NCBI RefSeq assembly: GCF_000152965.1
Contig: NZ_CH902583.1
Span: forward strand, 1,699,072-1,763,071
Length of the DNA: 64,000 bases
Origin: Roseobacter sp. MED193
Lineage (GTDB): Bacteria > Pseudomonadota > Alphaproteobacteria > Rhodobacterales > Rhodobacteraceae
Direction: 5' to 3'
Each line of letters starts with the position of its first letter. The stretch's first letter is position 1. A program made the position numbers and the translations under genes. This document shows positions 1 to 64,000 of the stretch, one piece after another. A model generated the notes under the pieces. It was not told the DNA's origin. It made no database searches and saw only the letters and a list, made by a program, of their open reading frames with translations.

Positions 1-469
1 AAACTCCGTCTTCATAGGAAATACCCGCTGCTCTATTGTTCATGCTATGCCACCAGTTTTTACGAGCACTGTTCACGCTCAGACCACAGCTCAGTCTGCT
101 GTGCCGCTCTTCATTGATTGTGTGCTTAAATGTTACCGTTCCTTTATCGAGGAAGTACCCGCCAACGGAAGCGATAGTTAGGTCACCGTGAAACTCAAGC
201 GCTGTGAAGTAAGGAACGCGGCTTAGGGCAGTATAGTGAAAAGAAGACCCCCTGAGCTCTGCCCCATAGACAAAAAACTCGCCGTCTGGTGAAAGACCGC
301 AGCTTGTCTCGTATACCCCCGTCTTTAGCCACTGCCCTGGTTCAAAATGATCCCCTATCGTGCGCCAGGAAATCAACCGGTAAAGGCTGGAGTTGGCCCG
401 ATACAGGATTACGGCCCTGTCGTTCTCAGCCGGAAAGAACAGGTGTAATTCCCGGCGCGGAGCCTGCAT
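1..469 (-). CDS. Unknown protein, C-terminus cut off by the window edge
   Basis: The frame is open from an ATG at 469 to the left edge, so at least 156 residues are present and the end is missing. Its start overlaps the stop of rsmE as TAATG, which suggests translational coupling. No signal peptide or membrane segment is visible. The protein is rich in aromatic residues and carries GQW at residues 45-47 followed by YETSCGLSPDGEFFVYGAE at about 53-71. This resembles, from memory, a widespread but uncharacterised bacterial family. I do not know a function. The frame is convincing because it is long, runs without stops and begins exactly at the rsmE stop. Confidence 0.7.
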   Translation of the reverse strand, partial: MQAPRRELHLFFPAENDRAVILYRANSSLYRLISWRTIGDHFEPGQWLKTGVYETSCGLSPDGEFFVYGAELRGSSFHYTALSRVPYFTALEFHGDLTIASVGGYFLDKGTVTFKHTINEERHSRLSCGLSVNSARKNWWHSMNNRAAGISYEDGV

Positions 470-1284
470 TACCAATCGCCAAGCGTTTGTTGCCACAGGG
501 TCATGGCGGCCACGGCGGCGGTATCCGCCCGCAGGATACGCGGGCCCAGGCTGACCACATGGGCCTGCGCCATGGCGTGCAGGCGTTTGCGCTCCTTGTC
601 GGAAAAACCGCCTTCAGGGCCGATGAGGATTGCCCAAGGCTGCAATGATAGCTTGCCGAACGGTTCGCTTGCGGACCGGTCAGCGCCCGTCCCGCCCCCC
701 AGGGCGGGCGCTTCACGCCCCCCCTCGGGACCGGCGCTTCCCCGTGCGACTTCCAGAAAACGCCGCTGGCCAACCTCAGCCTCGTCGCAAAACATCAGCT
801 GACGCTCGTCGGGCCAGTGATCCAAGAGCTGCGAGAGTTTTTGCAAATCACAGACCTCGGGCACATAGGTGCCGCCGCATTGCTCAGCCGCCTCGACCGC
901 ATGGGCCTGCAACCGGTCCTGCCGGATGCGTTCGGAATTGGTATAGTCCGTGCCCACGGGCAGAATGCGGGCGGCGCCCATCTCAGCGGCTTTTTCCACG
1001 ATGAAATCGGTGCGGGCCTTTTTGATCGGCGCAAAGATCAGCCAAAGATCCGGCGGCATCTGCAAGGTCTTGCTTTGCGCGACACAGGTCAGGGTGCCGC
1101 CGCGCTTGCCTGCCTCGGTCACTTCGGCCTGCCACTCGCCATCAAAGCCATTGAATAGCGCCACGGCGCCGCCCAGACGCTGCCGCATCACCCCAAAGAG
1201 GTAATGCGCCTGCTCCTTCTCCAGAGGAATGGATTGCCCTGCACCCAAAGGGTGCTCTACATACAGTCTGATTTTTGCACTCAT
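469..1284 (-). CDS. rsmE: 16S rRNA (uracil(1498)-N(3))-methyltransferase RsmE
   Basis: Predicted SAM-dependent methyltransferase that methylates N3 of U1498 in 16S rRNA of the 30S subunit. The C-terminal SPOUT knot is clear: IGPEGGF at residues 221-227 and LGPRILRADTA at 246-256. The N-terminal PUA-like part includes the EKEQAHYLFGVMRQ stretch. At 271 residues it is longer than the roughly 245 of typical members. The excess is a Gly/Ala-rich segment at about residues 178-211 (GSAGPEGGREAPALGGGTG), placed between the N-terminal domain and the knot. The gene is divergent from ubiA with only 12 bases between the start codons, so each promoter must lie inside the other gene. It is coupled by TAATG to the next gene. 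Confidence 0.93.
   Translation of the reverse strand: MSAKIRLYVEHPLGAGQSIPLEKEQAHYLFGVMRQRLGGAVALFNGFDGEWQAEVTEAGKRGGTLTCVAQSKTLQMPPDLWLIFAPIKKARTDFIVEKAAEMGAARILPVGTDYTNSERIRQDRLQAHAVEAAEQCGGTYVPEVCDLQKLSQLLDHWPDERQLMFCDEAEVGQRRFLEVARGSAGPEGGREAPALGGGTGADRSASEPFGKLSLQPWAILIGPEGGFSDKERKRLHAMAQAHVVSLGPRILRADTAAVAAMTLWQQTLGDW
691..708. repeat. GC-rich palindrome inside the RsmE insertion
   Basis: CCCGCCC (691-697) and GGGCGGG (702-708) form a perfect 7 bp stem with a four-base loop. It lies within the DNA encoding the Gly-rich extra segment of RsmE, next to a GACCGGTC palindrome. The combination of low-complexity protein and palindromic DNA suggests a small in-frame palindromic insertion, but this is inference. 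Confidence 0.45.
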
Positions 1285-1296
1285 GAGGCCTTACAT

Positions 1297-2259
1297 ATGC
1301 AAGGTGATGCGCCAAAACCAGATGGACAGGTCGCAGATGCGGTCAAAGACAACTGGGTTGATCAATATGCACCAGAATGGAGCCGCCCCTATCTGCGCCT
1401 CAGCCGGGCGGACCGTCCCATTGGCACCTGGCTGCTGTTGATCCCCTGTTGGTGGGGGCTGGCGCTGGCGATACTTTGGGATGGAAGTCCACGCTGGGAA
1501 GACGCCTGGATCGCCATTGCCTGCGCCCTGGGCGCCTGGCTGATGCGCGGCGCGGGCTGTACCTGGAACGACATTACCGACCGCAACTTTGACGGCGCGG
1601 TTGAGCGCACCCGCTCACGCCCCATTCCATCAGGACAGGTTACAGTCAAAGGCGCGGTGATCTGGATGGTGCTGCAGGCGCTGATTTCCTTTGGCATCCT
1701 GCTGACCTTTAACCCCATGGCGATCTCGATGGGGATTCTGGCGCTGTTTCCGGTGGCGATCTACCCCTTTGCCAAACGATTTACCTGGTGGCCGCAGGTG
1801 TTTCTGGGGCTGGCCTTCAACTGGGGGGCGCTCTGGGCCTGGACCGCCCATAGTGGGGCGCTGCATTGGCCTGCGGTGGCGCTGTATTTTGCAGGCATCA
1901 GCTGGACACTGTTTTATGATACCATCTATGCCCATCAGGACACCGAAGATGACGCCCTGATCGGGGTGAAATCCACCGCCCGCCTGTTTGGAAGCAATAC
2001 CCCCACCTGGCTACGTCGCTTTATTGTCGGCACCGTCAGCCTGATGGCTTTTGCCATTATTCTGGCGCTGGATCTGGAGGACAACTACTGGGCCTTGGGA
2101 CTTGCCCTGCTCGGCCCCTGGGCCATGGGTTGGCATATGACCTGGCAATTGCGGATCTTTGATGCTGAGAACAATCAGCGTCTGCTGCAGCTATTCCGGC
2201 TAAACCGAGATACCGGCTTGATTCCGCTTATTTTCTTCATCTTGGCTTGCTTCCTTTGA
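1297..2259 (+). CDS. ubiA: 4-hydroxybenzoate polyprenyltransferase
   Basis: Integral membrane prenyltransferase that attaches the polyprenyl tail to 4-hydroxybenzoate in ubiquinone synthesis. Both Asp-rich prenyl-diphosphate/Mg sites are present: NDITDRNFD at residues 91-99 and YDTIYAHQDTEDD at 207-219. About eight hydrophobic helices fill the rest of its 320 residues, the usual family length. The ATG at 1297 is preferred over an in-frame start at 1204, which would run far into rsmE. Another prenyltransferase of the superfamily is possible, but the N-terminal pattern (YLRLSRADRPIGTWLLLIPC) is typical of UbiA. Confidence 0.93.
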   Translation: MQGDAPKPDGQVADAVKDNWVDQYAPEWSRPYLRLSRADRPIGTWLLLIPCWWGLALAILWDGSPRWEDAWIAIACALGAWLMRGAGCTWNDITDRNFDGAVERTRSRPIPSGQVTVKGAVIWMVLQALISFGILLTFNPMAISMGILALFPVAIYPFAKRFTWWPQVFLGLAFNWGALWAWTAHSGALHWPAVALYFAGISWTLFYDTIYAHQDTEDDALIGVKSTARLFGSNTPTWLRRFIVGTVSLMAFAIILALDLEDNYWALGLALLGPWAMGWHMTWQLRIFDAENNQRLLQLFRLNRDTGLIPLIFFILACFL

Positions 2260-2319
2260 TTGAAACGCCCGGCGCGGACCTATACACAAGACGCAGTTTT
2301 TCAAAGGAATAGCCGTTTT

Positions 2320-4242
2320 ATGCGCCTGTCTTCGCTTTTGATCCCCACCCTGACCTTTGCGGCGGCTGCTGGCGTCAGCCTGGTTGCGGCCAGTTTTGCT
2401 GTGACGGTGATGGAGCAAAACAGCGAAACCGCCCTGCGCCGCGCCCTGGACGAAGGCGGTATGGGCTGGGCCGAAGTCACCGCTGATGGGCTGCGGGTAA
2501 CCATGCAGGGCACCGCCCCAGATGAAGCGACCCGTTTTGCCGCCCTATCCTTGGCAGGAGGCGTGGTCGATGCCACACGGGTGATCGACGAGATGTCTGT
2601 TCCACCGTCCAAGGGCATCGCCCCGCCCCGGTTTTCCGCAGAAATTCTGCGCAATCACAGCGGCATCTCCATCATCGGCCTAATCCCGGCCAGTTCCCCG
2701 CGGGCCGATCTTGTAAACCAGTTGAACAGCTTGGGCGAAGCCGGACCCGTCGCGGATCTATTGGAAACTGCGCGTTACCCAGAGCCACAGGGCTGGTCGA
2801 GCGCTCTGCGCTATGCCATCGCCGCGCTGGAGCTGCTGCCACGTGCCAAGATTTCGGTGGATGCTGAGACCATCAAGATCACCTCGATGGCAGATTCTTC
2901 CGCTGCAAAAGACCAGTTGCAGGCCCAGTTGACCCGCATGGCGCCGCCTGAACTTCATCTTGTCCTCGATATCACCGCTGCACGCCCGGTGATCAGCCCC
3001 TTTACGCTCAGGTTTTTGATCGGCGAGGGCGGGGCGCGTTTTGACGCCTGTTCTGCTGAAAGTGCAGAAAGCCGCGCAGCGATTCTTAGTGCCGCACGCG
3101 CCGCCGGGCTGGAAGGCGACGTGGATTGTGTCATTGGCATGGGGGTTCCTTCGCCCAATTGGTCCCGCGCCAGCGCCCTGAGCATTGCCAGCCTCGCGAG
3201 CCTGGGACAGGGGACGATCACCATCGCCAATGCCGATATCACATTGGTTGCCGCTGAAGGGACCGCGCCTGATCTGTTTGACAAGGTTGTGGGTGAGCTG
3301 GAGAATGCCCTCCCAGAGGTTTTTGCCCTGCATGCGGTGCTGCCCATGCCCACAAACGACAGCGCGGCGGGCCCACCCGAATTCACCGCGACCCTTAGCC
3401 CCGAAGGTCAGGTACAGCTGCGGGGGCGGATTAATGATGCCATGTCACGCGATATCGCCAGCAGCTATGCCAAAGCACGGTTTGGGGCTGATCAAGTGCA
3501 TACCGCCACCCGCGTGGTGACAGATCTGCCTGCCGATTGGCCCGTACGTGTCCTGGCCGGTCTGGAAGCCCTGTCTCATCTGGAGCGTGGCTCGGTTACT
3601 GTCACCCCGGACAACCTGCAACTGCGCGGCATGAGTCATCAGGAAGACACCCTGGCCAAGGTCACCGGTTTTCTCGCCTCCAAGCTAGGGGAAGCCGAAA
3701 GCTATGAGCTGGCGCTCACCTATGAAGAGCCCCCAGCCCCCAAGGATCAGCCGCTGAGTACAGAACTTTGTGCCGCGCAATTGGCAGGGGCGCAGGCAAG
3801 CTCTGGTAAGATTAGTTTTGAACCCGGTTCTGCCACAGTGGCAGGCGGCAGCAGCGTGGTGCTGGATCACATCGCCAGTATTTTGGAAAAATGCGGCCCA
3901 ATCCGGTTGGAAATTCAAGGTCATACCGACAGTCAGGGGCGGGAGGGCATGAACCAAGCTCTTAGCCAGTCTCGCGCGCAGTCAATCCTGAACGAGCTGC
4001 GGGCCCGCCGCATCCGCACCTCAGCCTTTATCGCCATAGGCTATGGTGAAAGCCAGCCGATTGCCTCCAACGACAGCGAAGAAGGCCGCGAGGCCAATCG
4101 ACGGATCGAATTCCGCTTGATCCTGCCCGAAACCACCTCCGAGGACGCGACCACCCTCGAAGAAGCCGCCCAAACAACGCAGGACGCTGCCGCTGAGGAC
4201 AGCGCCCCATCCAGCAACGCACAGGAGACCACCGGACAATGA
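2320..4242 (+). CDS. OmpA-family envelope protein with BON-like repeats
   Basis: Predicted envelope protein of 640 residues. An N-terminal hydrophobic segment (about residues 4-30) acts as signal or anchor. Several BON-like repeats follow, the first at about residues 35-90, with further alpha/beta units to about residue 480. A C-terminal OmpA-like peptidoglycan-binding domain spans about residues 495-615, with IRLEIQGHTDSQG, LSQSRAQSILNEL and ANRRIEFRL. The tail is acidic, Thr/Ala-rich and probably disordered. The BON plus OmpA arrangement resembles mycobacterial ArfA. The ATG at 2320 follows AAAGGAAT; an upstream in-frame start lacks a binding site. The stop overlaps the next start as ATGA. 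Confidence 0.85.
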   Translation: MRLSSLLIPTLTFAAAAGVSLVAASFAVTVMEQNSETALRRALDEGGMGWAEVTADGLRVTMQGTAPDEATRFAALSLAGGVVDATRVIDEMSVPPSKGIAPPRFSAEILRNHSGISIIGLIPASSPRADLVNQLNSLGEAGPVADLLETARYPEPQGWSSALRYAIAALELLPRAKISVDAETIKITSMADSSAAKDQLQAQLTRMAPPELHLVLDITAARPVISPFTLRFLIGEGGARFDACSAESAESRAAILSAARAAGLEGDVDCVIGMGVPSPNWSRASALSIASLASLGQGTITIANADITLVAAEGTAPDLFDKVVGELENALPEVFALHAVLPMPTNDSAAGPPEFTATLSPEGQVQLRGRINDAMSRDIASSYAKARFGADQVHTATRVVTDLPADWPVRVLAGLEALSHLERGSVTVTPDNLQLRGMSHQEDTLAKVTGFLASKLGEAESYELALTYEEPPAPKDQPLSTELCAAQLAGAQASSGKISFEPGSATVAGGSSVVLDHIASILEKCGPIRLEIQGHTDSQGREGMNQALSQSRAQSILNELRARRIRTSAFIAIGYGESQPIASNDSEEGREANRRIEFRLILPETTSEDATTLEEAAQTTQDAAAEDSAPSSNAQETTGQ

Positions 4243-4556
4243 ACAGAGCAGAGTTCATCCTCACCACCGCCATCATCCTGTTTGCCGCCTTTGCCATGGG
4301 CTGGTTCGCCAATTGGCTGGTGCATCGCTTTACCCGGGTACGCCAAAGCGACGTGGCTGACCTGGACCGGATGAGCCAGGAACTGCATGAGGCCGAAGAG
4401 ACCCGCGATCAGGCCATCACCTACCTGCAGCAACGTGAGGCCGAGTTGAGCAATCAGCTCACCCAGACCGAAGCAGAACTCAGCGCCGCCATGGACGGGC
4501 TGCGCGATGCACGCCGCGAAGCAGAAGAGCTCCGCAGCTACCTGCAGCAGGACTGA
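4239..4556 (+). CDS. Small membrane-anchored coiled-coil protein
   Basis: 105 residues: one N-terminal transmembrane helix (about 6-28, ending in a WLVHRF cap) and then a long charged helix with heptad-like Leu/Ala spacing to the end, predicted as coiled coil. The start overlaps the stop of the OmpA/BON gene (ATGA), so both are probably made together and may work in one envelope assembly. I recognise no specific family. Single-pass plus coiled-coil proteins of this size often act as structural or scaffolding parts, but that is inference. Confidence 0.8.
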   Translation: MNRAEFILTTAIILFAAFAMGWFANWLVHRFTRVRQSDVADLDRMSQELHEAEETRDQAITYLQQREAELSNQLTQTEAELSAAMDGLRDARREAEELRSYLQQD

Positions 4557-4635
4557 ACCTGCTGCTTGCTGGCCGTTTTGTCGACCCGAACCAAGTCCGA
4601 AACAGGCCCCCTAAAGAGGTGGGGCTCCCGCGCCC

Positions 4636-5607
4636 TCAGGATGGCAAAGCCATCCTGAAAGGCCTTGGGCCTGGCACCGCGCTGCGCGCGCTGCTGTAGC
4701 GCGTCACACCCCTTTCCCGCTTACGGGCAAGCCTGGGTGAGCAGAGTTTTCGCACTGAGACACTATACCTGTTGGGGTGCTCAATTCGGTCAAACCGCAG
4801 GTGCCGTGGTGACCAGTTGAAATACTGACGCCCCTCTGCGCCTTCCACAATCAGGACACCGTGGAAATACCAGCCGGAATTGTCCTTGTAGCCAGGGTCT
4901 CGGGTGTAAAAGGAAAATCCACGCAGATCCCAAAACCCATCGACGCTGCGTGAAGGCCCATGGGGGGCAATGCAATAGGGCGCTCCTGTTGCTGCCCGCT
5001 CGGCCTGAATCAACACAACGGGAACACAGAGCAGGGACCAAATTGCCAGAAGGCTCGCCAGCATCAGTCCGGAGACCGCCAGCCATTCAGCCCTTTCACC
5101 CGACGCCTCCGGCGCGAGGCTCAGCAGGCTGGCACTGACGGCTAGGGTCAAACCACAGCCCTGCACAGCCGATATGAACGCAGACCCTGATGGCGCAAAG
5201 GCGCTCCCCAGAAGAGTGAGGCAAAGCCCAATCCAAAAGGCAGCGACTGTCAAGAACAAGGCCCAAACCTGCGAGAGTGGGGATGCCATCATGGCCCTCA
5301 GGCAAACACAGATCAAGGGCACTGCAGGGGCAAGCCAAACCGCAAATGCAATCATGCTCATCACATTGAGGTTCGGCAGATGGTTCAGCGGTTGAAGAAA
5401 CCCTGCGAGGATCAACAATGCAGATACAAGCAACAAAAGTTTTGGCCTGCCTGACGGGAACAAAACCGGATGCAGCAGTTTTACCGGTTTGATCCGAATA
5501 TCGTTCTCCCCCAATCCCCTATCGGAACGCTGCTGCATTGTCGCAGCCATGGCGAAAGGCCAGCCAGCCTCACCATCCCGTTCATTGCACTGCTCCAAAG
5601 AGCACAT
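4636..5607 (-). CDS. Unknown multi-pass membrane protein
   Basis: 323 residues from the ATG at 5607, which has GGAGG unusually close to it; later Met codons at 5550 and 5538 are alternatives. About five hydrophobic helices lie at roughly residues 55-75, 80-105, 110-135, 140-160 and 175-200. A soluble C-terminal part follows with an aromatic-rich segment (GFWDLRGFSFYTRDPGYKD). The last 35 or so residues are basic, of low complexity, and encoded by the palindromic element at 4637-4750, so the original stop may have been lost. Many bases here are shared with repeats, and no family is recognised. Confidence 0.6.
   Translation of the reverse strand: MCSLEQCNERDGEAGWPFAMAATMQQRSDRGLGENDIRIKPVKLLHPVLFPSGRPKLLLLVSALLILAGFLQPLNHLPNLNVMSMIAFAVWLAPAVPLICVCLRAMMASPLSQVWALFLTVAAFWIGLCLTLLGSAFAPSGSAFISAVQGCGLTLAVSASLLSLAPEASGERAEWLAVSGLMLASLLAIWSLLCVPVVLIQAERAATGAPYCIAPHGPSRSVDGFWDLRGFSFYTRDPGYKDNSGWYFHGVLIVEGAEGRQYFNWSPRHLRFDRIEHPNRYSVSVRKLCSPRLARKRERGVTRYSSARSAVPGPRPFRMALPS
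4637..4657. repeat. Perfect hairpin of a REP-like palindromic element
   Basis: CAGGATGGC (4637-4645), AAA loop, GCCATCCTG (4649-4657): a perfect 9 bp stem. It is followed on the plus strand by GC-rich sequence with CCTTGGGCCTGG and a GCGCTGCGCGCGCTGC run up to about 4750. The minus-strand gene reads through this element and stops within the hairpin. The second palindrome at 5680-5712 has the same AAA loop and related flanks. Confidence 0.55.
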
Positions 5608-5679
5608 TCTCCTCCGCCCCCCTTGCCCTGCAGGGTGTAGATGCAGGTGAAGCTAGAGTCACCCCGTAGGCGGCGCAAT

Positions 5680-5712
5680 GCCCAAGGCTCAGCGCAAAGC
5701 GCTGAGCTGGGC
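5680..5712. repeat. Perfect hairpin upstream of the membrane protein gene
   Basis: GCTCAGCGC (5687-5695), AAA, GCGCTGAGC (5699-5707) form a perfect 9 bp stem. Outer arms GCCCA (5680-5684) and TGGGC (5708-5712) extend it past a two-base bulge. The AAA loop and the GCCCAAGG flank recall the hairpin at 4637-4657 in inverted orientation. It lies in the 212-base gap between moaE and the membrane protein gene, in which I see no gene. Confidence 0.55.
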
Positions 5713-5819
5713 CCAACTGTGCAGGCACATTCTGTGAATGTTGCCGTAACAGGCGGGAGCCCCCCTTTTTGTAAGAAAATGGCGGCTCAATAGCCCGCCA
5801 CAAGCATTCTGGCACGGCG

Positions 5820-6266
5820 CTACCAGCGCTCTAAAGCGGCCTCATCATCTGCCTTGGCAGAAACCCAGTCAGACTGACCATCGCACAGGATCTCTTTTTT
5901 CCAGAATGGCGCGCGGGATTTCAGATAGTCCATCAGATATTCAGCCGCCTCAAAGGCGTGTTTGCGATGGCGGGCCGCCGTCGCCACCATCATGATCCGC
6001 TCTCCAGGAAGCAGACGCCCATAACGATGGATAACCAATGCATCCGCCAGTTCCCAGCGGGTCTTCGCCTCTGTCGCGATTGCTTCTAGTGCTGTTTGGG
6101 TCATGGCTGGGTAATGCTCGATCTCCATCGCCTCAAGCCCACCACCATCTGCGTCGCGCACCACGCCAGTGAAGGTTACAATCGCGCCAGCGCCTGAGAC
6201 TCCGGCGGCGAAACCATCACTTTCAGCCCCCAGATCAAAGCCCTCTTCCTGCACCCGAACCTGCAT
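5820..6266 (-). CDS. moaE: Molybdopterin synthase catalytic subunit MoaE
   Basis: Large subunit of molybdopterin synthase, which with thiocarboxylated MoaD converts cyclic pyranopterin phosphate to molybdopterin in the cytoplasm. Length (148) is normal. Family marks are GAIVTFTGVVRD, the HRYGRLLPGE stretch, the ATAARHRKHAFEAAEYLMDYLK helix region with conserved Arg/Lys, and APFWKKE with the catalytic Lys region near residues 119-126. It starts two bases after the moaD stop, so the two subunits are made from one message. Confidence 0.95.
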   Translation of the reverse strand: MQVRVQEEGFDLGAESDGFAAGVSGAGAIVTFTGVVRDADGGGLEAMEIEHYPAMTQTALEAIATEAKTRWELADALVIHRYGRLLPGERIMMVATAARHRKHAFEAAEYLMDYLKSRAPFWKKEILCDGQSDWVSAKADDEAALERW

Positions 6267-6268
6267 CT

Positions 6269-6514
6269 TTAACCTCCGGTCATCGGTGGGAAAAACGCGA
6301 CTTCACGCACGCCCTCCAGCGCCGCGTCAAAATCCGACAACTCCTGATCCAGCGCTACCCGCAGCGCCGACAGATCCGCAAAAGCTGCCGCATAGCGTTC
6401 TTCACGTGCGCTGAGTTCAACCACAAGATCCGCAACCGTCGCAGCGCTGGTCTCGACCTGCTCACGCGGCAGACCGATGCGTTCACGCACCCAGGCAAAA
6501 TAGACAACATCCAT
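6269..6514 (-). CDS. moaD: Molybdopterin synthase sulfur carrier subunit MoaD
   Basis: 81-residue beta-grasp sulfur carrier. The C-terminal Gly-Gly (PPMTGG), which is adenylated and thiocarboxylated, is intact. The start MDVVYFAWVRERIG at 6514 is chosen because it matches family length and overlaps the pgsA stop as TGATG; a longer frame upstream runs inside pgsA. It is translationally coupled to pgsA in front and moaE behind. Confidence 0.93.
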   Translation of the reverse strand: MDVVYFAWVRERIGLPREQVETSAATVADLVVELSAREERYAAAFADLSALRVALDQELSDFDAALEGVREVAFFPPMTGG

Positions 6515-7185
6515 CAGTTGCTCTCCTTCAGATGTGGCAGTGCCTTGCGCATATAATCCGCACCTGTAATCAAGGTCAAAGCCGCCGCAATCCACAACAG
6601 CCACAGCCCAATGCGCCCGGTCCAGAACATGCCATCCAGCTTCCAACGCAGACCATGCAAATCCTCGACCTGTCCCGATAGGATCTCGGCGACCAGCTCC
6701 TGATCCATACCGATGGAGGACATCACCAGATAGTGTTCAAAAACACCCTGCGAAAACAGGGTAGCAATCGCCACCATCTGGGCCGTGGTCTTCCATTTGG
6801 CCAGCTGTGTCACCTTTAACGTACCCGCTGTATCGCCCAGGAACTCACGCAGGCCCGAAACAAATACCTCACGGAACAGGATCACCGTGGTGGGAAGCAC
6901 CAACCAGGGGGTCCAATGCTCATCCGCATAGCCCACCAGAATCATCAGCGCGACGACCACCATAGCTTTGTCCGCAATGGGATCGAGCATCGCCCCCATT
7001 TTGGTCTCTTGCCCCCAGGCCCGCGCCAGATAGCCATCAAACCAGTCGGTCACCGCCGCCCCCACAAAGAGGATCAATGCAAACCAATCCGCCAGCGGGC
7101 GGGCAAAATAGAGAAACATAACGGCGAGACCCGGTGCCGCCAGCAGGCGCACCACAGTCAGGATATTGGGCAGGGTCCATTTCAT
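6514..7185 (-). CDS. pgsA: CDP-diacylglycerol--glycerol-3-phosphate 3-phosphatidyltransferase
   Basis: Membrane enzyme making phosphatidylglycerophosphate, the committed step to phosphatidylglycerol and cardiolipin. The CDP-alcohol phosphotransferase signature (DG-x2-AR-x8-G-x3-D-x3-D) is complete in DWFDGYLARAWG followed by GAMLDPIADKA, about residues 49-75. Hydrophobic helices occur across the 223 residues. The ATG at 7185 (MKWTLPNILTVVR) is preferred to one seven codons upstream because the family begins this way. It heads pgsA-moaD-moaE with overlapping or near-touching genes. Confidence 0.95.
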   Translation of the reverse strand: MKWTLPNILTVVRLLAAPGLAVMFLYFARPLADWFALILFVGAAVTDWFDGYLARAWGQETKMGAMLDPIADKAMVVVALMILVGYADEHWTPWLVLPTTVILFREVFVSGLREFLGDTAGTLKVTQLAKWKTTAQMVAIATLFSQGVFEHYLVMSSIGMDQELVAEILSGQVEDLHGLRWKLDGMFWTGRIGLWLLWIAAALTLITGADYMRKALPHLKESN

Positions 7186-7306
7186 GCAGCGGACCCTACA
7201 ATGCACATCCAGAACATAAAAGGCACTGGCAACATTTTCCCACTCAAAGGCAGATGACGAAAGATGGTTTGCCCAGCCTCTCTTCCGGAGACGCCCCCAA
7301 TACGCG

Positions 7307-7978
7307 TCATAAAACCCAAATTTCCCGGCTTGGCGCGAGGAACAGCGTGTGATTCAGATCATCTTCCTGCAAGAGCCTGCGCGGCGCCTTTGTGCCTTCA
7401 AAAACAGGTAGATCCATAGTGGTATCAAGCGAAAGCTGGCTGCTGTTATCAAACCCCAGGTGCAAAGAGTGGGGCTGCACCTCAACACGCACAATCTGTG
7501 CCCCCAGAATCTGAGGACTTAAGCGATCACCCTCATCGTCAATCCAGGGTTTGGGCCTGCCATGCCCCTCATAGAACCAGTCCTCAACCAGCACACCGTC
7601 AAAACGAAGCCAGGCTGCGGCGCCGCTAAGTGCAATAACGAACCAGTCCTGCCCAAGCCGAAGCCCAAAAAAGCCTTCGCCACCCATGCCATAGGACCCA
7701 AGTTCCGTCGAAATCTCCTCAACTGGCTTTCCCGCAAGAATATCAAGAGTGAGCGGTACGGGAACCAGAGAAATCAGCTCATGCTTCGGCCCAAGGCCTG
7801 TCGCAAATTCGGGTCCCAATGGGCGCGTGATATCGGGGATCTTCAAGTCATAGCACAAGAAAGAACTGGGCTCTGCGGCAGCCAAGCTTCGTCGCGTTTC
7901 CCATTTCAGGATCTGGTCAGAAAAAGGGATTTTGCCCTCAAGGGCCCGCCTAAGAATCATGTTTCGAAATCTTTGCAT
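7307..7978 (-). CDS. Unknown protein between uvrC and pgsA
   Basis: About 223 residues from the ATG at 7978, which follows AGGCGAAAGC. In-frame starts at 8011 and 8077 (GTG) would extend it, the latter to 32 bases from the uvrC stop. It is soluble, without signal peptide or membrane helix, and rich in Trp, Leu and Asp. Stretches such as GMGGEGFFGLRLGQDWFVIAL and a following WLRFDGVLVEDWFYE look beta-rich. No family is recognised. It separates uvrC from pgsA, which I remember as direct neighbours in many relatives, so it may be a later arrival. Confidence 0.7.
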   Translation of the reverse strand: MQRFRNMILRRALEGKIPFSDQILKWETRRSLAAAEPSSFLCYDLKIPDITRPLGPEFATGLGPKHELISLVPVPLTLDILAGKPVEEISTELGSYGMGGEGFFGLRLGQDWFVIALSGAAAWLRFDGVLVEDWFYEGHGRPKPWIDDEGDRLSPQILGAQIVRVEVQPHSLHLGFDNSSQLSLDTTMDLPVFEGTKAPRRLLQEDDLNHTLFLAPSREIWVL

Positions 7979-8108
7979 GCTTTCGCCTGTCACCTGGTGA
8001 AACCCTGACATCAGTATGGCCGGGCGATCTAATAGGGATACACACCCTTTTAAGCGGTTCTGAAGCGCGGAATACACTCCAATTCACGCTTCCCTGTAGG
8101 TTTCATTT

Positions 8109-10040
8109 TCAATTTTGCCCATGGAAGAAATCATAGATCGTCTCGGCCAGGGCATTGGAAATGCCATCCACCGCTTTGAGATCCAGCAGATCGGCGCGGC
8201 TCACCGCCTTGGCGCTGCCGAAATGTTTCAGCAAGGCGCGTTTGCGCCCCGCACCAACGCCCGGCACCTCGTCCAACGGCGTGGCACCAACAGCCTTGGC
8301 CCGTTTGGCCCGATGAGTGCCAATGGCAAAGCGATGCGCCTCATCCCGCAGACGCTGGACAAAATACAGCACAGGATCATTGCGTTGCAGCGCAAAGGCA
8401 TTCTCGCCCTGGCGGTGGAACTCTTCCTTGCCATGGTCGCGGTCAACGCCCTTGGCCACACCGACCATAGGAATATCCTCAACGCCATGTTCCGCCATGA
8501 TTTCCGCCACCGCGCTCACCTGCCCGGCACCGCCATCGATCAACAGCAGATCCGGCCAAAGCCCCTTTTCGCGGACGGGATCTTCTTTCTTCAGCCGTGA
8601 AAAGCGCCGGTTCAGCACCTCTTTCATCATGCCAAAGTCATCGCCCGGCACCAGATCATCGCCCTTGATGTTGAACTTGCGATAGGCGTTTTTCACAAAA
8701 CCCTCGGGGCCGGCCACGATCATGCCGCCCACCGCATTCGTTCCTTGGATATGCGAGTTATCATAGACTTCGATCCGCTGTGGCGGAGCTTTGAGGCCAA
8801 AGGCCTCGGCCAGACCTTTTAGAAGCCTGGCCTGAGTGGCACTTTCGGCCATGCGCCGGGCCAGGCTTTCGCGGGCATTGCGCACCGCGCCCGCTACCAG
8901 CTCGGTCTTTTCTCCACGAAGCGGCACCAGAATTTCCACCTTGCGCTCGGCCTTGCCGCTTAGGGCCTCTTCCATCAGGTCGGTGTTTTCGATCGCATCT
9001 GACAGGATCAACTGCTTGGGCGGTTCCTTATTGTCATAGAACTGGCCCAGGAAGGCCTCCATCACCTCCGCAGCGCTCATATCCGCTTCCACACGGGGGT
9101 AGAAATCCTGATTACCCCAGTTCTGATTGGCGCGAATAAAGAAGACCTGCACACAGGCTTGGCCGCGCTCCATATGCAGCCCGATGATATCGGCCTCGGC
9201 CACACCGCGCGGGTTGATGCCCTGCACCGATTGCACCTGTGTCAGGGCCTTGATGCGATCACGCAGGGCCGCCGCGCGTTCAAACTCCATCGCTTCTGAG
9301 GCCTTCATCATCTCTGCCGCCAACTCTTCCTGGATCTTGGTGGAGCGCCCTGCCAGAAAGCGTTCAGCATCCCGCACCGAAAGACTGTACTCCTCTTCCG
9401 AGATCTCACCGGTACAAGGCGCCGAGCAGCGTTTGATCTGAAACTGCAGGCAGGGGCGGGTGCGGCTTTCAAACATGGCGTTGGAACAGTCCCGCAGCAA
9501 AAAGGCCTTTTGCAGCTGATTGAGCGTCCGGTTCACCGCGCCAGCCCCAGCGAAGGGACCAAAATAGCTCCCCTTTTGTTTGCGCGCGCCGCGATGTTTT
9601 TTGAGCTGGGCAAAGGCATGGTCCTTGGCCACCAGAATACTGGGGAAGCTTTTGTCGTCGCGCAGCAGCACGTTGTATTTGGGCTTCAGCTGCTTGATCA
9701 GGTTCTGCTCCAGCAGCAGCGCCTCTGTCTCGGTCCGCGTTGTCAGGAACATCATCCGGGTGGTCAGTGCAATCATCCGCTCGATCCGAGGGGAATTACC
9801 GGGGCGGGTGTAATTTGACACCCGTGCCCTGAGATTGCGCGCCTTACCAACGTAGAGAACCCGGCTTTCACTATCGAGCATCCGGTACACCCCAGGTGAG
9901 GCATCCAGAGTCTTAACATAGTCCTGAATCACGCCATAGCCTGCGCGTGGCTCCTCTCGGCTAGAGGGCGAGGCGTTGCCCTGGTCCAACGGGATCTCTG
10001 AGGACGCGGCTGAGGGCTGTTCTGGTGTCTGATCAGTCAT
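8109..10040 (-). CDS. uvrC: Excinuclease ABC subunit C
   Basis: Nuclease subunit of UvrABC nucleotide excision repair, incising on both sides of a lesion. Order of domains in 643 residues: GIY-YIG nuclease (SPGVYRML near 49-55, [10 protein letters not shown] near 61-70), Cys-rich segment ([16 protein letters not shown]), UVR motif binding UvrB ([13 protein letters not shown]), RNase H-like endonuclease ([27 protein letters not shown]) and paired helix-hairpin-helix ([27 protein letters not shown]) at the end. It begins a minus-strand run towards pgsA. The N-terminal 35 residues are a polar extension. Confidence 0.97.
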
Positions 10041-10342
10041 GCTCTAGTGATATGATTCTCAGCACGTCGCTGCAATGACTCACCTTTGGATTCAAGCCCT
10101 GAACAAATCCACCACCCCTGTGGATAAGCCTGAAGATATCTTTGGGCTATCCCCGGTTTTCCCTTATTTCACCCAAGTTTTTCACTCTTGATTAATTTTT
10201 AGGCACATTTTTAAGGGATTGAAATTAAATGATATTTTTTCTCGACCCTGTCAAGTTTCTGAAAACAAAGACTCTTTTGTAACAGATCTGTGACCTCACC
10301 CTTAAAGGTGCACAACTTTCCCTAAAGTCACCTTTGAGAGAA
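10041..10342. other. AT-rich intergenic region upstream of uvrC
   Basis: 302 bases without a gene, clearly more AT-rich than the surroundings between 10180 and 10290. It probably holds the uvrC promoter and the end of the SDR transcript. An inverted repeat AAAGGTG (10304-10310) / CACCTTT (10329-10335) lies just past the SDR stop; it has no T-run, so it is at most a weak terminator. No LexA-type palindrome is evident. Confidence 0.5.
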
Positions 10343-11119
10343 CTAGTCTGGGCTCAAATTTTCCGTATCAACCCAGCCCAGATGTTCACCACTATCGACA
10401 CAGAGCAACTGTCCAGTCACGGCGGTTGCAGTCAAAAAATAGCCAAGTGCTGCGGTGATATCCGCGGGGTTCACACCACGCTGTAGAATCGTAGCAGCCC
10501 TCTGTTTGGCAAAATCCTCTGTGCTTTGCCTGGCGTTGGCCAGCGTCGGTCCCGGCCCGATCGCATTGACGCGAATTCCTGGTGCCAGAGCCTGGGCTCC
10601 GGTCTGCGTTAGCGTCCACAGTGCCGATTTGGCCAAAGTGTAGCTCATGTAGTCAGGTGTCAGGTTGCGCACCCGCTGATCAATCATATTGACCACCAAC
10701 CCCCAGGCCTGCGGCTCTCCCAGCGCGTCTGTTGGCAGCGCGAGTGATTGCGCCGCCATTGCCTGGGTCAACAGGAAAGGCGCCCGCAGATTACTGTCAA
10801 AAGCGCGATCCCAACTCTGTGTCGTCGCGGTGTTCAACTGATCTGGTTCAAAAATCGAGGCATTGTTTACCAGGCAGGTGATGGCGCCACCCAGTCCTGA
10901 AGCAGCGCGTGGCAGCAGATCGCGCGTGGCTTGATGCGAGAGCAGATCTGCCTGCAGGGTGATGGCCTGACGTCCCATTATGCGGATCTCGTCAGCAACT
11001 TGTTCTGCCGGGGCCGCGGACTGGTCATAATGCACAGCGACATCATAGCCTTCAGCCGCCAGTTTCAGTGCCATGGCACGGCCAAGCCGCCGCCCCGCTC
11101 CTGTTACCAATGCGCGCAT
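10343..11119 (-). CDS. Short-chain dehydrogenase/reductase
   Basis: Classical SDR of 258 residues. The dinucleotide-binding motif TGAGRRLGRAMA (about 6-17) with two Arg points to NADP use and recalls FolM/pteridine-reductase-like SDRs. NNAS is present near residue 90, and the catalytic YTLAK is near residue 162. The substrate cannot be read from sequence; a pterin or 3-oxoacyl substrate is possible. ATG at 11119 is used; a GTG one codon upstream is an alternative. It follows the antiporter gene by 52 bases on the same strand. Confidence 0.88.
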   Translation of the reverse strand: MRALVTGAGRRLGRAMALKLAAEGYDVAVHYDQSAAPAEQVADEIRIMGRQAITLQADLLSHQATRDLLPRAASGLGGAITCLVNNASIFEPDQLNTATTQSWDRAFDSNLRAPFLLTQAMAAQSLALPTDALGEPQAWGLVVNMIDQRVRNLTPDYMSYTLAKSALWTLTQTGAQALAPGIRVNAIGPGPTLANARQSTEDFAKQRAATILQRGVNPADITAALGYFLTATAVTGQLLCVDSGEHLGWVDTENLSPD

Positions 11120-11170
11120 CACACCCCCCCTCTCATTGCCCTGCTAACTGCCACAGAGCAGATGGTGCGA

Positions 11171-12127
11171 TCAAAAGAGCACCAGCAGATATGCGATGTA
11201 AAGCCCTGCTAGGCCAAAGCCCCAAGGCCGGGTGATATCCTTTTTTAGGAACACAAAGGGGAAGATCAGCAAAGAGGCCGCGAGCATCACCCAGAGGTCA
11301 AAGCGCAAGAACTCGGGATCAACCGAGATCGGTCCAATAAAGGTGGCGATACCGATAATGGCCAATAGGTTGAACATGTTGGAGCCAATGACATTGCCCA
11401 GGGCCACATCGGCCTGTTTGCGCAGGGTCGCCATCACTGTTGTGGCCAGTTCAGGCAGCGAAGTGCCGATGGCAACCAAGGTCAGACCAATGACTGGCTC
11501 GCTGACGTGGTACATACGGGCGATAATCGTCGCGTTGTCCACCAAAAGATCAGCGCCCAGCGGCAGGCCGATCAAGCCAAGCACGAGGTAGATGCCGATC
11601 TTCCACAGCGCCATGGTGGGATCCGCCTCTTCGAGGCCGTCCAGGACCTCGTCTTCTTGGTCTCCACAGCAATTCTTACGATGGGCACGCGCGTCACGGA
11701 ACGCATCCGCCAAAAACAGCGCCAGGGCTGTCAGCAACACCAAGCCAGACCAGATCGTGAGGGTACCACACATAGCCAGACCAATGAACAGCACCGAGGC
11801 CATCAGCATCAGGACATAGCTTTTGCGGCTGTCGCAGCCGCTGGTATGCAAAGTGGCGATGATCGCCGGAATGCCCAGCACCATCAGGATATTGGCCGTG
11901 TTAGAGCCCACCACATTGCCCAGCGCAATGCCGTCTGCATTGTCCGCAACCGCCTTAATCGCGATCAGCAGCTCAGGCGCAGAGGTGCCAAAGGCCACGA
12001 TTGTGAGACTAACGATAAGCGCCGGTACGCCCAATCGCAGGGAGAGGTTCACTGCACCACGCACCAGTGCATCGCCAGCCAAAAGCAGGATTACCAAACC
12101 CAAACCACAAAGCAGCCACGGCATCAT
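11171..12127 (-). CDS. Calcium/sodium antiporter
   Basis: CaCA-superfamily exchanger (YrbG type) of 318 residues with about ten helices in two inverted halves. The two alpha-repeats carry the ion-binding signatures: AFGTSAPELLIAI with GNVVGSNTANI in the first half and AIGTSLPELATTV with GNVIGSNMFNL in the second. A hydrophilic Cys- and acid-rich loop (KNCCGDQEDEVLDGLEE) joins the halves. The start overlaps the preceding stop as ATGA. Confidence 0.92.
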   Translation of the reverse strand: MMPWLLCGLGLVILLLAGDALVRGAVNLSLRLGVPALIVSLTIVAFGTSAPELLIAIKAVADNADGIALGNVVGSNTANILMVLGIPAIIATLHTSGCDSRKSYVLMLMASVLFIGLAMCGTLTIWSGLVLLTALALFLADAFRDARAHRKNCCGDQEDEVLDGLEEADPTMALWKIGIYLVLGLIGLPLGADLLVDNATIIARMYHVSEPVIGLTLVAIGTSLPELATTVMATLRKQADVALGNVIGSNMFNLLAIIGIATFIGPISVDPEFLRFDLWVMLAASLLIFPFVFLKKDITRPWGFGLAGLYIAYLLVLF

Positions 12128-12297
12128 TTGCGCGGTCCTTTTATCTTACAGCCACAGGGGCTTTTGCCGATCTTGAACCGCCCACACGAGGGACAGCGCG
12201 CAGATTGCAGGCGTTTTTGTCCTGGAAAGGTGAATTTCCCGAACATAGCCAGCACTGCTATGACCACCAAAAATATGGTAACGATCTTAAAAATCAC
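12124..12297 (-). CDS. 57-residue membrane protein with a zinc-ribbon tail
   Basis: Begins at a GTG (12297) one base after the sppA-like stop and ends overlapping the antiporter start (ATGA), so it fills the space between them exactly. It has one hydrophobic helix (about residues 2-20) and then a basic tail with CPSCGRFKIGKSPCGCK, four cysteines able to bind zinc. Coupling on both sides supports it as a real gene. The function is unknown. Confidence 0.72.
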   Translation of the reverse strand: MIFKIVTIFLVVIAVLAMFGKFTFPGQKRLQSARCPSCGRFKIGKSPCGCKIKGPRK

Positions 12298-12298
12298 T

Positions 12299-13096
12299 TC
12301 AGAGGCCAAAACGCGCAAACTCGGCGCGCTCCTCAATTCCTGCCAAGGCATCCTGGGCAAGGGCGACGCCAAACCGGCTGAGGAAGGGCTTCTTTATGCT
12401 GTAGCGCCGCAGCTTAACCTTGTCGCCGAAGCGGTCTATCAGCGTTGGTTTGATATGACCAATCCCGTCGATCAAACCCAGCTCAGTAGCGCGCTTGGCA
12501 AGCCAGATCTCGCCGGTGAACAGTTTCTCACTGCTGTCGAGCTTATCACCGCGCCGATCCGTGACGTGGGTGATGAAATTGTCGTGGATATCGCCCAGCA
12601 GCACCTTGAGCCGCGCAACATCCTCTGGGTTTTCTGCCTGAAAAGGGTCAAGCATGGATTTGCTTTCCCCGGCGGTATAGACCCGACGTTCGACACCATG
12701 CCGATTGAGCAGTTCCTGCGCGCCAAATCCGGCAGAAATCACACCAATTGAGCCAACGATCGAGCTGGCGTCCGCCCAGATCTCATCCGCTGCAGCCGCT
12801 AACCAATATCCTCCCGAAGCCGCGACATCCTCAACAAAGGCCAGAACGGGTAGGTCTTTTTCTTTTGCCAGCCGCCGGATCCGCGCGCCAATGAGCGAGC
12901 TTTGCACTGGCGAGCCGCCCGGTGAGTTGATTTCCAGCGCAACGGCGTCAGGTTTGCCCTTGCTAAAAGCCGCCTCCAACACCGGAGCAAGCGTGGCATC
13001 ATTCAGCGATCCACGGCTAGACATGCCGATTGCCCCCGAAAGACGTACAACGGAGACGAGTGGTGATTTTTTGACAAAGGGTAAGCGCAGCATCAT
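12299..13096 (-). CDS. S49-family peptidase (SppA-like)
   Basis: Predicted membrane-associated serine protease that degrades signal peptides or membrane protein fragments. About 265 residues from MMLRLPF at 13096; an in-frame start 25 codons upstream gives an unlikely extension. The Ser/Lys dyad can be placed: Ser in VAASGGYW (Ser94) and Lys in AGESKSM (Lys146). NSPGG at about 57-61 and GSIGVISA at 115-122 are family landmarks. It is a short single-domain type. It heads the run with the small zinc-ribbon gene and the antiporter. Confidence 0.9.
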   Translation of the reverse strand: MMLRLPFVKKSPLVSVVRLSGAIGMSSRGSLNDATLAPVLEAAFSKGKPDAVALEINSPGGSPVQSSLIGARIRRLAKEKDLPVLAFVEDVAASGGYWLAAAADEIWADASSIVGSIGVISAGFGAQELLNRHGVERRVYTAGESKSMLDPFQAENPEDVARLKVLLGDIHDNFITHVTDRRGDKLDSSEKLFTGEIWLAKRATELGLIDGIGHIKPTLIDRFGDKVKLRRYSIKKPFLSRFGVALAQDALAGIEERAEFARFGL

Positions 13097-13287
13097 TGCG
13101 CCGATGTAGATGGCCGGGGGGGGTGAAACAAGGGAAGGGCCGATACAAAATCCGTTGAAGGCAAAAACCAAAGGTCAACGTGTATATTTGCAACGCTCTA
13201 GCCTCTGTTGGTAATCTCCGCTTAACTCCCCGCCATAACAGCCACACAACCCTACGCCGAAACACGCGTCCAAGCTACACGCATCGA

Positions 13288-14049
13288 TCAAGACCGGATG
13301 CGCCAACCGGTTTTAAAGATCCACCAAATCACCCCAAGACAAAGCGCCGTAAAGACACCAATCGCCAGGAGGCTGGTCCCCACAGGCACATCCGAGGCGC
13401 CAAAAAAGGACCAGCGAAAGCCCGAAATCAGATAGACGACAGGGTTGAACAGAGTGATCTTCTGCCAGATCGGCGGCAGCATCGAAATTGAGTAGAACGA
13501 ACCGCCTAAGAACACCAATGGCGTCACGATCAGCAGCGGGACAAGTTGCAACTGCTCAAAATTCTTGGCCCAGATGCCAATGATGAACCCCAACAGCGCA
13601 AAGCTGAGGCAGGTCAGTACCAGGAACAATACCATGGCCAGCGGGTGGGCGATGGTAATATCCACAAACAGGGTAGAAGTGGCCAAAATGACAGTGCCGA
13701 TAAACAGCGCCTTGGTCGCCGCCGCCCCGACATAGCCCAGTACGATTTCCAAAAAATTCACTGGCGCCGAGAGCAGCTCATAGATGGTGCCGATGAATTT
13801 GGGGAAATAGATCCCAAAGGAAGCATTGGAGATGCTCTGGGTCATAACGCTGAGCATGATCAGACCCGGAACAATAAATGCGCCATAGGCAATGCCGTCC
13901 ACCTGATCAATGCGGCTGCCGATGGCGGCGCCAAAGACCACAAAATACAGAGAGGTCGACAATACCGGCGACAGGAAGCTTTGAAACAGCGTGCGAAAGA
14001 ACCGCGCCATTTCAAAGCGGTAGATTGACCAGATAGCCGTCCAGTTCAT
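13288..14049 (-). CDS. ABC-2 type transporter permease
   Basis: Membrane subunit of an ABC exporter, 253 residues with about six helices; the cytoplasmic N-terminus ([19 protein letters not shown]) precedes the first. It resembles YadH-type permeases. The start overlaps the stop of the ATPase gene (ATGA), so both are made together. The substrate is not evident. Confidence 0.9.
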
Positions 14050-14975
14050 GACTTCTCTCCTGAAACAAGACCAACAAAGATATCTTCAAGGCTGGATTGC
14101 CGGGTGGACACATCCGCCAGCACCAGCCCCGCTGCAGCCACATCATTCAACAATGCGGTGATCCCCGTGCGCTCGGCCTTGGTGTCATAGGAATAAATCA
14201 AGGCATCGCCCTCTTGGTTTAGTTCCAAGTCATGCGTCGCCAGACTGCTGGGCACCTCTTTGATGGGCGCTGAAAGATGCACACAGAGCTGTTTTTGCCC
14301 CAGCTGCGCCATCAGATCGTCCTTGTCCTTGACCAACAAGATCTGGCCATCGGCGATCACGCCAACCCGGTCAGCAATAGCTTCGGCTTCTTCGATGTAG
14401 TGGGTGGTCAAGATGATGGTGACGCCACCGTCTTTCAGCTCCTGCACCACCTCCCACATGTCTTTGCGCAGCTCCACATCAACGCCAGCGGTGGGTTCAT
14501 CCAGGAACAGCACCCGCGGTTCATGGGCCAGCGCCTTGGCGATCAACACCCGGCGTTTCATCCCGCCAGACAGCTCTTTGACCTGGGCGTTACGTTTGTC
14601 CCAAAGCGACAGCTTCTTCAGGATGTCTTCGATCAAGGGCTCATTCTTGGGCTTGCCAAACAGTCCCCGCGAAAACCGAACAGAATTGATTACCTTTTCA
14701 AAGGGTTCAAGGTTGATTTCCTGCGGCACCAATCCGACCAGCGCGCGGGCAGCGCGAAAATCCTCGATGATACAGTGGCCGCCCACCCTCACCGAGCCCG
14801 AGGTCGGTGTGATAATGCCGCAAACAGTCGAGATCAGCGTGGTCTTGCCAGCGCCGTTTGGCCCCAAGAGCGCGAGGATCTCCCCCTCGTCGATATCCAG
14901 CGACACCCCCTTTAGCGCCTCAAAGCCGCCCTCGTAGGATTTGCGCAGATCGGAAATGGACAGGATCGCCGCCAT
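14046..14975 (-). CDS. ABC-2 type transporter ATP-binding protein
   Basis: Nucleotide-binding subunit of the exporter, 309 residues. Walker [11 protein letters not shown] (about 37-46), Q-loop GLVPQE, signature LSGGMKRR, Walker [13 protein letters not shown] and H-loop TTHYIEEAE are all intact. The C-terminal 80 residues after the H-loop match the extension of multidrug- and YadG-type ATPases. A strong GGGAGG lies in front of the ATG. Confidence 0.95.
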
Positions 14976-15152
14976 GGGACCTCCCTAGAACAAAAGACTT
15001 CAGTCTGCGCACCCTAACGAGAGAGTTGACCCGCCACCAGTCAGTGCACCCCCAAAGCCATGCGCAGACACCTGTGCACCTGCGCAGAGATATTATTGAG
15101 CCTGCCCCATCGGCGCGCTTGGGTTTAGGCCAGAGCTACGCCTGGCCACGGT

Positions 15153-15665
15153 TCAGCTGCCGGTGATCTTTTTGAACCAGCCCTTTTTCTCGCCCGCGTC
15201 AGTTTCGCCGTCGGCATCCGCCTCTTCGGGGGCGAGATGGGTCTGAAGATTGACAAAGAACTGATCCGCCATCTTCTTTGCAAAACCATCAATGATCCGG
15301 CTGCCCAGCTGCGCCAGCTTGCCGCCGACCTTGGCTTCGACCTCGTAAGACAGCAGGGTCCCGGTTTCTGACTCCGCCAGGCTGACCACCGCACCGCCCT
15401 TGGCAAACCCTGCTGCACCGCCCTTGCCTTCGCCGCTGATGGTGAGCTTTTCATTCTCGACCAGGTCCGACAGGGTAACCTGGCCCTTAAAAGTGGCTTT
15501 TACAGGGCCAACCTTCTGGGTGACCGAGGCTTCAAACCCCTCCTCGACGCTGCCATTCACCTCTTGCGCGCCCGGCACACAGGCCTTCAGAACTTCAGGA
15601 TTCAGCAGGGCCGCGTAGACCTCGGCTGGGGGGGCGGCAATCTCTTTGCTGTCACTCATCTGCAT
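15153..15665 (-). CDS. CoxG-like SRPBCC-family protein
   Basis: 170 residues. The SRPBCC/CoxG fold is recognisable from PPAEVYAALLNPEVLKACVPG near the N-terminus, the glycine-rich middle and the C-terminal helix GSRIIDGFAKKMADQFF, followed by an acidic, then basic tail. CoxG proteins help anchor or mature Mo-containing CO dehydrogenase-type enzymes; no coxSML genes are in the window. ATG at 15665 is chosen because AAGGAGG sits six bases upstream; the ATG at 15659 is the alternative. Confidence 0.82.
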   Translation of the reverse strand: MQMSDSKEIAAPPAEVYAALLNPEVLKACVPGAQEVNGSVEEGFEASVTQKVGPVKATFKGQVTLSDLVENEKLTISGEGKGGAAGFAKGGAVVSLAESETGTLLSYEVEAKVGGKLAQLGSRIIDGFAKKMADQFFVNLQTHLAPEEADADGETDAGEKKGWFKKITGS

Positions 15666-15817
15666 GGGGGGCCTCCTTGGGGCTGGCACGCGGGACGGAT
15701 CTATTTGCACCCGCGCCCATATTAAATCACAGGGATCTCTTCCCCCCTAGACCTAGCCGGCCCAGGCCCCCTCTGCCAAGATGCAAGGCCGCACAGAGGC
15801 GGCCGCCCCGCCACCTG

Positions 15818-16748
15818 TTAACGCTGCGTCGGATCGCCCATATGCGCGACCACCCGGTCAATACTGGCCGCATCGCGCAACAGTCTGTTATGCCCCAAGC
15901 CAGTTGAGATCTGCAGATCGGCGGTAGGCCAGTTGCGGGCCAATTCCTCGACCTCAGCCAAAGGAACCGTGCGATCCTTGCTGTCCTGTAGGATCAACAC
16001 GGGTTGCGACAATGATCCTGTCAGATTCTGGGCTTTCAGGGCGGAAAAGGGCACCCCGTAGCGCGCCTCTACACGCTTTTGTGCCCGTTTTGCCACCTTG
16101 GCGCTGAACCCCAGCGTAGCCGCCAAACGCAGAATGAAACTCTCCAGATCCGGCATAGGCGCCAAGAGCGCCACCCTGTCGGCCTGCATCCCACCGGCAA
16201 GCGCGGCAATCACCGCTGCCGCGCCGTTAGAATGGGCCACCACCCCAGCCAACGGGCCAAGCCGGGCAGCAATGTCCTGGGTGACCTCCAACATCTCGGG
16301 CAAAGAACTACGGCGACCTGCCGCGGCACCATGCGCGGGGGCGTCAAAGGCCACCACCCGATAGCCCGCAGCGACCAAGGGGGGCGGCAAAACTGCCCAG
16401 CTGCCCAGCACGACTGCCGAATCCATGCACCAGCAGAACCGTCGGTAGGGGGGCTTCGTCGCGCACACCGAACGGTGCCGGGCTGCCCCGCCACTGATAG
16501 AGCGGCACCACTTCTCCGCTGGCCAGTTTTACCGGAGTGGCCGTCGCCTGCAGCAACCAGGCGCGCTCATGTTTTGGTAGTTTGTGACGGGGCGGGCGGG
16601 TGAAGAGAAAGGCAAACAGGCGCGCCGCCACGCCTGGGACAAGGCTACTGAGCCCCCCAGTGATGAGATGAAACCATTTTGGGATTTGCCCACCCCGCCT
16701 CCGAGGTTTTGGGCCCTGTTGCGGCTGCGCTGTAGAGGTCGTCACCAT
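15818..16748 (-). pseudogene. Alpha/beta hydrolase split by a one-base frameshift
   Basis: Two overlapping frames make one hydrolase. The first, from ATG 16748 with GGAG eight bases upstream, reads VLLVHGFGSRAGQLGSFAAPL and then drifts into a wrong frame. The second continues VAAGYRVVAFDAPAHGAAAG to the stop at 15818. They join at a run of six C on the coding strand (minus, near 16379-16384); five C would restore one frame of about 309 residues. The nucleophile elbow reads AHSNG in place of GxSxG, and the catalytic His is in GLGHNRLL. It could be a pseudogene, a phase-variable tract or a sequencing error. Divergent from the HxlR regulator. Confidence 0.72.
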
Positions 16749-16840
16749 CTGGTGGTCTCCTGTGTCTGGATTTGCGTCTCCACCAGCCTACCCCTTGGGA
16801 TCTGAGCCAGATTTAAACTTGGGCACACGAATCAAAATTA

Positions 16841-16881
16841 AGTTCTATTTTGGAACTCATTATCAGTTCCATTTGAGAACT
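16841..16881. promoter_or_regulatory. Two palindromic operators in the hydrolase/HxlR intergenic region
   Basis: AGTTC-N7-GAACT occurs twice: 16841-16857 and 16865-16881, with 24 bp from start to start. Both arms are perfect in each copy. Only 27 bases separate the second from the HxlR start and 92 the first from the hydrolase start, fitting autoregulation and control of the divergent gene by an HxlR dimer at two sites. Confidence 0.75.
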
Positions 16882-16908
16882 CTGTCAATCCATGTTAGGA
16901 ATCATCCT

Positions 16909-17445
16909 ATGAAATGGCATGATCTCAATAACGACACCTGCCCTCTTGCGCGGGCAATGGGGGCGATTGGCGACCGCTGGACATTGCTCATCCTGCGGGA
17001 GTGTTTTCTTGGCGTGCGCCGGTTTGATGGGTTCCAGAAACGGCTCGGCGTGACCCGGCATTTGCTGGCAGAACGGTTAAAGCGGCTGGAGACAATGAGG
17101 ATGCTTGAGCGTCGCCCCTACCAGGAACGCCCGCTTCGCCATGAATATCGGCTCACCGCCTCGGGCAAGAGCTTTGCCCCAGTCCTGCTGGCGATGCAGG
17201 ACTGGGCACAGCAATGCCTGCCCAGCGACGACCCTGCCCCCTTTACCTTTATCACCCGCGACAGTGGTGCCGAGGTCTGCCCGGTTGTCACCGACAGGCA
17301 CACAGGGCAGGAGCTGAACCACCGGACGGTTCTCATGGTCCCCGCAACGGCTGCTGCCGCCAAGGTGATTGAGGCACACCGTTCGGCCCCTACCCCAGCC
17401 CTCCAAGCAGACAGCAGTGCCGACACAACAACGGGCACCGGCTGA
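16909..17445 (+). CDS. HxlR-family transcriptional regulator
   Basis: Winged-helix regulator of 178 residues. The HxlR domain covers residues 5-95: an N-terminal Cys in DTCPLARAMGAIGDRWTLL, the helix-turn-helix around FDGFQKRLGVTRHLLAERLK and the wing GMLE-like segment RMLERRPYQERPLRHEYRLT. The C-terminal 60 residues are Ala/Thr-rich, with no recognised domain. ATG at 16909 has AGGA upstream; an earlier start would run through the operators. The conserved Cys near the N-terminus may sense electrophiles, as in some relatives. Confidence 0.9.
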   Translation: MKWHDLNNDTCPLARAMGAIGDRWTLLILRECFLGVRRFDGFQKRLGVTRHLLAERLKRLETMRMLERRPYQERPLRHEYRLTASGKSFAPVLLAMQDWAQQCLPSDDPAPFTFITRDSGAEVCPVVTDRHTGQELNHRTVLMVPATAAAAKVIEAHRSAPTPALQADSSADTTTGTG

Positions 17446-17476
17446 TCTGCCCAAGCAAAGGGCTCAGATCACAGAA

Positions 17477-17498
17477 AGGGGCGCATATCGACGCCCCT
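17477..17498. terminator. Possible bidirectional terminator between convergent genes
   Basis: AGGGGCG (17477-17483) and CGCCCCT (17492-17498) form a 7 bp stem with an eight-base loop, midway between the HxlR stop and the crotonase stop. There is no long T-run on either side, so it is moderate support only. Confidence 0.45.
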
Positions 17499-17528
17499 AG
17501 CTTAACCTGTAACTGGAGGGTGCGAGGC

Positions 17529-18389
17529 CTAGCGGTTCCCTTTTGGGATTTCCTCATTGGTGGTCCAGTCGAATGTGCCCTCGTCGCGCTCCCGCACCGC
17601 CTGTTTCCAGCCCATCTCTTCTGAGCGCGCCTTGAAGTTAAGCCCCTCCGGCGAATGTCTGGTAATGCCATCAAAGATGGTGGCCAAGCGCTGGGTCTGC
17701 ATCAGGCCGGTCTGCTCGACCGCCTGGTTGATCACCAGCTTTTGCATCGCCAACTGATTGATCGGCACCGTGGACATGCGCGCCGCCATGGCTTCAACCC
17801 GGTCCTCCAGATCCGCCTGTGGCACCGCCTGCATCACCAGCCCCATGTCTGCAGCTTCGCGGCCAGAGATCTTATCGCCGGTGAACAGCATCCGTTTGGC
17901 GCGCTCCGCCCCCAGCCGATAAACCCACATTGCGGTGGTTGGACAGCCCCAGACCCGTGTCGGCATGTAGCCGATCTGCGCCTCCTCAGCCATGATGGTC
18001 ATATCGGCGCAGAGCGCGATGTCGGAACCTCCAGCCACCGCCGCGCCATGCACCTTGCACAAAACAGGCTTCACCGCCCGCCACAGGGACATGAAGTGCT
18101 GCGTGTTTTCCCACATGAACCGATAGTCCTTGATCGGATCCCAGGGCATATCCTGCGTCGCCGCGCCGGAGCCGTTGCCCTCGGCATAAAACGTCAGATC
18201 ATAGCCAGCACAAAAGGCCTCGCCGGCGCCCGAAAGCACCATGACATGCACGCCGGGGTCTGCATCCGCCTGCGCCACGGCGGCGGCAAGATCCTGGGGC
18301 AATTGATCGTTGATTGCATTCATGACTTCTGGCCGGTTGAGCGTAATCCGAGCAATCCGGCCAGTTTTTTCGTAGGCAACTGTCGACAT
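17529..18389 (-). CDS. Crotonase/enoyl-CoA hydratase family protein
   Basis: 286 residues from ATG 18389, preceded by GGGAGAG. The crotonase fold is clear: ITLNRPEVMNAIND, the oxyanion segment GEAFCAGYDL and KVHGAAVAGGSDIALCAD, where one glutamate of hydratases is replaced. An insertion after GYDLTFYAEGNGSG sets it apart from the standard hydratase. With pobA upstream on the same strand a role in aromatic acid metabolism is possible, but the substrate cannot be told. The C-terminus is acidic and Trp-rich. Confidence 0.87.
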   Translation of the reverse strand: MSTVAYEKTGRIARITLNRPEVMNAINDQLPQDLAAAVAQADADPGVHVMVLSGAGEAFCAGYDLTFYAEGNGSGAATQDMPWDPIKDYRFMWENTQHFMSLWRAVKPVLCKVHGAAVAGGSDIALCADMTIMAEEAQIGYMPTRVWGCPTTAMWVYRLGAERAKRMLFTGDKISGREAADMGLVMQAVPQADLEDRVEAMAARMSTVPINQLAMQKLVINQAVEQTGLMQTQRLATIFDGITRHSPEGLNFKARSEEMGWKQAVRERDEGTFDWTTNEEIPKGNR

Positions 18390-18487
18390 GTTTCTCTCCC
18401 TAATTTGCACTCAGGAGATCACGCCCTTTGCTATGCCACCAGCCCCCTCAGGCCGAGTTCTCTCCGGCCTACGTGGCGTCAGAGAGG

Positions 18488-19681
<1,194 letters not shown>

Positions 19682-19732
19682 CTAATACTGCGGGCCTGTT
19701 ACCTGCCCTGGATCTGACCACTAATATGCATG

Positions 19733-19748
19733 GCAAAAGTCACTTTGC
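19733..19748. promoter_or_regulatory. Candidate operator between pobA and pobR
   Basis: GCAAA-N6-TTTGC is an interrupted palindrome in the 117-base divergent intergenic region, 39 bases upstream of pobR and 64 upstream of pobA. It is a plausible regulator site, but arms are short and only one copy is seen. Confidence 0.35.
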
Positions 19749-19786
19749 GAATGGACTGACTGCGCAACCTCTTGTACATTTCATAC

Positions 19787-20644
19787 ATGAGCCCTTCCTC
19801 CCATATCAGCAGCTACAACCTGTTTGGTGAAACCGCAGAACTGGCGGATGTGCTCCATGTTGAGACCATTCGCTCGCGCTCGGCCCTGCATGATTGGCAG
19901 CTGAAAGCCCATCGTCACGCGCGGCTGCATCAGCTGCTGTTTCTGACTGAAGGCAATGGCGCAGCAGAGATTGACGGCAAATCACAGACGATCCCAAGCG
20001 GGAGTTTTGTCAATATTCCACGTGGTGTCGTGCATGGCTATGACTTTGCCCCCGGTACCCGCGGCTGGGTGGTGACGCTGACTTCGGATCTGCTGGATCA
20101 CTGTATTCAGGCCAGCGAGGGGGTGCGCGCCCCGCTGGAGCAACCAGCGATACTGCCGCTTGCAGTCGAATTGGGGGCGCTGGCGGAGCATCTGTTTGAT
20201 GAATACCATCGTCAGGACTTTGCCCGCGCCCAAGTGCTGCGATCCCTAGCTGGTGCCCTGATCGCGCTGGCAGCGCGCGCCATTTTTGAAGCAGATAGTG
20301 CCAACCAGCATCGCGCAGGGAATCCTTTGTTCACCCGTTTCGAAGCACTGATTGAGAGGGATTTCCGCAAGCGTCGACCGCTGGCGGACTATGCCCGTGA
20401 TCTGGCAATTTCCCCTACTCACCTCAATCGGATAGCGCATCAATCGGCTGGGCAGTCCGCCTCGCAACTCATCAATGAACGCATGCTGCTCGAGGCCCGC
20501 CGGATGCTGATCTATACCAACCTGACCGCCGCCCAGATCGCCTATGATCTAGGCTTCTCTGACCCAGCGCATTTCAGCCGCGTCTTTACCAAGGGGACCG
20601 GCACCCCCCCGAAACTATTTCGCAAAAAGGTCAGCGAGGCCTAA
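19787..20644 (+). CDS. pobR: AraC-family regulator of 4-hydroxybenzoate degradation (PobR-like)
   Basis: 285 residues: an N-terminal cupin-type effector domain (HRHARLHQLLFLTEGNG) and a C-terminal AraC/XylS domain with two helix-turn-helix units; the second includes AQIAYDLGFSDPAHFSRVF. Position divergent from pobA supports PobR, the 4-hydroxybenzoate-responsive activator of the AraC type. ATG at 19787 is used; an upstream TTG in frame is less likely. The last bases overlap the stop of the convergent TetR gene. Confidence 0.88.
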   Translation: MSPSSHISSYNLFGETAELADVLHVETIRSRSALHDWQLKAHRHARLHQLLFLTEGNGAAEIDGKSQTIPSGSFVNIPRGVVHGYDFAPGTRGWVVTLTSDLLDHCIQASEGVRAPLEQPAILPLAVELGALAEHLFDEYHRQDFARAQVLRSLAGALIALAARAIFEADSANQHRAGNPLFTRFEALIERDFRKRRPLADYARDLAISPTHLNRIAHQSAGQSASQLINERMLLEARRMLIYTNLTAAQIAYDLGFSDPAHFSRVFTKGTGTPPKLFRKKVSEA

Positions 20645-21279
20645 GCCAAGGTCTGAACATCACCAGTCGGAATCCTCATCCCCCCAAAGACCAGTTGCAA
20701 ATACTGCTCTGCGATCTCTTCCTGTGGCACCGGGTTTGCCACCCGGTTCCAATGGGGGATCCAATTCAACGCCCCAAAAACCGCCGCCGACACAAGACGC
20801 GGATCGCAGGGCCGCAGGCTGCCCTCGGCCACGCCCTGCTTGATCAGGTTGCGCAGTTGGAAATCAACCTCCGCCTTGCTGGCGCGCAGGGCCTGGCGGC
20901 GTTCAGCCGAGAGGCTGTGTTCACGCACCATTGCAATTGTCGCCCCCAAATCGGTAGAGACCCAGGCACAATACCCCCGGATCAGCAGGGCAATACGCTC
21001 CACCACCGGCAGAGTGATATCCTGACTCTTCGCCATGGTGTCGCCCAAAACCTCCAGCCCTTGCTGATGGCAGCCAAAGAGAATGTCCTCTTTGCTTTGC
21101 ACATAGTAATAGATGGTCCGTTTGGTGATGTTCAGGGCTGCTGCGATATCCTCAAGCGAGGTCTGCTCATAGCCATGATCGTTGAACAGCCGCGCTCCGG
21201 CCTGAAGCACCGCCTGGCGCTTGGCTTCCCGTTGGGCATCGCGCCCCGCCCCCGCTTTGGTCCAGCTCTTGTTGCCCAT
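20641..21279 (-). CDS. TetR-family transcriptional regulator
   Basis: 212 residues. The N-terminal DNA-binding domain (about 18-70) has the usual pattern, with LEDIAAALNITKRTIYYYVQSKEDIL as two helices and turn; the C-terminal helical domain would bind a ligand, here probably an acyl-CoA. Divergent from the thiolase-led operon with an inverted operator pair between, so it is the likely repressor of that operon. Its stop overlaps that of pobR. Confidence 0.92.
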   Translation of the reverse strand: MGNKSWTKAGAGRDAQREAKRQAVLQAGARLFNDHGYEQTSLEDIAAALNITKRTIYYYVQSKEDILFGCHQQGLEVLGDTMAKSQDITLPVVERIALLIRGYCAWVSTDLGATIAMVREHSLSAERRQALRASKAEVDFQLRNLIKQGVAEGSLRPCDPRLVSAAVFGALNWIPHWNRVANPVPQEEIAEQYLQLVFGGMRIPTGDVQTLA

Positions 21280-21341
21280 GCTGCCGCTCTGCCTTCAAAC
21301 TCGCGCCGCCCGGTCACCCAACCTACCCGATGACGCCCGGT

Positions 21342-21414
21342 AATTACACTTATCGGTTACATCAAACTTGACCCCTTGCCCAGCCCCGGCACAAAGTAAC
21401 CCGGAAGTGTAATT
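21342..21414. promoter_or_regulatory. Inverted pair of 19-bp sites between tetR and the thiolase operon
   Basis: Site A (21342-21360) reads AATTACACTTATCGGTTAC. Site B (21396-21414) reads GTAACCCGGAAGTGTAATT. B is the reverse complement of A at 16 of 19 positions, differing only in the central three bases. The 10-bp and 6-bp flanks match exactly. Placed 63 bases before tetR and 48 before the thiolase gene, they are the best candidates for the TetR operator controlling both directions. Confidence 0.7.
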
Positions 21415-21462
21415 TCGCGGCCACGCCAGCGCTGCCCCAAAACTGCATCAAGGAGAACGCCA

Positions 21463-22647
21463 ATGTCATCAGAGGTACTGGTTGCCGGAGTGGGCATGAC
21501 AAAATTTGCCAAGCCCGGCCAAAACGCCCCCTATACCGAAATGGGCGCTGCGGCGCTGCGCGACGCCCTCGCCGATGCGGGCCTGCCCTATGATGCGGTC
21601 GAGCAAGCCTATGCCGGCTATGTCTACGGCGATAGCACCTGCGGACAGGCGGTGCTGTATAAGGTGGGCATGACCGGCATTCCGGTGATGAATGTGAACA
21701 ACAACTGCTCAACGGGTTCTACCGCCCTGTTCATGGCGCGTCAGGCCGTGCAATCAGGTGCGGTGGATGTGGCGCTGGCCCTTGGGTTTGAGCACATGCA
21801 GCCCGGCGCGCTGACCTCGCATTGGACCGATCGCCCCAGCCCCTTTGATGCCTTTGATTCAGAGACCGACGATCTGGTTGGCCGCCCCGAAATCCCGCTG
21901 GCGCTGCGCTACTTTGGTGGTGCAGGCAAATCACATATGGAGAAATACGGCTCCTCGCTCACCGATCTGGCCCGCATCCGCGCCAAGGCCAGCCGCCACG
22001 CGGTCAATAACCCGCTCGCCCTGTTCCGATCCGAGCTCACGCCCGAGGATGTGCTGCAAAGCCCGATGATCTGGGACGGCGTGATGACCCGTCTAATGGC
22101 CTGCCCGCCCACCTGTGGTGCCGCCGCTGCCATCGTGGTGAGCGACACCTATGCCAAGAAACACGGGCTCAATCAGGCCGTGCGCATCAAAGGTCAGGCG
22201 ATGACCACCGATTATGCCTCAACCTTTGAGGCCCACGACATGATGCAGGTGGTGGGTTACGACATGACCGCCGCTGCTGCCAAACAGGTGCAGGAACAGA
22301 CCGGCATCGGGATCGACGACGTCGATGTAGTCGAGCTGCACGATTGTTTTGCCCATAACGAGATGATCACCTACGAGGGACTTGGCCTGTGCCCCGAAGG
22401 CGGTGCCAGTCAGTTCATCGCTGAGGGCGACAATACCTATGGCGGCAGATATGTCACCAACCCCTCGGGCGGGCTGTTGTCAAAGGGGCATCCGCTGGGG
22501 GCCACCGGTTTGGCACAGTGCTACGAGCTCACCCGACAGCTACGCGGCACGGCGGGTCCTACCCAAGTCGAGGGAGCGCGCACCGCGCTACAGCACAACC
22601 TTGGTCTTGGCGGCGCCTGCGTAGTCACCCTGTATCAGGCTGCCTGA
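21463..22647 (+). CDS. SCPx-type thiolase / acetyl-CoA acetyltransferase
   Basis: 394 residues of the lipid-transfer protein-like thiolase group, cleaving 3-oxoacyl-CoA with CoA. Nucleophilic Cys82 is in NNNCSTGS, the HDCFAHNE segment carries a catalytic His, and GHPLGATGL supplies the C-terminal His motif (a Cys near the end lies in GGACVV). This subgroup often acts on 2-methyl-branched or steroid side-chain substrates. AAGGAG precedes the ATG. It leads an operon whose next gene starts 10 bases on. Confidence 0.92.
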   Translation: MSSEVLVAGVGMTKFAKPGQNAPYTEMGAAALRDALADAGLPYDAVEQAYAGYVYGDSTCGQAVLYKVGMTGIPVMNVNNNCSTGSTALFMARQAVQSGAVDVALALGFEHMQPGALTSHWTDRPSPFDAFDSETDDLVGRPEIPLALRYFGGAGKSHMEKYGSSLTDLARIRAKASRHAVNNPLALFRSELTPEDVLQSPMIWDGVMTRLMACPPTCGAAAAIVVSDTYAKKHGLNQAVRIKGQAMTTDYASTFEAHDMMQVVGYDMTAAAAKQVQEQTGIGIDDVDVVELHDCFAHNEMITYEGLGLCPEGGASQFIAEGDNTYGGRYVTNPSGGLLSKGHPLGATGLAQCYELTRQLRGTAGPTQVEGARTALQHNLGLGGACVVTLYQAA

Positions 22648-22657
22648 GGAGAGCCCC

Positions 22658-23104
22658 ATGATCGACAGATCCTTCATTGGCAAAACCTTCCCGCCCCTAC
22701 ATGTGGATGTAGAAGCGGGGCAGCTAAGGAATTTCGCCCGCGCCACTGGCCAGCGTGATCCGATATATACCGATGAAACCGCAGCCAAGGCCGCAGGCTA
22801 TCGCGCCTTGCCTGCGCCGCTCACCTTTTTATTCACCCTGGATCAGGAGCGTGAGGATCGCTTCTATTTCATCAATGCCATGGGCATCGAGCTGGGTCAT
22901 GTGCTGCACGGCGAGCAGGCCTTTACCTATGGCGCGCCGATCTGCGCCGGCGACCGGGTGACCCTCACATGCACATGTATGGACATCTATGACAAAAAGG
23001 GCGGTGCCATGGAGTTTGTCATCCTGAAAACCAAAGCCACCAACCAGCTGGGCGAAGATCTTGGTACCATGACAGGGACCATTGTTGTGAGGGATCCCAA
23101 ATGA
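22658..23104 (+). CDS. MaoC-like hydratase, N-terminal (FAS1-type) subunit
   Basis: 148-residue hot-dog protein of the MaoC N-terminal group (FSFxRATGQRDPIY-like stretch FARATGQRDPIYTDE). It lacks the full D-x4-H hydratase motif, as do non-catalytic partners in two-subunit enoyl-CoA hydratases. It overlaps the next gene by four bases (ATGA), so the two probably form a heteromeric hydratase. Confidence 0.86.
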   Translation: MIDRSFIGKTFPPLHVDVEAGQLRNFARATGQRDPIYTDETAAKAAGYRALPAPLTFLFTLDQEREDRFYFINAMGIELGHVLHGEQAFTYGAPICAGDRVTLTCTCMDIYDKKGGAMEFVILKTKATNQLGEDLGTMTGTIVVRDPK

Positions 23105-23523
23105 GCACCTTTGCACATGACGTGACCTTTGCCGGGGTTAAAGTTGGCGACAGCCTACCTGCCGTGACTTCAAAACCCATCAGCCGCACTACGCTTGCCT
23201 TGTTTGCGGGGGCTTCGGGCGATCACAACCCGATCCATATCGATATTGATTTTGCCAAGGCCGCGGGCATGCCGGATGTTTTTGCCCATGGGATGCTGGG
23301 CATGGCCTACCTCGGCCATCTGCTTACCGCTTGGGTCCCCCAACGCGCGGTGCGAGAATTCTCAACACGGTTTGTCTCCATCACTCAGGTGCATGCGGTG
23401 GTGACCTGCACCGGCCGAGTAGTGGAGAAACGCGAGGGCAATCTAGTGGCGCTGGAGATCGAGGCCGCAGACCAAAATGGCGATGTGAAACTGGCAGGCA
23501 AAGCCGTGGTAGAGCTGCCCTAA
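23101..23523 (+). CDS. MaoC-family enoyl-CoA hydratase subunit
   Basis: 140 residues with hydratase 2 motif DHNPIHID at 41-48, holding the catalytic Asp and His, followed by the AHGMLGMAYLGHLL helix. Predicted to hydrate trans-2-enoyl-CoA to the R-3-hydroxy product with the preceding subunit. That stereochemistry would match a downstream SDR of the MFP-2 type. Confidence 0.9.
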   Translation: MSTFAHDVTFAGVKVGDSLPAVTSKPISRTTLALFAGASGDHNPIHIDIDFAKAAGMPDVFAHGMLGMAYLGHLLTAWVPQRAVREFSTRFVSITQVHAVVTCTGRVVEKREGNLVALEIEAADQNGDVKLAGKAVVELP

Positions 23524-23566
23524 CGGGATCCGGCGCCACCAACACGAGACAAACAGGGAAGACGAT

Positions 23567-24394
23567 ATGACAAAACTCGCAGGCAAGACCGCTTATGTGA
23601 CCGGTGCCGGGCGCGGCATCGGCCGCTCCATTGCGCTAAAACTGGCGACAGACGGCGCCAATGTGGTGCTCAACGATCTGGATGCGGAGCCCGCACAAGA
23701 GGTCGTGGCAGAAATTGAAGCCATGGGCGGTAAGGCCCTGGCCATCGCAGGTTCGGTCACCGCCTCAGGCTTTGCCAATGATTTTATTCAGGCAGGTATC
23801 GACAAGTTCGGCGGCGTCGACATCATCGTCAACAATGCCGGCTATACTTGGGATGGTTTCATCGGCAAGATGAGCGACGAACAGTTCGACGCCATGATTG
23901 ATGTGCATCTGAAAGCCCCCTTTCAGATCCTGCGCGCCGCAGCCCCCTTTATTGCCGAACAGGTGGCGCACGAGACCGCAGAGGGGCGCGAGGTGTTTCG
24001 CAAAGTGGTCAATATCTCGTCCATTTCAGGCACCGGCGGCAATGCCGGTCAGGCCAATTACTCTGCAGCAAAATCCGGCGTCATCGGGCTCACCAAAACC
24101 ATGGCCAAGGAATGGGGCCGCTTTAAGGTCAACGTCAATGCCGTGGCCTTTGGGATGATTTCCACCCGCTTGACCGAAGCCACAGATGAAAAGAAATCCA
24201 TCGAGGTTGAGGGCAACAAGGTCGCCATCGGCATCCCCAAGAAGCTGGTGCAGGGCATGGAAATGATGATCCCTCTGGGTCGCGCGGGCACCGCCGAAGA
24301 AGCCGCTGGCGGCGTCTATCTCTTCTGTATCCCTGAAAGCAATTATGTCTCTGGCCAGACCCTGATCGTCGGGGGCGGCTTCGGCGGCTCATAG
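23567..24394 (+). CDS. SDR, probable 3-hydroxyacyl-CoA dehydrogenase
   Basis: 275-residue SDR with TGAGRGIGRSIA for NAD(P) binding, NNAG, SISG and the catalytic YSAAK. Asp at the end of the second strand (VVLNDLDAEP) favours NAD. An insertion around EQVAHETAEGREVFRK, before the catalytic Ser, is typical of MFP-2-like and FabG4-like acyl-CoA enzymes. Likely oxidises 3-hydroxyacyl-CoA after the MaoC step. Strong AGGGAAG site. Confidence 0.88.
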   Translation: MTKLAGKTAYVTGAGRGIGRSIALKLATDGANVVLNDLDAEPAQEVVAEIEAMGGKALAIAGSVTASGFANDFIQAGIDKFGGVDIIVNNAGYTWDGFIGKMSDEQFDAMIDVHLKAPFQILRAAAPFIAEQVAHETAEGREVFRKVVNISSISGTGGNAGQANYSAAKSGVIGLTKTMAKEWGRFKVNVNAVAFGMISTRLTEATDEKKSIEVEGNKVAIGIPKKLVQGMEMMIPLGRAGTAEEAAGGVYLFCIPESNYVSGQTLIVGGGFGGS

Positions 24395-24432
24395 GCAAAG
24401 CCAGAAGCAACATTAACAACCGGGAGGGCAGG

Positions 24433-25524
24433 ATGCTCCAAGGGACACGCATTATCGAGGTGGAGGGCCTTGGCCCCGGCCCCTTTGCCGCTATGTGGCT
24501 GGCCGATATGGGCGCCGATGTAATCTGCGTCCATCGCAAAGGCGGCGGCGTCACGCCGGGCATGCCCGAACGCTCTGTACTGGATCGCGGCAAGCGCTCA
24601 ATCGAGCTGGATCTGAAAGACCCGGAGGGTATCAAGACTTTCCTTGCCCTGGTTGCCACCGCCGACGGGCTGATCGAAGGCTTCCGCCCCGGTGTGATGG
24701 AACGGCTTGGCATCGGCCCCGATGAGTGCCATGCGGTCAACCCGGATCTGGTCTTTGGCCGCATGACCGGCTGGGGGCAGGACAGTGCTCTGTCAAAAAC
24801 GGCGGGGCATGATCTCAACTATATCTCGCTTTCCGGCGCGCTATGGTATGCCTCCAACCCTGGCGATGCGCCGCTGACCCCGGCCACCCTGGTGGGCGAT
24901 ATCGGCGGCGGCGCGATGTATCTGGTGGGCGGCATGCTGGCGGGACTGTTGCGCGCCAAGACCAGCGGCGAAGGCTGCGTGGTCGATGCCGCGATCTATG
25001 ATGGGTCGGCCCATATGATGAACTTGTTGATGAGCATCCGCCAGACAGGCGGCTTTGGCGAGACACGCGGTCAGAACCTGCTGGATGGCCCCCATTGGAG
25101 CCGCTCTTATGCCTGCGCCGATGGCGGCTATATGACCGTGCAATGTCTGGAACCCAAGTTCTATGCTCAGTTTCTCGCCCTCATGGAGCTCAGCGAGGAC
25201 GCAGATTTCAAACGTCAATTCGACAAGAGCCTCTGGCCCATGCTGACCGGGCGACTGGCCGGGATCTTTGCAAGTGAACCCCGTGCCCATTGGGCCAACC
25301 TGTTTGAAGGATCTGACGCCTGTGTCGCCCCGGTGCTGAGCCCGGATGAGGCAATAGAGCACCCGATGAATAAACGCGGCACCTGGATTGAGCCGGAGGG
25401 TGTATTGCAGGCAAGCCCTGCGCCCCGCTTTGATAACGCTCCGGCTTGGCAACCTCTCCCCAGCCCGGAACGCGGCCAGCACAGCAGCGAAATTCTGGCC
25501 GAACTTGGCCTCAACAAGGAATGA
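24433..25524 (+). CDS. Alpha-methylacyl-CoA racemase (CaiB/BaiF family)
   Basis: 363 residues. Belongs to the racemase branch of family III CoA-transferases: GLGPGPFAAMWLADMGADV at the start, His126 in AGHDLNY, Asp156 in LVGDIGGG and Glu240 in CLEPKF coincide with His126, Asp156 and Glu241 known for the mycobacterial racemase MCR. It would interconvert 2R and 2S methylacyl-CoA so that dehydrogenase can act. GGGAGGG precedes the ATG. Confidence 0.9.
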   Translation: MLQGTRIIEVEGLGPGPFAAMWLADMGADVICVHRKGGGVTPGMPERSVLDRGKRSIELDLKDPEGIKTFLALVATADGLIEGFRPGVMERLGIGPDECHAVNPDLVFGRMTGWGQDSALSKTAGHDLNYISLSGALWYASNPGDAPLTPATLVGDIGGGAMYLVGGMLAGLLRAKTSGEGCVVDAAIYDGSAHMMNLLMSIRQTGGFGETRGQNLLDGPHWSRSYACADGGYMTVQCLEPKFYAQFLALMELSEDADFKRQFDKSLWPMLTGRLAGIFASEPRAHWANLFEGSDACVAPVLSPDEAIEHPMNKRGTWIEPEGVLQASPAPRFDNAPAWQPLPSPERGQHSSEILAELGLNKE

Positions 25525-25529
25525 CTCCG

Positions 25530-26687
25530 ATGACTGCCCATATCTCCCCCTGGATGGATGACGAACTGATCATGCTGCAGGACACCCTGCGCGATTTCTA
25601 TGCCAAAGAGATGGTGCCGCATGAGGAACGCTGGCAGCAGCAGGGGCATATCGACCGGGATTTCTGGAACAAGGCCGGAGAGATCGGCATTCTCTGCGCC
25701 TCGGCGCCCGAAGAATACGGTGGCATGGGCGGTGATTTCCGTCATGAGGCGGTGATCGCCACCGAGCAATATCGCGCTGCGGGATTTTCCGGCTTTGGCA
25801 ATTCGGTACACAGCCAGATCTGTGCCGGATATATCCTCGACTATGGCTCAGAAGAGCAGAAAATGCGCTGGCTGCCAAAGATGGCCAGTGGTGAAATGGT
25901 CTGCGCCATCGCCATGACCGAACCCAGCACCGGCTCTGATCTGCAGAACATCAAGACCACGGCCCGGCTGGAGGGCAATGAATATGTACTGAGTGGCTCC
26001 AAGACCTTTATCACCAATGGCCAGCAGGCCGATCTGATCATCGTGGTGGCCAAGACGGACACCAGCCTTGGCGCCAAGGGCATATCACTGATGATGGTGG
26101 AGACCGCCGAGGCCGAGGGATTTGCACGGGGCCGCAATCTGGAGAAACTGGGGCTGAAAAGCCAGGACACCTCAGAGCTGTTCTTTGACAATGTACGTCT
26201 GCCGCCGGAAAACCTACTGGGCGGGACTGAGGGCCAAGGGTTTTATCAGCTGATGAAATCCCTGCCACAGGAACGGCTGGTCGTGGCCCTGGGCGGGGCT
26301 GCCGCCATGGAAAAGGCGCTGGAGGAAACCGTCGCCTATACCTCCGAGCGCCGCGCCTTTGGCAAGCCGCTTTTGGAGATGCAGAACACCCGGTTCAAAC
26401 TGGCTGAGGTGAAAACCGTGGCCCATATCGCGCGGGTATTTCTGGATGACTGTGTGGCCAAACATCTGCGCGGCGAGCTGGATGCCACCACCGCCTCAAT
26501 GGCAAAATGGTGGGTGACCCAGATGCAATGCGACACCATAGATGAATGCCTGCAGCTTTTTGGTGGCTACGGCTATATGTCGGAATACCCGATCTCAACC
26601 ATGTATGCTGATGCCCGCGTGCAAAAAATCTACGGTGGCTCTAACGAGATCATGAAAGAACTGATTGCCCGCAGCCTGACGGTGTGA
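25530..26687 (+). CDS. Acyl-CoA dehydrogenase
   Basis: 385-residue FAD enzyme introducing the 2,3 double bond. Landmarks are CAIAMTEPSTGSDLQNI, SGSKTFITNG, RRAFGKPL, LQLFGGYGYM and the C-terminal KIYGGSNEIMKELIAR. The ATG at 25530 has AAGGA nine bases upstream; a second ATG at 25521 overlaps the racemase stop but sits directly on the binding site. Last gene of the operon before a strong terminator. Confidence 0.93.
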   Translation: MTAHISPWMDDELIMLQDTLRDFYAKEMVPHEERWQQQGHIDRDFWNKAGEIGILCASAPEEYGGMGGDFRHEAVIATEQYRAAGFSGFGNSVHSQICAGYILDYGSEEQKMRWLPKMASGEMVCAIAMTEPSTGSDLQNIKTTARLEGNEYVLSGSKTFITNGQQADLIIVVAKTDTSLGAKGISLMMVETAEAEGFARGRNLEKLGLKSQDTSELFFDNVRLPPENLLGGTEGQGFYQLMKSLPQERLVVALGGAAAMEKALEETVAYTSERRAFGKPLLEMQNTRFKLAEVKTVAHIARVFLDDCVAKHLRGELDATTASMAKWWVTQMQCDTIDECLQLFGGYGYMSEYPISTMYADARVQKIYGGSNEIMKELIARSLTV

Positions 26688-26708
26688 ACCGCCCATTGCG
26701 CGCGCCGG

Positions 26709-26736
26709 AAAAGAGGGCTGATCAGCCCTCTTTTTT
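26709..26736. terminator. Strong bidirectional terminator
   Basis: AAGAGGGCTGATCAGCCCTCTT (26711-26732) is a perfect palindrome flanked by AA on the left and a T-run to 26736 on the right. It ends the acyl-CoA operon from the left, and its left half contains the stop region of the small gene on the other strand. Confidence 0.85.
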
Positions 26737-26883
26737 CTTGGCCGCCGCCTTCATGCGCTCCAAAAGAGCCGCCTTGTCAGCCTTGCGGTCATAGGGATTC
26801 TTGGCGGTTCCCTTGGCGTTGTGCTCGGCGTGGCGAGGGGTGTTGCTGCCCTTTTTGGGGTTACCGGTTTTTCCATAGTCCAT
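26722..26883 (-). CDS. Small basic protein of unknown function
   Basis: 53 residues from ATG 26883 (MDYGKTGNPKKGSNTPRH), rich in Lys, Asn and Ala, ending AAAKKKEG. It is hydrophilic, with no helix long enough for a membrane. Its stop lies in the terminator stem, a usual arrangement for a real small gene. I recall similar short basic proteins in relatives but no function. Confidence 0.65.
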   Translation of the reverse strand: MDYGKTGNPKKGSNTPRHAEHNAKGTAKNPYDRKADKAALLERMKAAAKKKEG

Positions 26884-27047
26884 GGGGGTGGCCTCAAATC
26901 TGGGAATGCAAAAGAACGCTGTAACGGCGCTGATGCACCAAAGGCCCGAGGTTTGCAAGGCGGACCAGAGAGAGGGGCGCTGCCCCCGCCGCCCCTTTGG
27001 GGCCGCGCCCCCGGAATATTTAGGGAAAAATGAAAGCCAAGGAGACT

Positions 27048-27560
27048 TTAGGGGCGATAGGTCAGGACCTCATTTGGGTAGGCCTCATCCCGGACATGAA
27101 AATGGGTGCGGCCGGTGATTTCAAACCCCATGCGCTGGTAGAAACCGATCGCTGGGGTGTTCTCTGAATTGGTGGTCAGCCAGGGACGGGCAGCGCCAAG
27201 GTCGGCGCAATGTTTGAGCCCCGCCTGCAACAAGGCCTGACCCAATCCGCGCCCCTGATGGCACGGTTGCACATAAAGAGTGGCGATCTCAACTGCTGAG
27301 CCTGGCCCTGCTGGGGGCTTTACCCCGTCAGAAATACGAATGAAGCCATCAATGCCATCGGCGTTTTGCGAGACAATGAAACTCTCGGTATCGCGGTCCA
27401 GATGTTCAGCCATGCGCTGGGGTGTCAGCTCGCCAAAGACGTAATCGGCAAAAAAACTATTGATGCCGTGGCGCAGATAGGTCCCCAGCCAGACTTCAAT
27501 CGACAGGGCGGCCAGGCTCGACGCGTCCTCGGGACGCGCCGGGCGCAGAGTGATTTCCAT
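27048..27560 (-). CDS. GNAT-family N-acetyltransferase
   Basis: 170 residues. Acetyl-CoA binding motif is visible as IATLYVQPCHQGRGLGQALL (Q-x-x-G-x-G/A), followed by the NTPAIGFYQRMGFEITGR helix and strand. Substrate unknown. Starts at 27560, seven bases after the hemE stop and on the same strand, so it is probably co-transcribed with hemE. Confidence 0.88.
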   Translation of the reverse strand: MEITLRPARPEDASSLAALSIEVWLGTYLRHGINSFFADYVFGELTPQRMAEHLDRDTESFIVSQNADGIDGFIRISDGVKPPAGPGSAVEIATLYVQPCHQGRGLGQALLQAGLKHCADLGAARPWLTTNSENTPAIGFYQRMGFEITGRTHFHVRDEAYPNEVLTYRP

Positions 27561-27567
27561 GGCCTGT

Positions 27568-28602
27568 TCAACCACCGCGCACGGTGTCGATCATCAGCTG
27601 GACATTGTCAGGGTCGGCGTCGGGCGTGATGCCATGGCCCAGGTTGAAGATATGAGGGCCGTTTTTGAAGGCCTGCACGATGGCCCGGGTTTCATCCACC
27701 AGATCCTGGCCACCGGTTACCATGTGGCGCGAGGCCAAATTGCCCTGGACGCAGCCATCCACCTGCAGGTTCTGTGCTGCCCAAAGGGGGTCAACCGAAT
27801 TGTCCAGTGCCAGACAGTCGATGCCCGTTTCCTTGGCAAAGCCCAGATATTTTTCGCCCGCTTCCCGCGGGAAGCCGATGACGGGAATACCGGGGTGGCG
27901 CTGTTTCAGCGCTGCGGTGATCTCGCGGCAGGGTTCCAAGGCATATTTGCGGAAATCTTCGCCTTTGAGCGAGCCTGCCCAGCTGTCAAAGATCTTGACC
28001 ACTTCGGCACCGGCTTCGATCTGTTTGGACAGGTAATCAATCGTGGCTTCGGTGATGCGCGCCAGCAGGGCCTCAAACAGGGGGCGGTTTTCCTGTTTCA
28101 GCGCATGGGCCGGGCCCTGATCCGGGGTGCCACGACCGGCAATCATATAGGTTGCGACGGTCCAGGGGGCGCCTGCAAAGCCAATCAGCGTGGTCTCGGC
28201 AGGCAATTCTCGCGAGAGGATCTTTACCGTTTCATAGATCGGGTTCAGGGTCTCGTGAATGTCAGACACTGGGCCGAGCTTTGCAAAATCGGCCTCGGTG
28301 GAGATGGTCGAAAGACGCGGGCCTTCGCCGGTGACAAACCACAGATCCGCGCCCAGGGCCTGGGGGATCAGCAGAATGTCGGCAAAGAGGATCGCCGCAT
28401 CAAACCCATAGCGCCGGATTGGCTGGAGCGTGACCTCGGCGGCAAGTTCAGGGTTGTAGCAGAGTTTGAGAAAATCCCCGGCCTGGGCCCGGGTGGCGCG
28501 ATACTCGGGCAGGTAGCGGCCCGCCTGGCGCATCATCCAGATTGGCGGCACATCCTGTGTTTCCCCTGCCAATGCGCGCAGAATTTTCTTTTGTTCAGCC
28601 AT
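27568..28602 (-). CDS. hemE: Uroporphyrinogen decarboxylase
   Basis: Cytoplasmic enzyme removing four carboxyl groups from uroporphyrinogen III to give coproporphyrinogen III. The 344 residues include signature 1 [17 protein letters not shown] near the N-terminus and signature 2 [14 protein letters not shown]. The catalytic Asp region is [12 protein letters not shown]. Divergent from hemC, with 119 bases between; GAGGGTG precedes the ATG. Confidence 0.97.
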
Positions 28603-28721
28603 GTCACCCTCAATTTACGTGCTCGTTTCACCGCCCATGAGGTCGGCCCAAAGCGGCAAATTGTCAAGGGTAGCCTGAGCAATGCTTGCAACGGCAAATC
28701 GCCGCTACTAAAGGTCATAAC

Positions 28722-29681
28722 ATGACACAGAACCTGCCCTCCCCCGCTTCTCCGCTGAAAATCGGCACCCGTGGTTCCCCCTTGGCGCTGGCCCAGGCCT
28801 ATGAGACCCGTCGCCGCCTGGCAGAGGCCTTTGATCTGCCCCATGAGGCCTTTGAGATCGTGGTGATTAAAACCAGTGGCGACAATCAGGCGCTGATTGC
28901 GGCGGACAAGCCGCTGAAGGAGTTGGGCGGCAAGGGGTTGTTCACCAAGGAGATCGAGGAGGATCTACTGTCAGGCGCTATCGACATCGCGGTGCACTCG
29001 ATGAAGGATATGCCCGTGGCCCAACCCGAGGGGCTGCTGCTGGACTGCTATCTTCCGCGCGAAGACGTGCGGGACGCTTTTGTCTCGCCCAAGTTTTCAC
29101 GCCTGCAGGATCTGGAGCCCGGGGCTGTGGTTGGCACCTCATCGCTGCGCCGCCGGGCGCAATTGATGAACCGTCGTCCAGACCTGAAAGTGGTGGAGTT
29201 CCGTGGCAATGTGCAGACGCGTTTGAAAAAATTGAATGAAGGTGTGGCGGAATGCACCTTCCTGGCGATGGCTGGTCTGAACCGACTGGCGATGGCAGAT
29301 GTGCCTGCCACCGCGATTGAGACAAATGACATGCTTCCAGCCGTGGCGCAGGGGGCCATTGGGATCGAGCGGCGCGGCGATGACAGTCGTACCGCCGCGA
29401 TGCTTGAAGCGATCCACGACGTAACTACCGGCAAGCGCTTGGCGGCAGAACGGGCCTTTCTGGCTGCGTTGGATGGCTCTTGTGAGACGCCTATCGCAGG
29501 GCTGGCCGAACTGGATGGCGGCACACTCCGGCTGCGCGGTGAAGTGCTGCGCCCGGATGGGTCAGAGGCTCTTGCAGAGGATCAGAGCTGCGCCATTGAA
29601 GACGGGGGCGAACTAGGCCGCGAGATGGCTGCGAAACTTCTGGCCACCGCAGGTCCCGGGTTTTTTGACTGGAGGGCATAA
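28722..29681 (+). CDS. hemC: Porphobilinogen deaminase (hydroxymethylbilane synthase)
   Basis: Joins four porphobilinogens into hydroxymethylbilane. 319 residues. GTRGSPLALAQ at the start, HSMKDMP, TSSLRRRAQ, and LDGSCETPIAG with the Cys that carries the dipyrromethane cofactor. ATG at 28722 follows AAAGG. The usual partner hemD is not next to it here. Confidence 0.97.
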   Translation: MTQNLPSPASPLKIGTRGSPLALAQAYETRRRLAEAFDLPHEAFEIVVIKTSGDNQALIAADKPLKELGGKGLFTKEIEEDLLSGAIDIAVHSMKDMPVAQPEGLLLDCYLPREDVRDAFVSPKFSRLQDLEPGAVVGTSSLRRRAQLMNRRPDLKVVEFRGNVQTRLKKLNEGVAECTFLAMAGLNRLAMADVPATAIETNDMLPAVAQGAIGIERRGDDSRTAAMLEAIHDVTTGKRLAAERAFLAALDGSCETPIAGLAELDGGTLRLRGEVLRPDGSEALAEDQSCAIEDGGELGREMAAKLLATAGPGFFDWRA

Positions 29682-29702
29682 CGCCAAAGGTGGGAGCACG
29701 GC

Positions 29703-29948
29703 ATGACCTTTACAGTTGAGATCAGAGACCCAGAAGACGTCAAAGAGGGCAATCACACCGTAAAAATCTTTGTGAGTGCCGATGAGATCGAAAAGCTCCT
29801 CGTCGATCTTCAGCATTTGAAGACGTCAGAGCCCGGTACCAACGTCAGGCTCTTCTCTTCGGCTTGGGGCGGAGGAGAGCTATCGAGCACCCCACAACGC
29901 AAAGACTCCGTCATGACCAATCTGCTTCGCATTTGGCGTACTGAATGA
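29703..29948 (+). CDS. Imm32-like small protein
   Basis: 81 residues, 21 bases after hemC. The central pattern (ADEIEKLLVDLQHLK, then VRLFSSAWGGGELS and a final LLRIW) resembles the Imm32 family, predicted immunity proteins of polymorphic toxin systems. No toxin gene is nearby, so this would be an orphan. The family match is from memory. GGTGGGAG precedes the ATG. Confidence 0.6.
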   Translation: MTFTVEIRDPEDVKEGNHTVKIFVSADEIEKLLVDLQHLKTSEPGTNVRLFSSAWGGGELSSTPQRKDSVMTNLLRIWRTE

Positions 29949-29963
29949 CGACTTAGCCAGAAA

Positions 29964-30779
29964 TCAGAGCTGCCCGGACCAACGCAGCCAGGTTTCAGGG
30001 CTGTCGTGGAACACATTCAGATCCACGTTACCCTCAATCCCCGGCACCACTCCGGTGCCGGTATATTGCCACAACCGCCAAAAGGCGCCGGGGTAGACCT
30101 GACGGGGATGTCCCGCGACCGAGCGCAGCCAGAACTCAGTCCCGCGCAACCGCCCAATGCCAGTCTCGCGGTAGAAATCCACCGTGGTATAGACCACCGG
30201 GCGCTGACCGTAATGCGCCTCTAGCAGGGCCAGGAACTTGCGCGCCTCGGCCCGCACCACCCGGCCATCAGGGCGTTTTGTGCAGGTGCGCGAGCTCGGG
30301 TTCCATTCCATGTCCAGAACTGGCGGCAAGGCCTTTGGGTCGCGTGGCACATGTTTGATAAACCAGCGTGCTTGCTCCTCGGCGGGGCGGCAGAAATAGA
30401 AATAGTGATAGGCACCACGTGGAACCCCTGCACGTTGCGCACCTTGCCAGTTGGCGGTGAAGCGCGGGTCGGCCACATCGCCGCCTTCAGTTGCCTTAAT
30501 ATAGGCAAAGGAGACGCCTGCGGATTTCACCTGTGGCCAGTCGATCTCGCCCTGATAGCGGGAGACATCAATACCATGGATCGCATAACTGTTGGGGCCG
30601 CGCCCGGTCCATTCATGCGGGTCATTGTCGCCAAAGCGAGGAAAGGTGGTGAGCTGGGCCAGCTGGGCCTCGGAGGGACGTTGCGTCGGGGCGGTGCTCC
30701 CCTCTGGCGGGGGCGGTGATTTGGCGCCGCAACTCGCCAGGGTCATAATTGCCAGAACACCTAAAACCCTGCTACGCAT
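29964..30779 (-). CDS. GH25 family lysozyme-like lipoprotein
   Basis: Predicted peptidoglycan muramidase attached to the envelope. 271 residues with a lipoprotein signal (LASC, Cys17), a Pro-rich linker, then a GH25 domain: HGIDVSRYQGEIDWPQVK, SFAYIKATEGG, RGAYHYFYF and the catalytic LDMEWNP. The end includes WQYTGTGVVPGIEGNVDLNVF. ATG at 30779 is used; a GTG one codon before is possible. Confidence 0.93.
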   Translation of the reverse strand: MRSRVLGVLAIMTLASCGAKSPPPPEGSTAPTQRPSEAQLAQLTTFPRFGDNDPHEWTGRGPNSYAIHGIDVSRYQGEIDWPQVKSAGVSFAYIKATEGGDVADPRFTANWQGAQRAGVPRGAYHYFYFCRPAEEQARWFIKHVPRDPKALPPVLDMEWNPSSRTCTKRPDGRVVRAEARKFLALLEAHYGQRPVVYTTVDFYRETGIGRLRGTEFWLRSVAGHPRQVYPGAFWRLWQYTGTGVVPGIEGNVDLNVFHDSPETWLRWSGQL

Positions 30780-30803
30780 CACGAAACCCTTGAACCAAAG
30801 ACA

Positions 30804-30834
30804 AAAGAACCGGCTGCAAATGCGCCGGTTCTTT
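30804..30834 (-). terminator. Terminator downstream of hemF
   Basis: AAAGAACCGGC (30804-30814) and GCCGGTTCTTT (30824-30834) make an 11 bp stem with a nine-base loop. On the minus strand the stem is followed by TTTTG, fitting an intrinsic terminator for hemF. It lies between hemF and the lysozyme gene. Confidence 0.75.
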
Positions 30835-30923
30835 CAATTTGTATCGAAGATATCTGTTTTCCTAGTGCAAAGCTGCAGCCACCGGGAAATGGGCACAATT
30901 TCGCGCCCGTTTGGTACGCTGCC

Positions 30924-31817
30924 TCAGACCCATTTCGCCATGGGCGGCAGGCTCATCAGCACGGCATTGGCATCATGGCCGGTCTCAAGGCCAAATTTGG
31001 TACCGCGATCATAGACCAGGTTATATTCCGCATAGAGCCCGCGATGCACCAATTGCGCGTCCTTGTCGGCCTCCGAAAAATCCTGCACCCGGCGCTTGTC
31101 CACCAGTGGCAGATAGGCAGGCAAGAAGGCGCGGCCGATATCCTGTGTCAGGGCAAAATCCGTCGCCCAGTCGCCACTGTTGTGATCATCCATAAAGATA
31201 CCGCCAACGCCACGCGCCCGGTTGCGGTGGGGGATATAGAAATACTCATCCGCCCAGTCTTTCAGCCGGGGGTACAGATCGGCACCATACGGGTCGAGAT
31301 GGGCCTTTTGGGTGGCGTGGAAATGCGCGGTGTCTTCATCGTACTCAAGACAGGGATTCAGATCCGAGCCACCGCCAAACCACCAGGCATGCGGGGTCCA
31401 GAACATTCGGGTATTCATATGCACGGCTGGAGCATGGGGGTTGCGCATATGCGCCACCAGGGAAATCCCTGAAGCCCAGAACCGCGGGTCTTCCTTCATC
31501 CCCGGCAGGCCCTTGCGGGCCGCCATGGCATTCTGCGCCCGCTCGCCCAGGGTGCCGTAGACTTCTGAAATATTGACGCCAACCTTTTCAAACACCCGGC
31601 CTCCGCGCATCACGCTCATCAACCCACCGCCGGCATCTGACCCATCCTCTGCCGCCCGTTTGGTCTGGGTAACCTCAAACCGGCCTGGCTCCAACTCTGC
31701 AAAGGGTCCCTGGTCATGGCGATCTTCCAGCGCTTCAAAGGCCGCGACGATCTCGTCGCGCAGGGTGCGAAACCAGGCAGCGGCCTGGGCTTTTTCGGTG
31801 CTCATATCGGCGGTCAT
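30924..31817 (-). CDS. hemF: Oxygen-dependent coproporphyrinogen III oxidase
   Basis: Aerobic conversion of coproporphyrinogen III to protoporphyrinogen IX. 297 residues. Family stretches are HMNTRMFWT, WWFGGGSDLNPCL, IPHRNRARGVGGIFMDD and YNLVYDRGTKFGLETG. Start 31817 is chosen by family length; 31805 is an alternative. It pairs functionally with hemN at 49.8 kb, used when oxygen is scarce. The upstream SDR ends 37 bases before it. Confidence 0.96.
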   Translation of the reverse strand: MTADMSTEKAQAAAWFRTLRDEIVAAFEALEDRHDQGPFAELEPGRFEVTQTKRAAEDGSDAGGGLMSVMRGGRVFEKVGVNISEVYGTLGERAQNAMAARKGLPGMKEDPRFWASGISLVAHMRNPHAPAVHMNTRMFWTPHAWWFGGGSDLNPCLEYDEDTAHFHATQKAHLDPYGADLYPRLKDWADEYFYIPHRNRARGVGGIFMDDHNSGDWATDFALTQDIGRAFLPAYLPLVDKRRVQDFSEADKDAQLVHRGLYAEYNLVYDRGTKFGLETGHDANAVLMSLPPMAKWV

Positions 31818-31854
31818 CAAGGGGGCTTTCTGCTGTGATCTATGGGGGCGCGCG

Positions 31855-32658
31855 TTAGTGGACCGGTGCGGCAACCGGATCCAGCAGGGTGCGCCCACCG
31901 TCCAAAGTCATCACCTGCCCTGTCATAAAGGCAGAGGCATCCGATGCCAGATACTGCGCCGCTTCGGTCAGTTCTGTCGGGGAGGCAATCCGGCCCAGCG
32001 GCGTGTGCTCTTCGATATCCGACCGATAGCTGCGGTTGTCTTTCAGGGTTGAACGCATCGAGGCGCTCATCACCGAGCCAAAGGCAATAGAATTCACCCG
32101 GATACGATGGGGCGCCAAAGAGACGGACAGCGAGCGGGTCAGCTGATCAAGCGCGGCGGAAGCGATGGAATAGGCCATCAGCTCAGGATGGGTGCGCCGC
32201 GCCGCAATCGAGGACAGATTGACAATCGCCCCCAGGGGCGCGTCTTCGTCACGTTCCTCGCCCTGCTTGATCATCCGACGCGCCACTTGCTGAGACAGGC
32301 GCAGGGTGGGCAGCAGGTTTTCCATCAGCAACAGCTCTAGCGAGTCATCATTGGGATCCAGAGGGTCACTTTGCACCACTTGTCGCGCTCCATTGACCAG
32401 AATGTCGACCTGATCAAAGGCATCAATCGTCGCCGACAGCAAATTGGCAATGGTCAGCCGTTCACGCAGGTCTCCGGCGAAATAGCGGATGTTGCTTTCC
32501 TCCGCCTGCTCGCCCAGCTCATGCAGCAGCGCGGCTTCACTGGTATCCGCAAACATGACATTGGCACCGGCGGCCACAAACTGACGGCCGATCGCCAAGC
32601 CAATACCCGACGAGGCACCGGTTACAATGGCCGTCTTGCCTGAGATGGAAAAGGACAT
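31855..32658 (-). CDS. SDR-family protein lacking the catalytic lysine
   Basis: 267 residues. Cofactor motif TGASSGIG (about 13-20), catalytic Ser in NLSSIA and Tyr in AYSIAS are present, but the Lys of Y-x3-K is Ser (Tyr-Ser-Ile-Ala-Ser), and NAG is changed to NGA. PG after the active site is also lost (AFGS). It may be a catalytically altered or non-enzymatic SDR. Same strand and directly upstream of hemF, so co-transcription is likely. The ATG at 32658 has AGGAG ten bases upstream; one at 32667 sits on the site. Confidence 0.85.
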   Translation of the reverse strand: MSFSISGKTAIVTGASSGIGLAIGRQFVAAGANVMFADTSEAALLHELGEQAEESNIRYFAGDLRERLTIANLLSATIDAFDQVDILVNGARQVVQSDPLDPNDDSLELLLMENLLPTLRLSQQVARRMIKQGEERDEDAPLGAIVNLSSIAARRTHPELMAYSIASAALDQLTRSLSVSLAPHRIRVNSIAFGSVMSASMRSTLKDNRSYRSDIEEHTPLGRIASPTELTEAAQYLASDASAFMTGQVMTLDGGRTLLDPVAAPVH

Positions 32659-32754
32659 GCGAAGCATACTCCTGAAGTTTCGTTCTGGGCGCGAGCCTAC
32701 TCTCCGGTTCCCGTTTTGGAAACGACGAATATAACGGCATAGGCCCGCAGGAAA

Positions 32755-33756
32755 TCAGCCTTTGGCGCGCCTTGGACGCTGGGCATGTAAGACCTTAAAC
32801 CGGTTGTCGCCCGCAACTTCGCTCACCGCAGAAAACCGCTCCCCCAGCAGGGTCTCATAGGGGAGATGGCGGTTGGCCACCATCCACAGATGCCCGGATG
32901 CCACCAGCATGTTTGCAGCCGCCGAGATAAAGGCCTGGCCGAGTTCGGGCTCGGCGCTGCGCCCCGCGTGGAATGGCGGGTTCATCACCACCGTATTGAT
33001 CTGTTCCGGTGCCTGCCACTTGCGCGCATCAGCCCAGTGGAATTCGGCCCGTACATCTGCAACATTATGCCGGGCACAGCCCAGCGCCACATGATCCGCC
33101 TCGACCAAATGCAAATGCTCCACGCCTGTGCGTTGGAGAATCTGTGCGGCCAGGTAGCCCCAGCCAGCACCAAGATCCGCAACCCGGCGACCCAGTTTCT
33201 CCGGCAGACAGCCTGCCAAGAGCTTCGAGGCCGGGTCGATACCATCTGCAGAAAAAACACCAGGCGCAGTGATAAAGCCATCGACGCTGACGCCCGGTTC
33301 GGGGATCCAATCGCTCAGCCTATTGTTTCCGCCTTGGAACCAGAAGATCTTTCCATGCGCCTTTGACAGTGGCGCCGAGGTGTCAGTGCATTTGCGCAGG
33401 TTTTTGAGCACCGAATCGATCCCATCGGTTTTGGCCCCATCCACCAGCACTGGGCCAGCAGTTATGGATTCGGCCTGTGCCACCAACATTCGGGCCTCAG
33501 CCTTTGCACGGGGCAAGAAAACCACGGCAGCGGCAAAGCGTTCAGTCTCGGGAAGATCGGCCAGTTCGGGCAGACAGGCAAAGCCTGCCGCCTCGAAGCT
33601 TTCAAAATCCGGTCGCAACGGCTGCAGGATCAGCACGCGGTCTTTTGGCAGGGCAGAAAGATCCAAACCAGCGCGAGGCGCAAAGACAGCAATACGGCCC
33701 TCATCGGGCAGGGCACAGCCACCCGCGTCAAGGGCCAGGGACAGGCGCAGGGACAT
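32755..33756 (-). CDS. rsmC: RsmC-like class I methyltransferase
   Basis: 333 residues in two related domains; the C-terminal half is a SAM methyltransferase with motif I VADLGAGWGYLAA and the catalytic VMNPPFHAG, as in RsmC, which methylates G1207 of 16S rRNA at N2. GVFSADGIDPAS before motif I is typical. RlmG is a close relative and cannot be excluded. AAAAGGA precedes the ATG. Confidence 0.87.
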   Translation of the reverse strand: MSLRLSLALDAGGCALPDEGRIAVFAPRAGLDLSALPKDRVLILQPLRPDFESFEAAGFACLPELADLPETERFAAAVVFLPRAKAEARMLVAQAESITAGPVLVDGAKTDGIDSVLKNLRKCTDTSAPLSKAHGKIFWFQGGNNRLSDWIPEPGVSVDGFITAPGVFSADGIDPASKLLAGCLPEKLGRRVADLGAGWGYLAAQILQRTGVEHLHLVEADHVALGCARHNVADVRAEFHWADARKWQAPEQINTVVMNPPFHAGRSAEPELGQAFISAAANMLVASGHLWMVANRHLPYETLLGERFSAVSEVAGDNRFKVLHAQRPRRAKG

Positions 33757-33780
33757 GACACATCCTTTTAGATGTTGATA

Positions 33781-34125
33781 TTATTCTTCTTTTTCCATCG
33801 TACATTGCAGCGGATGCTGATGGCGATTGGCAAAATCCATCACCTGAGCAACCTTGGTCTCGGCGATTTCATGGGTGAAGACCCCCACAACCGCGACGCC
33901 CTTTTTGTGCACGGTAAGCATGATTTCAAAAGACTGGGCATGGGTCATACCAAAGAACCGCTCCAGCACCATCACGACAAATTCCATTGGCGTGTAGTCG
34001 TCATTGAGCAACAGCACCTTATACCGCGGCGGGCGCTGCGTTTTTGGGCGCGTCTTAGTCAATAGACCCAGATCGGTATCGTCATCGTCCGAAAATTTGG
34101 ACATCATCACAGGCAGCAACGGCAT
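33781..34125 (-). CDS. clpS: ATP-dependent Clp protease adapter ClpS
   Basis: N-end rule adapter that delivers substrates to ClpAP. 114 residues: an acidic, mobile N-terminal tail and the core with [18 protein letters not shown], in which Asn, Asp and Met form the N-degron pocket, then [19 protein letters not shown]. Starts at 34107 or 34104 are possible. clpA does not follow it. Upstream of rsmC on the same strand is only 24 bases. Confidence 0.93.
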
Positions 34126-34210
34126 CGGCTTGGTGTTCCAGTCATGCGTGGAAATCTATATCCCGCTTATATAGCGTAAAGCCAGCTCAGGAAAAGGGCA
34201 GGAAAAGGGA

Positions 34211-34954
34211 TTGAAATGTACCGTGACGGGCAATTTGACAACAATCGGTTTTGATGCCGACGACACGCTTTGGCATAATGAGCGCTTCTTTCGTGTGACC
34301 CAGGAAAGATTTGCGGAGCTGTTGCAGGATCATACCGCCGAAGACCTGGATCAGCCAGCCCTGGATCAGCGGTTGTTGGCGGCAGAAAAGCGCAACCTTG
34401 GTCGGTATGGCTACGGGGTCAAAGGGTTCACCCTGTCGATGATCGAAACCGCAATTGAGGTGACCGAGCAGCGGGTTCCGGCCAGCGTTATTCAAGAGCT
34501 GATCGTGGCCGGACAGATGATGCTGTCCTACCCAATTGAACTGCTGCCCCATGCCCAAGAGGCCGTCAGCCATCTGGCGGCAAGCCACCAGGTGGTGTTG
34601 ATCACCAAGGGGGACTTGCTGGACCAAGAACGCAAACTGGCGCAATCCGGCCTGGGCGACCTGTTTGACGCGGTCGAGATCGTCTCGGAAAAGACCCCAG
34701 AGACCTACAGGGAGATCTTTGAGCGGCACGGAGATGGGGTTGAGCGCGCCATGATGGTGGGCAACTCCATGCGTTCTGATGTGGTCCCCGTGGTCACGGC
34801 TGGCGGCTGGGGCACCTATGTCCCACATGGGGAGATCTGGGAGCTGGAACATGCAGAGCCCCCTGAGGATAGCCCCCGCTACAACGCCATCACGGATCTG
34901 AGCCAATTGCCCCAGCTTGTGGCGCAGATTGAGGAAAAGCTCAGGACGCGATAA
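34211..34954 (+). CDS. HAD-superfamily hydrolase
   Basis: Haloacid dehalogenase-type phosphatase, 247 residues if it starts at TTG 34211 (AGGA eight bases upstream); GTG 34223 is the alternative. Motif I is FDADDTLWHN with the nucleophile Asp, motif II VLITKGD, the Lys motif SEKTPETY and motif III MVGNSMRSDVVP. The helical cap lies between motifs I and II. Substrate unknown. Divergent from clpS. Confidence 0.87.
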   Translation: MKCTVTGNLTTIGFDADDTLWHNERFFRVTQERFAELLQDHTAEDLDQPALDQRLLAAEKRNLGRYGYGVKGFTLSMIETAIEVTEQRVPASVIQELIVAGQMMLSYPIELLPHAQEAVSHLAASHQVVLITKGDLLDQERKLAQSGLGDLFDAVEIVSEKTPETYREIFERHGDGVERAMMVGNSMRSDVVPVVTAGGWGTYVPHGEIWELEHAEPPEDSPRYNAITDLSQLPQLVAQIEEKLRTR

Positions 34955-35014
34955 ACAGCTGCTCCCCCAAAACCAACATTACGAATGCATCAGACAGACA
35001 GGACCGGTCAAACC

Positions 35015-35341
35015 ATGCCCCATGCCGAGATAAAATACTCAAGTGATCTAGAGCTCGATAGCGCCGCGATTCTGGCAGAGATCGAGGCCATCATCCTGCG
35101 CCATGACTCTGGTGCTGGCGCTTGCAAGGGGCGCGCCTATCCCACGGATGAATACCATCACAGCCATGTCACTGTCAGCCTCTCTCTCTTGGTAAAACCA
35201 CACCGGGACGACGCATTCTCTACCACTCTGCTCAGCGCACTGGAGCAGGCCGTGAGTGCCAGGGTACCGCGCCCCTGCGAGTTCTCATTTGGATTGCATT
35301 ACTCCACGCCCCATTACGTGACTCGTAAACTCGAACCCTAG
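35015..35341 (+). CDS. 5-carboxymethyl-2-hydroxymuconate isomerase-like tautomerase
   Basis: 108 residues beginning MPHAEIKYS; after Met removal Pro1 is the catalytic base of the tautomerase superfamily. The CHMI (HpaF) subgroup is suggested by length and by the HHSHVTVSLSLL core. No other homoprotocatechuate genes are in the window, so the substrate is open. ATG at 35015 has AGGACC upstream; an earlier Met would bury Pro1. Confidence 0.75.
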   Translation: MPHAEIKYSSDLELDSAAILAEIEAIILRHDSGAGACKGRAYPTDEYHHSHVTVSLSLLVKPHRDDAFSTTLLSALEQAVSARVPRPCEFSFGLHYSTPHYVTRKLEP

Positions 35342-35697
35342 CCCCAGGCAAAGAGAGAGCGCTGGGGCCACCCCGGCCTCTTCTGCGCTGTGGATAAGAA
35401 TCGAGGCGGAGTTGGCAAACAAACTTTTCACCTGTTGCCCAGAGGTCGCACAGGGGGCAATTCGCCTGCTGCTGCCCCAGGATTTGGCAGGGTAAAAGCC
35501 TGTGATTTTATTTACACTTCTTTAAGACAACCCCGATTTAGGCGAGACTCGCCCCGGCGCCACTAAATCTGGGGGAAGCTCTTTCTCCCCCCTGTTTACC
35601 CGTTGATCGCCAAGGTTTCTTCCAGCCATCTTCTATGCTACGATTTTTCCATAGCAGGCAAAAACGTCAGCCGGAAAACCGGCGGCAAGAGGCAAAA
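35342..35697. other. Intergenic region upstream of the carboxypeptidase gene
   Basis: 356 bases without a gene. CCCCAG/CTGGGG at 35342-35367 could end the tautomerase transcript. GGGGGA (35571-35576) and TCCCCC (35586-35591) can form a six-pair hairpin in the leader of the next gene. A more AT-rich stretch around 35500-35530 may contain the promoter. No RNA gene recognised. Confidence 0.4.
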
Positions 35698-37362
35698 ATG
35701 GCAGATATCGTGCAGATCAGGTGTAATCGCCTGATCCGCGGGCAGCGGGCAAGGGCCCGGTCTGTGCTGTGGATCATGGGTGTTGTTCTCTTTCTTGGGA
35801 TGGCGCTGATTCCCCCAACCCAGGCCCAAGCGGCGCCCTACGCGGCCGTCGTTGTGGATGCGCGTACGGGTGAGGTGCTGCACTCGCGCAATGCAGATGC
35901 CCGATTGCATCCCGCTTCATTGACCAAGATGATGACCCTCTACATCGCCTTCGAAGCCGTGCGCAACGGCGAGATCTCTCTCGACCAGAAGGTCCGTATC
36001 AGCAAGAATGCCGCCGCAGAGCCCCCCTCGAAGCTGGGGCTCAAATCCGGCCAGCGGATTGCCTTCCGCTATCTGATCCGCGCCTCTGCGGTGAAATCAG
36101 CCAATGACGCCGCCACCGCAATTGGGGAGGCCATTTCGGGATCAGAGGCCGCCTTTGCCCGGCGCATGACCCGCACCGCCAAGGCGCTCGGCATGTCACG
36201 GACCACGTTCAAGAATGCCCATGGGCTCACCGAGGCCGGGCATCTGTCGACCGCCCGGGATATGACCAAACTGGGCCGCCATATCCTGTATGACTACCCG
36301 GAGTATTATCACCTGTTTTCGCGGACCTCGATTGATGCGGGGGTGAAAACAGTGCCCAACACCAACCGCCGCCTGCTGGCCTCCTACAAGGGGGCTGACG
36401 GGATCAAAACCGGCTACACCCGTGCAGCGGGTTCCAACCTTGTGGCCTCAGCCAAACGCGGCGACGAGCGCATCATCGCAACCGTTTTTGGCGGAAAATC
36501 CTCTACCTCGCGCAATGCCCGCATCGTTGAACTGCTCGACCTTGGCTTCCGCCGCGCTCCATCACGCGCCAGAGTGCGCGCACCGGGGCGTCCAGCCTAT
36601 GTTGGCAATCAAGGGATTGGCGGATCGACCCAGGTGGCGGCTGCCACCAATGGCGGCGCTGGTAAGACGGTTCGCGTCAATGGATTGGTCAAAACCAGCC
36701 TCCGTCCCCTGGCGCGCCCGATCCCGGTTGTTGACCCGGATGTGATTGCCGAAGCGGTGCAAATTGCCACCGCGACTCCGGCCCCTGGGCTGCAAGCCCC
36801 AGAGGTCCAAACTCAGGCGATCCAACCACAGGATGCCGCCGAGCAGAGCAGCACAGATATCGATCCCGCGGTTCTACAGGCCAGCATCACCGCCGCCATT
36901 GCAGAGGCAGAGGTCTTACCAGCCGCAACCGGACAGAGCCCCAGCGCCAATCCACCTGCAGGCAGCGAAACTCTGACTCTCGCCGCAGCACACTCCGCGC
37001 CGACTGCCGCCGTGCAAACGGTTCCCTTTACCGGGCTGCGACCTGTGGCGCGCCCAACCAAATTGGCAAACGCCGTTGTGCCTGCTGACCAGCCGCCGGT
37101 GGTGGTCACCCGACTATCGACCTCGGGCGGTCGGTACTGGGGCATCAATGTCGGACGCTACACCAGCGCCTATCAGGCCGAAAAAGTCCTGCTGCGCACC
37201 GCGCTGTCGGAGATGGAGACCCTCAACGGTACCCTGCGCAAAGTGGCCAAATCACGACTGGGCTATGACGCCAATTTCCTAGGCATGACCAAGGAGCAGG
37301 CGGAGCTCGCCTGCCGCCGATTGAGTGCCCGCAATATCGCCTGCGACACGCTTGGCCCCTAG
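35698..37362 (+). CDS. D-alanyl-D-alanine carboxypeptidase with SPOR domain
   Basis: Periplasmic low-molecular-weight penicillin-binding protein trimming pentapeptides. 554 residues: signal segment (about 22-46), transpeptidase-like domain with SLTK (74-77), SAN (134-136) and KTG (237-239), a long Pro/Ala-rich linker (about 290-460) and a C-terminal SPOR domain (about 470-554) that would target denuded glycans at the septum. ATG 35698 has AAGAGG upstream; one 63 bases earlier has none. Confidence 0.93.
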   Translation: MADIVQIRCNRLIRGQRARARSVLWIMGVVLFLGMALIPPTQAQAAPYAAVVVDARTGEVLHSRNADARLHPASLTKMMTLYIAFEAVRNGEISLDQKVRISKNAAAEPPSKLGLKSGQRIAFRYLIRASAVKSANDAATAIGEAISGSEAAFARRMTRTAKALGMSRTTFKNAHGLTEAGHLSTARDMTKLGRHILYDYPEYYHLFSRTSIDAGVKTVPNTNRRLLASYKGADGIKTGYTRAAGSNLVASAKRGDERIIATVFGGKSSTSRNARIVELLDLGFRRAPSRARVRAPGRPAYVGNQGIGGSTQVAAATNGGAGKTVRVNGLVKTSLRPLARPIPVVDPDVIAEAVQIATATPAPGLQAPEVQTQAIQPQDAAEQSSTDIDPAVLQASITAAIAEAEVLPAATGQSPSANPPAGSETLTLAAAHSAPTAAVQTVPFTGLRPVARPTKLANAVVPADQPPVVVTRLSTSGGRYWGINVGRYTSAYQAEKVLLRTALSEMETLNGTLRKVAKSRLGYDANFLGMTKEQAELACRRLSARNIACDTLGP

Positions 37363-37417
37363 GCCCTGTGACATCAGATTAACCCGTGGCCGCACTTACC
37401 TCGTGACTGGCCGCAGC

Positions 37418-37446
37418 AAAAGGCCCCTTCCCGAAGGGGCCTTTTT
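37418..37446. terminator. Strong intrinsic terminator
   Basis: AAAAGGCCCCTTC (37418-37430), loop CC, GAAGGGGCCTTTT (37433-37445) plus a T-run to 37446. A near-perfect 13 bp stem after the carboxypeptidase gene; A-run on the left makes it potentially bidirectional. Confidence 0.9.
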
Positions 37447-37553
37447 AGTGCCTTCAATGTCGGCTTCGAGCCCAGATCTCCCGATGTTGCATGATGTATC
37501 AATGTCCGGAGTACCGATTTGAACAATGCGCTTTTTGCCGTTAATCTTGCTTC

Positions 37554-37874
37554 ATGTCCTTTGCTATTTACGCCCTTTTTCTTTTGCTGTTTGTGAATGC
37601 TCTGGTCGCCTTTGGGGTCGCGTTCTATTGGCAGGCAAAGGTTATCTTCACCTTGTATGGGATGTCGGACTGGGATGGCGCATTTAATCCGCCGAAGAGT
37701 TTGGGCAACCCAAACAGCCCTCAAAATAGCTTTGGCCGTTTCATAGCTGGTGAACTTTTGCCCGAGTTGCGGCGCAAATGGAGTAAAGCTATCGCATATC
37801 TAGTGGTTAGTTTCTTGACGCTTTTCTTGGTCGTCGGGTTTTTAAAGATCTTCGCACCTGAATATCTTCAATGA
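37554..37874 (+). CDS. Small two-helix membrane protein, unknown
   Basis: 106 residues with transmembrane helices at about 4-26 and 80-101 and a polar loop between (LYGMSDWDGAFNPPKSLGNPN). Base composition is lower in GC than its neighbours, and it stands alone between the terminator and the ccoS region, so lateral gain is possible. No family recognised. ATG at 37554 lacks a strong binding site. Confidence 0.6.
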   Translation: MSFAIYALFLLLFVNALVAFGVAFYWQAKVIFTLYGMSDWDGAFNPPKSLGNPNSPQNSFGRFIAGELLPELRRKWSKAIAYLVVSFLTLFLVVGFLKIFAPEYLQ

Positions 37875-38009
37875 AGTTAGGTCAGGAAAGGGCATTGTTA
37901 GCAAAGCAGCCCTTCGCATCGTTTCTTTTAACGGCAGCAATGTCCCGCTCTACGGCCCTTAGGATACCCTAGAGGTTTTGCGGCCAATTTCTCTGTCTCA
38001 AATCAGCGT

Positions 38010-38168
38010 TCACGGCTTGGGGTGATCGTCCCATTCCTCGCTCAGGATACGGCGTGAGTCCCCTTCGGGGTCGTCATACTGGTTTGAGCGCACCGTATAG
38101 ACAAAGGCCGCCAAGGCGCCGCCACCCAGCAACAGCGAAATGGGGATGAGATAGGCAAGAACGCTCAT
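38010..38168 (-). CDS. ccoS: Cbb3-type oxidase assembly protein CcoS
   Basis: 52 residues beginning MSVLAYLIPISLLLGGGAL: one membrane helix, then YDDPEGDSRRIL, the conserved CcoS pattern. Needed for insertion of haem and copper into the cbb3 oxidase. Lies 33 bases after ccoI on the same strand, last of ccoG-H-I-S. Too short for most length cut-offs, but the sequence and place make it clear. Confidence 0.93.
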   Translation of the reverse strand: MSVLAYLIPISLLLGGGALAAFVYTVRSNQYDDPEGDSRRILSEEWDDHPKP

Positions 38169-38201
38169 GGGCTAGGGCACTTTTGTCGGGGGCGGCGCAG
38201 G

Positions 38202-40406
38202 TTATTTCAGGCGCAGCGCATTAAGGGATACGGTGATCGAAGAGCTAGACATTGCCAGCGCCGCAATCAAGGGGGTTGCAAAGCCAGCTATGGCCAGCGG
38301 CACTGCGATCACGTTGTAAAGCGTCGCAATGCGGAAATTCTCGCGGATGCGTTTGGTCGCCTTGCTGGCAACCACACAGGCCTCGGCGATGGGTTCCAGA
38401 TCCTGGCCCAGCAGCACAATGTCCGAGGCCACCCGCGCCGCATCCAAAGCAGAGGCCGGCGAGATCGAGACATGCGCCGCCGTCAGGGCAGCGGTGTCGT
38501 TCAACCCGTCGCCCACCATCAGAACCTTGTGGCCCCGGTCAGACAGAGATTGAATGCGCTCGGCCTTGTCCTCCGGCAGCGCCTCCGCCAGCCATTTCTG
38601 GATGCCCAGACGCTGCGCCAGATCCTCGACTGCGGCGGTGGTATCGCCGGAGATCAACAAAACCTCTTTGCCAGCCGCATGCAGTTGCGCCACCGCCTCG
38701 GCGGCACCGGGGCGCAGCGCATCGTGGAACAGGAACCCACGTGGCGCAGCCCCTTCACCGGTGTCCAGCCAGGCTGCCGTTTGACTGCCCTGGTCAGCCC
38801 CCAACCAAGCGGCACGGCCCAAGCGTACGGTGCGACCCATATACTGGCCTTGGGTACCAAAGCCTGGGCGTTCCTGCAGGTCGGTAACGTCGGCCGGAGC
38901 TATTCCCGCCGTACGTGCCGCAGCGGTGAGAGCCCGCGACAGCGGATGCGAAGAGCCTTCCGCCAGCGCCAGGGCGATTTCCAGCTCGGCGCGGGTGAAG
39001 ACTTCGAGGTTTTCCAACTGCGGGGTCCCCGTCGTCAAGGTACCGGTTTTGTCAAAAACCACGGTATCCACTCCGGCCAGACGCTCCAACGCGGTGGAAT
39101 GTTTGATCAACATGCCCTTTTTGAACAACCGCCCCGAGGCCGCCGTGGTCACCGCAGGCACCGCAAGACCCAGCGCGCAGGGGCAGGTGATGATCAAAAC
39201 AGCCGCCGCAATATTCAGCGCCATGCGCAGATCAAAGGTGTAGAGATACCAGCCCACAAAGGCCAAAGCCGAAAGGATATGAACACCCGGGGCATAAAGC
39301 TTGGCGGCGCTATCGGCCAGCGAGGTATAGCGCGAGCGGCCAGACTCGGCGATCGCGACCAGATCCGCCATCCGGTGCAGCGAGGTGTCCTCGCCCACGG
39401 CCTCAGCCCGGACCACCAATGGGCCGGTCAGATTGACCTCCCCTGCCGAAACCTGCGTGCCCGGCGCGGCAAAGACCGGCAGCGTCTCGCCAGTGAGCAA
39501 AGAACGGTCCAGCTCGGATTCGCCTGTGGCAATGACGCCATCCACCGGCATCCGACCACCTGGGCGCACCAGGATAAGATCGCCATAGGCCAGATCAGCC
39601 ACCGGCACCTCGACCTCCGTATCGTCTTCCATACGGATGGCGCGGGGCACTTCGAGTGCGGCAAGTTCCTCGGCCGCGGAGCGCGCCACGGCGCGGGTGC
39701 GATAATCCAGATAGCGCCCAGCCAGCAATAAGAAGGTCAGGGTCAGGGCCGCATCAAAATAGGCGTGATCCCCCGACAGGCTGGTCTCCCAAAGAGAGGT
39801 GACAAGCGCCAGCACCAGGGCCAGAACAATCGGCACATCCATATTGAGCCGCCCAACCCGTAGGGCGCTCCAGGCATTGGTAAAGAAGGGCTTACCGGCA
39901 AAGATCACCGCCGGAAAAGCTATGGCGGCCGAAATCCAGTGGAACATGTCACGGGTGGCGTCTGAGGCCCCGGACCAGACCGAGACCGACAAAAGCATCA
40001 CATTCATAGAGGCAAAGCCGGCAACCGCCAGCCGCATCAACAGATCGCGCCCGGCACGGTCACTTTGGGTTGCGGCCAGTGTGGCCAGATCCAGTTCATG
40101 GGCCTCAAACCCCAGATCCGCGAGCACCGGGATCAGATCATCGGCGCGCACCTCTGGATCGGCCTCAATCAGGGCGCGCTTCAGGGTCAGGTTGACCCGC
40201 GCTGAATGAATGCCGGGATGGTCATTGAGCCCCCGCTCCACCTTAGAAATACAGGCCTGGCAGTGGATTGTCGGCAAGGAGAGCGCCAGACGCGCCTCGG
40301 TTGGGGCGGTTTCGACCGCCTCGGTTGGGGCGGTTTCGACCGCCTCGGTAGAGGCCGCAACGCAGCCTGGGCATACAGCCATTGCGGGGCGCATCTGGGC
40401 CGTCAT
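38202..40406 (-). CDS. ccoI: Copper-translocating P-type ATPase CcoI (FixI)
   Basis: P1B-type ATPase supplying copper for cbb3 assembly. 734 residues: Cys-containing N-terminus (AVCPGC), a heavy-metal-associated domain with HCQAC (about 48-52), eight helices, CPC in ITCPCALGLA, phosphorylation site DKTGT and hinge GDGLNDTAAL. An eight-residue unit (TEAVETAP) is duplicated between the first Cys pair and the metal domain. Six bases after ccoH. Confidence 0.95.
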   Translation of the reverse strand: MTAQMRPAMAVCPGCVAASTEAVETAPTEAVETAPTEARLALSLPTIHCQACISKVERGLNDHPGIHSARVNLTLKRALIEADPEVRADDLIPVLADLGFEAHELDLATLAATQSDRAGRDLLMRLAVAGFASMNVMLLSVSVWSGASDATRDMFHWISAAIAFPAVIFAGKPFFTNAWSALRVGRLNMDVPIVLALVLALVTSLWETSLSGDHAYFDAALTLTFLLLAGRYLDYRTRAVARSAAEELAALEVPRAIRMEDDTEVEVPVADLAYGDLILVRPGGRMPVDGVIATGESELDRSLLTGETLPVFAAPGTQVSAGEVNLTGPLVVRAEAVGEDTSLHRMADLVAIAESGRSRYTSLADSAAKLYAPGVHILSALAFVGWYLYTFDLRMALNIAAAVLIITCPCALGLAVPAVTTAASGRLFKKGMLIKHSTALERLAGVDTVVFDKTGTLTTGTPQLENLEVFTRAELEIALALAEGSSHPLSRALTAAARTAGIAPADVTDLQERPGFGTQGQYMGRTVRLGRAAWLGADQGSQTAAWLDTGEGAAPRGFLFHDALRPGAAEAVAQLHAAGKEVLLISGDTTAAVEDLAQRLGIQKWLAEALPEDKAERIQSLSDRGHKVLMVGDGLNDTAALTAAHVSISPASALDAARVASDIVLLGQDLEPIAEACVVASKATKRIRENFRIATLYNVIAVPLAIAGFATPLIAALAMSSSSITVSLNALRLK
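40295..40342. repeat. 24-bp tandem duplication within ccoI
   Basis: Units 40295-40318 and 40319-40342 are identical, followed by the first few bases of a third. The period is a multiple of three, so it adds eight residues (TEAVETAP) without a frameshift in a linker before the metal-binding domain. Copy number may vary between strains. Confidence 0.85.
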
Positions 40407-40412
40407 CTTGAT

Positions 40413-40877
40413 CTACCCTCTTACGTGCAGGATCACCCGCTGGGTGAACTCAGTGCCATTTTTGGCCCGTGCCACCATGCGGATATTCCAGTTGCCCGGC
40501 CCAAGATTCGCAGGGGCTACATAGGCGGTTCCGTTAAAGGTGAACTCCGGGATCTGGTCGTCCTGTACATGGGTCGCCCGCCCTAAAGTCGCTGTCAGCT
40601 TGGCCACTTCAACAGGCTTGCCTTCGGCATCAGAGATTTCCAGAGTAACCTGATCCTCTTGCGCCGAGGCATAGACCGACCAGCCAAGCGATTGCTGCGC
40701 ATCGCGCCGCGTATCGAATTCCTGGCTGGCCACATAGGAGTTTTTCACCTCGAGCCCCGGAAAGGTTTTGACCGCATTATAGGCCAGCGCCAGATTGACG
40801 CTGATAATCACCCCAAATGCACCGCAAAAGATCATCAATACGTGACGACCTGTCAGTTCACGCGTCCCCTTAGCCAT
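40413..40877 (-). CDS. ccoH: Cbb3 oxidase assembly protein CcoH (FixH)
   Basis: 154 residues: N-terminal helix (HVLMIFCGAFGVIISVNLALAY) and a periplasmic FixH domain including NSYVASQEFD and ending in GPGNWNIRMVARAKNG. Helps assemble the cbb3 complex with CcoG and CcoI. Two bases from ccoG, six from ccoI. Confidence 0.93.
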   Translation of the reverse strand: MAKGTRELTGRHVLMIFCGAFGVIISVNLALAYNAVKTFPGLEVKNSYVASQEFDTRRDAQQSLGWSVYASAQEDQVTLEISDAEGKPVEVAKLTATLGRATHVQDDQIPEFTFNGTAYVAPANLGPGNWNIRMVARAKNGTEFTQRVILHVRG

Positions 40878-40879
40878 GA

Positions 40880-42325
40880 TCAGTTCCCTTTTCCGTTAAA
40901 GGTGGTGTCTTTATAGGCGCGTTCGCCATTGGTGAGATCTTCGACCCAGATTCTGACCGGAGTTGATTCCGCATCCGAAGCCTCAGCCCCTTTGGGCGTC
41001 ACGATATAGACCCGTTGAAGATAGGCGGTATCCGCTGGAACCTCAACCGAGGCATAGGGCGTGCCTTCGAGCTGCACCCGCATGGCCGGATCGCCTTTGA
41101 GCGACAGTTTAAAGGGACGGGCTTCACCATGTTTGTTGCGCAGACGCACATCATAGGTGTTGCGCACCGACCCATCAGACAGGGTGACAAAGGTCGGGTT
41201 GCGTACTGGCGCCACGGTCAGATCAATATCTGAGCGAATGAACAGGGCAAAGACCAGCGCAAGGCCGACAAAGCTCCACATCGAAGTATACATAATCGTG
41301 CGCGGACGCAGAATGTGCTTCCAGATGTTTTTCGGCGGTTGCCCCGCACGCTCATGGGCCTCGTCCGACAGCGCCATATAGTCGATGAGACCACGCGGTT
41401 TGCCGATTTTGTCCATCACATCGTCGCAGGCATCAATACACAACGCGCAGGTGATACATTCCAGCTGCTGACCATCGCGGATATCAATCCCGACAGGGCA
41501 GACATTGACGCAGGCCATACAGTCGATGCAATCGCCCTGCGGCGGATCCGCAACATCGGCCTTGCCTTTATTCTTATTCAGCTTGCCGCGTGGCTCGCCG
41601 CGCCAATCACGGTAGCCGACCACCAGCGTGTCTTCGTCCATCATTGCGGCCTGAATACGCGGCCAGGGGCAGGCGTAGATACAGATCTGTTCGCGGGCGA
41701 TGCCACCAAAGAAGAAGGTCGTCGCTGTCAAAACCAGCATGGTGGTATAGGCAATGGGATGCGCCTGGCCGGTGACCAGATCCACCATCAGCGTCGGTGC
41801 ATCGGCAAAATAGAACACCCAGGCCCCACCAGTGGCCAAACCTATCAGCATCCAAGACGCCCATTTGGTCAGCCGCAGACGTGCCTTGCGAAAATCCATT
41901 TTCTTTTGCCGGTGCAGACGCAGGCGGGCGTTTCGATCGCCCTCGATCCATCGTTCCACCAATATGAACAGATCGGTCCAAACCGTCTGCGGACAGGCAT
42001 AGCCACACCAGACACGCCCCAGGGCCGAGGTAAAGAGGAACAGTCCCAGACCCGCCATGATCAATAGACCAGCCACAAAGTAGAACTCATGTGGCCAGAT
42101 TTCGATCCAGAAGAAGTAGAAACGCCGATTGGCCAGATCGAGCAAAACCGCCTGATCCGGCAGCGAAGGCCCGCGGTCCCAGCGGATCCATGGGGTGATG
42201 TAGTAAATCCCCAAAGTGATCGCCAAAATGTACCATTTTAGGTTACGAAATACACCCGAAACGCGCCGTGGAAATACGGGTTCCCTGGCGGCGTATAGGC
42301 TGGGGGCGGGATCGGAATCACTCAC
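40880..42325 (-). CDS. ccoG: Cytochrome c oxidase accessory protein CcoG (FixG)
   Basis: 481-residue membrane iron-sulfur protein, thought to reduce copper for cbb3 assembly. Helices in the N-terminal half, a CGYACPQTVW motif, a second Cys segment ICIYACPWPR, two 4Fe-4S motifs (CIDCMACVNVCPVG and CITCALCIDAC) and a periplasmic Ig-like C-terminal domain. First gene of ccoGHIS with an FNR site 64 bases upstream. Confidence 0.96.
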   Translation of the reverse strand: MSDSDPAPSLYAAREPVFPRRVSGVFRNLKWYILAITLGIYYITPWIRWDRGPSLPDQAVLLDLANRRFYFFWIEIWPHEFYFVAGLLIMAGLGLFLFTSALGRVWCGYACPQTVWTDLFILVERWIEGDRNARLRLHRQKKMDFRKARLRLTKWASWMLIGLATGGAWVFYFADAPTLMVDLVTGQAHPIAYTTMLVLTATTFFFGGIAREQICIYACPWPRIQAAMMDEDTLVVGYRDWRGEPRGKLNKNKGKADVADPPQGDCIDCMACVNVCPVGIDIRDGQQLECITCALCIDACDDVMDKIGKPRGLIDYMALSDEAHERAGQPPKNIWKHILRPRTIMYTSMWSFVGLALVFALFIRSDIDLTVAPVRNPTFVTLSDGSVRNTYDVRLRNKHGEARPFKLSLKGDPAMRVQLEGTPYASVEVPADTAYLQRVYIVTPKGAEASDAESTPVRIWVEDLTNGERAYKDTTFNGKGN

Positions 42326-42389
42326 GGACTCACTCCACTGAATATATGTCTCTCTAGCTTGGTTCTTTCAAAAGTTAAGGTCACGCTCT

Positions 42390-42403
42390 TTGACGTGGAT
42401 CAA
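42390..42403. promoter_or_regulatory. FNR-type site upstream of ccoG
   Basis: TTGAC-GTGG-ATCAA, nearly the FNR consensus TTGAT-N4-ATCAA. Its centre is about 71 bases before the ccoG start; with the usual -41.5 spacing transcription would begin near 42355. Confidence 0.8.
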
Positions 42404-42425
42404 AAAGCGCATCGGACAAGCATCT

Positions 42426-43319
42426 TTATATATCACTTTCAGAAACATTGGTTTTTCGCTGGCGCCGCAACCAAGAGACAAACTGACGCGCCTGCATCCG
42501 CTGCACGCCCGGGCGGGTGACAATGTGATAGCCTCGGCCCTCATTTCCGGTGAATAACTCCACTAGGCGCCCCGCCTCCAAATCCTCCAGCACAAAATCC
42601 TGCACACTCACCGCGACACCCTGCCCTTCGCGCACCGCCTGCATCAAAAGATTTCCAGGCAATTTGATGCTCGCCCCCCGAATGACCTCGGCCACCCCGC
42701 GCGAACGCAGCCAATGTGCCGCCTCGGTGGTGCCCAGCTCTTCGAGCCAGGGCAGATCCAGCAGATCCTCCGGCGCCTTCACCACGCGATCCCGCAACAA
42801 GCTGGGATTTGCCACCACAACCATGGGGGAACAGAGCAGGATTTCAGCCTCTAAACCAGCCCAATTCCCGTCGCCGTAGCGCAGCGCAATATCAACGCCT
42901 CCGGGCTGAAGCGAGACGACCTCACCACGCGGATCGATCACGAGGTCGATATCCGGATGTTGCATGCGAAACTCTGCCAGACGCGGCATCAGCCAATTGG
43001 CGGCAAACATTGGTGTGCAGCTAATATGTAAGGGTCGCGCCGCACCCTGAGTGTTGAGATCCTGCACCGCCGACTGAATGGCCCCAAACCCCAGCAGCAA
43101 GGCCTGAGCCAGATGCCTGCCCTCCTCCGTCATCTCCAGAGACCGGCCACTGCGATCCAGCAACGGGGTGCCCAGGTATTCCTCAAGGCTACGAAGCTGC
43201 TGACTGATGGCAGCATGGCTGACATTAAGGGCTACGCCCGCCTTAGCGATATTTGCGTGTTCAGCATAGGAAGCAAAGGCCCTAAGGGCGGCAAGCGGCG
43301 GCATATTGAGCCAATCCAT
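42426..43319 (-). CDS. LysR-family regulator (GcvA-like)
   Basis: 297 residues from ATG 43319, AGGA six bases upstream. N-terminal winged helix with PPLAALRAFASYAEH and VSHAAISQQLRSLEEYLG; C-terminal effector-binding domain in two lobes. The sequence style (LPPLxALRAFxA, HISCTPMFAANWLMPRL) fits the GcvA/AmpR branch. Divergent from the 81-residue gene; a palindrome overlaps its own leader. Targets unknown. Confidence 0.9.
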   Translation of the reverse strand: MDWLNMPPLAALRAFASYAEHANIAKAGVALNVSHAAISQQLRSLEEYLGTPLLDRSGRSLEMTEEGRHLAQALLLGFGAIQSAVQDLNTQGAARPLHISCTPMFAANWLMPRLAEFRMQHPDIDLVIDPRGEVVSLQPGGVDIALRYGDGNWAGLEAEILLCSPMVVVANPSLLRDRVVKAPEDLLDLPWLEELGTTEAAHWLRSRGVAEVIRGASIKLPGNLLMQAVREGQGVAVSVQDFVLEDLEAGRLVELFTGNEGRGYHIVTRPGVQRMQARQFVSWLRRQRKTNVSESDI

Positions 43320-43339
43320 ATGTAATCCTACCTTACATA
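43319..43339. promoter_or_regulatory. Palindrome at the LysR gene start
   Basis: TATGTAA (43319-43325) and TTACATA (43333-43339) with seven bases between, overlapping the start codon and ribosome site of the LysR gene. It fits a LysR-type autoregulatory site that would also control the divergent 81-residue gene. Confidence 0.55.
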
Positions 43340-43419
43340 ATATAATTTTTCCTGAGTCGCATCTTGGCCGTTTTGCAGCGACAGTCAAAGGCAGAAACAT
43401 CAACACAGGAGATTTCAAG

Positions 43420-43665
43420 ATGCTCATCGATATCTATGCCCGCTCCATGATGACCGCGACGCGTCACCCTTGTGTCGAGGTCCGGGACCTAGTTGCACCG
43501 GCCTCAACGCCACAGGACCCGGCGCAAAAAGAGATTACAGACAAACGCTTCTCAGCTGTCTTCGCCAGATTGATCAAGCGGATCAAATACCTGACCACTG
43601 GGCTACGCCCGACAGTTCGCCATTTGAACCAACCGGTGCGCTGCATTGATCTGCAAAAGCTGTGA
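43420..43665 (+). CDS. 81-residue protein of unknown function
   Basis: Starts at ATG 43420 with AGGAG nine bases upstream. Basic, with a possible amphipathic helix (FSAVFARLIKRIKYL) in the C-terminal half; no signal peptide. Divergent from the LysR gene across a 100-base gap with a palindrome, so probably its target. Not recognised; a distant likeness to short Arg-rich DUF1127-like proteins is too weak to claim. Confidence 0.6.
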   Translation: MLIDIYARSMMTATRHPCVEVRDLVAPASTPQDPAQKEITDKRFSAVFARLIKRIKYLTTGLRPTVRHLNQPVRCIDLQKL

Positions 43666-43709
43666 GCTGTGAAAGCGGGGCTTGCATCTGGGGCAAGGGG
43701 GCAGAGCAT

Positions 43710-43861
43710 AAAGGGCGTCGGCTTTACAGGAAACGCGCGAACAGATCGAAAAGCCGACGCCTGATCCCCACAGCCTAGCACGTCTGGCCGCAGGAATATG
43801 TTGCTGACCAATCTCTGCCACCCAGAATAGGCGCAAGGCTAAGTCAGACCATCTCTATCTT
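43710..43861 (-). ncRNA. Candidate FnrL-dependent small RNA
   Basis: Prediction only. From the FNR site, -41.5 spacing leftward places a start near 43861; TTCAAT on the minus strand (43873-43868) matches TATAAT at four of six and lies at the right distance. About 100 bases on, arms GGCGTCGGCTTT and AAAGCCGACGCC (43714-43761) form a perfect 12 bp stem followed by CTTTAT, a possible 3' end. No open frame of note. A rightward RNA ending at 44080 is the alternative, but its -10 region is poor. Confidence 0.3.
43714..43761. terminator. 12 bp hairpin, terminator-like on the minus strand
   Basis: GGCGTCGGCTTT (43714-43725) and AAAGCCGACGCC (43750-43761) are perfectly complementary with a 24-base loop. 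On the minus strand CTTTAT follows; on the plus strand there is no T-run, so it is less likely to serve the 81-residue gene. Confidence 0.5.
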
Positions 43862-43895
43862 GAACGGATTGAAGCAGTCTCTATCGCCATGCGCT

Positions 43896-43909
43896 TTGAC
43901 TCTAATCAA
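43896..43909. promoter_or_regulatory. FNR-type site with no adjacent protein gene
   Basis: TTGAC-TCTA-ATCAA, the same quality as the ccoG site. The nearest start codon in the right direction is far away: the 81-residue gene reads towards it and ccoP ends 200 bases off. Confidence 0.65.
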
Positions 43910-44051
43910 ACTTGCCAGTTTATCTCCGCTTTGGGCGCGAATAATTGCACCTGGCCTTGGGACAATGCGTCCCGAAAGTCGAAGACCCGTTCCGGGTTCG
44001 CGGCTCTCACCTTCGCTGAGGCGTGTTTTGCAAGCACCACCACCGCATGAA

Positions 44052-44080
44052 AAAGGGCCACCCCAATCGGGCGGCCCTTT
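44052..44080 (-). terminator. Terminator of the ccoNOQP operon
   Basis: AAAGGGCC (44052-44059) and GGCCCTTT (44073-44080) pair around ACCCCAATCGGGC. On the minus strand the stem runs into TTTTT, 34 bases past the ccoP stop. Confidence 0.82.
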
Positions 44081-44113
44081 GCCTTGGTAATTTCAAACGC
44101 AAAAGCGCAGTGA

Positions 44114-44983
44114 TTATTCGCCGCCACCCAGCTGGTGCACATAGGCGGAAACCGCGCGAATCTGCGCCTCGGTCAGGCGGGTATTCCAAGCAGGCATCAC
44201 ACCGTAACGGGCGTTATTCACGGTCTCGCTCAGGGAAGCATAATCGCCGCCATAGAGCCAGATCGCATCCACGAGGTTCGGCGCGCCCTGGCTGCGATCG
44301 CCAGTACCATCATCCATGTGGCAGGAGGCACAGTTGTCTTCAAAGACCACGGCACCAGCATCCACTTTAGAGGCGTCCTCGGCCTCACCGGAAAGAGACA
44401 TGACAAAGTTTACAACCTGGTCGATCTCTTCTTTTTCCAGCAACTCATCCCGACCGAAGGCAGGCATCTCGGAGTAGCGCGCATCATCGCTGTCCTCATT
44501 GCGGATACCATGGGTGATGGTTTCGTGGATGTCCTCAACAGTCCCACCCCAGAGCCAGTCATCATCCAGCAGGTTGGGATAGCCCTTGGCACCGGCTGCC
44601 CCGGAACCGTGACACTGGGCACACCAGGTCTTGAAAACCGCTGAACCAGAAGACACCGCATAAGAGCCAAGCTCCGGATCGCCCGCAATCGCTGTCAGCT
44701 CAGCGGCTTCCAGCTTGGCATTGATTGGCGCGTTGGCCTCCTCCACAGCCTGGATTTCAGCCGCCACATCACCGCGAGTCGACCAGCCCAGAACGCCTGC
44801 GGTTGCCGAGCTCAACATCGGCCATGCCGGATAGGCGATGGTGTAACCAATGCCCCAGATGATAGTGGCGTAGAAAGTCCAGAGCCACCACCGTGGCATC
44901 GGGTTGTCGAATTCTTCGATACCGTCCCACTGGTGACCCGTGGTGTTTGGATCGTCATCGTATTTTTTGACGGGTTTGCTCAT
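44114..44983 (-). CDS. ccoP: Cbb3-type cytochrome c oxidase subunit III (CcoP)
   Basis: Membrane-bound dihaem cytochrome c that feeds electrons to CcoO/CcoN. 289 residues: one N-terminal helix after [18 protein letters not shown], then two cytochrome c domains with CAQCH (about 136-140) and CASCH (about 225-229). Axial Met residues lie in EMPAF and VMPAW. Start overlaps the ccoQ stop (ATGA). Confidence 0.97.
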
Positions 44984-45192
44984 GTCCTCGCCTCCTTATC
45001 TGCGGCGGGTGTCGCCTCGCCCTCTACAGGGGCGGGGGCGTCTACGTGGCGAAAGGGAATGCTGGCTGTATCTTCATAGATCTTGGTGCTGCCGGGGCGA
45101 AAGGCCCAGGCGACGATGCCCATGAAGAAGACAAATAAGAACAACAACATCCAGCTGTCTGCGAATTCCCGCAGGAGTGTATAGATTTCCAT
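44980..45192 (-). CDS. ccoQ: Cbb3-type oxidase subunit CcoQ
   Basis: 70 residues: single helix ([20 protein letters not shown]), then a polar tail with FRHVD. Small subunit stabilising the complex. The last residues are Ala/Glu-rich. Lies between ccoO (12 bases) and ccoP (overlap). Confidence 0.93.
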
Positions 45193-45204
45193 ACCTTCCC
45201 CTCC

Positions 45205-45933
45205 TTAGCGGTTTGCATCGGGTGTGAAGGTCGAGAAATCAACCAACGTACCCAGCATTTGCAGATAAGCGATCAGCGCGTCGGCCTCGGAAACACCGGG
45301 TTGGCCATCAAAGTTCCGCACGCTGACCTTTTCGCCGTAACGTTCCAGCAGGCCATCATAGTCACTGTCAGGATCCGCCTGGGCCTTAAAGTCAGCCTGG
45401 GCACTTGCCAGCATGTCTTCGGTATAAGGCGTGCCTAGCATCGCATTTGCAGCCAACAGATCGCCGATATACTTGCCGTCGATCATCTTGCGCTCAAGGA
45501 AGCTATACTTGGGCATCACAGATTCCGGCACCACAGACTGCGGGTCGCGCAAGTGATCCACGTGCCACTCGTCCGAATACCGCCCCCCCACACGGGCCAG
45601 ATCAGGCCCGGTGCGTTTGGAGCCCCACTGGAAGGGGTGGTCGTACATCGACTCCGCCGCAAGCGAGTAGTGACCATAGCGTTCGACCTCATCGCGCATT
45701 GGGCGGATCATCTGGCTGTGGCAGGTGTAGCAGCCTTCACGGATGTAGACCTCACGTCCTGCCATTTCGAGAGGGGTGTAAGGGCGCATGCCCTCCACCT
45801 TCTCGATTGTGTTTTCCAGCCAGAACAGAGGTGCGATCTGCACCAGGCCCCCGATGGTCACGACCAGAAAGCTGCAAACCAGCAGGAGGGTCGCGTTAGT
45901 CTCGAGGATTTTATGTTTGTCGAGAATTGCCAT
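45205..45933 (-). CDS. ccoO: Cbb3-type cytochrome c oxidase subunit II (CcoO)
   Basis: 242-residue monohaem cytochrome c subunit. One N-terminal helix ([20 protein letters not shown]), then [23 protein letters not shown] with the haem-binding CYTCH and ERYGHYS, and a distal Met in SVMPKYSFL. Fourteen bases after ccoN. Confidence 0.97.
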
Positions 45934-45947
45934 TTGCCATTCCCTCC

Positions 45948-47558
45948 TTATTCAGCCGGAACCGCGACAGTAAGGCTGGCTTCTTTGGCCGGAGCTTTAC
46001 GGACGGTCATCCACAGGTTGTAGCACATGATGAGAGCGCCAGAGAGGAACATAACCCCACCAAGACCACGCACCACATACATTGGGAACTTCGCTGCCAC
46101 GGTGTCGGCAAAGGAGTTTACCAGGAAGCCATTGGCGTCAACTTCGCGCCACATCAGGCCTTCCATGATCCCGGTCACCCACATCGACGCGGCATAGAGA
46201 ATGATGCCGATAGTGGCGAGCCAGAAGTGCCAGGACACCAGGCTGAGGCTATAGAGGCGCTCACGTTTCCACAGAACCGGAACCAGGAAGTAGAGAGCAC
46301 CAAAGGTGATCATTCCGTTCCAGCCCAGCGCACCAGAGTGCACGTGACCAATGGTCCAGTCAGTGTAGTGGCTCAGCGAGTTCACCGCGCGGATCGACAT
46401 CATTGGACCTTCAAAGGTCGACATGCCATAGAACCCGATCGAAATCACCATCATCCGGATAACCGGGTCGGTGCGCAGCTTGTCCCAGGCGCCAGAGAGC
46501 GTCATCAGACCGTTGATCATGCCGCCCCAGCTGGGCATCCACAGCACGATCGAGAACACCATGCCCAGGGTCGAGGCCCAATCCGGCAGCGCGGTGTAAT
46601 GCAGGTGGTGAGGACCAGCCCAGATATACAGGAAGATCAGCGCCCAGAAGTGGATGATCGACAGTTTGTACGAGAAGACAGGACGTTCAGCCTGCTTTGG
46701 CACAAAGTAGTACATCATGCCCAGGAAACCCGCGGTCAGGAAGAAGCCCACAGCATTGTGGCCATACCACCACTGCACCATGGCATCCTGCACACCAGAC
46801 CAAACGATAACCGATTTGGAACCCCAGATGGAGACAGGGATGGTCAAGTTGTTGACTAGGTGCAGCATCGCAACGGTGACGATAAAGGCCAGGTAGAACC
46901 AGTTGGCCACGTAGATATGAGGCTCTTTGCGCTTGATCACGGTGCCGAGGAAGACCGCCAGATAGGCCACCCAGACAATGGTCAACCACAGGTCAACATG
47001 CCATTCGGGCTCTGCGTATTCTTTCGACTGGGTGCCGCCAAACAGGTAGCCGGTTGCCGCCAGCACGATAAAGAGCTGGTAGCCCCAGAAGACGAACCAG
47101 GCCAGGTTGCCGCCCCAAAGACGGGCCGCGGAAGTCCGCTGAACCACGTAGAAGGAGGTGGCGATCAATGCGTTACCACCAAAGGCAAAAATCACCGCTG
47201 AGGTGTGCAGCGGACGCAGACGGCCAAAGTTGGCAAAGCCTTGTGCCCATTCAAAGTTGAGCGCTGGGAATGCCAACTGAAACGCGATGAACGTCCCCAC
47301 GAGGAACCCCACAACCCCCCAAAAGGCGGTCGCGACCACGCCAGCGCGGACGACGCTGTCGAAGTATTCATTTTGCAGGCTGCCCGCAGCCGGCTTTGCT
47401 TCGCCAGTGCGGCGCAGCGTGTATAGAAACAGACCACCAGCTACGAGCATGACGATTATCGCATGCACCTGGTAAGCCAGATCCCGCGCATAATTGGTCC
47501 CGATCATCGCAAAAAGCGTGACCAAACCAAGCGCTATCAGCTTGATATAATTAGACAT
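45948..47558 (-). CDS. ccoN: Cbb3-type cytochrome c oxidase subunit I (CcoN)
   Basis: Catalytic subunit of the high-affinity terminal oxidase, 536 residues, twelve helices. Haem and CuB ligands are in [37 protein letters not shown] and [16 protein letters not shown] at 47558 has AAGGGA upstream; a frame opening further upstream crosses the promoter region and is not used. An FNR site lies about 100 bases upstream. Confidence 0.97.
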
Positions 47559-47652
47559 ATTACGTCCCTTCACCATGTCCCGCACGATTCTTAGCGTCGC
47601 GTGGAACCCATATATTCTGCGCTTTAGATGCAAAACATGCGCAATCAATGCA

Positions 47653-47666
47653 TTGATCTGCATCAA
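47653..47666. promoter_or_regulatory. Perfect FNR site between ccoN and the stress protein gene
   Basis: TTGAT-CTGC-ATCAA matches the FNR consensus at all ten specified bases. Spacing of 41.5 towards ccoN puts the start near 47618 with TCTAAA as a possible -10. It may also serve the divergent usp gene. Confidence 0.88.
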
Positions 47667-47763
47667 GACAACTGCCTTTAAACTGTGACAGACCACACAG
47701 GGTACGGCTACAAAAACAGCCCTCTTGATTGGAACTCTGAACCTTTATCGCATGAGGTGAAAC

Positions 47764-48603
47764 ATGACCTATAAGACCATTCTCACGGTTCTGACCTCGC
47801 AGGACACAGCCGAGACCCCCCTGTCACAGGCGGCCTCCATGGCTGAGGCCTTCAACGGCCATACCGATGTCCTGTGTCTCGGCGTCGACCGCACACAAAC
47901 CGGCTACTATTACGCCGGAGCCAATGCCATGGTGCTGCAAGAAACCATGACCCGCGCCAAGGAAGATGCCAGCGCCTTGCAGTCCCATGCTGAAGACTAC
48001 CTGAAGAAGGCAGGCGTTCAGTTTTCGACCGATGCGGGCATTGCCCAGATCGCAGATATGGGCCGCCATGTGGCACGCTTGGCGCGGTTTTCGGATCTGG
48101 TTGTTCTGGGCCAGCCCTATGGCCAGGGCAAAGGTGTAGAGGCCGAGCCCGTAGTCGAATCCGCACTTTTTGAGGGACGCACCCCGGTTTTGATTGTACC
48201 CGATGATGCCGAACCCGTTGGACAGCCCAAAACCATCTTGGTTGCTTGGAATGAGAGCATGGAGGCCATGACCTCTATTCGCAAAGCCATGCCATTCCTC
48301 ACGGGGGCGGATCTGGTTCGAATCGTTGTAATCGACCCTCCCCAGCATGGCCCAGAGCGCTCAGACCCAGGGGGAATGCTGGCCCAGATGCTGGCCCGCC
48401 ACGGTGTCAAATGTGAGATTGATGTGCTTAGCAAAACCATGCCGCGCGTGTCTGATATTCTAATCCGCCATGCCACCGATACCGATGCAGGCATGATCGT
48501 GATGGGGGCCTATGGTCACTCCCGTTTTCGCGAGGCCATTCTTGGAGGCGCCACGCGTAACATGCTGGAAAAGGCCACTGTTCCGGTCTTTATGGCGCAT
48601 TAA
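47764..48603 (+). CDS. Universal stress protein, tandem domains
   Basis: 279 residues in two UspA domains (about 1-140 and 150-279). The second keeps the ATP-binding pattern G-x2-G-x9-G (GAYGHSRFREAILGGATRNML); the first has a weaker version at VVLGQPYGQGKGVEAE. Such proteins often sit beside cbb3 or FNR genes and help survival under low oxygen. Divergent from ccoN. Confidence 0.9.
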   Translation: MTYKTILTVLTSQDTAETPLSQAASMAEAFNGHTDVLCLGVDRTQTGYYYAGANAMVLQETMTRAKEDASALQSHAEDYLKKAGVQFSTDAGIAQIADMGRHVARLARFSDLVVLGQPYGQGKGVEAEPVVESALFEGRTPVLIVPDDAEPVGQPKTILVAWNESMEAMTSIRKAMPFLTGADLVRIVVIDPPQHGPERSDPGGMLAQMLARHGVKCEIDVLSKTMPRVSDILIRHATDTDAGMIVMGAYGHSRFREAILGGATRNMLEKATVPVFMAH

Positions 48604-48629
48604 ACGCCCCACAATCCCTACTGCCCCAT

Positions 48630-48653
48630 CGACCCGCTGCTACCAGCGGGTCG
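48630..48653 (+). terminator. Hairpin downstream of the stress protein gene
   Basis: CGACCCGCT and AGCGGGTCG (48630-48638, 48645-48653) make a 9 bp stem with a six-base loop, 27 bases past the stop. There is only a weak T-rich tail, so termination efficiency is uncertain. Confidence 0.55.
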
Positions 48654-49046
48654 TATCTGTATGAGGGTTAGCTTCGCAGATAATGCAGGCCCTGAAACCC
48701 AGCCCACGTCTCCCGCAGCTGCTGCGCCGCAGAGGCCTGATCATTTCTGGACAGACAAGCGTGCGTTTAGTCCTCCGCCTGGCTGGGTGGGTTTTCTGCT
48801 GCGACCCAGGAACCAAGCGTCGCGCCAGGTGCCATCTTGGCCCAGATTAACTCGCTCAAGGCTGAGCTCGACGCATCGCTGTTCCAACGCAGTGCTAAGA
48901 GGGGGCTTGAACGGCGCTGGCGTATTGATGAAGGGTCACGCGGCGCCTTTGGCTCCCCCAAACCGGAAAAACGGGCGGATGCTGGCGCTTTTTGATCACA
49001 CAGTTCCTTCCAACCCCTCTGATGCAGGATCGGCAGGAGCGACCGC
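48654..49046. other. Gap between the usp gene and fnrL without a supported gene
   Basis: About 390 bases. A plus-strand frame (roughly 48774-48993) is free of stops and would read AQINSLKAELDASLFQRSA and a charged continuation, but it has no start codon or binding site. A second open frame from 48661 has Pro/Arg-rich composition typical of a non-coding frame in GC-rich DNA. It may be a gene remnant. Confidence 0.35.
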
Positions 49047-49787
49047 CTAGCTCATATAGCCGCCGTCACTATCGTCGCCAGCTTCCTCGAACAGGCGCCC
49101 CATATCCGGCACAGAAACCCGGCGTTTGCCCTCCAAAGCAATCACCCCATCTTTTTTCAGGGCCGACATCTGTCGACTGACGGTTTCCAGCGTAAGGCCT
49201 AGGTAATCCGCCATGGCCTCACGGGTGAGCGGCAAATCAAACGTCATTTCATTGACCGCCCCGCGTGGCGTCAGCGAGGCATCACGTCGCGCAATGATCG
49301 TTAACAGGCTGGCAATTTTTTCCCGCGCGGTTTTGCGACCCAAAACCAGCATCCACTCGCGGGCGGCATCCAGCTCATCCAAGGTCATCTCTAGCAGGCG
49401 ATGGGCAATATGCGGCGTGTTTGCCATCAGGTCTTCAAAGGGTTTCTTGCGGAAACAGCACATCACAACATCGGTGGTCGCAACAACATTATAGGCCGCA
49501 CCATCGCGTCCGGGGCGGCCCACAAAATCGCTGGGCAACAACAAGCCAACCATCTGGGTGCGGCCATCTTCCATGGTTTGGGTCAGCGTCGCGATCCCGG
49601 AAACAACCGAGCCGACAAAATTCATCACATCGCCAGACCAAATGATTGGCTGCCCCGCTTCATAGCTGCGGTAGTATTTGATGCCGTCCAGCGCCTCAAG
49701 CTCATCTGCCTCACAGCGCGCGCAAACGGCGCGGTGGCGGATGGGACAGTCGGCACAGCTGATATGCGTAATGCTAGGAGCGTTCAT
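49047..49787 (-). CDS. fnrL: Oxygen-responsive Crp/Fnr regulator FnrL
   Basis: 246 residues. Cysteines at 11, 14, 22 and 25 and at 110/111 can bind an oxygen-labile 4Fe-4S cluster. Cyclic-nucleotide-like beta-roll, dimer helix and C-terminal HTH with LTREAMADYLGLTLETVSRQM, whose E-x2-SR contacts match FNR recognition of TTGAT. Expected to control the FNR-type sites in this window and, through the site 13 bases before its start, itself. Confidence 0.95.
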   Translation of the reverse strand: MNAPSITHISCADCPIRHRAVCARCEADELEALDGIKYYRSYEAGQPIIWSGDVMNFVGSVVSGIATLTQTMEDGRTQMVGLLLPSDFVGRPGRDGAAYNVVATTDVVMCCFRKKPFEDLMANTPHIAHRLLEMTLDELDAAREWMLVLGRKTAREKIASLLTIIARRDASLTPRGAVNEMTFDLPLTREAMADYLGLTLETVSRQMSALKKDGVIALEGKRRVSVPDMGRLFEEAGDDSDGGYMS

Positions 49788-49799
49788 GGGCTATCCCGT

Positions 49800-49813
49800 T
49801 TGATCCAAGTCAA
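49800..49813. promoter_or_regulatory. FNR-type site between fnrL and hemN
   Basis: TTGAT-CCAA-GTCAA, one mismatch from consensus. Its centre is 42 bases from the hemN start and 20 from the fnrL start. It could activate hemN and block fnrL. Confidence 0.78.
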
Positions 49814-49848
49814 AGTTTGCGCAATCGAATACTGACTAGGATAGTGAC

Positions 49849-51240
49849 ATGTGTCAGAAATCACAATTGGCGAAGCTCGGATTATTCGATGCCAAAGTGC
49901 CGCGCTATACCAGTTACCCGACGGTGCCACATTTTGGCCCGGAGATCGGTGCGGCACATTTACAGTCCTGGTTAGGCCAAATCCCCAACGGGAGCCAGAT
50001 TTCTCTATATATACACATCCCCTTTTGCCGTACCCTTTGTTGGTTTTGCATGTGTCGTACTCAGGGCTCCCGATCTGATACGCCCATATCGGCCTATGTC
50101 GCAGCAGTCATTCAAGAGATAGAGCTGCTGAAATCCCATTTACCACCGGATGTCAGACTGTCGCGCCTCCACTGGGGGGGCGGCACCCCAACAATTCTCT
50201 CCCCCGAGTTGATTCGCACTCTCACACAGGCCCAAAATAGCCTGGCTCCACTTGCACCGGAGGCTGAGTTCTCGGTTGAGATCGACCCTAATGAATTTGA
50301 CCAGGCCCGCTGTGATGCCTTGGTTGCCGCAGGCCTTACCCGCGCCTCGATTGGGGTTCAGGGGTTTGACACGACAACCCAGCAGGCCATTGGTCGCAGT
50401 CTGAGCTTTGACCGGGTCGCGGGGGTGGTCAAAATGCTGCGCGGGGGCGGGGTGCGAGATCTCAATGCCGACCTGCTGTTTGGTCTACCACACCAGGATC
50501 TTGCGCAGATCTGCCAAAGCACCCGGCAATTGCTGTCTCTGTCGCCCGATAGGGTCGCTCTTTATGGCTACAAACACCTGCCCTCAATGATCCGCCGCCA
50601 AGCAATGATCCCCTCGGAAACGCTCCCCAAGCCAGAGGACCGGCTAGAGCTTTTTCAGGCCGCCAGCGCGATCTGTCTGGAGGAGGGCTACGAGGAGATT
50701 GGCATCGACAACTTTGCCCGCCGAGGCGACGGTCTGACCTTGGCGCGGGACCAATCCGATCTGGATAAGTGCCTAAAGCGGGGCTTCCAAGGCTATAGCG
50801 ACGATCCGGCAAAGGTCCTGATTGGTCTGGGAGCCTCGGCGATTTCGCGTTTTCCCCAGGGCTATGCGCAAAACGCCCCCAGTACCGCTCGCTATATGGC
50901 CGCGATTGACGCAGGGAGCTTTGCCACCGCACGTGGGCATCTGTTTCAGGGAGAAGACCAGCTACGGAGCCGCATCATTGAAGCTCTGCTGTGTCGTTTC
51001 ACCATCCCGCGCGATCAAATCTTGGCGCAATGCCCAGATATGGGGGCTCGGTTTGACGCCCTCATCACCCAGGCCTGTGCCGCCTTTCCCGCCATGCTAA
51101 CCCAAAACACAAACGGCGCATCCCTGGCAAAACCAGCCCAGGCCATGGCCCGGGTGATTGCGCGCCATTTCGACGCCTACGAAGTCACGGCAACTGAAGC
51201 TTCCCCATCCACGACCGAGAACAACCAGGTCTCTGCCTGA
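49849..51240 (+). CDS. hemN: Oxygen-independent coproporphyrinogen III oxidase
   Basis: Radical SAM enzyme forming protoporphyrinogen IX without oxygen. 463 residues. Cluster motif C-x3-C-x2-C is Cys60, Cys64, Cys67 (PFCRTLCWFCMC), preceded by YTSYPTVPHF and followed by WGGGTPTILSP and the SAM-binding GVQGFD stretch. Divergent from fnrL with a shared FNR site. Near the start TAGGAT could be a -10 box or contain the ribosome site AGGA. Confidence 0.96.
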   Translation: MCQKSQLAKLGLFDAKVPRYTSYPTVPHFGPEIGAAHLQSWLGQIPNGSQISLYIHIPFCRTLCWFCMCRTQGSRSDTPISAYVAAVIQEIELLKSHLPPDVRLSRLHWGGGTPTILSPELIRTLTQAQNSLAPLAPEAEFSVEIDPNEFDQARCDALVAAGLTRASIGVQGFDTTTQQAIGRSLSFDRVAGVVKMLRGGGVRDLNADLLFGLPHQDLAQICQSTRQLLSLSPDRVALYGYKHLPSMIRRQAMIPSETLPKPEDRLELFQAASAICLEEGYEEIGIDNFARRGDGLTLARDQSDLDKCLKRGFQGYSDDPAKVLIGLGASAISRFPQGYAQNAPSTARYMAAIDAGSFATARGHLFQGEDQLRSRIIEALLCRFTIPRDQILAQCPDMGARFDALITQACAAFPAMLTQNTNGASLAKPAQAMARVIARHFDAYEVTATEASPSTTENNQVSA

Positions 51241-51354
51241 AGCTTTACAGCCGGTCTCCACGCAATGCCTCTGCCCCGCGACAGCGCCCCCCCCACACAG
51301 GCTTAGACTTTGCCCACAGTGAAGGCTAAGCGGCCGACGCCCCCGCACTGCGCC

Positions 51355-52935
51355 CTAGCGCGCGGCTGCGAGCAATTGACGGGTGTAGTTCACTTGCGGA
51401 TTTTCAAACAGCGCTTCGGCGGCACCAGATTCTACGATATCGCCCTGCTTCATAACCACGACCTGATGCGACATCGCCCGCACCACATTGAGATCATGAC
51501 TGATAAACAAATAGGTGAGCCCATAGCGTTTTTGCAGATCCCGCAGCAGCTCGACGATCTGCACCTGCACCGTCATATCCAGGGCTGAGGTCGGCTCATC
51601 CAGCACCACCAGCTTTGGCCGCAGCACCATGGCACGGGCAATCGCGATACGCTGACGCTGCCCGCCCGAGAACTCATGCGGGTAGCGGTCCATGGTTGAA
51701 GGGTCTAATCCAACCTCCACCATCACCTCCGCAACCAGCTCACGCGGGGCGCGATGTTGGTCGATTTTGTGAATGGCCAGACCTTCAGCAATGATCTGCG
51801 CGCAGGTCATCCGCGGGCTCAGCGAGCCAAAGGGATCCTGAAACACGATCTGCATATCTTTGCGCAGATTACGCAACTCCTTGGTTGACCATTGCCGCAG
51901 GTCATCGCCGCAAAACCGTACCTCGCCCTGTGATGCAATCAGCCGCATGATCGCCAGCGCCAGTGTCGTCTTGCCCGAGCCGCTTTCGCCCACAATGCCC
52001 AGGGTTTCACCAGCCCGCACAGAAATCGACGTTGGGTTGACCGCCTTCACATGGCCCACAGTGCGTTTCAAAAGACCCTTTTGGATTGGGAACCAGACTT
52101 TCAAATCCTGGGTGCTGATCAGCTCAGCGGCCTCCGGCGCTACCGGCTCGGGAATGCCCGACGGTTCTGCCGCGAGCAGCTTCTGGGTATAGGCATGTTG
52201 CGGATTGTCAAAGACCTCCGCCGCAGGGCCCTCCTCGACGATCTCACCATCCTTCATCACACAGACCCGATCCGCAATGCGCCGCACAACGTTCAAGTCA
52301 TGGGTGATGAACAACAGCCCCATGCCCTCAGATTTCTTAAGCTCCGCCAGCAGCTCCAAGATCTGCGCCTGGATTGTCACATCCAGCGCCGTTGTGGGCT
52401 CATCCGCGATCAGCACCTCCGGCTTATTGGCCAGGGCCATGGCGATCATCACACGCTGACGCTGCCCGCCCGAGAGCTGGTGCGGATAGGCGTTCAGTCG
52501 GCTTTCTGCGTCGCGAATGCCAACCTTTTGCAACAGTCCCAAAACCCGGTCCCGCGCCGCCTGCCCCTGCAATCCCTGATGCAGCGCCAGCGATTCCGCC
52601 AGCTGCTTGTCAATGGTATGCAGCGGGTTGAGCGAGGTCATCGGCTCCTGAAAGATAAAGCTGATGTCATTGCCACGCACCTGCATCAGGTGCTTCTCAT
52701 CGGCGCCCACCATCTCCACCCCGTCATAGGTGACAGAGCCCTCAACGATGGCGCTGTCGCCGAGCAGCGACACAGTAGACAGGGCTGAGACGGATTTACC
52801 CGATCCGGACTCCCCAACCAAAGCGACGGTTTCCCCGCGTGCGACCGAGAAGGACACGCCTTTGACGGCCTGGTTGACCTCGCCGTCCTGTCGGAAAGAC
52901 ACGCGTAGATCGCGGACCTGAAGTACGGCACTCAT
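51355..52935 (-). CDS. yejF: Peptide ABC transporter, double ATP-binding protein (YejF-like)
   Basis: 526 residues, two fused ATPase domains. Each half keeps Walker A ([20 protein letters not shown]), signature ([24 protein letters not shown]), Walker B and the H-loop ([16 protein letters not shown]). Oligopeptide-type C-terminal regions follow each. Powers the YejBE permease. Start overlaps the yejE stop (ATGA). Confidence 0.93.
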
Positions 52936-54038
52936 GAAAAGGTCTTTCTTGGGTCAAAGGCGTCGCGGATGCCCTCAAAGATAAAGATCAGCAGCGACAG
53001 CATCAGGGCAAAGGTGAAAAAGGCCGTGAAGGCCAGCCAGGGCGCTTCGAGGTTTTGTTTTGCCTGCAATGTCAGCTCCCCCAACGAGGGCGCTGAGGAA
53101 GGCAAGCCAAAGCCGAGGAAATCCAGCCCCGCCAGGGCGCTAATAGTGCCGGTAATGATAAAGGGCAGCATGGTCAGCGTCGCCACCATGGCATTGGGCA
53201 GCATATGGCGCAGCATGATGGTCATATTGCCCACGCCCAGGGCCTTGGCCGCGCGGACATATTCCAGATTGCGCGCCCGCAGGAACTCAGCGCGCACCAC
53301 CGGAACCAAAGAGGTCCAGCCAAACAGGATCATCAACCCAACCAAAAGCCAGAAACTACGACCCAGAATGGCGAACATGATGATGATCACATAGAGCGAA
53401 TTCACCGAGCTCCAGACCTCAATCACCCGCTGGAACACCAGATCTGTCCAGCCGCCAAAATACCCCTGTATCGCGCCAGCAAGGATACCGATCACTGTCG
53501 CCGCACCGGTGACCATCAGAGTAAACAGGATCGACAAACGGAAGCCGTGAATGACCCGTGCCAACACATCGCGTTTGGTGTCATCGGTGCCCAGCAGGTT
53601 CTCACCATTCGGCGGTAAAGGTGCGGCGCCTGGTCGATCCACCGAGGTATTGTAGGAATAGGGAATAAGCGGCCAGATTGCCCAGCCCTTATGGAAATCC
53701 TCTGCCGCATAGCTGTCCGCCGCTATTTCCTCGATGATCTCTTCCGGCTCGTCAAAGCAGTCCTCAACCCCACCGGATTTGATCAGGCACTCCACCTCTG
53801 GATCACGGTAGGTCGCCTCGGTCTTGAAATCACCACCAAAGGTGGTCTCTGGGTAGAACTTGAAGATCGGCGTATATAGCTCGCCGCGATAGCTCACCAG
53901 AATGGGTTTGTCATTGGCCAGGAACTCAGCAAAGAGCGACAGGCCAAAGAGCACCGCAAAAATCCACAGGGACCAATAGGCGCGTTTGTTGCGACGAAAG
54001 GTGTTCCAACGGCGCTGGTTGAGAGGGGATAGTGCCAT
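52932..54038 (-). CDS. yejE: Peptide ABC transporter permease (YejE-like)
   Basis: 368 residues. One N-terminal helix, a long periplasmic insert with acidic stretch (DEPEEIIEEIAAD), GTDDTKRDVLARVIHG typical of DppC/YejE, and a five-helix core with EAA-like AAKALGVGNMTIMLRHMLPNA. ATG at 54038 lies four bases after the yejB stop; a longer frame overlaps yejB. Confidence 0.93.
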   Translation of the reverse strand: MALSPLNQRRWNTFRRNKRAYWSLWIFAVLFGLSLFAEFLANDKPILVSYRGELYTPIFKFYPETTFGGDFKTEATYRDPEVECLIKSGGVEDCFDEPEEIIEEIAADSYAAEDFHKGWAIWPLIPYSYNTSVDRPGAAPLPPNGENLLGTDDTKRDVLARVIHGFRLSILFTLMVTGAATVIGILAGAIQGYFGGWTDLVFQRVIEVWSSVNSLYVIIIMFAILGRSFWLLVGLMILFGWTSLVPVVRAEFLRARNLEYVRAAKALGVGNMTIMLRHMLPNAMVATLTMLPFIITGTISALAGLDFLGFGLPSSAPSLGELTLQAKQNLEAPWLAFTAFFTFALMLSLLIFIFEGIRDAFDPRKTFS

Positions 54039-54042
54039 TGTC

Positions 54043-55131
54043 TCAGCCCTCCCGCTTTTCAAAGTCAATGCGGGGGTCAACCAGCACATACATCAGATCG
54101 GAGATGATTCCGACCACCAGAGACATCAGACCAAAGATATACATGGTGCCAAACATCACCGGGTAATCCCGCGCCACGGCGGCCTCGAACCCCAGTCGGC
54201 CCAGCCCATCCAGCGAGAAAATCGTCTCGATGATCAGGCTGCCTGCAAAGAATATGCTGATGAACACCGCCGGGAAGCCTGAAATCACGATTAGCATGGC
54301 ATTGCGGAACACATGGCCATAGAGCACCCGGTTCTCAGACAAACCCTTGGCCCGCGCGGTGATGACATATTGCTTTTTGATCTCATCCAGAAATGAGTTC
54401 TTGGTCAGCAGGGTCAACGTGGCAAAGGCACCAATGGTCGATGCAATCACCGGCAGGGCAATGTGCCAGGCGTAATCCGCGATCTTGCCAAACAGGCTGA
54501 GGTCTTCGAAATTGTCCGAGGTCAGCCCCCGCAATGGGAAGATCTGCCAGTAGGACCCACCTGCAAAAAGCACCAAGAGCATGATGGCAAACAAAAACGA
54601 TGGGATTGCATAGGCGGCAATGATCACGCCGCTGGTCCAGGTGTCAAAGCGCGAGCCATCGCGCAGCGCCTTACGAATGCCCATGGGGATGGAAATCATA
54701 TAGGCGATCAAGGTCGACCAGAGCCCGAGCGAAATCGACACCGGCATTTTTTCAAGCACCAGCTCGGTCACATCAATCTTGCGAAAATAGCTCTCACCAA
54801 AGTCAAACCGCAGGTAGTTGACCAGCATCTGGCCAAAACGTTCCAACGGCGGCTTATCCAGGCCAAACTGTTCTTTCAGCTCCTCAATGAGCTCAGGCGG
54901 CAGGCCCTGACGACCTGCATAGCTGTCGTTGGCCTCGATCACGGCGCTGCCACCGGAATCCCCACCACTGCCGGCAAAGCTCTCAAACACGTCACCACCG
55001 CCCTGAAGCTGCGCGATCACCTGCTCCACCGGGCCACCGGGAACAAATTGCACTAGGGTAAAATTTACCACCATGATGCCAAACAGTGTTGGGATCACCA
55101 GCAGTAGACGTCGAAGGATATAGGCTGCCAT
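54043..55131 (-). CDS. yejB: Peptide ABC transporter permease (YejB-like)
   Basis: 362 residues with six helices. The N-terminal [19 protein letters not shown] is typical of DppB/YejB. A periplasmic region of about 80 residues with a Gly/Ser-rich loop follows, then the EAA loop [21 protein letters not shown]. The ribosome site TAAGGG overlaps the end of yejA. Confidence 0.94.
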
Positions 55132-55140
55132 AACGCGCCC

Positions 55141-57102
55141 TTACCGCAAGGCACCGGAGGCTTTCAACTCAGCCTCCCGATCCGCATCGACCCACCACAG
55201 GTCCAGCAATCCGGTGTCATAGGGTGGCAGGTTTTCAGGATAGGCATATTGCTTCCAATAGGCGATCCAACTGACGTCAAGGTACCAGGCTGGCACCATG
55301 AAACGTTTCGCCCGCAGCACCCGGTCCAGCGCCCGAGTATTGGAGTGGAGATCTTCCAGTGTCTTGGCCGCAACAACCCCATCGATCAGAGCGTCCACCG
55401 CCGGATCGGCCAGGCCGGCAGGATTAAAGACAGAGAACTGATGCGCTTCGGCGCCAAACTGCTGCTTCAAACCCGTCGAAGGTTCCAGCGATTTCCGATA
55501 GGCAAAGTAGACCATGTCAAAGTCCTTTTCCCGGCGGCGGCTGGTATATTGCGCGTAGTCCACCCGGTTCATTTTCGCGTCAATGCCCATGGCCTGCAGG
55601 TTTGACACAAAGGGGCCGGCGATACGTTCCATCGTTGGGCTGTCGAGCAGCAGTTCGATTTTGAGCGTCTCGCCCGCTGCGTTCTGCCGGATGCCATCGC
55701 TATTCACTTCCCAGCCGGCCTCATCCAACAGCTTCATGGCGCGGCGTAGATTGCGGCGGTCATTTGGTCGCTTGGGCTTTGAGGCATGGGCCATCACCGG
55801 TTCCGTGGTCAGAACCTCAGGGTCGATCTGGTCGCCCAGCGCGGTCAACACCTCCAGCTCACGCCCCTGCGGCAGGCCCTTGGCCTCCAACGCGCTGTCC
55901 TGCCAGAATGAGTTACGCTGGCGGAACAGCCCATATTGCAGGCTCTCATTGGTCCATTCAAAATTGAACGCCAGCTGCACCGCCTCGCGGACCCGAATGT
56001 CCTGAAACTGGGGGCGCAGCAGGTTCATGACAAAACCATTGGCAGCAGGGACATTGCCGTCGGGGATTTCATCCTTGATCACATCGCCCTTGGCAACAGC
56101 ATCAAACTCATACGATGTTGCCCAGCTTTTGGAGTTATTCTCAGGCCGCACCGTATAGACGCCCGCCTTGAAACCTTCCATCGCTGCAATGGCATCGCCA
56201 AAATACTCCACCCGGATGGCATCGTAGTTGTGGCGGCCAATGTTGACGTTCAAATCCTTGCCCCAGTAGTCGGGGTTGCGACGGTAGATAATGCGCTGGT
56301 TGATTTCGGCCTTGTCCAGGATATAGGGGCCGGAACCAATACCCGGATCCAGCCGGGGTTCATCCAGACGACGGTTTTCTGGGTCGGCCTCAAACCAAGC
56401 CTTTGAAAAGACCGGAGTGCCAGCCACTTGGGTGATCATCGCGCGACGCGGAAAATCTGGCGAGAAATAGAATTTCACCTGATGCGGGCCCAGGGCTTCG
56501 GCCTTGGGGATCCGCTTGCGCACCGCTTCGGCATAGGACTGCAAGCCCTGGTCCAGCAGGATATTATGGGAAAACACCACGTCATCCGCTGTCACTGGGC
56601 TACCATCCGAAAACCGAGCCTCAGGGCGTAGGTTAAAGATCACCCAATCCTGGCTTTCGGGATATTCAAGGCTTTCTGCGATCAAGCCATAGTAGGACCC
56701 AGGCTCATCATAGGAGGCCACCATCAGGCTTTCAAAATGCTCCGATGCCAAGGCCCCAGCCCGGCCCTTGCGAGTAAAAGGGTTCATACTGTCAAAGGTC
56801 CCAACCGCCGAAATCGACAGCTCGCCGCCCTTTGGGGCCTCTGGGTTCACATAATCAAAATGGGCAAAGCCTGCGGGGTATCTAAGATCGCCAAATTCGG
56901 CAAAGCCATGGCTTTTTACCACAGCCCCGTCCTCGGCCCGTAGGGGCAAGGACCAAAGCAACATCAGAGCAAACCCCATCACAGCGAGGAAAGCCGCGCG
57001 AAACACCCCAGGGTGATCAGGTTGCACAGCCCGGCTTCTGACCTGAGCCCCGCGCCATTTACGCCCCTTGCCCACCTTGTTACCTGCCAATTGGGATGTC
57101 AT
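55141..57102 (-). CDS. yejA: Peptide-binding protein of the ABC importer (YejA-like)
   Basis: 653-residue SBP_bac_5 protein. Long cationic N-terminus, then a signal helix (VMGFALMLLWSLPLRAED). YVNPEAPKGGELSIS, FNLRPEARFSDGSPVTADDV and YRRNPDYWGKDL are landmarks of this branch. ATG 57102 has AGGAGG nine bases away; a TTG three codons up is adjacent to it. First gene of yejABEF. Confidence 0.93.
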   Translation of the reverse strand: MTSQLAGNKVGKGRKWRGAQVRSRAVQPDHPGVFRAAFLAVMGFALMLLWSLPLRAEDGAVVKSHGFAEFGDLRYPAGFAHFDYVNPEAPKGGELSISAVGTFDSMNPFTRKGRAGALASEHFESLMVASYDEPGSYYGLIAESLEYPESQDWVIFNLRPEARFSDGSPVTADDVVFSHNILLDQGLQSYAEAVRKRIPKAEALGPHQVKFYFSPDFPRRAMITQVAGTPVFSKAWFEADPENRRLDEPRLDPGIGSGPYILDKAEINQRIIYRRNPDYWGKDLNVNIGRHNYDAIRVEYFGDAIAAMEGFKAGVYTVRPENNSKSWATSYEFDAVAKGDVIKDEIPDGNVPAANGFVMNLLRPQFQDIRVREAVQLAFNFEWTNESLQYGLFRQRNSFWQDSALEAKGLPQGRELEVLTALGDQIDPEVLTTEPVMAHASKPKRPNDRRNLRRAMKLLDEAGWEVNSDGIRQNAAGETLKIELLLDSPTMERIAGPFVSNLQAMGIDAKMNRVDYAQYTSRRREKDFDMVYFAYRKSLEPSTGLKQQFGAEAHQFSVFNPAGLADPAVDALIDGVVAAKTLEDLHSNTRALDRVLRAKRFMVPAWYLDVSWIAYWKQYAYPENLPPYDTGLLDLWWVDADREAELKASGALR

Positions 57103-57278
57103 CTGTCGCAACCTCCTTTGCCTGGCCTTGAACTGACCAAGTTTTCCTGTCCCTCAAGCTAATGGCCGCAGGCGGCAACATTCAAGTTGAGATTGCGCGA
57201 TCTGCGCCTTCACCGGATCGAAAGAGCGTGATCGCGCCAGATAGCCCGCCAAACCGCACTTCCCGTGTCATAAATGCA

Positions 57279-57306
57279 AAAGGCCGCAGCAAATGCCACG
57301 GCCTTT
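57279..57306 (-). terminator. Terminator downstream of the cytochrome c gene
   Basis: AAAGGCCG (57279-57286) and CGGCCTTT (57299-57306) form an 8 bp stem with a 12-base loop. Followed on the minus strand by TTTTGCATTT. Between the cytochrome gene and yejA. Confidence 0.72.
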
Positions 57307-57342
57307 GTATTGAGCTGTCCCGATCTTTTGATCAGTTCAGGA

Positions 57343-57849
57343 TCAGTCGTCGAGACTGTCCAAATAGGCGATAAGGTTCACCCGGTCTTTTTCCTTGCGC
57401 AGCCCGTTAAAGGACATCGAAGTCCCTGAGGCATAGGCAGAAGGCTTGAGCAGGAAGGCATCAAGCTCTTCCGCCGACCAGGTTCCGCCCAGGGCGGTCA
57501 AAGCACCGGAATACCCGAACCCTGCAGAAGAGGCCTGCGCGCGGCCCACAATGCCGTAAAGCGAAGGACCGGTGGAATTCACACCGTCTTCGAGCTTGTG
57601 GCAAGCGGCACATTTCTTGAAGACCTTGGCGCCTTTACCGGCGTCGGCTGAGGCCATCAGCTCTTCAAAGCTGACCTCAACTACATCTTCAGAAGCAGCG
57701 CCCGCATCTGCTACTTCAATTACATAAGATTGCTCACCGTGCGCATCTGACGAATAGAGCACATCCGCGGCCCAGTGGCCCAGAAGAAGCACCAGGAACG
57801 ATCCGCAGACGCCTGCGGTCGCTTTGGTTAGGGTCATCGTGTCAAACAT
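57343..57849 (-). CDS. Membrane-anchored cytochrome c (cytochrome c-y type)
   Basis: 168 residues. N-terminal uncleaved helix (GVCGSFLVLLLGHWAADVLY), an acidic linker of about 45 residues and a class I cytochrome c domain with CAACH (about 81-85) and axial Met in GTSMSF. This is the architecture of cytochrome c-y, the electron carrier between the bc1 complex and oxidases including cbb3. Divergent from pheA. Confidence 0.9.
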   Translation of the reverse strand: MFDTMTLTKATAGVCGSFLVLLLGHWAADVLYSSDAHGEQSYVIEVADAGAASEDVVEVSFEELMASADAGKGAKVFKKCAACHKLEDGVNSTGPSLYGIVGRAQASSAGFGYSGALTALGGTWSAEELDAFLLKPSAYASGTSMSFNGLRKEKDRVNLIAYLDSLDD

Positions 57850-57969
57850 GAATCGCGTGTCCGTTTTAGCTGTCTGGGTCGTTGTCTAAGGCTTCCACTC
57901 GCCAGTGGCAAGGTATAGACAACGCGACGAAATGCCCGTTTGCTGAAGTTTTGCAGGAAAGTCGCACTG

Positions 57970-58803
57970 ATGACCGGAAAAATTGCCATTCAGGGGGAGC
58001 TCGGCTCTTATAGTCACGAGGCGTGCCGCAACGCGCGTCACGAGATGGAGGTGCTTCCCTGTAGCACATTTGAGGATGTGATCGAGGCGGTGCGCTCTGG
58101 GGCTGCCGACCAGGCGATGCTCCCGGTTGAGAACTCCACCTATGGGCGGGTAGCCGATAGCCACCGGTTGTTGCCCCATAGCGGGTTGCATATCATTGAC
58201 GAGGCCTTTGTGCGGGTTCACATCAATCTATTGGCTGTCCCCGGCGCAAAGCTGGAAGATATTCGCGAGGCTAAATCGCATCTGGTACTGCTGCCACAAT
58301 GCGGGGATTTCTTGCGCAAAAACAATATTATGGGCCGTGTCAGCCCCGACAATGCCCGCGCCGCCCGCGATGTGGCCGCAGCCGGAGATATCCACACAGC
58401 AGCCCTGGCCAGCGAATTGGCCGGCGAAATCTACGGGCTGGAAGTGCTAGAGAAAAAGATCGAGGATCGCGGCGACAACACCACCCGTTTCCTGATCATG
58501 TCTCGGGACCCAGACACCAGCCGTCGTGGTGCCCATGGCATGATCACCAGTTTTGTCTTTCAGGTCCGCAATATTCCTGCTGCGCTCTATAAGGCCATGG
58601 GCGGCTTTGCCACCAATGGCATCAACATGACCAAACTCGAGAGCTACATGGTTGATGGCTCCTTCACCGCAACACAGTTCTACGCGGATATTGATGGCCA
58701 TCCAGATGATGCAAACGTGCAACTGGCAATGGACGAGCTTTCCTATTTCACCACGAATGTGGAAATTCTGGGCGTCTATCCTGCTGACAACGGCCGTTTC
58801 TAA
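57970..58803 (+). CDS. pheA: Prephenate dehydratase
   Basis: Monofunctional enzyme of phenylalanine synthesis, 277 residues. Catalytic domain with IAIQGELGSYSHEA, LPVENSTYGRV and the TTRFLIMS motif (about 175-182), then a C-terminal ACT domain with the ESYMVDGSF effector motif for Phe feedback. ATG 57970 has AGGAAA nine bases upstream. Confidence 0.95.
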   Translation: MTGKIAIQGELGSYSHEACRNARHEMEVLPCSTFEDVIEAVRSGAADQAMLPVENSTYGRVADSHRLLPHSGLHIIDEAFVRVHINLLAVPGAKLEDIREAKSHLVLLPQCGDFLRKNNIMGRVSPDNARAARDVAAAGDIHTAALASELAGEIYGLEVLEKKIEDRGDNTTRFLIMSRDPDTSRRGAHGMITSFVFQVRNIPAALYKAMGGFATNGINMTKLESYMVDGSFTATQFYADIDGHPDDANVQLAMDELSYFTTNVEILGVYPADNGRF

Positions 58804-58894
58804 GTTCCACGTAGAAATTCCCGCTGACGCACAGGAAATCTAGACACGGCGCCGCATCCTTCTTATCGCTGGGGAAACTCTCAGTGAGCTTGCC

Positions 58895-59545
58895 ATGACC
58901 CCTGAACCGCCTGCCACCAACTATCCCAGCGCCAAACCGTCGCATCGGCGTGCCGATATGGCGGTTCACGCGGTGGGGCTGGTCCTGATTCTGACGGCGT
59001 GCGGCTTATTGGCTTTCAGGGCCCGTGCCGGTCTCGACTTGGAATTGAGCATCGCGCTTGGTGTCTATGTCCTTTCGGTGCTGGCCTCGAATATCGCGTC
59101 GAGCTTTTACCACTTTGGCCCTTGGCATCATAGGCGGCTGGTTCTGCGCCGCATTGACCATGCAGCGATCTATCCCAGCATAACTGGAACATTCACCCCT
59201 TTCTTTGTTCAGGCCGGCACCTCCTGGACCTGGATGCTATTGTATCTGTGCTGGGGGCTGACTGCCCTGGCGATTTGGAACAAGATCACCAACAAAAACG
59301 TAAAGTCGCGTTGGTCTACAGCCTCTTACCTCGGGCTCGGCACCCTTGGGCTGTTTGCGCTGCCAGATCTGACCATGGTCCCTGCCAGCAGCCTGTGGTG
59401 CATCCTGTCTGGCGTCGCCAGCTTTGTAATAGGAACCGGGTTCTATGCCCGCAAGACCCTGCCGTTTCGCTATGCGATCTGGCATACTTGGGTCAACATT
59501 GGCGGAATTTTGATGTTCACGGGCATCTGGCTGGCGCTGTTCTAG
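58895..59545 (+). CDS. Hemolysin III family (PAQR-like) membrane protein
   Basis: 216 residues with seven helices. Family marks ASNIASSFYHFGP, RRIDHAAIYPSITGTFTP and the C-terminal YAIWHTWVNIGG place conserved His and Asp for a metal site, as in PAQR/YqfA proteins. Function in bacteria is unclear. N-terminal 20 residues are polar. Confidence 0.88.
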   Translation: MTPEPPATNYPSAKPSHRRADMAVHAVGLVLILTACGLLAFRARAGLDLELSIALGVYVLSVLASNIASSFYHFGPWHHRRLVLRRIDHAAIYPSITGTFTPFFVQAGTSWTWMLLYLCWGLTALAIWNKITNKNVKSRWSTASYLGLGTLGLFALPDLTMVPASSLWCILSGVASFVIGTGFYARKTLPFRYAIWHTWVNIGGILMFTGIWLALF

Positions 59546-59761
59546 GCGCGCGCACTACATCGGAAGAATCTAGTCGGGACAAGCCGCTAAAGCCCCGTTC
59601 AGCAATAGCGGGCTGCATAGTCTTTAGAACCGTAATGGCCTGAGAACCTTAGCGGTCACCTTGGGCTTATCCCTATAGGCGCCGCCGTGAGTCTTTGGGG
59701 CTGGCAATAGACGTCCATCCTACCAGCGCAGCCTGTTTCGCGTTCACGGCGGCGATTGTCA

Positions 59762-60619
59762 TCAGGACCTTGGCAAAGAGACCACCGTTTGGGTCTGCTG
59801 ACCCAGGCCGTCAATCCCAAGGCTGACCTTGTCGCCCTCGTTCAGCCAGACCGGCGGGGTCATACCTGCTCCAACACCTGGAGGTGTACCAGTGCAAATC
59901 AAATCTCCTGGCTCCAGGCGCGTGAATTCAGACATGTAGCTCACAATAGTCGCAACATCAAAAATCATCGTGCCGGTATTGCCCGTCTGCATACGTTCCC
60001 CGTTTACATCAAGCCACATACCCAGGTTCTGCACATCTGCAAACTCTTCCTTGGTGGCAAGGACGGGGCCTGTTGGGCAGAAGTTGGGGAAACTCTTCCC
60101 CTTAACCCATTGGCCAGAGCGCTCCATTTGCCAGGCCCGCTCGGAGATATCATTGACCAGAACAAACCCTGCAATATGGTCCATGGCCTGGTCTCTAGAG
60201 ATATTGAGCGCGGGCTTGCTGATAACAATACCCAGCTCGACCTCCCAGTCCAGTTTGCTCATCTGCGCGGATTTCAGAATGTCATCATTTGGTCCGCAAT
60301 AGGTCACCGTGGACTTGTTGAACAAGATCGGCTCCTCCGGAACCGGCAGGCCAGCTTCGGCTGCGTGGTCAGAGTAGTTTAGGCCGACACACCAGATATT
60401 GAGCGGTTGCGCCACCGGAGGGGCCAAAGGTTTGCCCGCAACATCCGCCATAGGCAAGGTTGCCGGATCCACAGAGGCCAATCGGGTCAACATCTCGGGG
60501 GAAAGGCTGTGAGGACCGAAATCGGCAACAAGGGAAGAGGCATCGCGTGGGGTACCTTGCGCATCAATAATGCAGGGGATCTTGCTGCCATCGCGGTCGC
60601 CATATCGGGAAAGTCTCAT
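59762..60619 (-). CDS. Fumarylacetoacetate hydrolase family protein
   Basis: 285 residues from ATG 60619, with GAGG upstream. FAH domain: WCVGLNYSDHAAEAG, KSTVTYCGPNDDI, metal-binding Glu in DWEVELGIV and Asp/Glu in VNDISERAWQ, then KSFPNFCPTGPVL and GTPPGVG. Relatives hydrolyse or decarboxylate acylpyruvates and aromatic ring-cleavage products; substrate is open. Confidence 0.9.
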   Translation of the reverse strand: MRLSRYGDRDGSKIPCIIDAQGTPRDASSLVADFGPHSLSPEMLTRLASVDPATLPMADVAGKPLAPPVAQPLNIWCVGLNYSDHAAEAGLPVPEEPILFNKSTVTYCGPNDDILKSAQMSKLDWEVELGIVISKPALNISRDQAMDHIAGFVLVNDISERAWQMERSGQWVKGKSFPNFCPTGPVLATKEEFADVQNLGMWLDVNGERMQTGNTGTMIFDVATIVSYMSEFTRLEPGDLICTGTPPGVGAGMTPPVWLNEGDKVSLGIDGLGQQTQTVVSLPRS

Positions 60620-60808
60620 ATCTTGGGGTCCTCTTGTTTTTCTCACCCTATCCAAATCGTCGTCATTATCTGGCGCACGACAAAGGACTGAGCAGCCGTT
60701 TCTTTCCTATGTGTAGACCTTTGTTCCATTTTAGCACAGGTACATATCGGGCTGTCGAACGCCTAATCCTCACCTCACCCAAAGAGGGGTCGGACCCAGG
60801 TTCATCAT

Positions 60809-60854
60809 CGGCTTCTGGCTTGGCTTACGTTGTCGCCAGCCCAGCCAGAAGCCG
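60809..60854. repeat. 12 bp hairpin between FAH and phosphoesterase genes
   Basis: CGGCTTCTGGCT (60809-60820) and AGCCAGAAGCCG (60843-60854) are perfect complements with a 22-base loop. It sits 46 bases past the phosphoesterase stop in the 280-base gap before the FAH gene. There is no T-run; it may be a processing or stability hairpin. Confidence 0.55.
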
Positions 60855-60899
60855 GCATTATCCGCCGGTGGAAATGAGAACACTGCCCTTGTTATCGTA

Positions 60900-61730
60900 T
60901 TATTCAGCGGCCTCATTTGGCTTTGCCCAGTCCTCCCAACCGGTGCCGGTGGTCACAATCGGCCCTTCCCACGTAAATGGCATCTGGTGGATGGTTGTGT
61001 CGCAACCATGAATAAGGAGCACAAAGTAGGACGGAGCCATTGGAGCGCCCTTTAGTAGATCCGCTTCGTCAAAATCGGGGATCGACTGGTTTCCAGTTGA
61101 CGGCACACTGGCAAAAGGCACCCCAGCAAAACACCCGTGAATCGGTGCATGTACATGCCCAAAATGGATGTAGTCAATTTTGGCAGAATGCTCTGCGATC
61201 AGCTCTCGGAACTGGGGCCGATCGCTTTCAACCAACGCAATTTGGTCTGATGCCGGCAGCCCGAGCAACATCGGGTTGTGATGTAGGAAGAGCCGAGCAC
61301 GCTCACAGTTGGAAAGCTCGTTCTGCAACCAGGCGCGGCGGGCCTCGCAGAAATGGCCCGCATGGGTGCGCTCCCCAACACTGTCGAGGTAGATGAAACG
61401 ATGACCATCTAGCGTTTCGGCGTGATTGACAAAGCCAGCCCTATCCGTTGGGTGATCTTTGAACACCGACAAAAAGGTTGTTCGGTTGTCATGATTTCCG
61501 ATCAGTAATCGCACAGGAATTCGCAGATCTGCAAGGGCCCGTTGCAATGCCTCATAGGCGGCCTTCTCCCCCCAGTGTGCCAGATCGCCGGTGATGATGA
61601 TACGCGCTGCATCCGGGTGATTACTGGCGACATGCGCCAGCGCCTGCGAAAGGCGGGCATGGGGATCTAAGCCCCCCATCTCCTCGCCGGGAATTGTGAG
61701 GTGGATATCAGAAATATGGATAATTTTCAT
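60900..61730 (-). CDS. Metallophosphoesterase (GpdQ/CpdA-like phosphodiesterase)
   Basis: 276 residues. Binuclear metal site complete: DIHLT preceded by ISD, TGDLAHWG, GNHDNR, LFLHHNP and FGHVHAPIHG. This order fits class III phosphodiesterases, including glycerophosphodiesterase GpdQ and cAMP phosphodiesterase CpdA. No signal peptide, so cytoplasmic. It follows a UgpB-like binding protein gene by 60 bases, so hydrolysis of an imported phosphodiester is a reasonable guess. ATG 61730. Confidence 0.87.
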   Translation of the reverse strand: MKIIHISDIHLTIPGEEMGGLDPHARLSQALAHVASNHPDAARIIITGDLAHWGEKAAYEALQRALADLRIPVRLLIGNHDNRTTFLSVFKDHPTDRAGFVNHAETLDGHRFIYLDSVGERTHAGHFCEARRAWLQNELSNCERARLFLHHNPMLLGLPASDQIALVESDRPQFRELIAEHSAKIDYIHFGHVHAPIHGCFAGVPFASVPSTGNQSIPDFDEADLLKGAPMAPSYFVLLIHGCDTTIHQMPFTWEGPIVTTGTGWEDWAKPNEAAE

Positions 61731-61790
61731 GGGTATCGGTCCAGGGTAGAGGCGGCCGCATGAGTAAACCCACGCGGCCGACAATCAGAT

Positions 61791-63038
61791 TTAGCCGTTT
61801 GGCAGCAGGTCAGCGACTTCTTCCACCAGCTCTTGCTGAAGCTCTTGCATGTCGGTGGCATCGCCAGTGACAATGCGCTCAATCCCATCATAGATAACCT
61901 GCGTGATCGCCAGGCCGTTGTCGCCGGGATAGGCCAGCCAGTCGCGCAACAGTGGCAGCTGGTCTACCGCCGTCTGCTTATTTGGGTTCTGGTCGTAGAA
62001 ATCCGCCAAGATCACCTCGTTTGCGGCCTTGTTTGGCGGCATATAGCCGGTGGTTTTTGCCACTTCCGCTGCGCCTTCACCGGAGGTGATGAACTTGAGC
62101 CAGGCCCAAGCGGCCTCTTGCACTTTGGGGTCGTCCGAAGTGGAGGTCAGCAAGGCGGCATTGCCACCGGCGGGCAGGCCCTTGGGCGTTTCACCCATTC
62201 CAGGGAAAGGCCCTGTAACCAGTTCAAAATCACCCTGCGAACGCTCAACCGCGCCCAGAGCAGAGGTGGACCAGAACATCATGCCGATGTCACCGGCAGA
62301 GAAAGATGACAGAGCTGCCTTCCACTCGAGGTTCTGCATCTCGCACTTGCTGAAGATCTCCTGCATCTGCTCCATCGCAGCAAGAGCTTCGGGGCTGTCG
62401 AGGTTGACATGCCCATTGTCGACAATCGCCTTGTCCTGGGACCACATCAGGGCCTGCATGAACCAGTTGCCGGTGATGTTCCAACCCCAGAAGATGGGGT
62501 TATCGATGCCGTTTGCCTTCATGGTTTCGCAGGCGCCGATCACCTCGTCCCAGGTGGTGGGCAGCGCGCCGATGCCGCCCGCCTTGAGCACATCCATGTT
62601 GTAGTAACCCACCGGCAGCGAGACCGAGAAGGGCAGCCCGTGTACATCGCCGCCAAAGGTCGACAGGCTCAGCATGGCGTCGTGATAGCCCTCTTTGGCG
62701 AAATCCGCTTCCTTGGCGATGAAGGGTTCCAGCGATTTGGCAATGCCTTTGTCGACCAGTATCTGCTGGCGGTTGAGGCCCTGCATGGTCACGTCGGGCA
62801 GGTTGCCGGACACGGCTTCGCGCAGGATGGTATTGGTGCCGTCCTCGTAGGATTCATAGGTGGCGCGGAACTTCACCTCGATATTGGGATGCGCCTCTTT
62901 GAAGGCCGGCATCATGGCTTCATAGGTCACATCAAAAAGGTGGCTGTAGGGATAGGCAAATTCGATGGTTACGGTGTCTTCGGCGAAAACGGCGGTGGCG
63001 CTCAGGGCCAAGGCCATTGCGGTGGCGGTCAGTTTCAT
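61791..63038 (-). CDS. ABC transporter substrate-binding protein (UgpB-like)
   Basis: 415 residues with signal peptide (MKLTATAMALALSATAVFA). SBP_bac_1 family; VTIEFAYPYSHLFDVT, SGNLPDVTMQG, GLPFSVSLPVGYYN and AAWAWLKFITSGEGA resemble sugar- and glycerol-3-phosphate-binding proteins such as UgpB. AGAGGAC precedes ATG 63038. The frame continues upstream but without likely starts. Confidence 0.9.
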   Translation of the reverse strand: MKLTATAMALALSATAVFAEDTVTIEFAYPYSHLFDVTYEAMMPAFKEAHPNIEVKFRATYESYEDGTNTILREAVSGNLPDVTMQGLNRQQILVDKGIAKSLEPFIAKEADFAKEGYHDAMLSLSTFGGDVHGLPFSVSLPVGYYNMDVLKAGGIGALPTTWDEVIGACETMKANGIDNPIFWGWNITGNWFMQALMWSQDKAIVDNGHVNLDSPEALAAMEQMQEIFSKCEMQNLEWKAALSSFSAGDIGMMFWSTSALGAVERSQGDFELVTGPFPGMGETPKGLPAGGNAALLTSTSDDPKVQEAAWAWLKFITSGEGAAEVAKTTGYMPPNKAANEVILADFYDQNPNKQTAVDQLPLLRDWLAYPGDNGLAITQVIYDGIERIVTGDATDMQELQQELVEEVADLLPNG

Positions 63039-63148
63039 GGAATAGTCCTCTCTTGCCGGATCTTGGAGCCGTTGTTTGCAGACGGGGGCTCCGGGGTTGT
63101 CCCTTGCGGGATTTCGGGTGGGGGGTGCCTGTGAGGGCGCCCCCATAA

Positions 63149-64000
63149 TCATTTCATGCCGCTCAGCGTGATGCCTTCGATGAAGCGCCGTTGCGCCAGC
63201 ATAAAGGCCACGATCAGCGGGGTGACGATGACGGTGGCAGTCGCCATCATTGGCCCAAAGAACGAGCCATCACCGCCGCCTTTGAATTCGCGCAGGCCCA
63301 GGGGCGGCGTGAACAGGTCGCGGTTGCCAGTGACGACGATGCGCGGCCAGAAATAGTCGTTCCAATGGGCCACGATCGAGAAGATGGCAAAGGCCAGAAG
63401 AGCCGGAATTGCTGTGGGAAGCATTACCCGCCAGACAATGGCAAACTCGCCCATGCCATCCATACGTGCGGCATCAATCAGATCGTCCGGCACGGTCATA
63501 AAGAACTGGCGCATCAAGAAGATGCCAAAGACCGAAATCGTCCAGGGAACCACCAGGGCGGCATAGGTATTGGTCAATCCCAGCTTGGCCAAAAGGATGT
63601 AGAGCGGCAGGGCGATCGCATGCACTGGGATCAATAGGCAGAACAGAACCAGCGCAAAAACCGCGTCGCGGCCCCAGAATTTGAGCTTCGCCAGGGCATA
63701 GGCCGCTGGCAGGGCCACCACGACCTGGATGAGAAAGATCGAAGCGGTAACGATGAGACCATTGAGCAGGTAGCGCAGCAGAGGTGCCTCGGTGAAGGCC
63801 ATTGTGTAGTTGAAAACCACCGGCCGCAGGGAACAGTCGGCTTTAGCTTCCGCCACGAGGGCGTCGCGAATGCCCCCGTCATCCAGGCCTGGAAACCTAG
63901 GCGCAGCGGCGGTGATATCTGCGCGGCTTGGATCCCTCCGTACGACGCAACGCTCATCAACCATCAGTTCTTGGCGGCCAAAGAAACCACCTTCGCCCCG
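63149..64000 (-). CDS. Carbohydrate-type ABC transporter permease, cut by the window edge
   Basis: MalG/UgpE-type inner-membrane permease. The frame is open to the right edge, so the start is outside; an ATG at 63964 lies in the soluble loop and is unlikely. Core helices and the EAA loop DLIDAARMDGMGEFAIVWR are present and it ends QRRFIEGITLSGMK. Before NYTMAFTEAPLLRYL is a long polar loop (MVDERCVVRRDPSRAD). 110 bases before the binding protein gene. Confidence 0.9.
   Translation of the reverse strand, partial: RGEGGFFGRQELMVDERCVVRRDPSRADITAAAPRFPGLDDGGIRDALVAEAKADCSLRPVVFNYTMAFTEAPLLRYLLNGLIVTASIFLIQVVVALPAAYALAKLKFWGRDAVFALVLFCLLIPVHAIALPLYILLAKLGLTNTYAALVVPWTISVFGIFLMRQFFMTVPDDLIDAARMDGMGEFAIVWRVMLPTAIPALLAFAIFSIVAHWNDYFWPRIVVTGNRDLFTPPLGLREFKGGGDGSFFGPMMATATVIVTPLIVAFMLAQRRFIEGITLSGMK

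Follow-up and report, generated by a model that had tools for sequence, protein, structure and literature searches.

The window analysed here – a stretch of 64,000 nucleotides from Roseobacter sp. MED193, in whose coordinates all positions are given – carries, all on the minus strand and in this order, ccoNOQP, a hairpin behind ccoP, an FNR site (43896–43909), a structured stretch reaching to 43708, a LysR-family gene and ccoGHIS, the cco names being assigned from a reading of the translations. The upstream neighbour of the structured stretch, which is the predicted small RNA discussed below, is ccoP (44114–44983), and the hairpin between the two (44052–44080, minus strand), followed by TTTTT, is by our own reading the ccoP terminator. 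A consensus scan of both strands over 43400–44200, limited to promoters other than those of FNR and to loops of up to 8 nt, neither flagged this hairpin nor found any site resembling a promoter or a terminator. On the 3′ side of the RNA, a LysR-family regulator (42426–43319, minus strand, with Pfam LysR domains; its nearest NCBIfam entry is GcvA, with a score under the cut-off) occupies the hvrB position, the name for a LysR-family gene at this place being taken from PMC8632094. The oxygen-sensing regulator FnrL is encoded 5 kb from the RNA (49047–49787, minus strand) and scores 455 bits against the NCBIfam FnrL equivalog NF045989 (cut-off 300).

Between the regulator gene and the RNA lies a conserved small ORF of 81 amino acids (43420–43665, plus strand), divergent from the LysR gene, convergent with the RNA and not mentioned in the original prediction. 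Its start, Shine–Dalgarno sequence and N-terminus are preserved in 14 of the 15 loci tried; the product begins MLxDIYARSMMTAxR and often ends in RCIDxQNL, and matches no Pfam or NCBIfam family. Same-genus pairs show 0.31, 0.27 and 0.46 substitutions per codon position, which lends the ORF weak support as a coding sequence, because the counts for the nearest pair are 16, 18 and 20 by codon position.

The FNR site and its promoter

The palindromic site at 43896–43909 (TTGATTAGAGTCAA on the minus strand, with TTGACTCTAATCAA located at the same positions) is an exact match, one of four occurrences of TTGAYNNNNRTCAA in the window, against a mean of 0.17 and a largest count of 2 in 100 shuffles. With one mismatch permitted, the window holds five sites as against 5.17 by chance, and weight is therefore placed on exact sites only. 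The remaining exact sites lie 5′ of ccoG (42390–42403, minus strand), 5′ of ccoN (47653–47666, minus strand) and between fnrL and a hemN-like gene. The original prediction had singled out the site at 43896–43909 as one near which no protein gene begins, and within the tests made this agrees with the sequence: none of the short ORFs overlapping it (43860–44090 and 43889–44050 on the plus strand, 43906–44142 on the minus strand) has a Pfam match.

The TTCAAT that the same prediction had placed at class II −10 distance (43873–43868, minus strand), its centre about 32 nt from that of the FNR site, proved to be part of a conserved element. When 32 loci are aligned on the FNR centre, TGcTTnAaT appears on the RNA side at the spacing expected of a class II −10 (G 1.47, T 1.03, T 0.85, A 0.70 and T 0.63 bits), and in the window this corresponds to an extended −10, TGCTTCAAT, at 43868–43876 of the minus strand. 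The opposite side of the site shows, in the same 32 loci, a conserved A/T-rich stretch nearer the site, of at most 0.82 bits; at the class II position that side carries no strong signal. An RNA read rightward from the site, also envisaged at first, is accordingly rejected, the conserved −10 lying on the leftward side instead. The centre of the FNR site stands at −41.5 relative to the predicted minus-strand start at 43861, and class II spacing together with the fold gives both predicted ends of a small RNA of about 154 nt (43708–43861, minus strand). The leftward, FNR-controlled RNA of about 150 nt that had been proposed remains a prediction, now backed by the conserved site, −10, stem and spacing, as well as by covariation that is biased towards one strand.

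Structure and strand of the element

At the 3′ end of the predicted RNA, hairpin A (43714–43761, minus strand) is, as initially described, a perfect 12 bp stem (43714–43725 paired with 43750–43761) followed by CTTTAT. The corresponding CUUUAU tail is a weak U-run; among the 71 copies that were aligned, at least four of the first eight tail bases are U in 45, versus 34 on the other strand. Across these 71 copies, compensatory changes occur at 13 of the 18 predicted consensus pairs of hairpin A, with a wobble bias in favour of the minus strand.

The stem encloses a long loop, CUGUUCGCGCGUUUCCUG (43727–43744, minus strand), in which folding programs draw a few weak inner pairs. It contains the anti-Shine–Dalgarno stretch UUUCCU and is the proposed pairing region. 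It is near-invariant in the alignment, to a degree that is exaggerated because the first searches used the loop itself as bait; copies found by a covariance model show variants. Its CGCGCG is self-complementary, which makes loop–loop dimers possible. Next to hairpin A we read a second one, hairpin B (43765–43796, minus strand), with 11 pairs including G·U and a loop containing GACGUGC; its region folds at −17.7 kcal/mol on the minus and −8.5 on the plus strand.

The strand can be read from the fold and, more directly, from the wobble pairs. The stretch 43707–43861 has a folding z-score of −2.77 on the minus strand versus −1.10 on the plus strand, and the whole element folds better on the minus strand in 58 of the 71 copies. 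G·U pairs hold only on the transcribed strand; among 59 distinct stems there are 44 G·U cells on the minus strand versus eight A·C cells (which are G·U on the plus strand), and 11 columns favour minus, none plus, with one tied. The RNA is therefore assigned to the minus strand. A plus-strand RNA was seriously weighed, as many relatives have a good plus-strand hairpin B, and was rejected on the wobble bias and on the direction that the element has in common with ccoP. No match in the window reaches an Rfam gathering score; four Rfam matches with weak E-values were judged to be chance.

Distribution and genomic classes

Of 60 whole genomes searched at the DNA level (E ≤ 0.001), 16 match – the genome itself, 11 of the same genus and four more distant – and the part best preserved is the stem of hairpin A with its loop. 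Loss of site or stem in close relatives, which had been named as evidence that would tell against the prediction, did not occur: the exact FNR site and the stem are present in all 12 genus genomes searched, the source genome included, and at these 12 loci and L013 the exact site lies 157–169 nt from the loop. Among 295 genomes of the family, the loop (up to three mismatches) is found in 45, a few of these being chance coding matches, and the same kind of search in a public genome collection returns at least 118 stretches. Ninety-eight candidate copies were considered, and 71 retained and aligned; the 27 removed had weak stems or a coding-like context, 19 of them sharing one context common to Lysobacter/Xanthomonas relatives. 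Identical copies had been left out beforehand, as had L014–L023 (most of them repeats of kept loci or matches to the ccoP terminator only) and copies more than three mismatches from the two loop patterns, some of which may be real (L081, L122 and L166 have partial stems). The covariance model finds 138 of 292 Rhodobacterales genomes at E ≤ 0.001, all of them, among the matches listed, in one family, and 2 of 192 genomes across the class, both of that same family. All these copies come from related species, and their counts are not independent of each other.

The copies fall into two genomic classes. By tblastn, 38 of 70 immediately follow ccoP in the same orientation and 32 are free-standing (the 71st copy, L068, is unclassed). 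An FNR site within 220 nt is found at none of the 38 and at every one of the 32, where TTGANNNNNNTCAA lies 128–208 nt from the loop. A second set, from 40 of 50 model-found loci that were examined, divides in the same way: the site accompanies all eight free-standing copies and none of the 31 ccoP-linked ones. Among the ccoP-linked copies, 24 stand no more than 49 nt from ccoP and seven are later tandem copies, 103–196 nt away, which by distance alone would count as free-standing without an FNR site. Two of the 31 loci in this set (L175 and L178) are near-duplicates, sharing long exact stretches with loci found before, and do not count as independent. The second-set count omits copies from genomes already seen (L176, L179, L180, L181, L187 and L195), overlaps on the opposite strand, all of L202 and L203, L211 and the second L216 copy, and has one L205 copy added. 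The ACGUGC of hairpin B (43776–43785 in the window) also differs between the classes, occurring in 17 of 32 free-standing copies versus none of the 38 in ccoP 3′ UTRs.

Both forms stand side by side at two loci (L114 and L207), as a ccoP-linked copy, an FNR site and a second copy. Runs of two or three tandem copies behind ccoP occur at L204, L205, L206, L208, L212 and L216; in one genome (G482) the matches lie at two overlapping contig ends, and the copy number is ambiguous.

What the FNR site of the free-standing copies serves can be judged from its other side. At 15 free-standing loci, the window included, the end of ccoP and the site are separated by 101–302 nt. ORFs that start in this gap and run rightward differ from locus to locus (11 to 458 amino acids, and none in L012), so that the RNA is most likely what the site serves. 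Beyond the site at least 8 of the 16 other free-standing loci read have the start of a gene for a DUF2270-type membrane protein (L013, L032, L042, L061, L070, L078, L083 and L090, with family membership confirmed by Pfam for L090 only); in those loci the site may serve this gene instead, or be shared, driving transcription in both directions.

Most copies are found between ccoNOQP and ccoGHIS. One genome (G020, locus L355) has instead the order fnrL, usp, FNR site, RNA and ccoI; ccoNOQP, ccoG, ccoH and hvrB were not found at the locus, and the single ccoN of the genome, 53% identical, lies elsewhere. The FNR site of this genome is similar to the ccoN site, which suggests that loss of the oxidase genes left the RNA under the control of what had been the ccoN promoter.

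Proposed role and relation to known systems

We consider it probable that 43708–43861 encodes a small RNA, transcribed leftward from a class II FNR promoter and made at low oxygen, and that its loop pairs with mRNAs; it would be the free-standing form of an RNA element already in print as HRC-8-4. In many relatives the RNA would come instead from the ccoNOQP message, as the 3′ UTR of ccoP. In either form the stem of hairpin A would serve as 3′ end and stabiliser, displaying the fixed loop CUGUUCGCGCGUUUCCUG; the most likely action of this loop is to pair with target mRNAs at their Shine–Dalgarno regions and thereby reduce translation. Such pairing in trans is likely because the near-invariant loop holds an anti-Shine–Dalgarno stretch. 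The model for this mode of action is FnrS of E. coli, an FNR-activated small RNA made at low oxygen that pairs at target mRNAs and lowers translation.

From the FNR site and the linkage to ccoP, more RNA is predicted at low oxygen. Both forms would be made under that condition, on the assumption of an FNR-driven ccoN for the ccoP form; the FNR site at ccoN is an observation from this window only, and an FNR-driven ccoN is reported for R. sphaeroides in the part of PMC4263372 consulted.

Pattern searches for targets in the source genome gave no counts above their controls. Complements of the loop as a 17-mer (up to three mismatches) occur at 22 places, one of them the element itself, versus 23 for a reversed control, and none was judged a convincing start site; a 12-mer core with one mismatch gives 23 versus 43 in the control, and GGAAACGCG followed by ATG within 12 nt gives 9 versus 12. 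A redoxin-family gene (Pfam Redoxin) that starts with AGAGGAAACGCGCAATG or a close variant of it has 11 nt complementary to the loop, and GGAAACGCGCAATG stands at the start of this gene in 7 of 8 same-genus genomes (L297 and L300–L305). Among its peroxiredoxin orthologues, readable at 25 of 30 loci, the start match is present in the source genome's own copy and absent in the 24 from other genera, two of which (G116 and G123) have about equally strong pairing further upstream; a AAACGCAA-type motif recurs in the 5′ region of redoxin-family genes in several other genera. As a rough estimate, about one start match of this type is expected by chance, and the redoxin-family gene is a candidate target within the genus only, a lead and nothing firmer.

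The published account of HRC-8-4 (PMC8632094) suggests a terminator-type riboswitch or a terminator bound by HvrB, so that hairpin A, with a ligand or HvrB at its loop, would control read-through into hvrB or ccoG. The stem is indeed terminator-like with a conserved tip, and in 42 of the 70 classed copies hvrB lies on the same strand 264–605 nt 3′ of the RNA, with ccoG within 700 nt (from 171 nt) in 17 more. We nonetheless regard this explanation as unlikely: it leaves the FNR sites of the free-standing copies unexplained, hvrB lies upstream of the RNA in L214 and L218, the small ORF converges on the RNA from between it and hvrB in 21 of the 70 copies, and the presence of two or three copies in tandem behind ccoP is odd for a single switch. 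The same FNR sites, at 32 of 32 free-standing copies, would have to be those of relics if the element were only a processing or stability hairpin at the 3′ end of ccoNOQP. The position of 38 of the 70 classed copies, immediately after ccoP, fits such a role; stability alone, however, does not need a near-invariant loop, and the genome that has lost ccoNOQP from the locus has kept the RNA, which makes this view quite improbable.

Very improbable, finally, is that the FNR site belongs to a divergent gene, or to nothing, and that the functional RNA is the plus-strand 3′ UTR of the small ORF mRNA. The small ORF does converge on the stem, hairpin B alone folds better on the plus strand in 30 of the 71 copies, and DUF2270-type genes start beyond the site in some genomes. 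Against this stand the wobble bias of 44 to 8, the better minus-strand fold of the whole element in most copies, the detection of the small ORF in only 21 of the 70 classed copies and, at the 15 ccoP-adjacent free-standing loci, the absence of any like gene beyond the site.

The low-oxygen small RNA that we favour may belong to something wider. It is conceivable, and we hold it tentatively, that the element is a family-wide, FnrS-like regulator of Alphaproteobacteria supplied by two routes – the 3′ end of ccoNOQP and its own FNR promoter – with an 18-nt loop acting in trans, and that the free form arose by tandem duplication behind ccoP (two loci, L114 and L207, carry the two forms next to each other). 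An RNA so far in print without an assigned function would gain a concrete, testable role, in which a small RNA of low-oxygen conditions is linked to the high-affinity oxidase in a large group of marine bacteria. An RNA found in two states, as the tail of an mRNA and as a separate gene that has an FNR site to itself, in some loci both, also bears on how 3′ UTR small RNAs gain independence.

The hairpin A element seems to be HRC-8-4, a motif of Rhodobacterales with unknown function (RNA Biol. 2021, PMC8632094), by its described place, order and shape, compared through the text description rather than letter by letter. Both are confined to Rhodobacterales, lie between ccoNOQP and ccoGHIS, often have hvrB on the 3′ side and form a terminator-like stem with a conserved tip; behind the stem, where the published motif has a U-run, the window copy has CUUUAU. 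Unlike the published account, the window copy has its own FNR site and −10, tandem copies exist, and hvrB is sometimes upstream. The words ‘FNR’ and ‘oxygen’ are absent from the main text of PMC8632094, and its five uses of ‘sRNA’ all concern other RNAs. The name HRC-8-4 was found in no other paper among the main texts searched, and titles and opening lines of abstracts among the matches listed describe no other RNA at ccoP. The motif itself is thus already in print; new here are the compensatory changes, the minus strand, the FNR site and −10 of its own and the two genomic classes.

Small RNAs are also known from R. sphaeroides. RSs0019 and RSs2461 are reported near FnrL binding sites and resemble the RNA of the window in this respect, by description rather than sequence; the part of PMC4263372 consulted does not place them at ccoP. 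The UdsA–H RNAs and others derived from 3′ UTRs (PMC8625941 and PMC9779115, each consulted in part) are alike in coming from an mRNA 3′ end, with the difference that ‘cco’ is absent from the main text of PMC8625941, as it is from those of PMC4809877 and PMC5107571. FnrS, which is named in the part of PMC4263372 consulted, is alike as an FNR-activated, low-oxygen small RNA, a likeness drawn without comparing sequences; unlike in FnrS, the proposed pairing region here is the loop of the end stem.
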